Assembly (NCBI GenBank): GCA_025677815.1
Contig: JAIXMP010000043.1
Span: forward strand, 62,001-126,000
Direction of reading: 5' to 3'
Length of the DNA: 64,000 nt
From: Phascolomyces articulosus
Taxonomy: Eukaryota; Mucoromycota; Mucoromycetes; Mucorales; Lichtheimiaceae
The position numbers were made by a program, and so were the translations under genes. How positions within the stretch are numbered: the stretch's first letter is position 1; every line of letters begins with the position of its first letter. The notes below the pieces were generated by a model. The model ran no database searches, had not been told where the DNA came from, and saw only the letters and a list, made by a program, of their open reading frames with translations. Below are positions 1 to 64,000 of the stretch, one piece after another.

Positions 1-1015
1 TAAATTGAAAACTCTCCATGAATAGTTTGCATCTATTTATCAAAATAGATATCGTGCTTATTAGCATTTCATCCCACACATGAACAAGCTTGCATAATGT
101 GATTCGGAAGAAAATATAGCATGTTGTAGTGATGTTTACATGCATTGTTTCATATTTTATCTTCTATATATAAGGATTACTATATGAACCTATTATCTTA
201 TGGGGATCATACGAACAAATTAGGAAGGGTCTATTATAAAGAAAGTTAATTACAGAATATGAAAAAAAAAGGATTCATTATTAGTCAACAGAAACCAAAG
301 AATTTATAATATCGTCCAATTCGGTCTTGTCCGTCATAATGCATAACGAATTATGAATCTCAAAAACACTTAATAATGAATAATAATAAAAAAAACCTTG
401 ACGGACGTTCTTTTTTCATCGTCACGTAAGCAAGACTTAACACTACCCAAAAAAAAAAATCAGATCATATTTTTGCAAGGAAAATCAGAAAAGAATTTAT
501 GCTCTAGACTCATCCATTTTGAAAAGGAAAATACAACGAGGAAAAAAAATAAATCGGCGACTAACAAGTTGAATATAAAACCAAGGAAAGTTTCATGATA
601 AACAATAGTGTATAACAATTCAGAAAATAATAATAATACGGTCCCTTAATATATATTTTTTTAATATACTTATTGTTTTTGTTGAGGATTCATAATATAT
701 ATATTAAAATAGACTTAAGGTACATTTAATAAAAACCTTTCATCTACGTATACATAAAACCCCCTTCTTTATGGAAATCATGGTGATATAATAAAAACAT
801 TTTAATGCTTCTAGACTTTTTTTTTCCTTTTTTTCAAAGAAACTTGCAATTATTTGCCAAGAGAATTGTGTTAGTGAAGGGATTTTAAATCATTTGTACG
901 TAAAATACCTTGCGGATAAATGGTAACATTTATTTTATGCCCTGAGTTTTCTAGTATAGTTTAGGATTAAAGTTTTACGTCAATGCAACATCACAGACAA
1001 TTATTGTTACTCAAT

Positions 1016-1050
<35 letters not shown>

Positions 1051-1353
1051 AATAATTTGAATGCTTTAGAGCAGATCCAATATATGAATATGGATGATCC
1101 ATATCTTACTTTTTTTTATTATTATTACAACTATATTACAAACAAGGTCATATGAAGGGGGGGAGATGAATGGGAAAGGGAAAGAGGGGGAGAAAACTAT
1201 ACTACATTTTGTTATTATGATTCTTTTTTTTTTTTTTACAAGTGTTGATGGAATGAGATGCAAAGATATGGAAGGAAACTAAAAATACATAAAAAGAGAA
1301 AAGAGAATCATTTCATATAAAACAAGGATGATGAAGAGGAGGATTATTATTAT
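1..1353. other. Intergenic DNA, no gene seen
   Basis: AT-rich sequence with no convincing coding stretch on either strand. The only notable structure is an uninterrupted run of about 32 A at 1017-1048. The right edge is the 3' side of the zinc-finger gene that follows. Confidence 0.6.
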
Positions 1354-2297
1354 TTAGATAGCATGCGATCGAGTGGGTCTTTGAAAAGATTCTTGGACTG
1401 GTAAACTATTTTGTCGAAAGAAATTGACTTGCATACGAACTCGAGGACTTTCAGGTGAACGAATAATAGGTTCTTGACGAAATTTTCCAAATCCTTGAAT
1501 AGCTTCATATTCATCGGGTGTAACATCTACCGCCATATCATGATCACTATGTTGTGATTCTTCGTCATTGTTATTTCCATTGGACCAATGTTCAATTGGG
1601 GTTTGTAAATCAATGGCAGACAATCGGCGTTTAGTAATGGTAGGAGGACTTTGGTGAGGAGGAGTCCATTCACCTTGGTGCCAATTACGTTCCATCATGA
1701 CATTAGGATCGTTGAAATAATCATAAGTAGGTTGACCACCACTATTGTAGTGACTGTGAGGATGATGATGATGATGTTGACTTCCTGCTCCCATAAAGTA
1801 TTCTTGTTCTCGAGGTTCTTGTTGTGGTAAAGGTGGAGAAGGAACAGCGACTACTTGATGGACTTGATGATGGGATGGTGGTACAATAGTAAATGGATGT
1901 TGTGGGGTAGTAGGAGGAGGGGGTAATGTACGACTTTGAACCATAGAAGATCTTCTTGAACGAACAATATTACTTTCTTGTTGACGTTCATGGGTATGTG
2001 TATGTTGCATCATATTATCATATCGACTAAACATTCTTTCACATCCTGGAACAATACATTTGAATGGTTTCTATAATATATAAAAATAGAGAGATAGATC
2101 GCTTAGTTTTTTTTTTTTTTTGTTCCTATAGAACTAATGTATATGGTAATAATATAAATAAAATAGGATGTATTTTTTACCTCTCCTGTATGTTTACGTT
2201 CATGTCGAGCAAGATGTTCACTTCGGGTAAAGACCATATCACAATCACCATGACCAGTACACTTGAATAATTTTGGACCTGAAGTTTTACGAGGCAT
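1354..2297 (-). CDS. C2H2 zinc-finger transcription factor, two fingers
   Basis: Two exons, 2297..2181 and 2070..1354, joined across a 110-nt GT-AG intron, give 277 aa. I chose the ATG at 2297 because the first finger starts only 12 residues later. Finger 1 has the form C-x5-C-x12-H-x3-H and contains FTRSEHLARHERKHTGE. The splice restores the linker TGEKPFKC into finger 2, which carries CERMFSRYDNMMQHTHTH. Paired fingers with SEHLxRH and FSRxDNMMQHxxTH helices are typical of fungal DNA-binding regulators. The fingers sit at the extreme N-terminus. The remaining ~200 residues are low complexity (Pro, His, Gln) with possible phosphorylation sites such as RSPESPR. Target genes cannot be read from sequence. 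Nuclear role inferred from the family. Confidence 0.85.
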
Positions 2298-2782
2298 TTT
2301 TTTAAGGAGAATAATAATAATAATAAAAAGAGATAAAGAGAGGGTAAGAGAGAGATTTGAAAGCAACAAGTTAAAAAAAAAAGACAACTTCTTGAAAAAG
2401 AAGAGGGTCTTTTATTCAGGGGACCCTGATTTTTAAATATTAAAAATCCCACCAACATGCATGCATGATTTTGTGAATTCGGATGTTTCAAATTGAAACA
2501 AACTTTTTTTTCATATAAGGAAAATTCTGTTACGAAAAAAAAAAAGAGGATAGTGAAGATAGTAACGCCATTTTTTTTAAAAAAAAAAGTTTATTTTTTT
2601 TTGATATATATGATAAGAATAATAATAAATAAGAAGTGAACGAAACATCACAAAAAGGAAAGGAAAAAAAAACAATACAAGTTTAATAAAATCACAAATT
2701 TTTTCTTTTTTGTATATGTATAATACAATAGAAGAGATAAATAATAAAAAAAAGATATAATATTATATAATGGGAATAATAA
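2298..2782. other. Intergenic region between zinc-finger gene and kinesin 3' end
   Basis: AT-rich spacer with T and A homopolymers. It must hold the promoter and 5' UTR of the zinc-finger gene and the 3' end of the kinesin transcript. No other feature recognised. Confidence 0.5.
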
Positions 2783-5700
2783 TTAAAACATGAGAGGTGT
2801 AGCTGCTCTTTTGGCTTCTGATGCCTTTGTATGTGAATTCGATAATCGATCAAATACATTCCCGCCTGTGACCGAAGGTGGACGGGTATATTGTGGATTC
2901 ATTCGAGGAGAGATTTGTTTTTTAGTGAAACTACTAGTCATTGGAATCATGGAAGGAGATTGAGGAGGGGTAGATGTAGAAGAGGAAGAATGGTATGAAT
3001 ACATATCATCATCATTATTGTGACTCTCATGTTGAGGATGAGGATGATGATGTTGAGGAAGAACAAATTGTTGTTGTAATGGAGAAGGTTGATGAGCAAT
3101 ATGATGGGTCATGACATTCTCATGAAGATTATTACCAGCACCTAAACTAAGTTCTCGAAGAGAAAATCGACGTCTTGATTTGATAGCTGCTATAGCAGCA
3201 GCGGATGAGCTGCTTGTGCCATTGGGTTGTTGTTGTGGCTGTTGTTGGATTTGCTGTTGAAGAGAGAATGCACGACGACGTCGGCGGTTCAGTAAAGGTG
3301 TTTCAGCGACATGTTGAGGTACGATTTTAGGTGAAATAGAACCGTGTGAAGACCAAGACAATGTATCTGATTGAACAGAGGATCGTCGGGATGTTTCTGT
3401 TGGACGAGTGCGTGGCGAAGTGGGTGGCGATGAAGTGGTTTGTTGATGTATCGAGGCAGCATTTGCCACAGCTGCTTTCCCTGTTGCGGACGACATTAAA
3501 CCAGCTTGCATCAATTGATGTAAAAATTGTTCAGGCGAAGACATGGAATCCCGACGAGCACCGCTGGCAACAGGGGGACGATCGACCAGGGACTGAGGGC
3601 GCATTGGTCTTAGTGTTGGGCTTGGACCTGAAGCAGGTGATCCCAAAGGTGATTGGCTAAGATTTGTATTATAAACAGGGGAGCTACCATTTCCCACTCC
3701 TCCTTGATATTGTTGTTGTTGATGTTGTTGACCAAGATGTCCCACGCCTTCATTATAGATTTGATCAAAGATGGTGCCATATTGTTGATAATGCTCTTCT
3801 ACACGCACATCAATGGCAGAATCATCATCACCTCCACTATATAATAGAGCTTGTTGTTGTTCTTCTTCTTTGTCAGTAACACTTCCTCCACCACCACCAC
3901 AGAGAGAAGACCGACGTGATGAATTAGTATTGCCTTGTTCTAGCCGCCTGATTTTCTTTTCACTTTCAATCGCCGTTTGGATTGCCTTGTCTTTCATCAC
4001 AATCAAAGTATGTTGTAAGTCTTGAATACTTTTTTCCAATTGTTGCACGTGTGCATGTCGGGCATGTTCATCCATTCGGAGAGTAGTCACATCATTCACC
4101 ATCGCCTCCATCACCTTTTCAGCTTCATCGTGAGCCAAGGAACGAATCACTTTGAGTGCCATATCGTGTGAAGTCTCAGGATCCGCATTTGGTGGGACAC
4201 TATAACGTTCTTCCAATGCATCCATATCAAGCCATTCATCTTCTGGGTTCTTGTCAAGATGAGTTCCCATGACTTCATCTGCAAATGTAACATGTTTAAC
4301 AGAACGTGGGGTTGCAGGTACTTGTTGTTGTTTATCCATATCCACAATGGATACATTATCGTCATCGTCGTCATCTTCTTGCAAAATGGCATGAGCAGCA
4401 TCATTATGTAAAGCATGAATACGAGCATTGATATAAGAGACTTCAGCTTCCATAGTTTCAATACGTTCATCCATATAATTTTGTACGGCATGATCAAATT
4501 GGACCATTTGTGTTGATCCAGGTTTACCAAACAATTGTTCGCGTTCACTACTCAGTTCTTTTTTCTTTTCGGACAATTCATTTCTTTTGGTAATTAATTG
4601 TTGCATTTCAAGCATCGCTTGTTTACCGACAATAAATTGATATAGCGCACGGTCCAACAAATGCTTCTTTTTGGCAGCACGGACTTGGACTGGAATCATC
4701 ATGGCGGCATTCGATTTTCTCTTGTTACCATGACCTCCATTAGGATTAGAACGTCTTGAGAATCGACCTGTGGAAGAAGCCACCAAAGCAGAACCAATAT
4801 GTAATAAATCAGCACATCGAGCCAATTGTTTTTCATCAAGGACACCACCTTCACGAACGGCCTTTTTCAAGATTTGAATCAACTTGACCAATTTATCATT
4901 GGTTAACACAGCTTCATCGGAACGTTTTTGAAGCATCAATTGCACTTTTTTGTTCTCACGTTCTAATCGACGTTTTGCTTCCACATCGCGTTGTTGACGA
5001 CGACGTAATTGTTGAATTTCACGTTCATGAGCAGTCATTTTTTCCTTGACACGAAGGGCTTCTTCCTTCATACGTTTAATCATACGACGACGTTCCATCT
5101 TGAGACTTTCGACATTGACACGAAGAGCACGTAACATACTTTCATTTTGGTTTCTTGATGATTGAATTGCACTACTGGATTGTGAATATTTACGTCGTAA
5201 ATCCGATAATTGAGTAAACAAAGATTTGATTTTGATTTCATAAGCATGACGCATTTCCATCAATTGTTGCTTTTCACGTTGGCTGATCGCATCAGAACCA
5301 CGACGTTGTTGTCGTTGACGTTGTTGTTGTTGTTCATTATAAGCTGCACGACGCATCACATCATCGCGCTCTCGTTTAATCGATAATATTTCATGACCCA
5401 ATTTACTTAATTGGTGTTCAAATTTACGACGCATATGCATGTATTCACTTTCACACCGTTCCAGTTGAGTCACGAGTTCTTCTTTGACATGAATATCTGA
5501 TTGGACTTGAGCAATGATACGTGCGAAATGAGGATTGGCATCACAAATAGCGGCTAATTCTTCTGTATCGTCTGTTAATCCTGTCTCTGCACCAGATGAT
5601 AATCGTGAATGACCACCTCCACCACCACCAGTACTTCGACTACTACTATAGTCATCTTCTTTTTGAAGTTCTTGTGAATTGTTTTCTACAGATAAGTTAT

Positions 5701-6067
5701 CCCAATCTGCAGGCGGAGACTAGATTCAATTTGGGAAATTAAAAAAAAAATTGAGTGAGAAAAAAAAAAAAAAAGGTGCATAAATGTTTTGGCAAAAGTT
5801 TTGTTAAAATATATCAACTTACGATTCTTTGAATATCTTCCAAGAAATCTTGTTCTTCATTTTCAAGATCGGCAAATATGAATTCATTTTCTTTGGATTG
5901 AATTGTTTGAATTAATTCATTATCAGCCATTAATTCACATTCTTGATGTCCTTGTTGTTGAACTGGTTGTTGAACTGGTTGTTTTTGTTGTTGCTAAAAA
6001 TAATAATAATAATAGAATTGGGAAATTTCATTAGTTTCTGATAGGTGATGTATCTTAATGCGGGCAT

Positions 6068-6103
<36 letters not shown>

Positions 6104-8256
6104 TTTTTTTTTCTTTTACCTCTTCTTGTTCTTTAGTACGAACACCTTCAAGGACCTTCATTCCTTTTTCAATCTCCATACGTGCTTTACTTATAGAATC
6201 ACGGACTTCTGTACGAATATCGGAAGTCTCCGATGGGAAATTAAATGGACCAATGGTTTCTTGTAACCATTGCTCAATATCTTGATTATCCGTAGGTGAA
6301 ATAGGAATCGGAGCTGGAAGCGATACATCTGTCGCTGTTGTCGCTGTTGTCGCTGTTGCCTTTTCATCCTTGATTGCCTTTGTTGTTGTGGTGAATAATG
6401 TAGGTACATGACGTCGTTTGTTACTGTTGTTATTATTAGGTACTTTGGATGCACGTGAGGAACGGAATGTGACGTTATTCCCCACTGTATTACCATTAAC
6501 AGCACGTTTACGACGATTCGAAGAACCACTACCAACGCCACGACGACGAGATGAACGAGCACTGGTACTCAATGAAGGTGTAGGAGTCATCTGAGATGTC
6601 ATTGCCAAAGCATGCATCATGGGAGCTTGTGTGTTTTCAACAAAAGCTAGTCGTTCACGTGTATCTTGAAGTTCATTGCGGAGATCCTTGATTGTTTTCT
6701 GATAATGAGCAATCATGGGAATCGTATGTGCGGTTGCATTATTCGATGTCGTTGTGGTGGTAGCATTTTTTTCCTCATTATCGGGTTGCATCATCATCAG
6801 CTGATCTAATAATCGTGGCATGTTATTATTACTTTCCAATGAAGACCCTTGAGGTAAATCATTCAATTGACGTTCCAATAATAAACTATCGCGTTCTGCA
6901 GAGACTTGACATAGTTCATCGGAAGCTTCTTGAACACGAGCACGTAATCGATTGATTTCTTGACGTAATGCATTGATTTCATTTGAATTATTACTAAATC
7001 CTCCAGTAGACATCATACCAGCGGTAGCAGAAGAAGAAACAACTCCATGGGCACGTAAAGCATTCAATTCCATTTTTAATTTGGCCACTTGAGAACGTAA
7101 TTGACTGACTTCAACAGAAGAACCAGCAAATTCTTGATTCATGGATACACGATTCTTGATATTTCGTGCACGATTGGCATATTTTAATGTACTCAACGTT
7201 TCTACAAAATTGGTATCCGCTGGAGAAACACATGCCATCATGAGTGTTTGTGAATTACCACCCAAAGAATCTTGTAATAATCGTGTCAATTTGGAATCTC
7301 GATATGGAACATGAGTGGATCGACGGGATTCATCACCTAATGCACTAATGACGTTACCCAAGGCAAGTAAACCAGAATTAATGGCAATTCCTTCGCGTGC
7401 ACGGACACCTTCTGCTTTTGTACGATTTAACTATTATAAATAGATAAGAGTTATTTTTATATTTTCTCCCATTTTTTTTTATGTATTTCAATGAAATAAT
7501 AATAATAATAAAACTTACACGTTCAGATCCGGCCAAATCAACAAAATGAAATTTACTAACAAGTGTTTTGGTCGAAGATGTGATAGTCATTGGATCATGA
7601 TTTTCTTTATTATTAATAATGTTATTGTTATCATCATCATCATCATCATCAATAGTATTCCCATTTTTTTCTGATGGATTTTCTTGTTCAGGTACTTGTT
7701 GTTTTAAAATGACGGAAAATATGGCATGCGATCTTGAAGATACAGAATTCATATCTGTTGATCCAACGGTACGACATAAAGAACCTTTTGTTAAAAAGGA
7801 AAGTAATTCTTCAGGACTAGAACATGATTCTTCACGAACACCACTCCAATAGATATTGCCATGAATATCTTCTCGTATTGAAATATCACACGTAGTAGAA
7901 GTGCCAGAATGAGTACGTTGTCTTTGTTGTTGTTTTTGCTGTATATTTAGTAAATCCACCAAATCTTCATTGTAAAGTTCTAAGAAGGAAACTAAGACTT
8001 GATAATTATAATGGGATGTTTTTGTTTTTTTGGCTTCCAAACGTTCGTATAAATCACGGATAAAACGGGGGACGATACCTATCAGGAGTATATTTGGTTC
8101 GTTTCGTATATAAAATTAACACATGAAAAAAAAATTACGGAGGAGGGGGGAAAGAATATGTTTTATAATTAAAACTTACCCTGATGATCGTTTGAATCAG
8201 TATTACCATCAATGGCTGTACCCATACTATAAGTTTTACCAGAACCTGTTTGTCTA

Positions 8257-8294
<38 letters not shown>

Positions 8295-8853
8295 GTCATA
8301 TATAATATATGCAAGAAACTAAAAAAAAAAGGGGGGATGGGAAAGGGACTTCTTCAAAGTTCTTTATTTAATTAATAAATAAATAAAAAAAAAGACTTCT
8401 TTACCCATAAGCAAGAATCGTTGCATTAAACCTAATATTACGTAGAGAGAGTAAAAAAAAAATTAGTTTCATTTCTATGTAGGAAAATTCGGAACTGATT
8501 CCGAAAATAGTACAAAGTAGAAAATGTTTTTCTTTTTACCCATCGACATATTTTTCAACAAGAGGTTGAACACTGGATGAATAAATATGTTGTTGTTGTG
8601 ATTTTGTATCAAATACATAATCGTATGTAAATGAATGTTCATTGCCAATATAAATTTGAGGTTCTTTTGGAATAAATGAAATGGTCTCTGCACTGTTGCA
8701 CATCATTTCTTTTTGTGTCAATGGTCGAACACGTAACGCAACTCTATATATTTTTATGACCATGAGTAAATGTTTGATCTTTCTCTCTCTCTTTTATATA
8801 TATATAAAATGTTGTTATAAATCATCGTACCTAACAGCAGTTGTGGTTGCCAT
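2783..8853 (-). CDS. Kinesin-4-like motor protein (chromokinesin type)
   Basis: Eight exons: 8853..8831, 8743..8540, 8431..8405, 8253..8180, 8078..7519, 7430..6120, 5993..5823 and 5719..2783. They total 5307 nt in frame, 1768 aa. The N-terminal motor (about residues 8-390) begins [12 protein letters not shown]. It carries the P-loop GQTGSGKT at residues 85-92, spanning an exon junction, switch I NSVSSRSH near 220, switch II DLAGSER near 290, and the neck-side [10 protein letters not shown]. Wording such as [14 protein letters not shown] and [32 protein letters not shown] fits the KIF4/KIF21 branch best. The motor is followed by long coiled coils and a Gln/Ser/Pro-rich tail of several hundred residues. 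A loop in the motor contains an Asp/Asn-rich insert. Expected role: plus-end microtubule motor acting on spindle midzone or microtubule dynamics. The C-terminal Cys-rich domain of animal KIF4 is not evident. Confidence 0.9.
6070..6101. repeat. Poly(A) run of about 32 within a kinesin intron
   Basis: An uninterrupted A tract on the + strand, equal to poly(T) on the transcribed strand, inside the intron 6119..5994. It is the same length as the run at 1017-1048. Confidence 0.9.
8256..8294. repeat. (TTA)n microsatellite in a kinesin intron
   Basis: About a dozen TTA/ATT units in tandem, just outside the exon that carries the P-loop. Likely length-polymorphic. Confidence 0.9.
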
Positions 8854-11800
8854 GATGTAGTAATATTATTATATATAAATAGATTTGTTGTTGTTGTTGT
8901 TGGTAGTTGGTTTTTTTTTTCTGGAGTAGATACGTCGTTCGTTCCCGTTTTTATTTTTTTTTATGTGATTATTTTCGTATACAAAAAGAAAAATATATTA
9001 CAAAAAGAAGAAAGAAAAGAAATATATATATAAAAACGAACAAAAAAAATTACAAAAAAAAATATAAAATCAAAAGGAATATCAAAAAAAAAAAATTACA
9101 AGAAAAAGGTAAAGAAAAAAAAAGAAAAAAGAAAACAAATCAGTAGGGCTTAAATAAATAAAGACTTATTTTGGGGGAGGGAGAAAAAAAAAGGTGATGT
9201 ATGTGTGTGTGTGTGTGCCGTCGATTGGTTTGATTGAGAGGTTTTTTGTTGTTGTTGTTGTTAATGATGTTGATGGTGATGATGCTTTTTTAAACTTTAA
9301 TATTTATCAAAAGATGGGGGAGATATACAGTACCACTTTCTTATAAAGAAAGGATGCGGTGCGTGACGTTTGGACTAAACAAACTATAACATCCATTTTA
9401 TAGTAAGTATTTATATCATTATTATCGTGCATTTATACATGTACTTATTACTTACTACTACTTAGTACCGCAACTTCTTTAGAATAATCATTTATTATAT
9501 ACTACGCTATTTGAAATAATCACCTTTAGGTAGTTATCAAAAAAAAATACACTGTTATAAGATAACTAGTTACTAAGTTACTTATAGAAGAGCTCACATG
9601 ATGTATTTTGTATTATTATAGAAAAAGAAAGAGTCGCTAAAAAAATTATTCCTAGCCTGCCCACGGACGCGTTGGACAGGTCTTTGTCCTACGTTTCCCC
9701 TGTTCTGTGACACGTATGGCAATCCGGGATCTTAAAGGCACACACACATCTCTTTTTATGCGACTTGTTGATGGATGAATGGATGATGTTGGGTAATACG
9801 TAATAAGCTGCAAGTATCGGGTTTAAAGATGATGCGAAAAGAAAAAAACCTGTTGTATATATTATTTGCTTGTGCATATTTGATTTGTTGAAAAAAAATA
9901 AATAAACGTATGCACTCTTTTATAAGACAGCATCATTTTATGACACTATTAAGTGAGAGGAAGGAGGAATATGCAGGACAAACATTTTATTTAGTGAAAT
10001 GATTATCAATTCTTATTATTTTTTTTTATATGTGCCCTTGGCCTGGGCGTATTTATTATTATATATAACAACTTGCAGCTTGTTGCTTCTTTCTTGTTGG
10101 GTGTTTTTGTTGTTTTTGTTGTTGTTGTTGGTATGTGCACCTATTGACGCGCAGAAAAAAAAATATTCACTTCATACATACTGAAAAGGATATTAAAATG
10201 GGTGTGGGTCTCTCTCTCTAATATGTAATACCCGAAACCTACTTATGGATTCCTATCATCTTTTTTTTTTATTTATTATTTATTTATGTTGTCTTTTTTT
10301 TTTTATAATAATAAAATTCCCACACAAAATTATATCCCATTTTACAGTTTAAACCGTCAATCAAAAAATATATTCAAAAGAATATAAATCCAAAAATAAC
10401 AAAAATGATAAACCGAAAAAAGAAACATCCGAAAATGATAAATGATATTATAAAACATTATTTAGGATGTACATTAGATATGACAAGTATAATTGTTGTG
10501 TGTGGGATCTTCTTTCATTTTGTCGTCGTCATCGTCAATCCTCTTTAACGTAGATTTGCAATTAAGAATATTTTATCGGTATCGGTTCCGTTATTTTGTT
10601 ACTTTTTTCTCATCTATTAACAAGAAATATATATATGGAATTAAGGTTGGTCTTAGCTTTTGTGACATGATACACCCTTTTATTGTGATACATTTACATT
10701 TCTCTCCGCGCGCTCTCCTATTGAGTTACGATCAAATATACGTTACTATTTTATCCAAGGTGACGATGGAAAAATCGGGTTGTGATGAGGAACGACGAAC
10801 CCTTATTTTTTTTTTCGTGTGTATATATATTATATATATATATATAAAGTGTGTGTGTGCACGGTCACTTGTTGGAGTCAATCTCGGATTTTCTAAATTC
10901 AGTTCCATTTTGATACAGGAAAAAAATCAACCTTTCTACTAAATACTTTGTTATAATTAATAAACTTGAAACAAAACACATTCATTAATTAGTTAAGTAG
11001 TAATTACTGGAAAATGTTGAGAAATGATAACAATTTTTGGGCTTTTGGTGGTGGCACTCTTTTTTTTTATTTCCACTAGAATTATTACTATACTTACCTT
11101 TTTTCTTTTCCCTCTTCTCCCCACCCCCCGTGCTTTTGACATGCATCTGTCATCAGTTGTCATATGTTTTGTTCCTTGTTTATGATCATACTGTTATTCT
11201 AAAACGCCACCAATGAAAACAACAAAACTCCTTCATTCATTTTTTTTATAAGATAGTATGTAAGGTATATCACATGAAGTAGAGGAGGTTATTATATAGA
11301 TATCTAATTATTATTCTTACAAATGTGTATATGATCCATAAATATCAATGAAAATGTAACATTTTATTTATATATAACTAATTATCCATTTATAACAAAA
11401 CTTCTTTGTTTGTTAATAGTAATAACGTTGTTATTATTGTTGGCCCATGCACAGCTAAAAGTATTCAATTATACATAAAAGTAGTAGTGATACAATCATA
11501 ATAAGATGAATTTGTCACACAATATATTAGTTGTTGTTTTTTTAGAATCCCTTAGTACTTTTAAAACGAACATCATGGTTATCGCATGTTGAATATATAT
11601 ATAAAACAAGCTTATAATCACTATATGCATATTTTAAATGGAGTCACACAAAAATAATCCCTCCTCCGTTTCTACGGCCGAAGCAAAATCAAACAAACAG
11701 AAAAAAGTTTTTCTCACTAAGTTAAAAAAAAAAACGGAATAACTCTTTCAAGTCAATTTTATTATCGTTAGTAGTAGTTACTTTTTTTTTTTTTGTCATG

Positions 11801-13459
11801 TGTACTTTAAGGGTTCGAGACTCCAAAGGAGAATAATAGTTATAAATTGTTATCATGATTGAAACAATATCACACACACAACAGTTAATAGGGAAAAAAA
11901 AAGGTGGGGGGAGGGGGAAAAAACTTTATCAAAAAAGTACCCAAAATTTTTAGATGTTTTATTAAGTTCCCTGGAAAATCGATTGGTCTCTCGTTTAAAA
12001 GGTGAGAGGGATCGATCGTCAAATCAAGATGATGTACTCCTTCATATAAATCCCAAGTAAGTATAGGTTAGAAGATAATCCTATGGAAAGAAGAAAAAAA
12101 GAAAATGTTGTTCATGTGATGATGTATTCTTATTTCTTTATATGGAGATGCGCATGGATTATACTACTAAGCAGTAAGAAGTGTTAACTCCTTCATTGTC
12201 ACATAATGGCATTTTGTACTAGAAAGGATCATCAATCACTCTGCTTTATTAATTCATTTTTTGTGGATGGCAAAATGCAATAACTGGAAGTACAGTGTTG
12301 ATCCTTCCGTCAGAAATAAAATGTCAAGTGAACTATTTATTATTCTTATTCAACATTATAATAATTACTTACTACTATTACTTACTACTACTATATCAAT
12401 AAATGAATTGAATGTCGATCCACACCAATAGTAGTGTGTGGGGGAGTTAATAATAATACGACATTGTGGAGATATTTCCTAACTAGTAATAAATAATAGG
12501 TGGATCTATCATCATTAGGGCATTTAATCTCTATGACCTATTTTTTTTTTCTAATTGAAGATTCTTTTCATCCATTGCATATCTATCTTCTTCACAGAAT
12601 GTTTTTTTTTAAAATCTTATACGTACATATAATTATGCAAGGTATAAAGACGATAATGTTATTATTATAAAAATTTAAACTTTGAAACAAGTCCCTTTTA
12701 TCTCTATTTTTTTTTTTTTGGCGCGCTTATGTATATATAGATCAAATTATTGGTATTGTTTCTCTCCCCCTTTTCAAAATGCACCTACACCTCCCATACT
12801 TTCTTATTCTCCTCTTCTCCTTGATTGTTTGAACAAAGACATTTTATTTAATAATGATATATGAATGATGATGATCAACAATGCGCATGATGAATATTGA
12901 TAAACTCTTTTATTACCGATTACATATAGATATGTATGTGGAGTGTGGTGTTGTCGTCATTATACATTTTTATTGTATCATAAATCAATGAATGCTTGTA
13001 ATTGTTGTTGCTTGGCAAAAAATGACCAAGATTTAAACCATTCATACAAGTTATCCGATTTTTACCGATTCCTTTGTTATTTACGAATTATTTGTGTAAA
13101 AAAAAAACTATTATTTATATTTTTGATGAGTCAAAATAACACACAGACAATGTTTATATTCAAATGTAGTTTTTGTTTTTTGTCGTATATAAAGTATTCC
13201 ATTTTTTACTACTTATTAGATATACATCGTAATAGTGAAGATTATTATGGGTCAGGTAAAATGACATATATATTCATCTAAAAAGTAAAAAAAAAAAAGA
13301 CCGTCTTAGGGATGGACAATTATTTGTTACGGTGACATGTGTCCAGTAAGGGAATATCTGTAGTTGTAGTTTTATTCCATTTCATTCAATTGGTAAAAAA
13401 AAAATCTATTGATTCATCAGTTAGTATTATTATATAATCCTACTATTATTACTGTCCAA
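8854..13459. other. Gene-poor AT-rich region
   Basis: Contains the kinesin promoter and 5' UTR at the left edge, with CAA/TTG-type triplet runs near 8884 and 9250. Beyond that I see only low-complexity DNA. Open frames up to about 150 codons exist (for example 10493-10942), but they are rich in Phe, Ile, Ser and Tyr as expected by chance and match no known motif. Confidence 0.5.
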
Positions 13460-14207
13460 ATCACATGCTTTATAATTCCTTTTATATTATTCTCGGTAAA
13501 CATGATGAGTACTATGTAAAAAAGCCCATAGAAGATATACATATCACGACCAGGGTAAAATTATCTTACAATAGAATATTATTTCAGAAACAAGAATCGC
13601 ATGAAAACGGATTGATGGTAGTAAATCCTACTACTACCATCATAGCCAGAAATTATCTTGCATTCTTTTTTTTAAAGGAAGAAAAACCAATTTAATGATC
13701 GCGATTGTGTAATAGATGCAGCCGACAATAATATGTTTTGAGGTCGTGCTATACCTAATGGTAAATTTTATTTGATGAGAAAGGAAGAAAAATTATTATT
13801 ATTATTCATATTCTCATTTCATTATCATAGAAACAATGGTTTAAAGTTACAAAAATTAAATCCAATGCTTCATGATACATATACGATTGTTTATGCTTCG
13901 GATAAATCACTCTTTTATATAATGGGTGTTTTACGAGTTCAATGGAATTATAGACAGTAGAGGAATCAGTATGATACCAAGTTTAGATCATTCCATGTTT
14001 CTACTCGAACTTGATGAATGATACCATAAATGTTTTGGCGATGGAGAAATGTTGTATCTCATTCGTTCAATAATAATTATATAATTACTAAATTAAACTG
14101 ATATTAAACTTGGCTTTTCTATGATTGATTCAACGATGGTAGAGGTACCGCATTAGGTCTTATTTATTATAATCGACAAGGTATCTTGGTTGCTACGTGT
14201 GCTCAGT
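13460..14207 (+). pseudogene. Decayed acyl-CoA thioesterase II (TesB/ACOT8 type)
   Basis: Fragments in three frames line up in order with a TesB-family protein. First, 13465-13695 reads SFYIILGKHDEYYV followed by an ITTRV segment and GLMVVNPTTT, matching the first hot-dog domain (YFLLPGD...RDGRSFTTRxV). Next, 13860-13925 reads LHDTYTIVYASDKSLF (family LHxCxLAYASD). Then 13980-13994 reads SLDHS (family SLDHSMWFH). Last, 14138-14207 reads GRGTALGLIYYNRQG and ILVATCAQ (family GRGLAxGRIYDRxGxLVASxxQEG). Stops and frame changes between blocks cannot all be introns: the frame breaks a few codons after SLDHS, and TAA follows CAQ. Intact relatives hydrolyse acyl-CoA in peroxisomes. The N-terminal block (FGGQ...QAL) was not found. 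Confidence 0.65.
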
Positions 14208-17692
<3,485 letters not shown>

Positions 17693-18783
17693 AAACATCT
17701 CATCTAATTTTTTTCCCACTTTTTAACCATTTCGTTGTATAAATTTTTGTAAAAAGCATCCCCCCCTTATTTCTATATTTGCATACCAAAAAAAATATCG
17801 TATCTTCCCTTATTTTCACACTCTTTCTTCCATGCAACTCACTTCTTAATTTTTCCGTTTCCTTTTTTTTTTAAGTTTTAATTGTTTATTTTTCCATTAT
17901 TTTTATTTTTTCTCTGTAAGATAGAACGTTTCAACATGTTCGGGGGTTTGCTTTTTTCTTAGCATTATTATTATATATATATTTTACAAAAAATCAAAAA
18001 AGAAATAAAACCACCGCATTCAACATGTAAAAAAAAAAAAATTGTTTGTGTTCTACATTTCGAGTTAGTAAATATTGTATATTAAAAAAAAAAGTGTTTT
18101 TTTATTGGCGGAGTAATGGCAACATGAGACCTGCATTCTTATTTATGAAGTCATCCAGACCAGCTTAGAATGTGTTCTGATGTAAGGTTGCGCTGACCAT
18201 TCAACTATACTACTTGTCCGTTGAAATAAAACCATCAACACTTTGCTAAAATTTTTATTTACAATAACAGAGTTTTTTTTTTTTCGTAACAATACATCAT
18301 CATTCATTTAATCTAATAATATATTAATATATGTATAACCGATTTTACTTTTCAAGTCTTCTTGTTTCTTTATTTACCTTCTACAGCAGCAGAAACTTTA
18401 CGTTCGAATGTCCAAAAAGCAAAAATTAGACCTGTGTTACTACATATGCATACCTATTACAATGACAACAAAAACGCCACATTTCGCAATAACACGTATT
18501 GTTTGTATTTGAATTAAACCGTGTATATACTTATGAATAATGGTGACTCATGCTGTCCGTTCAATTAGTAAGATAATATATAACAGATGTAGCATAATAT
18601 ATCGTATATCCAAAATAATAGAACAGTTACTGTAGGTCCTTCCTGCATCTCAAAGGCGTAACTCCTTTATCTTTTCTTTATTCTACTCAACAATCCAAAG
18701 GATGGCGTAAGAAAAAAAAACAATATAAAGAAGCTGTATAAAGAACTGATTTTTTTTTTTTACTCAATCCACCATCAAGAAAC
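17693..18783. other. AHCY 3' UTR and intergenic DNA
   Basis: T-rich 3' UTR with several A-rich processing signals, then AT-rich DNA. On the minus strand near 18370-18430 a short stretch reads LIFAFWTFERKVSAAVEGK, which looks coding but could not be joined into a gene. Confidence 0.4.
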
Positions 18784-18993
18784 ATGCGAAGCTTTATTTC
18801 AGTTACCTTATTTGCTGTTGTCGCCCTTTTTGTAATTGTCTCTTCGGCTAACCCAATTGATGCAGAAACCCAACGAGGATAAAGACAGGATCGTTTGACT
18901 GCTAGAGATGATAATCCATGCCTTCTATGTCGTAAAAAAGCAGTGGCCTATATGTTGAACTCAGCCATAGCTTGCAAGGACCAGTATCCATAA
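18784..18993 (+). pseudogene. Small secreted Cys-containing protein, interrupted by an in-frame stop
   Basis: From the ATG at 18784 the frame encodes a clear signal peptide (about 22 residues, ending VIVSSA), then a short acidic segment. A TAA stop follows at codon 33 (18880-18882). The same frame then continues for 37 codons to a second stop at 18991, reading DNPCLLCRKKAVAYML and ACKDQYP with three Cys. The continuation in one frame, with signal peptide before and Cys-rich part after, suggests a recent nonsense mutation in a small secreted protein. No intron of plausible size removes the stop. Its neighbour at 19482 is another small secreted Cys-rich protein. Confidence 0.5.
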
Positions 18994-19481
18994 AAGAATA
19001 AAATGGATCAAAATATTATTCATTCTTCTATCCAACAATGATGACCGTGTGTTATTTATATATAATAACCATCATGATCCTAGTAAAAAATCATTTATAT
19101 TGTGTATACTGTGGCTGATGGGATCTTTTAGATCTGAATATAAATGGGTTGCGACTATACACATTTAAATAGAGTGATTATTTGGTAGAATTCAGAGAAG
19201 CTTTATTTACCATAAGTAGTATGGATCTAAATCAATAATATGTGGCGCAGTCTTTTCGTATTTGTTATAAGGAAAGGTTTCATTACGTATTGAATATACG
19301 TGATGGTATAAATCATCCATACGTACAACAAGAAACAGTTTTTTTGCTGTTTCTTTTTCGTTTTTGTATCTATTGAAACCTTTTTTTTTTTTTATTTTTT
19401 TTACAAACATATAAACCGCCACGGTAATATATAACTATACGACAAGCTAAAAAAAAAAAAAAGAGAAGAAACTCTAAAAAA
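18994..19481. other. Spacer between two small secreted-protein genes
   Basis: AT-rich; no coding evidence. It presumably contains the promoter of the gene at 19482. A poly(A)-like run lies just before that start. Confidence 0.4.
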
Positions 19482-19736
19482 ATGGCAAGACTTACTACTA
19501 TCACTATGGCCATGGTTATGATGGTGTTTTTATTATTCTCTTTTGTTTCTACCACAACAGCTGCAGGGGGCAATCGATGTAATTGTTTATGTTATTATAA
19601 GGCCAAATTTCGCTATCACGAATGTATGCGTCAAGGAGGCACCATCACAGATTGTGTTATTCAATCAGACTTTGGTCGCTGTGGACCCAACTGTCAAGAA
19701 CATGTTTGCAATGATGATGTCCCTGGAGGTTTTTAA
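19482..19736 (+). CDS. Small secreted cysteine-rich protein (84 aa)
   Basis: Single exon, ATG at 19482, TAA at 19734. The first ~27 residues form a textbook signal peptide with a hydrophobic core (MAMVMMVFLLFSFVS) and small residues before the likely cleavage site (TTTAA). The mature part of about 56 residues has eight Cys in the order CxCxC, then single Cys after HE, TD, GR, PN and HV, enough for four disulfides. No family recognised. Such proteins in fungi may be cell-wall, antimicrobial or effector-like; function here is unknown. The start fits because the leader immediately upstream is A-rich and the signal peptide begins at the first Met. Confidence 0.7.
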   Translation: MARLTTITMAMVMMVFLLFSFVSTTTAAGGNRCNCLCYYKAKFRYHECMRQGGTITDCVIQSDFGRCGPNCQEHVCNDDVPGGF

Positions 19737-20430
19737 ACAGTCAAATACTTAAATATTGATGTAGTTTTATTTACTATTATGATGTATTATTATATTTATA
19801 TTATATATCGATAATACAACGCCATTATACAAGTATATATATATATATATATGTGAATAAAAAAATATATAAAAAAGTGATTCACTGTTACTACGGGTCA
19901 TGGATGATACTATGAGCAAAATGTTGGTTCGTTATGGAGTGAAAAAATGGAGTAGTGTTTTTGTTAATACCATAAATCCTGTCGATATATTAAGGAAGAA
20001 GACCACCAAAAGAAATTTTCCATGATGGTCTTAGAGTATACTTATATAAAATTAATCAATTACTATTGTTTTTTATCATGCATCTACACCACCAGCTAAT
20101 GTTGTGGTGATATATTTATATCTATAGAGAAAAGAAAACATAAATAATAGACCTTAAAAGAAATAATCCCATTTCCCAATATAGTAATGTGTTTACATTT
20201 GCATTAAAAACAATTACCTCAAACAACATTTTACCAAGAAACGCCTAAAGATAAACCCTTTTCACGACCTATTTTCTCTTTCTCTTTTTTTTTTCCTTCT
20301 TATTTTTATTTTTAAAAACAAGTTTTATTAAAAAAAAAAAAGAGTGTCAGGACAATCTCTATATTTTTTTCTCGTTGACTCATTTCGACATTGACCATAA
20401 AAATCGTTTGTAAAAAGAAAACAAACAAAC
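19737..20430. other. Intergenic region
   Basis: AT-rich, includes an AT dinucleotide run near 19835. The last 150 nt are pyrimidine-rich (about 20262-20380), consistent with the promoter of the gene starting at 20431. No gene seen. Confidence 0.4.
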
Positions 20431-23400
20431 ATGACTATTTCAACTATAGCGGCTTCGCCAACGATTTATTCACCTGTTCATTCAACAGAATGTAAGCATA
20501 AAAAATTTTTGGATACTTATTTATTTATAAATAACATGCATAAGTTGACTCATAGGTGGGTTGGTGTTTTTTTAAAAAAAAATTTCAAATAGCAAAGTTA
20601 GATTATGCCAATTTCGCAGCTTTGGAAGTTCTTGAAAAGGTAAATAACAATTTCTCTTTTTATATATTATTAAAACAAAAAATCTATTCCAGACTAATAT
20701 ACATATATATATCTCTATGATAGGAATTAGATCGCTTAAAACAAGAACGAAAAGCGAGAAGACTTTCCATGTTTTCTGAATCAATCACTTTAACATCATC
20801 ACCATCACCCCCACCACAGATCAAACGACGTCAAAGCAGTAGTCCAGATCAATTCATAAATCAAGAGACACCTGATTTATCTTCTACAAATAAACAGCTA
20901 TCGTTATCAAGACGACATAAAAGTTGTGGGGTATTACGAGATCAGGAAAATCAGAAAAAATTTCATGTTGAAAAGGAGAATATCATTGAGAACAAGGTAA
21001 AAAAAACAAAAAACAAACAAATATTCAATTCTATAAATATATTTCAAAGGAAAATCAAGAAGCTGATAGAATATTTCGTTTAAAATAAATATATATGTTT
21101 GTATATTATCGAAAGCCAAAGGAATCATTACCATCCGATGATAAGGTTACGCCAGGGGATAATACTATTTCATCATCATCTTTAATATCATCTACTTCTT
21201 CTGAAGAAAAATCTCCAAAGGAAATAAATAACGATAGTAAAGAATCGCAACAGTCATCAGTACAGCAGATAACAGACAAGGTGAATAATAACAATACAAA
21301 TGTTAAAGAATTGACAAATTCATTCATGAAAAAAGATGAAAAGGGAGTTACAAACAACAAGGTAATAAATTTAAGAATAATGTGATCTATAATAAGTGTA
21401 AAATTGATCTAACTTTTTCTGTTCCATATATAGAAATCGAAACCACTTCACAGGGAGAAAAAGCCTGCACTTAGAATACAAACAATGTTTGATCGACATC
21501 AACTCGTACCCGAACCAGATCACACTCACAATACAATAAATGTAAGTCTCTTTCTTTATCTAGGTACAAACATATATTGTATAGAATTCTATGGAAACTA
21601 ACTCAAAGTTGCATGTATTGGATGGATCATTTAGAAAGAGACACCAGCCTTTCTTGATGCTAGACAAAAACTCAAATCTACTGCTACGCCGCCACAAAAA
21701 CAACAACCTATCGTTGCTCCATCTGTATCCAAAAATGTTTCTACACCATACAAACTAAAGCAACAATCCGATACAACAACGACAACGGATAAACGGGCAT
21801 CAACATTCATGCAATCATCACAATCACTGCAGCCTTCTAAATCAGCCCAAACAACAACAAATACAACAATAAGAACCAAAAATAACTTTATCCCATTACA
21901 AGAGAAACGGCAAGAATATAAGCCAAAACCATTAAACGATGCATTTATTGGCGTCAAAGGATTATCTCAAAAGTTTGATTCAAGCATGACAACAGACGAA
22001 CAACAACAACAACAATCCTTGGCAGGATCACAAAAGTCAAAACCCAAAATGGCATATCGAGAAAAACCCATTTTATCACCAGCATCACAAAGTGTTTCGC
22101 GTGAAAGAAGGATTTCTACAGGTAGCAATAATATTAGACCGGTCAATAGTGTAACTGCTCTTTCACAACTCTTTTCTTCTTCTTCTACCACTACCACTAC
22201 CACTTCTACTTCTACATCTACTTCAAAAGAAGCAAAATCATCAGCATCACGTCCATCAAAACCTTTACCCCCTATTCATAATTTTCAACAACAACAACAT
22301 CATCGTCATCAACAACAATTACAGGTACTTAATAAATAAAGGTTGATATATCATGGAAGAAACCGATATATATGATTTGAATTCCTCAAAGTAGTGTTTG
22401 TGATTAATGATGATAAAAATGTGGTTGATCGGGGGTAATTTTGTTTTTTGTTTAGGATAAAGATAAATTAAACAATACATCTGCAGCCGTCATGTCATTA
22501 CCTTCAAGAAGTCATGGTAAAAAAATGGTAGAATCACAACGAGTGTTTCATAAAACCATGCCAGCAGTTCCCAATCGCAATGAAAAAGCATCTATTCCCG
22601 AATTTCCCAATCCTTTGCCAGTGTATACACCCATGCTTTCTCATCCTGTTACTGAAGATGAAGAAAAGGGAGAGGAAGGAACAGAATTAATGGAAGAAAA
22701 ACCCCAGGAACAACAGCAAATTCAGGTACCAGTGACAGACACTACAAATAATGTAAAAAAGCGTGTTTCATTTTCTTCTGTGGTGACCAGTATTCCACCT
22801 CCATCTCCTTTTTCCGATGAGGAAACTGAAGAAGAAACTAGCAAACAAAGAAAATTACCCTTGACCATGACATCTTCTCACCTTTTGTCATTATGGCAAC
22901 AACAACATGAGAAGGAACGAAGGGCCACGACTGTTGTTCCATCAGCTGCTAACAGTACCGCTACTGGAACTGGAGTTCGTAATAATGTACCAAGTAATAA
23001 TAATTCGTCCATGATGCCATTGCCCTCTCCAGGAACAGAAAAACCAGTGGGTCATAATAAACTAAACGATACCCGTGGCTTTTGGGAAGCATTTAATACG
23101 GAAATGAGCAATCGAGCTGCCCCAGATTTACGACGTGTTGTTCAACCTCCTACAGAGACAAGACGAGATTCACCCAATCCTTGTCAACAACAACAACAAC
23201 AGGCAAATCGATTTATCCCATCCGCATTTGCCAGACGTAATAATGGATCTATAAGCCCAAAAGGATTTCCTCCGTCCCCTCCACCTATATCCAACGCTAA
23301 ATTACGACAACAGCAACCACAACAACCACAACAACCACAGCAACAACAGCAACAAAAGCAGCCGCAGCAGCCACAGCCACAGCCACAGCAACAAGAACCC

Positions 23401-23905
23401 ATATCACCACGCAAAACTTGGATGCACATGTTACAAGATCGTAGGGCCAAGAAAGGTTCGATAGAAAAATTCGAAAAATCTCCAACCAAAGCATTAATGA
23501 CTCCTAGTCAAAATACATCTCCCACTCGAACTGGTCGATCATTATGGAATGGTACTGCTACCAACGGTCATCATTTTTCATCAATACAACAAAATAAACC
23601 TTCGACAGTATCATCACGTAAACCTGTTATCTCATTTGATGATCATTCATCAAAAAATACTACCACACCACCACTTTATCATGTAAGTTTTTCTCTCTCT
23701 TCCTCCATTCATCTCGTTTCCAATATATCATGCTAACCCCTCCCCTTCCTTTTTTTTTTATCAGCCAACCAAGACTCGACCCAAAAAACCATCCAGTTTT
23801 CGAAAATCGCATGGTCATCATTATCCAATGAGAAATAATATTGTTGGTCCAGAAGTTTCCATCCCTCCTGTTGCCGTTCAAAGAGAATGGAGCAGAAACT
23901 ACTAA
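20431..23905 (+). CDS. Low-complexity Ser/Gln/Pro-rich protein of unknown function
   Basis: Eight exons: 20431..20491, 20593..20639, 20724..20996, 21116..21361, 21434..21541, 21635..22324, 22456..23682 and 23765..23905, totalling 930 aa in frame. Mostly disordered. A short helical start (LDYANFAALEVLEKELDRLK) is followed by Ser/Thr-rich segments, a Gln/Pro run (about 23310-23395), basic SPR/SPT sites, and an ordered-looking stretch NDTRGFWEAFNTEMSNRAAP. The tail is basic (TRPKKPSSFRKSHGHH) and ends REWSRNY. No enzymatic domain or membrane segment. Composition resembles fungal scaffold, polarity or cytoskeleton-associated proteins, but that is only a guess. It is convergent with COA3, 313 bp away. 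Confidence 0.75.
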
Positions 23906-24218
23906 ATAAAACTCTTCCCTTGCTTTTTTTTTTGTTCTTTCTCTTTCTCTCTCTTATATATATATCCGTGTACATGTTTTTTCTCTTTATCCTTCTTGTT
24001 CCCCTGTGTTTGCCATCTATATATATATATATATATATAATATTATCATTATTTTGTATACAAACATTAACATACCTTCAATAAACCGTAAATAATTTTT
24101 TTTAGCTTATTATATTATAGTTTTTTTTTTTTGTGGTCTATTTACAATAATCAAAGGAAGAAAGAAAAGAGAAGAGGAAGGTGTGTGTGTGTAAGGTATG
24201 GTTGATATATATATATAT

Positions 24219-24580
24219 TTATTGCTTGTCTTTGTATTCTCTTGTTACGTCTTGGACACCAGGCAATGTGCTAGGCATGGGGACATCACTGAAATCGTCT
24301 TGTTTGACAGCAAGCATGGAATAGGCATCTACGAATATCATTATAATAATAAAAATTAATATTCCATTGGGTGATTGGAGTTGAGTAGTTGTTTTTTGCG
24401 AATGAGAGAGGGAGAAAGGAATATATAAAACATACAAACACCACCAGTAAAACCCAAAAGAGCAAACAAAGTAGCCATGTTGCGTACACGGAAAGGTTGA
24501 CGAGTACGTTCCAATGCAGGTGAAAATCCGTAACCTTTCTTTTGGGTATAAAGTTTCTCTCGTGAAGTACTGTTTGACAT
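24219..24580 (-). CDS. COA3: Cytochrome c oxidase assembly factor 3
   Basis: Two exons, 24580..24436 and 24328..24219, giving 84 aa. The conserved core GFSPALERTRQPFRVRNMA, a single transmembrane segment (TLFALLGFTGGVYAYSMLA, spanning the intron) and VKQDDFSDVPMP match the COA3/CCDC56 family. In yeast this mitochondrial inner-membrane protein binds newly made Cox1 and couples its translation to complex IV assembly. The splice T|AT (GTATGT donor) restores GGVYAYSM; reading through the intron destroys the motif. Length is typical of the family. Confidence 0.88.
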
Positions 24581-25242
24581 TTTTTATTTGTTGTTGTAAC
24601 TAAAGAAAGGGTTCCTCTCCCATTTATTTGACCAAATCCGGGGCCTATATAACATGTCTGGAATTAAAAAAAATTATCCTCATTGTTCGACAAAGACTTG
24701 TCTCCAAAAAAAAAAATCACTTGTTGACTTGTTGTCTACAATGATTCCTTTATCACTTTATCTTGTTTATGAGTACATCGTTAGATATACCCACGCACTG
24801 TGGATGAATTTTCTGATAAATATGAATAGATTATGGATAATAGTATATGTGTTTTTTTTAGTATTTGCGATATGATACAATCACCTTCATCCTTTATATA
24901 TTCTTAAAAGAAACTTTCTATAGCACCGGGTGGCTGGGCTAGCAATATCGAAGTATCCATGGATGCTCCCTATTAAAAATATATATTATTAGTATATATA
25001 ACGTAACTTTCGATCTATTCAGAACCATTATAAATTCATATCATATATCTTTGCTAACGTTTATATCTTACCATACCAGTACAGCAGAAGGGTCAAAGAA
25101 AAAGAAGTAAAAGGGTCCCTCCTCAGCTACTTGTAGTATTTTATATACTATCTACTAATATACAACATCTATGATTTGTGGTCTATCACGTAAAGGAATT
25201 ATAACACAATGCAACTTAAGTCATCATTTTATTTGCTGAAAG
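24581..25242. other. Intergenic region
   Basis: COA3 promoter side, then AT-rich DNA. No gene or repeat recognised. Confidence 0.4.
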
Positions 25243-25742
25243 CTATTTCTCAACTTTTAAACTGATTGGCGCCAGGAACAACACAAATTCCGGGCCGATG
25301 TAAAACCATGCAATACTAGTGGCTTGGATATGCGGGGAGAAAGATACAAGTCGTTCTGGATGCGCGAGAGTTGACAATTCATCGTCGATTTGCAACTGAT
25401 ACAAACTGTGTATACCAGCAATATATAAAACCATTAATAGCTATGGATCATCATACTCTTTTGTTCAATAATTTCAAAGGAGAAAAGGAAGGAAATGAAT
25501 AAATTGGACTTTGCTTCTTGTCTGTTGATCGATTGATTTGTTAAGTTATTTAACTGTAAGATACTGTTGGCAATATATGGCGTGTTGTGGTTTTGAATGA
25601 TAATATCTCGTACTATACTCTTGGAAAGATAAAAGTATATGTTATTATTTCTATTGAACACTTTGTATGAATTAAAAAATACTACTAGGTCAACCATATG
25701 TGGCATAAAATTGATGAAAATTTTGGGACAGGCGGAGAGCAA
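25243..25742 (-). pseudogene. Possible relic of the local F-box/LRR family
   Basis: Two short open stretches on the minus strand resemble LRR pieces of the cluster at 28.7-42.3 kb. One reads INFMPHMVDLVVFFNSYKVF, comparable to LLPWMPKLRYFRIFYNAKY in the 28.7-31.0 kb gene. The second, starting at 25434, reads VLYIAGIHSLYQLQIDD, comparable to LQQVGCIKSLRLLYIS in the 40.1-42.3 kb gene. Order and strand agree with decay of one paralogue, but the similarity is weak and judged by eye. Confidence 0.3.
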
Positions 25743-25881
25743 TAAGTTATTGGCTCTTTCTTCTCATCGACGCGTGCCTATTTTTTATTTTTTTTATTTT
25801 CTCTCTTCTTTTGAATAGAATCTAATTCTCCTCCACCCTACACATACGGACATACATACCAAAAAAGCATACAATATATAA

Positions 25882-27588
25882 ATGTCATTTTCATTTGGAG
25901 CACCTGCTGCGGCAACATCACAACCTGCCGGTGGTTTTTCATTCAATAATTCAGCCACTGCTACACCAGCACCAGCAGCAACCACCAGTGGTTTTGGTGG
26001 TGGATTTGGTGCTACATCCGCACCAACAACGTCTACTGCAGCAGCACCTACAACATTGGGTGGATTTGGTGGATTTGGACAACCTGCTACATCAACAACA
26101 GCAACGCCTAGTTTATTTGGTAACACCGCAATGAATAAACCAGCAGCGACTTCTACAGCAACAACTGGATTCGGTGGATTTGGAACCACTTCAAATAGTT
26201 TATTCAATACCAATAAACCAGCAACTACAGGTGGATTAGGTACTGGATTAGGTGGGTTTTCATCGTCATTGGGAGGTGGATTCGGTGGTGGATTTGGTGG
26301 AGCAGGTAAAATGACATTGATGATTCCTTTAAATACACATGCCATTTCAACAAAACAATTGATATAATACAACCATATACTGATACAAACTTATTATTTT
26401 AGGCACTGCAATGAACCAACAACAACGAGACCGCCAAGTATGGCAATTATTATTACAAATTGATGAAGAAGCAAGACGACAACAAGCTACTTTATTGAGT
26501 AGTGGAGAACAATATAAACCACAAAACATTTGGCAAGCTTTAGCTTTATTAAAATCTTGGTGGGATCCTCAATCACCTTATTGTCGTTTCAAACACTATT
26601 TTTATAACGTCGTACCTTCAGAACATGTACATCTTTATCAAAAACCACCAAATCACGATAAAAAAGCTTGGGATGATGCTCAAAAGAAGAATCCAGATCC
26701 ATCTCGGTAATAAAAAAAATGTTTCCCTTCTTTATATATTGATTTGGAAGAAAGGATATTATTTGGATAAAGTGACTAAAAACAAAGTTTTTTTAACCTT
26801 ATTCAAATGGTTTAGATTGGTACCTGCTCTGGCAATAGGGTTTGAAGATGTTAAAAAACGTATGGAAGCACAAGAAAAACAAGCATTAGCACAAATCTCA
26901 ATTCTTAAAGAAACAGAAGCCAAGATCAATAAATTACGAAACACAGACGCATTAGCAACTGCTAAGAAATTGGAAGAATATAAGACACGACATATGGAAT
27001 TAACACAACGTGTAATATGGGTAAGATACTACTTTTATATATCATCTATGCGCATCTTATATCGTATACTTCTATAGATATCAGGGATCTAATTGACACC
27101 TATTTATTCCTTTTTCTTTTAATAGCTATTGAAGAAAGCTCAAGTATTACGAAACAAAGGTCTTCCCATGACGCCTGAAGAAGAAGAGATGCGCGCTACA
27201 TTGGAAAACATTCAAGAACAATTACTTCGATCTGAACAATTCCACGGTAAATTGAGTCAATTATGGGCACAATTACAACTGATTAAAGAGTCAGGTCGTA
27301 AGTATGGCAAGTTGGATGATGTACATGGATGGAACAGCGTTAGTGGTGATGATATGAATAGTATAACCAAGGTAACTAGACATTGTATTTGTTATTGATG
27401 ATATAATATATTATATGTCGTGTATGGTTTTTTAAATGTCTAATATTTGAAATTTCTTATATTTTTCTCTAAAACACTGATAGATCTTGGAAGAACAACA
27501 AACTGGCATACAACATACAATGGATATCCTTGATACTGATCAAAATGATGTGGATAATATGATTAATCACTATCGTCTTCACAACTAA
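25882..27588 (+). CDS. NUP54: FG nucleoporin NUP54 (yeast Nup57 family)
   Basis: Five exons: 25882..26305, 26403..26706, 26816..27020, 27126..27371 and 27484..27588, totalling 427 aa. Residues 1-140 are an FG/GFG repeat region (GGFGGFG, SLFGN, SLFNTN). The rest is the conserved alpha-helical domain: RDRQVWQLLLQIDEEARRQQ, KSWWDPQSPYCRFKHYFYN, LVPALAIGFEDVKKRMEAQE, LLKKAQVLRNKGLPMTPEEE, then coiled-coil. NUP54 with NUP62 and NUP58 forms the central transport channel complex of the nuclear pore. The FG domain is encoded almost entirely by exon 1. Length is a little under vertebrate NUP54 (about 507 aa) because of a shorter FG region. Confidence 0.93.
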
Positions 27589-27883
27589 ATTATAACTAAT
27601 CACCCATAAATAAATTCATTCCTCATCTCCATTTTCACCTCATCATTAAAAAAAAAAGAATAATCAGAATGTGTGATTTGATATACATGCTGTATCTATA
27701 CTTTTTGTTTTGTTTTGTTTTACAAATGTTTTTATATATAGAGTTTCTATAAAATGGTTGTTGTTGCTGTAGCTTTATATATATATATATATATATATGT
27801 ATAATGATGTAAAAAAATAAAATCCAAACTTTTTCTTCTTCGTATTCTTTTCCTCACTTTTTTTTTTTCAAATAATCTATTGT

Positions 27884-28458
27884 TTATTTGCCTAATCTCT
27901 TTCTCAAAGCTCTTGTTCGCTTTCGTAACTTCTTGTGTTTGTGCTTGTTCATTTTCAAACGTCGCTTTCGTAAAATACTTGTCATGTACATTGTGCCTTC
28001 ATTCAAAGATTCTGTTGTAGTAGGTGTGGTAATACGTTGTTGCATGGGTGCTGGTGGGGCAGAAAATGGTCGCATTTGTGAAAGGTACTCGGTGACGATT
28101 TGTGAAACGGGTGCTTCAGGTACTAATAGTATGTTTATGTTTTTTTTTCTCTCTTAAATTAATATACACTCTTATTTTTACATATATTAAAATATAATGG
28201 ACTTCCTCATTTTCTCCTTTTATTTCAATTTGAACATGACATAAAACTAAAGTCATGGCTTTGTGTCAATGTCGTAAATTTACCTTGCTTTGAAAACATA
28301 AATGGTAGCCCTGAAGGGATCGCGTTATCTGAACCGGTGGTGACAGTTGAAGCATTTCGTTTCAGGCATTGTGCAGTTGAAACACGAAGTCTATTAAAGA
28401 CGGTGTTTGCCACGGAAGTTTGTACAGTACGTTGTAAAAAGAGTCCTCGAGCCAGCAT
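27884..28458 (-). CDS. Mitochondrial small ribosomal subunit protein mS38 (Cox24/Qri5, AURKAIP1 family)
   Basis: Two exons, 28458..28284 and 28122..27884, giving 137 aa. The C-terminal block TMYMTSILRKRRLKMNKHKH followed by a Lys/Arg-rich tail KKLRKRTRALRKRLGK is diagnostic of mS38. The N-terminus (MLARGLFLQRTVQTS) is basic and amphipathic as in a mitochondrial targeting sequence. The protein binds small-subunit rRNA near the decoding region; in yeast Cox24 is needed for Cox1 expression. Tail-to-tail with NUP54, 295 bp apart. COA3, another cytochrome-oxidase-related gene, lies about 3.3 kb away, probably by chance. Confidence 0.85.
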
Positions 28459-28737
28459 AGGTGTAGATATTAATATATATATATATATATTATTTCGTCT
28501 TTTAGACGTGTGTGGTGTTAAAAAAAGTTGTCACTTAACAAGGCTGGCAGTTTTTTTGTCTCCTTTGAAAGTTTTAAAAAGAGTGACTGTTATACCGGAT
28601 TTGGAAAGTGTTTCTAATATTGACAGCTGTTTCTTTTTTCGATTGACAATTAATTCCACAAATCATTGGATAGAGTTCATTAAATATACGGTGTTCATTT
28701 TATTATTATTATGAATTACATGAATAGACAGGGTAGA

Positions 28738-30970
28738 TCATACAATAATAGACAAATTTTCAATATGCGTTTCTAATAATTTCATACTTTGTCGTGATAA
28801 TCCATGAACATGTCTTAACACTACTGTATTCAATAAATTCTTATGCCACTGACAATCAATGATGTTTTCAACAGCTTGATCCGTAATAGGTACGTTTCCC
28901 AATTCAAGTGTTTCCAAAGAAGATGCAGGTTCCATTAAAAGCAACTTTGTAAATTCTTCCACGTCCGTTTCTGATATAATCTGATCCGAAGCAATCATTG
29001 TAAATTCCTTTAGACTTTTCATTCTCGTAACATGTTGCATGGCACTTTTGGTGAATCCATAGCACTGTACAATACGAATCACTTTTAATCCTGCTCCTTC
29101 TCCTCCTTCTTCTTGCTGAGAAACCAACATGAATTGATACATGAGCCAATCAAAAAATTCATCGACATTCACCTCGAATTTTGAAAATTCGAGCCTTGTC
29201 AGTCGTGTCTTTTCAACTATTGCATTCATGATATTTTTCATTTCAGGGTAATACATATCGATTTTGGCATCGCAGAGTGAAAGTTGTTTTAATACAGGAA
29301 AACATCGCAAAATCGCTCCAAGGTGCCAACAGATATGTCGACTTTTATTCGAACAAGAAAGATGAAAGGAAGTCAATCTGTGCATGGTGAAGTCGGTTAA
29401 TGCCTCCCATTCTAGCATTTGGGGATGCATATCAGCGATGCTTAAAGTCAGTGATAATTTTCGAAGCGTATGTTGACTTTGTTTTAGTCTTGTACGGATA
29501 TGTCTTGCAGTACGGATGTTATGAAGTACCAAACATTCAAGTCCGCCATTGTTCACATCACTATCTGTAGTAGTATTAGTTGTTGTAGCAATGGCAGCTC
29601 TTTCATGGCGCGGTGGAATTTGTTCATCGTCGTCAACATCAGCTTCGTCGTCGTTGTGGTGCTTATCCAACCATTCTTCCATGTTATCATCAGTGAATGC
29701 TCCTGTCCTAATATAAGTCAAATCCTGACACTGGTTTCGAATCACTCCCATAATATCTTCGTTGTCAATGGTGTATTTGGCATTGTAAAATATTCTGAAA
29801 TATCGAAGTTTAGGCATCCAAGGAAGCAATATATGTAATACTAATCTGAATGATCCTACATGATTGGGGAAATGTAAAACAAGATCCAACCGTGTCAATT
29901 CTGTTCTTGTCGATGGTATATCTCTATTATCGACGACATGTCCATCCAATGAATAAATGTTCAATTTGATAGTCGTCAATTTGGGACATAGTAATAGAAT
30001 ACGTCCCAATGAAACGTCGATAAATGATCGTGAAGTCAATTCCAGTTTTGTAAGTGTGTTTGAAAATAGTGGTAAAACAGAATATAACATTTTTTTTAAA
30101 CTAATTTCTGCATTGATGGTACCATCTCCTATAAACACAGGTTTATATCTAACTTTAGCTAAAAGCAGTTGTTCCCCATCCATCATCCAACCTCCTATCC
30201 CACATTATCGTTAACATACCAGTATCATAAATTGCAAGTGATTGTAAATTAAGAAAATTGTGCTCTTTGAGCAATCCAAGATATCTTTTTATCTTTTCTG
30301 GCCGTGCATGAATCAGCAACTCCTCGACATGAATCGAAATAATAGATAAAAGTTGAGTTGTTTTCTTCTTTTTTTTACCAGCAGTCGATATACCACTGTG
30401 TAAAACAAATTCTTTCCAAATATCAGTGTAATTCAAGACTTTGAGCCGCCATGAACGCGCCACATCGATGCATTGCATTGCAGATTTTGAATCCAGTTGA
30501 CTAATAATGTTGCATACTATTTCATATGGACATTGGTATAAAAAATCGACACGTCGTTCTAATCGTTCCTTTGCCATATATAATTGTTGCTGGAGTACAA
30601 GGCGATCTTCCATAGAGGATGAAAAATAACGGAGACCTTGTTCACATATCGATATGGATTCTTGTTGGTTTCCCTGACACGAATAAAGTACCCCTGCATG
30701 GATATAATGGGCTGGATTGTTCGGGTTGGTTTGTATTTTTATTAGTATTTCGTTTATTTCTTCTGTAAGCGTTTTATAAGATCGAGTGCTGGTAGTGCTG
30801 GTATAAGCGGCGTGTGTTATCATGGCAGTTGATCCATGTATAGGAATGTTGTTGTCATCGTTGTGAAGTAGTTGGTGATTGCTACTGAGTTGAACAGTGA
30901 CATCGCGATTATAGTTATTGAAATGAATGATTGTCACTGTAGGATTGAATGTTACTTTTGGAATGGTCAT
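28738..30970 (-). CDS. TPR-like/F-box/LRR protein, paralogue A (713 aa)
   Basis: Two exons, 30970..30220 and 30128..28738, with a 91-nt phase-1 intron after DTG. I chose the acceptor at 30129 because it gives GDGTINAEISLKK, matching the paralogues (GGKLNPDANLTKS and related). Residues 65-135 form a helical TPR-like unit (YKTLTEEINEILIKIQ; HAGVLYSCQGNQQESISI). Residues 141-190 are an F-box (DFLYQCPYEIVCNIISQLD, then VARSWRLKVLNYTDIWKEF). The C-terminal ~460 residues are irregular leucine-rich repeats broken by an acidic Asp-rich insert. The order TPR, F-box, LRR is that of yeast Dia2 and S. pombe Pof3, substrate receptors of SCF ubiquitin ligases. Orthology is not claimed; substrate unknown. 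First of four tandem intact copies on this strand. Confidence 0.82.
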
Positions 30971-31188
30971 ATTATATTATTTGATCGAATAACCAATACA
31001 CTCTATTTTTTTGAATCATGGTTTTTACGTTAATCATAATATATATCCTCTTGTTTATGTTAGGTATTGATCCGAATCTTACTTGAATCGTGTACATTGA
31101 ACTATGTTTTCAAAAAAGTAAACCTCTGAAATTGGCAATAGCTGAAATTTTTCTATACACTGTAAGCTTTATTAAGGTAATCATATAA

Positions 31189-33626
31189 TTAAAGTCTAGT
31201 TTTTTTCTGTGAGAATGTAAAGCTTCTAGTGAAAATAAAATCGCTATATGAAGAACAATGAAATTCATTATATAATGGGGCAATTTCTTCTTTAAGTATT
31301 TTGACGTTTTCAAATAAAATTTCTTTTGAGCGATATAACATCAATTTTTCTTGCAACATATCATGTCGTTGACATAAAGTAATCACATTTTTTATCGCTG
31401 TATCCGTAAAATGCATATTCAATAATTCAAGTTTTGATAATGCCTGAGGACGGGAGGAATCATATGCCAATTGATTGGTAAACATTTCGATAAACATATC
31501 CACACCTTTCCTACGCCTATGTTGGTAGCAAATCCCTAGGGTGAGTTCTTTTAGACTTGTAATGTGTGATATATCGAGGAAAGCCTTGAATAAAAATCCT
31601 TGACAATCAACAATCTTTAGATATTTTAATCCACTTGAAAATGTTGATGTTGATTGATAATAGTGTATTAACTGTTCGAAGAAATCTTGAGAGAATACAC
31701 TCATTGTTTTGAATTCAAGTCGCTTCAGATTGGGTAATGTAGTTATTGCGTTCAATATTTGATTGTTATTAATAGTTTCATCATCTATCTCAAAGGACGC
31801 AGGTATTAATGATGAATCTTCCAATACAAGTGCTTCTAGTGCTGGGAAACATTGTAAAATCGCAGCAAGTTGTTCGTAAACTGGTCCCCTCACCTTGGAT
31901 AATCGAAACATGGTCAATTGGTGCATTGTAAATGACGTGAAAAATTGCCATTCGTGCAGATCAGAAAAAAGAACGGTTTGATAGCCTAAGCAAATTGATA
32001 AACTTTGAAGTGTATGGCAACTTGCTTCCAACCGTGCTCGAAAGGATTGTGATGGTGTCATATTATGAATATCTATGTGTCTAAGTCCTTTCATTGTTGT
32101 GGTTGTTGCTATCCGTGAGACATCTGCTAGTGCAGGAGAATTATTTGAAGTAGTAACAGTATCAATTTCTTTGTCATTGATGTCGTCGTTGCCATCATCA
32201 TCAAGCAGCAGGGTTTCATCGTCGTTAAAATCTTGATTTTGAACATTATAGATTATATCTCCAAGTGGAGTAATGTACTTTGTCAACAAGCCGGTTTTAA
32301 TAATCTTGAGTTTCGGGCAATGGTCCCCGATGACTTCGATCATGTCTTGGGTATCAAACATGTCTTTGGCTTCATAATACACAACGAGGCGCCGTAATTC
32401 GGGTGTATATTTGACTGTTTCTCGATAAATATATCTGACTTCTTGTGGATTCATTGGCCAGTTGGCAGATATTTCCATATTGGTCAATGGTGATGTCAAG
32501 GATGGTTTTTCGTCTGGTTCCAACGATGACTTATGATTCAATGAATAGACTCGTAACTTAAGAGATTTCAGATTTCGACATATCAAAAGAATTCGATCCA
32601 AGGAGATAAGGACCACAGATTGCGAAATGATATCCAACCGTGTTAATGTAGAGGCTATGGAAGGTAATGCGTTGTATAAAGATTTTGTAAGGTTGGCATC
32701 CGGATTGAGTTTACCACCCCCTATTATAAAACGTAAGAATAATAACTGGTTATTTCACTACATCATCATTAACCATCCGAATAGATAGATGGAGGCTTCA
32801 TACTATTTTTTATAGCTGGTTTACCAGTGTCTGTGATCACCAAAGACTGTAAATTGGCAAATTTGTTTTTCTTGATGGATATGGAAAGATGTCTTCTAAT
32901 TTTTTCTGGTCTTGTATTGATATAGAGCGCCTTGATAATCTTTGATTCAATACTCAACAATTGTGTTATTTTGCGTTGTTTTCCCATGCCATCCTCCAAA
33001 GTGAAGTCTTTCCAAATGTTTAGATAGCCCAAGAATCTCTTTCGCCACATACGAGCTACATCTACCCCTTGAATTGCTGTTGCAAGATCTAGGTAACTAA
33101 TAATCCTATGGCTCACTTCATAAGGACATTGCCCAAAGATATCAATGCGTCTCTCGATTTTTGTTTTCGCCATATCAAGTTGCTGTTGAAGAAGAAGATA
33201 TTCATTCGCGAGCGATGATGGTGGTGAAGAAGCAACTCTATGGTTGTTAAGGCCTTGTTCACATAGGTGTATGACTTTCTCTTGATTTCCTTGACATGAA
33301 AAAAGTCTTACTGCAGATAAATAATTATTCAAATTTTGTGGATCCTTTTCGATTTCTTGCAATGTTTCCTCTATTTCTCGTTCAAGTTTTGTTACATATG
33401 CATTCTTGTTATTCGCCATTGTGGTGGATATTGGTTGAACAGTACTTTTGCCATTATTGTCGGCACTCCTAATATGATTCTGTTTTTCATTCTTGTGAAA
33501 TGCTTGTAATAGATTTTCCCTCTGCATCACTGTAACTTGTTTCAAATCTTCATTGAATTGGCTTGTAGCAATGTCGTCACTTTGCGCTTCACGAATGAGT
33601 TCATCAATACTTTTCCTGGATGTCAT
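31189..33626 (-). CDS. TPR-like/F-box/LRR protein, paralogue B (777 aa)
   Basis: Exons 33626..32825 and 32720..31189, phase-1 intron of 104 nt located as in its paralogues (after ITDTG). TPR-like segment about residues 77-155 (LEREIEETLQEIEKDPQNLN; SAVRLFSCQGNQEKVIHLCE). F-box at 161-210 (IDIFGQCPYEVSHRIISYLD, MWRKRFLGYLNIWKDFTL). LRR region about 465 residues with a Asp/Asn-rich linker. The C-terminus extends some 20 residues beyond the usual end, finishing FTFSQKKTRL. The longest member, with an N-terminal extension of about 35 residues before the helical segment. Likely an SCF substrate adaptor by architecture; partner and substrate unknown. Confidence 0.82.
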
Positions 33627-33955
33627 GGCCGAAAAAAGTGTTACTTGTTTTATCCTTTAATAAAAAACGGGTAAAAGAAAAGAAGAGGAATTAAAAGGCA
33701 TACTATAGAGATACACCTTTATATATTTTTCACTATAACTGATTTATATATAGTATAAAATAGCACAGCCGCAATTAATTATAAACATGATGGTTCGAAA
33801 TAAAAAAGCGACAAAAACGTTTATTATCTATATTACACGACTATTATATTACATATTACACAGGGTACTTTTTTTTTAAAAAAAAAGAACAAGTATAATA
33901 ATCATAATCATGGACATAAAATATTGGTGACACCAATGGTTTCAAGCTCTTGCAT

Positions 33956-35004
33956 CTAATATATTCTGAACGGATTCATTCGGTAATACAACGTTTCCCA
34001 TTCAAGCGAAGAAAGGAATGGAAGATCACAATTGCTTCCTACAAAAGACGTGTGTGTAAATGCATTGATTTCATCCGCAGATAATGCTGGGAAACAATCA
34101 AGGTCTTTTTCAGGGAGCAATGAATCAAGAGCAAAATGCTCTAAGCTTCTGATATTTGAAATATGTTGTAAAACCGTAGATGTAGATTTATTGCATTGAA
34201 AAAATTCGAGGAATCTTAACTCATTCTTAATGTTACTTCTAGACGTCATTGTGGCAGAATTATCCCCATATAATTGTTGTTCGGAAACAATGACAAAACG
34301 ATACAATATTGTTTCAAGGAACCGATGAACAGGAGTAGTGATATGGAATTGGTAAAGATTTGTTTTTTGAATTATTGCCTCGATCAATCGGGTTGCCTGA
34401 TTTTCTTGTTCCACAGCACCCGCTGCTCCATGACCGAACTCAACGTGTCCTAAATAAAGCAATTTTAGTGCAGGAAAGCTGTGTAGTATACCTGGCAGTA
34501 TTTGTGAATAAAGCGCTGCTGGACCATTGGATAGACTGAAGGGTGTGAGGTTGCAAAATGTTAACTTGATAAGAGAATCCCAATCATCCAAACCACGATC
34601 TAAAAGTTGACTTTTTATATATAGGACTTTGAAAGATAAAGTTCAAAGCGAATCACTGCTTTTTCTAATCGCGAACGTATGTTGTATGTTGAGTCTATTT
34701 CTCGAAGTTTCAACATTCGTACGATCCACCATTCGTCGGATCCTACCCATCATTGATTGCATCATATACACCATTATCGTTCAATAGTGCCAGATCCCGT
34801 CGACCACAAAAAGTGCCATAAGATGGAAATCCAACGTTGATTTCCTCCAATTCAGGACAGGTTAATGGCTTGCAACGTCTCGTTAATTTCTTGGGTAAGT
34901 GTTTTATAGGTTGATTTTGATATTTCTGACTTGTTAATAGTATCTATAGTGTCCATACTCAAATTCTTCCTATCACCGCTACTATTGTCTTGCATAATAT
35001 TCAT
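33956..35004 (-). pseudogene. F-box/LRR paralogue with internal deletion
   Basis: The copy starts at an ATG at 35004 (MNIMQDNSSGDRKNL) and enters the family helix STYKTLTQEINETLQAIN. It then jumps directly into the mid-LRR part: LTCPELEEINVGFPSYGTF, equivalent to the CPKLEYLKTGF segment of paralogue C. The rest of the TPR-like unit, the whole F-box, the shared intron and the first LRRs are missing, roughly 250 codons. A stop then follows DAINDG near 34744. The C-terminal LRR part remains open from 34591 to 33956 (YSQILPGILHSFPALKLLYL; HISNIRSLEHFALDSLLPEK) but ends early at MNPFRIY. Closest to paralogue C by eye. Its X-box-like promoter motif is still present. Confidence 0.8.
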
Positions 35005-35582
35005 TATTGTCAAGTTTGACCCCGGATTGTGGCTTGATTGAGAAAAAGAAATCCGCTAATCGATTTTATGAAAGAAGAGAATTCGGAAGTGGAATCATGC
35101 TCCTTTTTGAAAGAATTTTTTTTATTGCTGCGCATTCGCGTTATTTGGAATGATAAAGTGTGTAACTATAATTTGCAACGAACGATGAAATATTCCTAAA
35201 TAGGTTAAAGTTATATCAAATTTAAATCAAAATGGACACCGTTGCCATGACAACGAGAAATTAAACATCTCTTTCTGAATTGAAAGTATAACAACAATTA
35301 AGTGAGTTCAAGTAGCTATTTTTCCACCAAAATTTTACTTCAAACGTACTCTATTTTTAAATACTTCATCTCATTCATCTTTTATCGTGACAAAGAAATG
35401 AAATATATATTTACAGGATATGGAATAAAATGGTACATCTGTGGCAGGTGACAGAAGTATAGTTTATGTCAGCAGTTTAATAAGAATAATAATTTTATTT
35501 TGCCATAGCGATGTTAAATACAATTATTTTACTATAAGTATTACATTAAAATATCCATTCAATGGATAATGAGCAGGTAAAA
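35005..35582. other. Promoter region of the deleted paralogue and 3' side of paralogue C
   Basis: Non-coding AT-rich DNA. Contains the X-box-like palindrome at 35241-35254, described separately. Confidence 0.5.
35241..35254. promoter_or_regulatory. X-box-like RFX site upstream of the deleted paralogue
   Basis: GTTGCCATGACAAC: two half-sites GTTGCC and its inverted partner GACAAC, with one mismatch from a perfect palindrome. It lies about 237-250 bp upstream of the pseudogene's ATG. RFX-family winged-helix factors bind GTNRCC(N)RGYAAC-type sites. The binding factor is inferred. Confidence 0.5.
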
Positions 35583-37828
35583 CTAATTTAAACTTTCCAT
35601 ATAATTCTTCAGAAGCTCTCCTGCTTCTTTTGAGTGTCCATGAATCCTTTCCACAACCAATGACTTTAAGTTCTTGCAGATGACAATGTTCTGGATGGCT
35701 TGATCTGATAATTCCATACCATGTAATTCTAGCTTGGATAGTAATGGAAGACTACTCTTTTTAACGGAAGACGTTGGCAAGTGTTGCGTAAATTCATTGA
35801 TTTCATCGGCAGATAATAATGGGATATCAGTGGCTCTACACGCAGGTGGCACCATAGAAAGAATAATACATTTTAAACTTTTAATTCTTGTAATGTGTCG
35901 TAAAGCAGCAGCTGAAAATCCATCACAATCGGCAAACTGAAGTGATGTTAAAACGCCATTTGTGCTGTTGGTGGTAGCTGTAGACGTTATTTCTTGTTGT
36001 TGTTGCGCGACATCCCCATAATAGATCAAGAGTGCTTCAAAGAATGATTTAAATTCATTGCATATATTGAATCGATTGAATACGAGTCGGGTAAGTTTTG
36101 GTTTTTGAATAATGGCATTAATCAAACGGTTTGGCTTGTAGTCTTCTTCTGTTACATCTCCATTTGGTAACCCCATGGGTACCCGTTGATCCATTGATGC
36201 ATAACCCAAGCAAAGTATTTCCAGCACAGGTAACTTTTGCAATATATCGGGAAGTAATTGGGAATAAAATTGTGAGGTTGCATTTGCAAAGGTTAACGAG
36301 GCAAGATTGTGGAAAGTATAATTTGTGAACGCGCGCCAATCATTCAAGATGCTGTAAAAACGACCATGATGGCTTAGTGTCATGGATAACGTGTGAAGTG
36401 TATCAGTGCTTATCTCTAGTTTGGCAAGTAAAGGTGTTGGAGCAAATACATTGTGAATCACCACAGATCGCAACGACCCATTTGTTGTTGCTGTATTGTC
36501 ATCATTCTCGTTTTTATCGTCATTATCATTATTATGATCTTCCATAAATTGTTGTAGCTGTCTTTGTCGACTATAGTTTTTTAAACCACGAGATGTAAAT
36601 CCTGTTTTGAGATATTCCAATTTCGGACACCACCCTTTCAATGCTGACAAAATATCTCGACTATTAATACCAGATCCACCAGTATAATATACGGCAAGCA
36701 ATTGTAAGTTCGGAGTGTAAGGAAGTAGTTCATCCAAAACTGACCAAATTTTCCAATGGTGATAAGAACGGTGAATTATCTCTAATTTTTTCAATGACGT
36801 AAATTTGCCAAGGTACTCTCCTTCATATGAATGGTGTGATGACCGAGCAGGTGTAAATCCACTTCGTCGCTCATCTCGTACATCTTCTTTCATGTGGTAA
36901 ACATCTATCCTCAAATATTTGAGATGCGGGCATTGAGTTAATATACGAACAGGAGATAAGTTGGCAAACTTTTGAGAGGACAGTGTCACGTCTAAGTGCA
37001 TCAACTTAGATGAGATATAAGGTAGTGCATTAAACAAGGATTTAGTCAACTGGAGTTCAGGGTTACTGCTACCCTCGTCATCTAATAAAGAGTATTTTAG
37101 TTATTGCATGTCACTCATATGTACTCGTGCTTATATAATCATTCGGTTACTGTTGTATAGAATAATGGTTCATCCAAATTAATACCTTCATCTGAAACAC
37201 ACAAAGATCGTAGATTAGAAAAGTCATTTTTCTTGAATAAAGTAGTTGAAAGATATCGTTTTAACTTCTCTGGAGGAGAATGAAGGTATAGAACCTTGAT
37301 ATCTTTTGCTATAATTTTAAGTAATTGGGATAATTTGCGTGCTTTACAGATCCCTTCTTCCAAAGCAAATAATTTCCAAGCAGCCGTGTGATTCAACAGC
37401 TTTTGACGCCACATATGTGCAACATCTAAACATTGTAATACTGTTTCTGTATCAAGACGGCCAATAATATTTAATACGATTTCATAGGGACATCTTTCCA
37501 TAAAATCAACGCATCGTTCTTCTTGTGCTTTTGCTATATCCAGTTGTTGTTGAAGCAAAAGAACGTGACCTTGATCATCGGCACCGGATGAAATACTCGT
37601 TAAACCTTGTGTGAGAATACTGATCGCTTCTTGAGATTTTCCTTGACATAAATAGAGTTTTCCCACAGATAGATAGTTTTCAGTATTGTGTGGTATTTGT
37701 TGTATTTTCAGTAAAATTTCATCAACTTCTTGGGCGAGCGTTTTATATGTTGAGGTTGCTGGTTTCAAGATGTCAAGATCTTCGTTGCTGCTAAAGCTGC
37801 CATTCATTGTTGTTAGCTGATCCCGCAC
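35583..37828 (-). CDS. TPR-like/F-box/LRR protein, paralogue C (713 aa)
   Basis: Exons 37828..37186 and 37081..35583. The 104-nt phase-1 intron starts inside SDEG, at the same place as in the other members, so the downstream exon begins DDEGSSNPELQLTKSLFNAL. TPR-like segment about residues 28-103 (YKTLAQEVDEILLKIQ; SVGKLYLCQGKSQEAISIL). F-box 107-156 (DFMERCPYEIVLNIIGRLD, MWRQKLLNHTAAWKLFAL). LRRs follow (ILTQCPHLKYLRIDVYH; LPYTPNLQLLAVYY; RLVFNRFNICNEF), with a long Asp/Asn-rich insert and ending GELLKNYMESLN. A perfect X-box palindrome sits about 200 bp upstream. Same inferred role as the other members: SCF substrate recognition. Confidence 0.83.
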
Positions 37829-38550
37829 AATGATTTGATGGAAGGAAAAGCGTTGAGCGTTTTTTTAAATGACAGAAAAAATAGAGAGATTTAGAGTAAG
37901 TTTTTTTTTATAAATGAGATTTTGGTTGCATTGCCTGTTTTTATTGGAAGCAGAAGCATCTTCTATTAGTTACATCTTTTGACTAATATAAATTGATCGA
38001 AAATTTGGTGTAACACACACTGGTTGCCATGGCAACCTGTGTAACTGTTCCAAAAATCTGGATTTCCTCACCCTTTGCACTTGACAATAAAAAAGCTCAA
38101 GAGAAACGTTTTATAATAGGTATGATATGTTCAACCTATAATTAATTATATATATATATAATATAGAAAAGATACCCCATAAAAAGAGTGACCATCTTTA
38201 TGTTGCATAATTGGTTCAGTTGAGACGTAAAAAAGAGGCATAAATATAATATTATAACCAAAATACACCTTTTCTTTTGAATTGATGCCAAATAACGTAG
38301 TATAAGAATAATTCAAAATTGTTGATACGTCACCGTAGCATTGCTTTTGCCTAATATCAATTCATATATGAAATAATGTGGGAGTAGATTTTGGAAAATA
38401 AAAGTGTCATACTTGCTGATTATTGTTGCTCAAACATAAATACATTTTCATATTTTACATAGGGGATTAGATCCTGTGCTGCATATTATTTACACACTTC
38501 ATCTATTTTGTAAAACGCAGTGCGCACACTGTACCCCGCTTCGTTTTATA
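37829..38550. other. Promoter region of paralogue C and flank of inverted-repeat element
   Basis: Non-coding. Contains the perfect X-box at 38022-38037, AT runs near 38150, and then the left border of the inverted-repeat element. Confidence 0.5.
38022..38037. promoter_or_regulatory. Perfect X-box palindrome (RFX site) upstream of paralogue C
   Basis: GGTTGCCATGGCAACC is a perfect 16-bp palindrome containing the RFX consensus GTTGCCATGGCAAC at 38023-38036, flanked by further imperfect symmetry (ACACA left, TGTGT right). It lies 195-210 bp upstream of the start at 37828. Fungal RFX proteins (Crt1, Sak1 type) bind this sequence. Confidence 0.7.
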
Positions 38551-38785
38551 TTTGGAATCGTGTAGCGCACATATATATATATTTCAGAATCCGCACGAAG
38601 CGAAAAATAAAAAACATGCAACAAGCAACGTTGAATGAGGTTTTCGGTACTTGGCTATTAATGAGATTATGTTTCTCGTAAAATTTTGAACTTATATACA
38701 ACTTGAAGATTCTAGCTCTCTAATGGAACACAATACGATAAAAAGTGTGATTTACAGAAAGGATTGCTATTTGCCTTCTCATTAG

Positions 38786-39139
38786 CACTCATGACATTAA
38801 TAATTTGCATCTCAAGCCTCCATACTCTACCAACAGTGAATGGTGGATGAAAAATATGTAAAACAGTTTTTAGTTTGCTGTACAAGTTTGTTTTTTTTGC
38901 AGATATTGTAGATATAGACGATTTTGCATTTCACTGCAAAATATCACTGCCTGCCATATATGGTAATTTCTTATCCATATGCTTTAACGACGCACTTCAG
39001 AGCCAGATGAGCATGAAATCTCGCTCTGTTTTGTTTTATACAATAGTGGTGAGGTAGAAAACAATATATATTAATGCAGCTAGTCGATCATTATAGCCGT
39101 TGTGATATTAGAAAGGATAGTCTATGGCGTTATTTTTAA
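38786..39139 (+). repeat. Left arm of the long inverted repeat
   Basis: Pairs with 39500-39846 in reverse complement. Starts ATGACATTAATAATTTGCAT near 38791 and ends around TTATTTTTAA. Differences seen include G versus A near 38981 and 39129. Confidence 0.85.
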
Positions 39140-39499
39140 TGATAAATGCGAGTATAAAAAGCGGTTCACAATGATCAAGATGCTGGTTAACACCGTAAGA
39201 TCAGTTGAAAATATTTAAAAGAGCACTGTATATGGATTTTAATAAATATTTAAAACACGAACAGATACAAAAATAGGCACATAGCATGGTATATAATAAT
39301 TAGGTTGTTTTTCTCTAATATACACTATTATTCCATGATGATCACTAATCCACGCTTTAGATCCAATATACCTACAATTTTTTTCTTCTATTTCAGCATG
39401 CTTAAGATACTTTATTTATGCACAACACACAAAAAAAAGCATGCACAGATCCATGTGCTCAATTCTCATCGATACTGACATTATCTACGTTATTCTTAA

Positions 39500-39846
39500 A
39501 AATAATGCCATAGACTATCCTTTCTAATATCACAACGGCTATAATGATCGACTAGCTGCATTAATATATATTGTTTTCTACCTCACCACTATTGTATAAA
39601 ACAAAACAGAGCGAGATTTCATGCTCATCTGGCTCTGAAGTGCGTCGTTAAAGTATATGGATAAGAAATTACCATATATGGCAGGCAGTGATATTTTGCA
39701 GTGAAATGCAAAATCGTCTATATCTACAATATCTGCAAAAAAAACAAACTTGTACAGCAAACTAAAAACTGTTTTACATATTTTTCATCCACCATTCACT
39801 GTTGGTAGAGTATGGAGGCTTGAGATGCAAATTATTAATGTCATGG
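39500..39846 (-). repeat. Right arm of the long inverted repeat
   Basis: Reverse complement of the left arm. It directly abuts the outer repeat at 39847, unlike the left arm. Confidence 0.85.
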
Positions 39847-40075
39847 GTGCGCTACATGATTCCAAATGTAAAATACTGTAAGTACAAAAAATGCAACCTG
39901 CGAGATGTGTAAATTACAACGCGCGTACTACATGTTAATATATTATATTATACAAAGATAATAAACAGTCCTTCTATAGCAAAAAACAAAAAAAAATATC
40001 AAGTAAAGAATATATAAAACATATAGAACAGAGTTGATATATAAATAAATTAAAAAAAAGAATGAGAAATATTAT

Positions 40076-42305
40076 TTACAAAATATAAAAGTTTTTAATA
40101 TGTTTTTTCAATAGATCCATTCCTTGCTTTGTAAGTACCTTGTCACATACTTTTTGTTTACAACTAGCTCTAAATGTGAATTGTGTAAGACTCTTACATG
40201 CCAAGATAGATTGTGCAATTTCGTCTGTCATCGGCATACCGGATAATCCAAGTTCAGATAACAATGGTATCCCTCCAATCAATTTAACAAAGTCCTTCAT
40301 ATCATGATGACTTATTTGTTCAATATCAAACCAAGATGTCCAGGAAATATAGAGTAATCGTAAACTTTTGATACAACCCACCTGTTGTAATAAAGAGGTT
40401 GTAAATCCGCCACATTCAATAATCCGAAGTGAATGCAATATTCCACCACCACTATATTGTGGCTGCTGCTTTTCCGCTACTGACCGATAATGATAGATAA
40501 GTCGTTCAAATCCCGGACCACGTACATCAATGCCTCTCAGTTTTAATGCCGAGAGTTTTTCTAACCTTGTCACTGCATCCAATATATTGTCTCTTCGTTC
40601 GCCTATGAGTTCCTCCCCTCCTAGCAAATTAAGCGATTCTAGTGCTGGAACACAACCAAGAATTGTGGGAAGATGTTCATAAAACCCGAGAGATCCACCA
40701 TCGATACTGAGCGTTGTTAATTTGGTCATTGTAAAATGCGATAAATCTTGCCAATTCAATCGTGTGTCATACTCTTTAGGTACGTATCCTAAATCGAGTG
40801 ACAATATTTCAAGCGTATTCTGACTTCTTGCTAATTGAAATGCAAGCGGCTTGGATGAGGTTACCATTTGAAGTTCTAAGGAGCGCAATCCTGTGCCACC
40901 TCCTTCAAGGGAATCATCCTTGGCTATCGTATCAGATTCCTCATTTTTATCATTGTCGTTATTTGAAGAAGATGATCCAATGTGGTGTAAGTTTGTCATA
41001 TATTCTTCTTCCCAGAGTGGAAGGTCCAACGCCATTTTGATTCCTTCTAAACTGGGACAAAGTTGTCCAAGCGCAAATAAAGGATCAGGATGGAAAAACC
41101 CATATAATATGATATTTTGTAAATGGGGTGAATATTCCAATAAGGACTTTAGAGCCAATAATGATGGATATCCTCGAGAGACAAGATGAAGTCTTGTCAA
41201 CGATGTCATTCGATGTACAGTGATTGGTATTTCTGTTCCGAGATCAGCTATAATTCCGGCTGATAGCCTCATATTTTTAAGGTTCGGACAAACGGATACT
41301 ATATTACCCAATGACAGCTTGTTTTTGCATAAATGCAGTGTCAATTCGAGCGATGTTAAGGTCTGGGCAACCGACGATAACGCACCATAGACAGTGCCAA
41401 GATCCGCGTCTAGATGCCCCAATACTATATATATATATATTCATCAAAATAATACAATAATAAGCATTATGTTAATAAATAAATCATGGGAAAACTAGAT
41501 TAATTTTTTTACTACATTAACCCACCCTCCTCATTGTTGTTTCCGCATGTTATTGTATGTATATAGATAAGATATCTTATATTTTACCATAATCGTCCAG
41601 TGTAAGTGATTTTAAGTTTGGAAAACTACTTTTTGCAAGTAATTCAATTGGGTGTGTGGTCGTTCGATTCATTCGCGACGTGATCTTTAAATCCTGCACA
41701 TGTTTGGATACAAATGGTAAGATTCGTACAATTCGTTTATGTTTTAATCCATTATTCGGAACCTTCATTTCGTTGATAACCACTCTTTTCCACAAAGTGC
41801 TGCATCCTAATAATTTGCTCCGCCAAGAAGGCGAAACATCCAGGCAATCGGCTATCGTTTGTTGATCGAGATATTGAGTAATATGACATATGATTTCATA
41901 TGGATACTGCGATATAAAATCAACCCTTTGTTCCAATTGTGACTTTACCAAATCAGATTGCTGTTGAATAACTTGCCGATCCGTGGTAGAAAAGAATTGA
42001 AAACTTTGTTGAAGTGCTGGAATAGCGTTGGATTGCTTTCCTTGGTCAGAATAGAGTTTGGCAATGTTCATATAACCTTTAGCATCTTGTCGGTGTTTCT
42101 GTATCTTTTTCTGTGTTTTATTTAGCCTTTGATGAAATGTGTTATATCGTGTTGTTGCTGTTGTTGACTGTTGTACTTTATGAACTGAAAATGATTCTGT
42201 CGATCGTGGTAAATGAGCATTCTTCTTTATTGGTGTTGTATTGTTGAGTAATTCCATAGTTGTCGTCATGTCGTCTCTAGAGTTGTTGGGCATTATCCAA
42301 AACAA
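40076..42305 (-). CDS. TPR-like/F-box/LRR protein, paralogue D (688 aa)
   Basis: Exons 42305..41588 and 41424..40076, phase-1 intron of 163 nt after LDDYG, the conserved family position. TPR-like part about residues 54-125 (YNTFHQRLNKTQKKIQKHRQ; NIAKLYSDQGKQSNAIPALQ). F-box 127-177 (VDFISQYPYEIICHITQYLD; WRSKLLGCSTLWKRVVI). LRR domain about 450 residues (LGNIVSVCPNLKNMRL; LLEYSPHLQNIILYGF; HLPTILGCVPALESLNLLGG), ending KKHIKNFYIL. The most divergent of the four. An alternative start four codons later (MPNNSRDD) is possible. Likely SCF substrate adaptor by architecture. Confidence 0.8.
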
Positions 42306-43070
42306 TCCAGTTCTTTATATTGTTATTTGAATATTTTAATGTTGAATGACGTTTGTGATGGTACTGTTGGAATCGTGGGGATTAAGAAAGAAACAAATTT
42401 GCAATGGGAAGGTTTATATATAACACGATCGTGTCAAAAAAACACTGCGTTCTAGAGATAAAAGGAAAAGAAAAATTGCCAAAGCAAGTTAGTAAGTTTG
42501 TTTTTGTGATACCTCGGCCAAGAGAGCCGAACTTTAAATGAGACTCTCACGCATAATAATCAATTTTACACGCATGATAATAGAAAAAGTTTATTCACAT
42601 AAGCAAGAATTAGTCAATTCAAGTCAAATAAAGCTATGAAATTGTCATATTTAGTTGTATTGGTATGATAGCATATGTAATTGGAAAATATAGAAAAATG
42701 ACAACTTAAATGGGTTATTTTGATCAAGTGATTTTCATTTTGCAAGATAAAGTTTACTTTTTACATAAAAAGCCAAAACTATAAATTCACAATACATGGA
42801 GTAGCAGTTATCCCCACATTTTGCCTTCACTTTTTGATTATCAAAAATATTTATATTGTGCTCTCACGTCCCTTTTCATTCTCTATCGCAACAGTTATTG
42901 AAAACCAAATACCCTGATACAGTCCTTTTTTTTACCACATGTCAATCGTTATGCATTTATGAAAGGGGACTTTTAGTATCGTATGTTGTTTAGTAAGCTG
43001 TTAAACATTTTTCCGGTGTAGTTTTTCTCAGGTCTCTATATTTTTATAGTGGTGAAGAAATTTTCATGCG
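42306..43070. other. Intergenic region
   Basis: Promoter side of paralogue D. AT-rich; no X-box and no other feature found. Confidence 0.4.
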
Positions 43071-43084
43071 TCAGTAAAATGGGG

Positions 43085-43245
43085 TAAGCAAAATATATTG
43101 ATGCTGCCTTCCCAAAATAAAGTGCTTCAAGTACTGGTAGACGTTGTAGCATATTTGGAAACTGATCAGAATACATGAATGAGCATACATTGCATAGGCT
43201 AAACATGAGAAGGTTGTGTATTGTGAATATGGAAAGATTTCTTCA
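43085..43245 (-). pseudogene. LRR relic of the F-box family
   Basis: The minus strand reads FTIHNLLMFSLCNVCSFMYS followed by DQFPNMLQRLPVLEALYFGK. It lines up with paralogue C: TFHNLASLTFANATSQFYS and QLLPDILQKLPVLEILCLGY. Only this central LRR fragment (about 50 codons) remains; flanking frames are broken. It extends the family's footprint beyond paralogue D. Confidence 0.65.
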
Positions 43246-43425
43246 TGGGTCAAAACAGTGTTATTCACAGCGGATGAGAGAAACAGAGTCTGGAGTATAT
43301 GACAAATTTTTTGCAATCAAGATTCCAAATAAGTCGTTGTTCTGAATAAACTATGAACTGTCAAACATCAAAGTCCTACATCGTCTACATCATTTATTAT
43401 TGTTATTATTGCTCGATTCTTCAAT

Positions 43426-44260
43426 ATGCTTTTCATGAGTACTAGTAGTGAAGCTCCTCCTGGAAACGAATTGGCAAGGCAGCGATTACCTAGTGATGGT
43501 ACAGGTCGTAGGGTAGTTCAGATATTGTCGGATCGACTGTACCTAGTCAATTATTGGCATCAGCTGCTTCAAGTGGGATACAATCTAGTGATGACCTTGG
43601 ATCGGTTTCTACAACTCGGAGAGCATACAGATCAATGTGATTTCGAACAACGGCCATGACACAAACAAGTATTCCCCGAAGTAGACAAGAGGATACAAGG
43701 ATCCATCGTGGTGAATATCATGCGATAAGGATATTGCTAGGTATTTTTAATCTTTTACCTTACATAACAGTTCTAAAAATAATTATGAATTAAAAATCAT
43801 GGTATTATCTAAATACATATTTGAAGATCATTATTATATCTTCTTTACATACACAGTATATCCGATAAAGAACAATCGTGGTGGCCCAATTATATACAGA
43901 GGATTCAAGATCCAAATCATGAGCCATTCCCATAACAAAGACGTTTTCTAACAGGCGAATGATAATAACCAAAAAAATAAAAAGAATAAGAATTTATGCA
44001 GTTGAGACGGGAATCATATAATAAATCCATCCATGCGAAGGTTATTTTGAAACAAAGTGCTAAATAGGGGTGCAATTGTATGCCATGCTAGAATTCGAAT
44101 ATCAAGTTTATGGACCAGCCGTTTTTGCACTACGGGATCGATATACTTTTTCTTCTCCTCTACGATTACTCCAGCATCGGATGTACTAAAATTATCATTT
44201 GATTTCTCATTATCAGAAGTTAACGATCCTTCTTGTTAATTATTGCTACTAGCTATATCC
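43426..44260 (+). pseudogene. Possible decayed gene, unidentified
   Basis: Several coding-like stretches lie in different frames. Ser-rich text is found at 43440-43740 (TSSEAPPGNELARQRLPSDG; then SQLLASAASSGIQSSDDLGS; then RSRQEDTRIHRGEYHAIRIL). YPIKNNRGGPIIYRGFKIQI lies near 43857. QLYAMLEFEYQVYGPAVFAL then RDRYTFSSPLRLLQH lies near 44072-44185. Stops and frame changes separate them. I recognise no family. It may be a multi-exon gene whose splicing I cannot resolve, or a relic. Confidence 0.3.
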
Positions 44261-44752
44261 TTCAGCTCTGCTCGTAGGCGATTTGATCTTCATGAGAATT
44301 TGAAAAAGATAGAAGTAAAACAAGGAAAGAAAGAAGAGATGGATTAACAAGCTTCAAGTGGGATGCTGGTTTTTAGTATGAAGGCGTCTGATTACCCCGT
44401 TTTTTTTTTGTTTTTTTTTTTTTTTTTTTGGAACGCACCCAGATGTAAATGGTAATATGCACCACACTATGGACTTTGTGTTTAAAACTCTAAATTGCGT
44501 ACAGAATAGTATAAATCAAAAGTTCATAATAAAAAAAAGTAGTTATAAGATCAACTGACTCTATAGAACCTGGTACAAAATGTATTTTAAAAGGGAGTTT
44601 GTACTCATCCCACTATACAGTTTTCTCATCAGTAGTGAAGCTGATAGTGGCTTAAAAACAGCAGAGAGGAAAGAAGTTCCTCCAAATCCGGTTAAACATT
44701 AAATAATGCGCGCGTTAAGTTTCTTCCATCTTATATATATATTTTCAACAAA
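44261..44752. other. Intergenic region upstream of the Myb/SANT-like gene
   Basis: Contains a long T-rich run (44400-44430) and no coding signal. No terminal inverted repeats were recognised around the downstream gene. Confidence 0.4.
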
Positions 44753-46021
44753 ATGACACGACCATCACGAAATTTCTATCCTGGCATGCAAAATGTATGG
44801 AATATCAACGCTAGTTCTTCTACCACAGCTACACCATCACCTCCTCCAATTAATACCAACATTAACACTGTAAATCTCCAGCACAGCAATGAGAATAATA
44901 CCAACAACAATGATAATATTAATAATAATACCAGCAATCATACCAGCACTCATTCTCAACCAGTAATTCAAAATAATGATGAACGTGTAGAACAAAGCCA
45001 ATCTTCAACCTCTCCTCCTCCTCAACCCAATAACACTAATGAATCTGAATCATCGACTGGCAATGGATACCTTCAATGGAATCCATACGTCACTGATGTA
45101 CTACTTTCCGTGATGGAAGGTCATTACCGCCGTATATACGAAGAAACAGATCAACGAGTCATAACATGCATGTGGGAAAATGTATGTACCGAATTAAAAA
45201 CACGCTTGTTGAATAATATCGAATCTACCCTCGTACCCAAATTTGATACAGCCTCTTTTTTACGTGTTCTCAATATCGATAAAGTAAGGCGCAAATGGAA
45301 TGCCATGCGAAGGTCTTACATTACGATTCATGGTACGGCCGGGGAGCAAGAGAACAATGTAAACTGGGAGTATTATGAACAAATGGGGCACATCTTAAGA
45401 AATGATAAATCAGTAAATCCTGGAGTGAATATTAATTCATTGGATTATGATGATGATTCAAGTGAAGGTATATCCGAACATGTTCAAGGAGACCTTGAGC
45501 GTACTGCACAGGAAGCACCAATACCAAGAACAATAACCACATCAACAGCAGTACCTTCAACAACGACAGGAATGACATCATCCACAGATACCCCAGCAAT
45601 AGCAACGTCTACGAAAGGAAGTGGATCGACAATTGCTGATATTGCTAGGCTTCGTCAACGTCTCGCTCGTACCAGTACTGAACTCGATAATATCATGCGA
45701 CTAGAACAGGACAGATCATTCGATCGAATGAATCGTATGATGAACCGTCAGTCCAGCAAACGAAAAGCAGATATTGATGGTGCTATTGCTACTCTTATTA
45801 CTGAAAGACAACAAGACCGAGAAGAAAAACGACAACGACATGAAGAACAACAAGCTGTCATGAATCGTATTGCTGAAGGTATAGAAACGATGGCAAGGCG
45901 TCAGATGATCATGTTGCGATTGATGGGGTATGAAGGTGATCAAGAACCTACAAGTCGAGTTCCACACATCGTCAATGCAGTTTCTTCCGAGGATGAGCAA
46001 TCTACTACTCAAGATCAGTAA
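44753..46021 (+). CDS. Myb/SANT-like DNA-binding protein, single exon (422 aa)
   Basis: ATG at 44753, stop at 46019. Residues 1-100 are Asn/Ser/Pro-rich. Residues about 103-215 form a Myb/SANT-like (trihelix/MADF-like) domain with spaced aromatics: YLQWNPYVTDVLLSVMEGHY, MWENVCTELKTRL, then KVRRKWNAMRRSYITIHG and WEYYEQMGHIL. After a Thr/Ser-rich linker comes a long basic coiled coil (IARLRQRLARTSTELDNI; ERQQDREEKRQRHEEQQ). Such Myb/SANT-like proteins are often derived from or encoded by PIF/Harbinger-type transposons, and the lack of introns among intron-rich neighbours fits that origin. No DDE transposase was seen nearby, so a domesticated regulator is equally possible. Confidence 0.75.
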   Translation: MTRPSRNFYPGMQNVWNINASSSTTATPSPPPINTNINTVNLQHSNENNTNNNDNINNNTSNHTSTHSQPVIQNNDERVEQSQSSTSPPPQPNNTNESESSTGNGYLQWNPYVTDVLLSVMEGHYRRIYEETDQRVITCMWENVCTELKTRLLNNIESTLVPKFDTASFLRVLNIDKVRRKWNAMRRSYITIHGTAGEQENNVNWEYYEQMGHILRNDKSVNPGVNINSLDYDDDSSEGISEHVQGDLERTAQEAPIPRTITTSTAVPSTTTGMTSSTDTPAIATSTKGSGSTIADIARLRQRLARTSTELDNIMRLEQDRSFDRMNRMMNRQSSKRKADIDGAIATLITERQQDREEKRQRHEEQQAVMNRIAEGIETMARRQMIMLRLMGYEGDQEPTSRVPHIVNAVSSEDEQSTTQDQ

Positions 46022-49000
46022 TAAATTTCTCTCTCTCCACCTGTTGATTTTTTTATATATAAAAGAAAGAAGGGATGGGTAGTGGTGAGTGTCATTACTA
46101 CTATCTATTGTAAATGTCTGTACGAAAAAAAAAACGTGTATTTGTATGAAAGTAATGAAAACTCTTAGTATAAGAGACAATCTTTATTTGTTAAAATGGT
46201 TTTTTTGAACTGTTAATTTACTTACTAGGGCTACTAATAATATGAGGGACGGATATAAACTAGATCACAGGTAAAACAAAAATTGGCGAAATACTTTAAA
46301 AAAATATAATAAAGAATTCTATGTTATTACATCCCAATTTTTTATGGTTGTTCCTAAATATCTCTTTATACCGTATCGATTGGTGGGATCACATCTTGCA
46401 TGGGTTGAATATTATACGTGTATATTTGTATTCTAACATGCTTGATGGTACGTGTTAGCAAGAATGTAAGATTGAATCATCAATCGTTATAATAATTATA
46501 TATTGTGTTACGATGACAACATACTTAGTCCCATTTTCCTTTCCAATTCAAAAATTATGTCCACTCGAACACATTCTCACTTTTTTCGTAGCAAAACATA
46601 AGATTCTTCTCCAATTAGGTCGCAATATATTTAGCACTTTTGGGAGCATTTGCTTCACAACAACAATAACTATGAGATATAGTTGGCATTCTCAAACGCA
46701 AGATTTATTTTTTTATAAAGTAGTATTTCCTTGATTAAACCAAAAATTGGGAGGATTACATTATTTTCTTTTAATTTCTCGATCACAAAAAAACAGTGCC
46801 TTGATCTACCTGCAAGCATCTTGGCTACTTTTGGGCGCCTTTCTTCATGGTAGGGAAAAAATATAAAATGACAAAAAAAAAGGTATAAACGAGTTTTGGA
46901 AGTAATCCACTAAGTGGTATGGCCGATAATCTACCAAAAAGCGATTCTCTCTCTTAAAACAATATAGCTATTATTTTCTACAGAATGTCTCTCTTTATTA
47001 TATGATAATGACTGATACTCTATCATGGAGTGTCTTGGGTGGTATGACAATCATCATTTCACTACTGAATGTCTTATAATATTCATGTATTTAAAATTAG
47101 TCGAGTAAAGCAAGAGGAGGATGGTTCACATTTCATAGTAGTTTTCATAGAAAAAAAGGTGAAACATTAAAAATCATAAAATGATATGAAATTACCATAC
47201 TGTCTTTTTGTCATTTTTTTTCTCTATTATGCGTTAGTATTCATCAAAATCACAAAAGGCAACACCAAAAAAAAAAAACTGTACTCAAAAAAACCACATC
47301 TCGAGCAATGCTTTCATTGTTCTTGCAAGCAATCCAGTCTATTTATCTACATAATTACAACTCATGCATCTCTGAGAAAAACAAACCACCGCAATAACGT
47401 AGTTGATGTAGATTATTAACATATATTGAAACTGTTACATACCAATTTTTTTTTATATTAGAGAAAAATGGTAGTAAAAAAAAATATCTTCATAATATCA
47501 TGAAAGTTAATAATGCATTGTGTTATTACTTGATCCATGATAATAATAGTAATAGCTACATCAATAACGAATATCTTATTTAATTAATTATGAGAAATAA
47601 AAGAGACACCCGCAATTGATGAAGATCTTTAAGGTAAACCAAATAATAAATAATGATGATACGTATATTAATGTTCTTGTGAATTTATTACCGGTGTTTC
47701 ATATATCTATAAAAATCGAACATCAGCATATTATAGTATTAGCTACTAAAAAAAGAATACCAACAAGAATATATCGTAATTAAAGCAAACCCCATTTACC
47801 CACCATCTCTTTATTAGTTTTATATCAAAAACATAATTGAGAATAGAGCATATATATATTTAAACAAAAGTATTTTTATCTACAATTTATAATTAGACGA
47901 TAAAATGCTTAGCGACATCATCTTGTAGTAGTACTTGCCCCGGTTTTTTCTGGGACCAGGAAAAATATGAAGTCTTTTAAAACCTTATTTTTTTATCGAT
48001 ACGAACCAGACATTCTAATTACCTACACCCCATTAACGTGATATATTACGTATGGCTATATATAATTAGATCACCATGATCTGAATGATAATATATAAAT
48101 TTTACTTACCTGGGATATAAATTCTATGTGCTACAAAAAAAATACCTTGTGAAATGTTCATGAAAAAGAAGGTCATTATTCCGATTCGTGTAGGATGCTA
48201 AAATAAGATGAAATAAAGAAGATTTTTTTCATCTATATATTACTAATCTCTTTTACAGTTTATGCATTATAAAGTTACTATATAGTATAGAGAAAAAGGA
48301 GTCCATTGAAGAAATTGATCATTAATTCGGGTTGAGTGATACAGTCTCGTTATTTTCCCTTTTGATTCCTGACAATAACCGTAAAAGTCTTAGACCATGA
48401 TTACGTAATTTATGGGTTTTGGGGGTGGATGAAAAAAACAGGGAATACCGGAACGGAATATGATAGGTCTTTTTTTATGTGTAAAATCCCTAGTAGTCAA
48501 TGAATGATTCGGTATGAGTGTCATATGTACGCAGATATCATCATACAGCATTTTTATTACCTGAAGGTGGCATCAGTTCTAAATAATGTAATGTTTCAAT
48601 AATAGAGAGCAATCGGTGTTATATCATGAACACTTTTGCGTCTTATTAATAGAAATAGGAGACTATCTTCTCATTGATCTGATTACTTTAGCTACTATGG
48701 TTACGTTGTTGCCAAGTAGCAAGTGAATGTACTTGTGGGGGGTTAACATTGTCGGTAAAAGGAGACTCCGCGGTTGAAAGTTTACATAATCTATCCCAGC
48801 TGCTTATTTGTTTTTTTAAAATAGGGTAGAAAATGATTGTTATTTGTATATACAATCATCTGCTTTAAGGATCCAATCAAATGAATAGAGAAGATGATGA
48901 CGATGGGATGATAGAGTCACCAGGATAATAAGTAACTGGTATTATAAATTGACAGAAAGAGCAATCAATTGGTGTTACCAGCAACTTTTTTTTTAATGAT

Positions 49001-49228
49001 GGATCTGAAGGTGAAAAAAAAGAGTGCGTGCGTCCGAAATTCGATAATTTATATATAAAGACTCATTTTTAAACTCTTTCCCCTTTTTTTTTTCTTTTTT
49101 TTTTTTTTTCTTTTTTTTTATTATATATATATCTTTTGCCTTCTTATTGTCTACTTCTTCGTATTCTTCGTCTTTTCCTCCACTCTCCTCTTTTTTTTTC
49201 TGCTGTTGCTGTTGTGACAAATAATAGA
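46022..49228. other. Three-kilobase gene desert
   Basis: No convincing gene on either strand. AT-rich with many short homopolymers. The final 200 nt (49060-49215) are very T/C-rich and act as leader or promoter of the next gene. At 48705-48722 an X-box-like half site (GTTGCC...GCAAG) occurs but lacks the proper second half. Confidence 0.5.
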
Positions 49229-51126
<1,898 letters not shown>

Positions 51127-51463
51127 TAGAAGACGACACACGATTGTATGCCGCAGCCAATAGAGATGCTTAATCTCATATAATCTAAACGATAAGAAAT
51201 TATTCGGTCGATCCTTTTTTTTAAATTTGCAACATCTCAGTTCCCTCATTTTTTTAAACTTAAAATCATTCACTCATTCAACTTCTTCTTCCTCTTCTTT
51301 TTTTTCTCTCTCTACCTTTTTTTCCTTTTTTTTATTTTTTATTTTTTACATATATTATTCTTATCCAACTATTACTACCACCGCTCACCATTTTGTGTAT
51401 ATATATAAATATAAAACGTCATATAAACATTTATATTTTCTACCGACAAATAATTATTAGATA

Positions 51464-52818
51464 ATGGTTCATCGACAAGATTATCCATTAGAACATATGA
51501 CAACACTTCCTCGACACGTTGATTCTTTATCATCGTCAAATTATAAAAAAGCACCCGTACGTTTCCGAATAGAACCAGCGCCTCAATACTGTAATGAACA
51601 GGGTCATTTAATATGTTCCCCAGGTGCTCTTTTTGAAGGGGTTGTCCTTGTACAATTAAATGAACCTTTGGCGGCTGTACGACTTCGACTTGTATTTAAA
51701 TTATCAGGTACCTTTTCTTTTACTTGGCTTCTAATTGTATGTGTCTATGTGTGTGAGAAAATTTTAAAAAAAAGAAGAGGGGAGATGGATGGGTATATAT
51801 TTTTTTACAACTCATAAAAACATATCCCGACAAGAAAAAACTGACATTCGAATGACGCATATGCAAAATAATTATAGAAATGCTGAATTATGACGCAATG
51901 AAATGGGGTCAACGAATTATTGAAGACCGAATCTATAATATCCGTACGGTTTTGTGGGGTCACCCTTCTTCGCATGATAATTCAGAAACGACACGAAGTT
52001 GGCCAATAATGGAACCAGGATACCATCTCTTTCCATTTACATGTGCTATGCCAAATGTCAACTATCCACCTTCTACATTGAATAATTCATTAGTTCAATA
52101 TCCGTTTCATATGATAGCTACCTTGGATAGACCAGGGTTTCGTCCATTTCAAACAGAACCTTGTGTGATTACATTTCAACCTAAAATACCAGTGATTCCA
52201 CCTTCCTTATCCATCACAGATAACAACGGCAAAACATCTTATCATGAAGAACGGCAGTTGGGTACTATTTCTGTCACTGTCCATGTCCCCACCACTTTGT
52301 ATCACACAGGAGACATTTTAACTGTCTCTATTCGCGCCACCGATAGTATTGTCGTATCTGTTTCACTCGAACAACATTTCAAAGTGACTACCAGTGCATT
52401 TCATCATAGCAAAACGATCGTTGTCAAACATGTCGACCAACGTCGGATGGAAACCGGGGAAATAGATATTCCGCTAGACGAACAAGATGTTTCACCTTCG
52501 TTTGAATATGGTCGTAAAGTGGAAATGCGGTATTTTATCAAGGTCGTGGCAAAATCAAAGCAAAATACATTGCAGACAAAGAAAAAAACTTTCTTGATAC
52601 CTATCTTTATTGGTACTTTAGCATCTGATGCCATGGATCAAGAGGATCTTATTTTACCTTATACCGATGATGTTGTTGTCAATGATACCACTTTAAGAAC
52701 GAAACCCAAGTTTCTTCGACATCAATCGGAACCATTACCTATATTACCTCCTTATGATCCTGTAGATTGTCCTCCTGATTATTGTTCAGAACATGGCCAT
52801 CATCATGATGAAGAGTAA
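51464..52818 (+). CDS. Alpha-arrestin (ART-like trafficking adaptor)
   Basis: Two exons, 51464..51707 and 51878..52818, giving 394 aa. The N-terminal arrestin fold is indicated by FRIEPAPQYCNEQGHLICSP, GALFEGVVLVQLNEPLAAVR, EPGYHLFPFTCAMPN and the turn into ITFQPKIPVIPPSL. A second beta-rich arrestin domain runs to about residue 320 (LGTISVTVHVPTTLYHTGD). The tail holds PPDY inside VDCPPDYCSE, a PPxY motif that binds the WW domains of Rsp5/Nedd4 ubiquitin ligases. Fungal alpha-arrestins recruit that ligase to membrane transporters for endocytosis. The 170-nt intron interrupts LSG|EMLNY. Shorter than most yeast ART proteins. Confidence 0.85.
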
Positions 52819-53208
52819 AAAAAACACAATTATTGTATATTGTATAAATATATACAAAGCATCCATACATAGGAGTGTTGGTTTCCCTCTTTTTTTTTTC
52901 TTCCGCGCCTATTTCCATAACTTCACCCAAGAAACCGTTTTTGTACATAAATTCCTTATATAGAATCCATCCCATCGAACCATTTTTGCATATTGTAATG
53001 TAATATATTTATTTTTCTATTAGCATTTGATTAAAATAGTGTTTTAGTTTATGCACGGCATTTTATTATTATTTACTGAATGTATATATGTTTTATATGA
53101 ACTTGTGTATATAGGGCTCTTAGGGAAGAGGGGGAAAGACAGTGGATGGAGAACGAGAAATAGTTTATTTATATAAAAAAAAGGATAGATGTAAATTGTT
53201 TGATATAT

Positions 53209-57980
<4,772 letters not shown>

Positions 57981-58845
57981 GATTGAAAAATAAAAAAATA
58001 TGTGAAAGGAGAGAAAGAAAAAAAAACGCAGCTTTGCAGAAAGCAAGAAAAAAAAAATGTTTTTTTTTTTTTTGGTACGCGGACGCGCAGCGCGGTTTTT
58101 TTTTTTTTTTTCGTGGTTACTTTAATAAAATTTTGGCATATCAATCAATTGAAAAAGGTTCTCTAATTTTATCATCAAGGAACAAACCGAATAATACTAT
58201 ATCTTGTATTTATCAGATAAAATAAGTACATAGTATATTAATTCAACAGTTATTGATATATATTGAGAGAAAACTAATGGACTATTCATCCATTTAAACC
58301 TCTTTTGTTGATATAAGCGAGGAATAGTAGGGTTGCCTATATACATATATGATATACTGCACGTTGATACGCGTTGTTGTTATCAAATAGTGTCATTTTT
58401 TGTATGATCAAAATAGTCACTGTTTTTGGATGGATAGATGATTTCATTGTTTACTTTCATCAGATTGCAAAGGAATAAGGTATATCCTGTAATATAGGGT
58501 AGTTCCAACTTCTCCATTCATAGTAAAACTCTCTATTTTTGGTGATTTCGTAACAAATTGCTGTTTTCTTATAATAAGCTTTTTTTATGAAAGTACATAA
58601 GCATATGTTCTAGGTAATATAATTATAATTGATGATAAAACAAACTCACCTATTCAAAACCAATGAAACTTTTATACTATCTATTAAAGCTCTTCGAGAG
58701 GGTTGCCAGATTTTCAACTTGGTGAAATCTCAACTACTCCGCAATTTATAAAGAAGGCGAAAGAAAAAAAAAACTTGTTCACAAACCTCTGTCATTTTCC
58801 TTTTCATATTTTCGTTTCCCCAGCAACCTATAAATTTTGAAAAAA
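57981..58845. other. Divergent promoter region between ISWI and RBM26/27-like gene
   Basis: About 865 bp between two head-to-head genes. Homopolymer T and A runs near 58015-58110; no other motif identified. Confidence 0.5.
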
Positions 58846-60952
58846 ATGAATTTCTCACCAGAGGAAACAGAATCACTTCGTAAACAACTCTTGGTTGTTC
58901 TTGAGCCATTGTAAGTCTTCTTTTTTGAAACTAGATTGACTGTGTGTGCGTGAGCTTTATAGAAGGATTAAGTGGAGGTTCTTTCTCTCTCACTCACTTT
59001 ATATATTCTTCGATGGTGCGCAAACATGATTGAAACGCGTCTGTCTATTTTTTTTTCTAATATAGTACTGAAGCTGATCCAGACGCTTTATTAGACTTTA
59101 TTCTCCTATTTATTAATAAAGGATCAAGTCGTGATGAATTAATGGAAACATATAAAAATGAATTGGAAGTATTTTGTGAAGAAAGTATGTCATATACTGG
59201 TTGTATTTGTTTTTGCTTTTTTTTTTTAAAAAAAAAAGTGGTTATACTTGCAAGTATTTTTTTTTTTTTCGTGTCAAAGAAGTAACAAAAATTCTTCTTT
59301 ATATCATAGATACAAGCAAAGCTGTGGAAGCCGTGTTTAAAGTAATAGATGAAATTATCGCAGCACGCGAAGGAGCTACAACCACTTCTAGTGAACCTAA
59401 AGCAACCGAGTCGATTAACACCGAATCTACTGCACCACCACTACCCACGACCACAACGACAGCAGGACAAAAAAGAGAAAAAGAAGAAAGTGAGGATGAG
59501 GATGATGATGATCGTAATTTTAAACGACGGAACATGAATGCTGAAGATGATGTTCGTGATGTTCCTCCTCCTACTACTACTACATCGACTGTCGATACAT
59601 CGTCTCCATCCACCAAACGCAAGACCCCAGAAGATATTTCACAAAATAATGAAAGTGAACGACCATCCAAAGTTTCGCGATCACCTGAACAAGAAAAAGT
59701 ATTTGCTTCTTTACCTGAACATTTACGTAAGCGACTTGGTGGTCGAGATGGTTCTTCTTCTATTCCACAACAACAAGAATCACAACCAAGAGCTCGATTA
59801 CCTTGTCGTCATTTTGAAGGTATGAATCCCCAAAATTAAGGAAGAGAAAAAAAAATAACGTAGAATTCATATGAATGGGAAAATGCGTTGGGTTTTTTTT
59901 ATATATATGTAGAACATGGATATTGTTTATATGGTGATAATTGTAAATTTGATCATGGTCAAAATGTTGCCGTTGCCGATTATTCCAATTTCCAAGCCAT
60001 GTTTAGTACACCTGGATCAACACCAATGACCAATCCTATGATGATGAACATGGCAGGACAAATTACCCCTTATAATATGACCACTTCACCTTATGGATTC
60101 CAGAACCCAATTAATATGACAGATCAAGCATCCTCATCTCAATTCTTACCTCCTCCTTCTCAGCAACAACAACAACAACAAATATCCTCCTCTCAACAAT
60201 GGAACTCACCTCATCAAAAACCACAACAACAATATAATAATAGTAGCAACAACATTAATAAAAACGTTACCCATAATAATAGACCGCATCATCCACAAGC
60301 ACCTCAAGAAGTTCCTTATACAACACGTTTTACCAAAACAAGTACTCGTCTTGTTATTGAAAAGATCCCCATGGAATCCTGTACTATTGATTCAGTGACG
60401 GAAACATTTAAAAAATTTGGTACGATTGTAGATATTGAATTACAACCAGAAAACCAACGTGCCTTTTTGGAATTCAAGACACATGAAGAAGCTTTAGAAG
60501 CACATCAATCCCCTGAAGTCTTATTCAATAATCGTTTTGTGAAAGTGTATTGGCGTAAAGAATCGATGCAAAGACAACAACAACAAGAACAGGCTTATCA
60601 ACAACAACAACAACCGGCTGAACCTGATCCGGAATTGGTCAAACAACGAGCAGCAGAATTAGCAAAGAAACGTGAAGAACAACAACGAAGGAAAAAGGAA
60701 CAATTGGAAAAACAAATCGAGTATAATAAAAAGAAACAAGAAATCGCTCGACGTAATTTGGAATTGGCGATGTTGAAAGCTAAAGTGGCAGAAATGGAGG
60801 CAGTAAGTTGTTTTTTAAGAAGTGTGCATTTGTTGAAAGGGTGATTTTTTTTCTTTATTGACAGTGTTTTTTCACTATTGAATTGATAGAAAAAGCAAGG
60901 TGCTAGTACAAAACCTCAAGAAGAGAAGGAATCTACAGATGAAAAGAAATAG
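58846..60952 (+). CDS. RNA-binding protein, RBM26/RBM27 family (S. pombe Rmn1-like)
   Basis: Five exons: 58846..58910, 59066..59184, 59310..59819, 59913..60802 and 60890..60952, totalling 548 aa. The N-terminus is a PWI-like helical domain (LRKQLLVVLEPFTEADPDAL; ELMETYKNELEVFCEE). A Ser/Thr/Asp-rich linker follows. Then comes a CCCH zinc finger, C-x8-C-x5-C-x3-H (CRHFEEHGYCLYGDNCKFDH), split by an intron at about residue 232. An RRM sits at about 376-448 (STRLVIEKIPMESCTIDSVT; FVKVYWRKE), after a Gln/Asn-rich region. A Gln/Lys/Glu-rich coiled coil ends the protein. The family takes part in nuclear RNA surveillance and 3'-end processing, e.g. in the fission yeast MTREC/NURS complex with Mtl1/Red1. 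Confidence 0.88.
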
Positions 60953-61324
60953 TATAGTTATAATAAACTAGAAAAAAAAAGCTCTCATCTTTTCCACCTT
61001 TTCTCATCTTACCCATGAACAACATATATATTCAACTTTTCAACAAGTAAAATTATATAAAAACTTTTTTTACATAGTGATTTTTTATATCATCCCATTT
61101 GTTTAACACACAAATATCATATCCATTCTGCTCCTCACTATGTATTGTCTGTTTTATGGTTTTTATTGTGTTGAGGTCTTGCTCTATTAAATACAGTACG
61201 TAACAAAATTGGCAAGAGAAGGGAGAGGGTATGTGGCAGCGTTATATAATTAAACCATTGTATCATAACCATATATGGGGTAAATAGTAGATATATAGGT
61301 TGAAAAATTACAATTGCGCTGTAA
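60953..61324. other. 3' intergenic region
   Basis: 3' UTRs of convergent genes; AT-rich, no other feature. Confidence 0.4.
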
Positions 61325-61720
61325 TCAGTAGATTGAGGCACAAGAAGTTTCTGTTCCACTATAACAAGATTTCCCTATCTTTTCGATAAATCCTCTTTTC
61401 TCTTGCTGATGATGAGGATCTTCTGAAAGGTATGAGGAAGTCGCTACCAAGCCAGACACTATCAAAAGTGCAAAACTAACCAAAGTAGTAGTGATGAAAT
61501 GAATTCTTCTTATTATGTATGATGATTACTTGAACGATAAAGGATACCAATTGCCTTGAAAGACATATGTAAATATTCCCATCTATTTATATATATTTCA
61601 ACAAAAAAAACAAGTTTATATAATTAAAAGCTCACTTTTTTTTTACATTTACCTTTTTTCTCCTTTACTACTATTGCTATCCTTAGGTTGTTGTATAGGA
61701 GGAAACTTTACTATCGTCAT
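61325..61720 (-). CDS. Small single-pass membrane protein (83 aa), hypothetical
   Basis: Two exons, 61720..61653 and 61508..61325, with a 144-nt GT-AG intron in phase 2. The protein starts MTIVKFPPIQQPKDSNSSKG, has a basic EKRR just before one transmembrane helix (FITTTLVSFALLIVSGLVAT), and a short tail with EDPHHQQEKRGFIEKIGKSC ending in a TGA. The hydrophobic segment flanked by positive residues and the clean splice that joins the two parts support a real gene, but no family is recognised. Topology by the positive-inside rule would put the N-terminus in the cytosol or matrix. Convergent with the RBM26/27-like gene. Confidence 0.5.
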
Positions 61721-62757
61721 TTTCAATTCAATTATTTTTGTTCTTTTTGTATACACACATTTAATGGTCTTATGTGCTGAGGAAGTCTGGTAAAAAAGCT
61801 CATTTTCAATAATTAAAGCTAAAAACGAAAATTGTTTTATAAACCGATATGAGATTCCTTGAGTCTATCTGCGAATATAACTGATCGACATTTGTTTGGT
61901 TATTTGAAATATATTTGTCTATTATTTATTACTTAGCAAATCCATATTATTATGGAAAAATTGTTTTGAAAATCATAAAACGAGTATCAATAAGCAAAAA
62001 GGTAACGCTAACACACGCATTTTTATATAAGAAAAAAAATACATTGTAACCTTTTTATTATTATTTTTCTCCTTTTTTTTTTTGTAAAGTATACCACCAC
62101 TCAAGTAGCTAAAATTAGAGTAAAGGTTTGATGAACGAACTTTTGTATTGTTCACATTTTTGGATATATAAGAAAAAAACACAAGACTGGATAAAATACT
62201 ATAAATGTGCGTATTTATTAGAGTACCGTATGATCCAGTGGGCCCATTAGGACCTTATCGATAAAGTTCTTAAAAAGCCTTGTTGGAATTGACAAAGGAA
62301 GTGTTGAGAAAAGAGTTAAGACCATTATTAAAAGGAAAGGACATTGGTTGGTTATAGGAGAGGAGAATGGTTCATAGTAGTAATAGTTAGAGTTATAATA
62401 TATAAACTGTTGTAATGGATAGAAGAATTCGACCATTCGTCAAACTAGGCTGTTCAGAATTTGAAGGATCAATCCATTTTTAAAACCTTATACTGTCTAC
62501 ACGCTTTGCGTCTTGCTTAACCCTAAATCTAACAACCTATATACCCTGACCTCCGATCAAATAATAAATCACTATAATATTTACTTTATCACACCAAATG
62601 AATTGCAATCATCAATCTATCTCTATGAATACAGTAGCATGTATATTCCACCATCACTATGCAAAATTGTTTTCAGAATTTTATTTCTCAAAGAGGGAAA
62701 AGTACTGCACTTTATATTGTTGTGTACCTAAGTATGATGAAAAAACCATCATTATTA
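61721..62757. other. Intergenic region
   Basis: AT-rich. Short open frames (62218-62436 minus, 62513-62731 plus) show no recognisable motif and no codon bias. No gene called. Confidence 0.4.
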
Positions 62758-62859
62758 GGGGTGTTCATTTATAAAATGAAAAAGTGAAAAAAAACCAGCT
62801 AATTACTCGTTTTTTTTTCATCTGCAAAAACATGTATAGAAGAGAAAGCTGAACACCCC
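62758..62859. mobile_element. Small Tc1/mariner-like MITE
   Basis: Perfect 10-bp terminal inverted repeats, GGGGTGTTCA at 62758-62767 and TGAACACCCC at 62850-62859, flanked on each side by the dinucleotide TA (62756-62757 and 62860-62861), as expected for a TA target-site duplication. Length 102 bp, AT-rich interior, no coding capacity. Confidence 0.65.
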
Positions 62860-62861
62860 TA

Positions 62862-64000
62862 TTTATAATACATAATGAAAATTTCATTTTCATGCGGACC
62901 ATATATCATACAATAAGCATATTTGATTGTTCGATGTATTTCTTTGTACTTAAAGAGGGTACAGAAACTTAATTGTACCAATAAAAAAGAAATATTTCAT
63001 TGTTTATACGTACTGCACAATAAAACTTCTTTATCTCTCTCTAAAATAATATCCCTAATCTGTCTCCCCAAGACTTTAGTAAAGGATATGATGCATAAAA
63101 AGTATTACTATTATTAGAAAATACAAAGGAAATTTGACAATAATGAATCAAAATATAAATAAAAGCACAATTTTTACCTTGATTTTTTTGTTTTTATAAA
63201 CTTTTTCTGTTTTTTTTCTTTACTCGAACAACTCATTACTATAATCACTACCACTACCATAGACTTCATTAGCACTTCTTGCATTCGTTTTTATTATAAT
63301 TCCAGTTTCGATTTTTTTTTTCTATGTCTGTGACATTCTTCGCTATTTCACTGGTAAGAAAATGGTTATTTAACAAGATTATAATAGTAATTGGATTCAA
63401 CATTAGTATCAAAACTGTCTAAATCACAAAAACCGTATTTGGCCTTATATTCATAATATACATATTGTAGGAGTTATTGTCGTCCCACCCCTCCCATCGT
63501 CTCAAATTTTAGCCGTAGGTTTAAACCGTCTCCACAATCCGAGCTCGCGCACATAATTTTTTCAAACAATGCCAACTCAAGACCTTTTGTGTAATAGCAC
63601 AAGTCCAACATTGTATACTTACAATCGGGTTCTGCTGAACAATGTGAGGAAACCCGAATACGAATAATAAAGAGATAGAGAGAAAGGTAGAAACAGTAAT
63701 ATATGATGATAAAGCGATAATGGGATCTTGACTGGCAAGATCCCTTTTTTTTATATACGTCGAAATGTAAGGTGCTAATTACTACGTCTACACTGATATA
63801 AATGATCTATATTTCTATCTAGGGTATCTAATAGTCTTATATTTCTATATACAACCATGCTTTCGTCCATCCATCTTGTATCCTTGATATCCTCGGACGC
63901 TGTGGCGATCAACGACCTTATGGTTGTATATCGTCGTAATGGCATACACCATTACATTTTGTCTCCATGTATTAAGTTTATAGACAATGGAGTCAAAACT
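62862..64000. other. Right-hand end of window, no secure gene
   Basis: AT-rich DNA with several short frames. A 33-codon frame at 63569-63667 and frames open to the window end (plus strand from 63858, also minus strand) cannot be judged without flanking sequence. A hairpin GGGATCTTGACTGGCAAGATCCC followed by T8 lies near 63721-63751. Confidence 0.35.

What the first reader, a model, noticed from the sequence alone, without database searches (positions are those of the whole stretch)
28738..43245. Tandem expansion of TPR/F-box/LRR proteins with one shared intron
Four intact genes and at least two broken copies lie on one strand over about 14.5 kb. Each intact copy has a helical TPR-like unit, an F-box with the core CPYEI or CPYEV/YPYEI, and a long LRR region. 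All four have a single phase-1 intron at the same point just after the F-box half. The order TPR, F-box, LRR is that of Dia2 and Pof3, normally single-copy genome-stability factors. A local birth-and-death cluster of this architecture suggests rapidly diversifying SCF substrate receptors, perhaps for self/nonself, mobile elements or environmental targets. I infer the function; the family relationships are visible in the sequence.
Basis: partly seen in the sequence, partly recalled or inferred. Interest (0 to 1): 0.75.

Follow-up and report, generated by a model that had tools for sequence, protein, structure and literature searches.

The report
Dispersed F-box/LRR gene family cluster
Four intact genes and two broken copies of a large fungal family of probable ubiquitin-ligase adaptors sit side by side here, but each intact gene whose kin could be placed has its nearest relatives on other contigs, so this is one patch of an ordinary genome-wide family expansion.

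Summary
The genes are real. Four intact two-exon genes (A 30970-28738, B 33626-31189, C 37807-35583, D 42293-40076, minus strand) share a phase-1 intron position; two broken copies lie among them. TPR-like, F-box and LRR parts are supported by profile and model, though only D passes Pfam's F-box cut-off. Gene B equals a public protein of Phascolomyces articulosus, Mucorales. One clade of the four is rejected (AU p 8.5e-6; 3.7e-4). The intron is older than the cluster. The one young pair (C and its C1 twin) shows omega 0.47 (0.30-0.72): no positive selection. Special kinship with Dia2/Pof3 is unsupported: Dia2 is one of several F-box/LRR fold matches (eighth by E-value, slightly higher by TM-score than the F-box matches above it). 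Most likely these are SCF substrate-receptor paralogues of a known kind.

The parts
28738..30970 (-). Gene A, intact, 712 aa; exon 1 30970-30220, phase-1 intron 30219-30126, exon 2 30125-28738
   Evidence: splice inferred from frame and family, not from transcripts
31189..33626 (-). Gene B, intact, 777 aa; intron 32824-32721; identical to public protein P0001 (BDA99DRAFT_542991, Phascolomyces articulosus)
33956..34717 (-). psi1, 3' half of the LRR region of a broken copy (open frame 34642-33956), closest to C and its twin (35-36%)
34852..35004 (-). psi1, 5' remnant (start and first TPR-like helix) followed by a stop; TPR/F-box core and first LRR half missing
   Evidence: DNA match of 34865-34919 to L040
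35583..37807 (-). Gene C, intact, 706 aa; intron 37185-37082
35445..38438 (.). Block (gene C, 631 bp upstream, 138 bp downstream, intron kept) duplicated on contig C1 at 94.8% DNA identity
40076..42293 (-). Gene D, intact, 684 aa; intron 41587-41425; the only one over Pfam's F-box cut-off
43066..43242 (-). psi2, LRR scrap of 47-59 aa, closest to C and its twin (42-43%)

Best explanation
The region is one mixed cluster of a large dispersed family of TPR-F-box-LRR proteins in a mucoralean fungus. Shown: the architecture, one phase-1 intron between the F-box half and the LRR half that is older than the cluster, kin on many contigs, at least one recent DNA-level duplication between contigs (C), and decay of other copies. 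Inferred: each protein docks on Skp1-Cullin1 through its F-box, uses the LRR arc (with a disordered acidic loop) to bind a substrate for ubiquitylation, and uses the short TPR-like part as an extra docking site. The cluster arose by duplication and dispersal of genes or small mixed blocks plus losses, not by repeated local copying of one gene.
For: Family spread: about 77 loci on 31 contigs. Tree of 25 rows (24 loci of this genome and one Circinella protein): B with c45_1603 (100/100), C with c1_2558 (100/100) and these with c23_481 (99/99); D with c23_479 (100/99) in a 17-row tree. A window-only clade is rejected. c23_481 (C-type) and c23_479 (D-type) are neighbours on one strand of C23, so a C-type/D-type neighbourhood recurs. 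Intron donor shared by 12 of 13 clade genes printed; public protein P0003 joins at the same point. F-box and LRR: profile of 11 rows matches FBXL2 E 3.9e-10, TIR1 1.1e-7, Cdc4 F-box 5.8e-6. Model of B: helices 80-158 and 163-200, then beta-alpha repeats 205-752; best Foldseek match FBXL2 in complex with SKP1. Among A, B and C, exon 1 is 42-50% identical and exon 2 28.5-31% (tblastn), as expected of a conserved adaptor half and a divergent receptor half.
Against: Pfam's F-box cut-off is passed by only one of the four; B has no Pfam F-box hit. The TPR part is weakly matched. The model's mean pLDDT is 72 from an 11-row alignment. No expression, Skp1-binding or substrate data. A's place inside its clade is weakly supported (82/61; 80/78). 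The trees hold 24 and 16 loci of about 77; some near but broken hits (C1:303061-303921, C19:856909-858409, C41:295243-295800) are in neither. Block copying is inferred from one recurring pair, and the order of C-type and D-type differs between the two places. Both broken window copies are closest to C and its twin, so some local copying is not excluded.
Confidence: 0.8

Rival explanations
1. Local tandem birth-and-death expansion of one ancestral gene under diversifying selection.
For: Four intact and two broken copies in a row on one strand. A true tandem clade of three exists on another contig (C45: 1587, 1592, 1594; 100/100), so the process occurs in this family. Both broken copies are closest to C and its twin.
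Against: AU test rejects A-D as a clade (p 8.5e-6) and A-C as a clade (p 5.4e-9); B, C and D each have a well-supported sister elsewhere; C pair omega 0.47.
Confidence: 0.08
2. These are in-paralogues of Dia2/Pof3, replisome-linked factors that have multiplied.
For: Same domain order as Dia2 (TPR, F-box 211-247, 15 LRRs 248-716 in budding yeast; passages of PMC8695382). Dia2 7pmk_L is among the Foldseek matches (rank 8, E 1.9e-6; TM-scores 0.34/0.51, slightly above FBXL2 0.28/0.47 and TIR1 0.33/0.41).
Against: FBXL2, TIR1, COI1 and D3 rank above Dia2 by E-value, and unrelated LRR folds such as RNase inhibitor reach higher TM-scores (e.g. 0.38/0.59). No chain named Dia2 in the 33 profile matches at E<=1 nor in the 60 of 73 shown at E<=10. 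No Dia2 or Pof3 sequence was available for a tree.
Confidence: 0.08
3. A largely relaxed, drifting family: copies arise and decay with little function (genomic drift).
For: Two decayed copies in 14.5 kb; omega 0.47 is high for a conserved function; other loci carry stops (e.g. c23_479).
Against: Four long frames stay open at 28-35% identity, and F-box, tryptophan and leucine positions are invariant among the four; omega is below 1 (upper bound 0.72).
Confidence: 0.2

Closest known systems
FBXL (F-box/LRR) SCF receptors: FBXL2, Skp2, TIR1, COI1
   Same: F-box followed by a long LRR arc; among the best sequence-profile and fold matches
   Different: Extra N-terminal TPR-like hairpins, a disordered acidic loop inside the LRR (B 415-476), and a large copy number in one fungus
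Dia2 / Pof3
   Same: Order TPR, F-box, LRR; similar length (Dia2's described end is residue 732, passages); one of the fold matches
   Different: No specific sequence match seen; about 77 loci here; replisome function untested.
Large F-box families of Mucorales, e.g. the 31-member PF12937 orphan family of Choanephora cucurbitarum (PMC5238444, passages)
   Same: Lineage-specific multi-copy F-box genes in a mucoralean genome
   Different: The passages seen do not give TPR/LRR architecture or clusters
F-box expansions of Caenorhabditis and plants (PMC8665587, PMC3030570; starts of abstracts in the search listing only)
   Same: Copy-number expansion and lineage-specific gain and loss
   Different: Other kingdoms; those families were not compared here

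Membership tests
F-box/LRR (FBXL) protein | F-box | tested here: met
   D over Pfam cut-off; family profile matches the Cdc4 F-box at E 5.8e-6 and FBXL2 from its F-box on; helices 163-200 in B's model. A and C sub-threshold, B no hit in Pfam.
F-box/LRR (FBXL) protein | C-terminal LRR arc | tested here: met
   Beta-alpha repeats 205-752 in the model; matches to FBXL2, TIR1 and RNase inhibitor folds
F-box/LRR (FBXL) protein | Binds Skp1 in an SCF ligase | not testable with these tools
   Needs a binding assay
Dia2/Pof3 orthologue group | Order TPR, F-box, LRR | tested here: met
   shared with other family members such as c18, so not specific
Dia2/Pof3 orthologue group | Closest kin is Dia2/Pof3 | tested here: inconclusive
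   No chain named Dia2 among listed profile matches; Dia2 eighth by E-value but slightly above other F-box matches by TM-score; no Dia2/Pof3 sequence at hand for a tree
Dia2/Pof3 orthologue group | Binds the MCM/CMG helicase through the C-terminal LRRs | not tested
   Interface residues were not compared
Local tandem expansion | Copies are each other's closest relatives | tested here: not met
   (24 and 16 loci of this genome in the two trees)
Diversifying (positively selected) receptor family | dN/dS above 1 overall or in the LRR | tested here: not met
   One pair only: omega 0.47 (0.30-0.72), LRR exon 0.45 (0.28-0.73); 4 of 87 LRR strand positions changed against 38 of 361 helix and other positions and 6 of 51 insert positions

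The most novel reading that the evidence does not exclude
A mucoralean fungus keeps a repertoire of more than 70 TPR-F-box-LRR ubiquitin-ligase receptor loci, some in mixed clusters that are copied between chromosomes as small blocks, and uses it as an intracellular recognition system for foreign or incompatible proteins.
Probability: 0.07. Interest if true: 0.6.

Novelty: new member of a known kind. Interest (0 to 1): 0.2.

Why it matters
It corrects a tempting reading: neighbouring paralogues with one shared intron look like a local tandem burst, but the tree gives three of the four nearer kin elsewhere. It also documents a large TPR-F-box-LRR family in Phascolomyces for which the held library shows no description (no paper there holds both the species name and 'genome'), a resource for asking what expanded SCF receptors do in early-diverging fungi.

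Tried and rejected
Local tandem clade: rejected by AU tests. Positive selection: not seen in the one usable young pair; A-D themselves are too diverged (28-35% identity) for a useful dN/dS and were not tried. Dia2 kinship by sequence: no chain named Dia2 among 33 matches or 60 shown of 73; distant member c18 (P0005) also gave none among 47. Dia2 is not among the 50 rows of the VIA-align list, which excludes nothing. Wider protein search: 4 hits for the A-D profile and 1 for c18, both limited to about 8000 scored candidates, so distribution among other fungi is not established; Circinella minor has one relative (P0004), which pairs with c32, not with A-D. Proteins A, C and D were not returned; why was not followed up. 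Literature: F-box with Mucorales, Mucoromycota, Lichtheimia, Mucor/Rhizopus, Rhizophagus irregularis or fungal genomes showed no description of this family in the listings and passages seen; I saw passages of PMC5238444, PMC8695382, PMC4023604, PMC7482071 and PMC4133162, and listings only for the rest. Lichtheimia corymbifera's paper has no 'F-box' in its main text; its passages report tandem duplication of other families. The dN/dS script stopped with an error on its last, one-codon bin, after the values quoted; the intron script stopped after 13 of 24 genes, of which c45_1592 showed no donor.

Full report
What is there. On the minus strand between 28.7 and 43.2 kb there are four intact two-exon genes and two broken copies. 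Each intact gene has one phase-1 intron whose donor lies 37 bases from the start of a conserved F-x-x-L motif. The proteins are 712, 777, 706 and 684 aa long and 28-35% identical to each other. Gene B is identical to a public protein of Phascolomyces articulosus, a mucoralean fungus; the genome held has 47.4 Mb in 110 contigs.

Domains. Pfam finds the F-box above its cut-off only in D; A and C are sub-threshold and B has none at E<=1; TPR and LRR matches are all sub-threshold. A profile built from 11 family rows, including exon pieces of A, C and D, matches FBXL2 (3.9e-10), TIR1 (1.1e-7), FBXL5 (2e-6), the Cdc4 F-box (5.8e-6) and designed TPRs in the PDB. The model of B (mean pLDDT 72) has TPR-like helices at 80-158, F-box helices at 163-200, LRR repeats at 205-752 and a disordered acidic loop at 415-476. 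Foldseek's first match by E-value is FBXL2 with SKP1; TIR1, COI1 and D3 are third, fourth and seventh, and Dia2 is eighth. By TM-score Dia2 (0.34/0.51) is a little above those, but RNase inhibitors score higher still, so this is generic LRR likeness. VIA-align 2 lists LRR folds in general, such as Rna1p, FBXL17 and RNase inhibitor.

Family size. Searches of the whole genome with A, B, C and D gave 69, 68, 68 and 70 matches. Merged from a hand-copied list they make 78 places. There A and B fall into one place and two genes (C1:2041930-2044005, C1:2267927-2269900) are split in two, so the count is about 77 loci on 31 contigs, five of them in the window; some are LRR-only or broken. F-box-like matches as a whole number at least 150: 150 of 150 scored candidates, of 514 in the first look. 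The searches state that such counts are lower bounds.

Kinship. In a tree of 25 rows (24 loci of this genome, mainly the better hits, and one Circinella protein), B pairs with c45_1603 (100/100), C with c1_2558 (100/100) and these with c23_481 (99/99); A joins B's pair weakly (82/61) and D is unresolved. In a 17-row tree with one open piece of a broken copy on C23 added, D pairs with it (100/99). Holding A-D together is rejected (p 8.5e-6; p 3.7e-4), and so is A-C (p 5.4e-9). A real tandem clade of three lies on C45 (100/100), within about 7 kb of B's sister. On C23 a C-type and a D-type gene are neighbours, as in the window, but in the other order. I read this as old mixed clusters copied and shuffled; that step is inference. 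Loci left out of both trees include a few near but broken hits (C1:303061-303921, C19:856909-858409, C41:295243-295800).

The shared intron. Of 13 clade genes printed before the script stopped, 12 have a donor in phase 1 at the same point or one codon later, eight of them outside the window; c45_1592 shows none. A distant member, c18, is intronless in its public model (P0005 equals the open frame). So the intron is older than the cluster.

Selection. C and its twin on C1 share a block of 2994 bp at 94.8% identity, intron included. Omega is 0.47 (0.30-0.72) overall, 0.61 (0.21-2.74) in exon 1 and 0.45 (0.28-0.73) in the LRR exon; some 83-codon bins have wide intervals that include 1. By structure class of B's model, changes hit 4 of 87 strand positions and 38 of 361 helix or other positions of exon 2, plus 6 of 51 insert positions. 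Nothing suggests positive selection on the binding face, but this is one pair. Exon 1 (97.9%) and the upstream part (96.7%) are closer than the intron (88.5%) and exon 2 (94.6%), which may reflect partial gene conversion.

Reading. These are most likely SCF substrate receptors of the FBXL kind with an extra TPR-like docking part, members of a large dispersed family. Substrates are unknown. Multi-copy F-box families in Mucorales have been noted, for instance 31 PF12937 genes unique to Choanephora among the genomes compared there (passages). The finding is real but of a known kind.

Noticed in passing
38785-39145 and 39490-39850: Inverted repeat, 361-nt arms 99% complementary, 344 nt apart, between genes C and D. 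The genome search gave 33 matches, its own two arms included, with about eight further opposite-strand pairs, mostly 72-77% identical to the query: a foldback or long-TIR element family whose arms here are far more alike than the copies are to each other.
   Followed up: partly
C45:1587559-1605829 (L041, L042): A second cluster of the family: three genes forming a true tandem clade (100/100) and, close by, the closest relative of window gene B.
   Followed up: partly
C23:477216-481900 (L040): A C-type gene beside a broken D-type gene on one strand, echoing the C/D neighbourhood of the window.
   Followed up: partly
35445-38438 against L039: Exon 1 and upstream part of gene C are closer to the C1 twin than intron and exon 2 are; possible partial gene conversion.
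   Followed up: no
26553-27398 +: Nup54 nucleoporin gene pieces flank the cluster.
   Followed up: no
16580-17692 + and 16607-17587 -: A 370-aa frame (S-adenosylhomocysteinase-like by recall, not tested) with a 326-aa open frame on the opposite strand.
   Followed up: no
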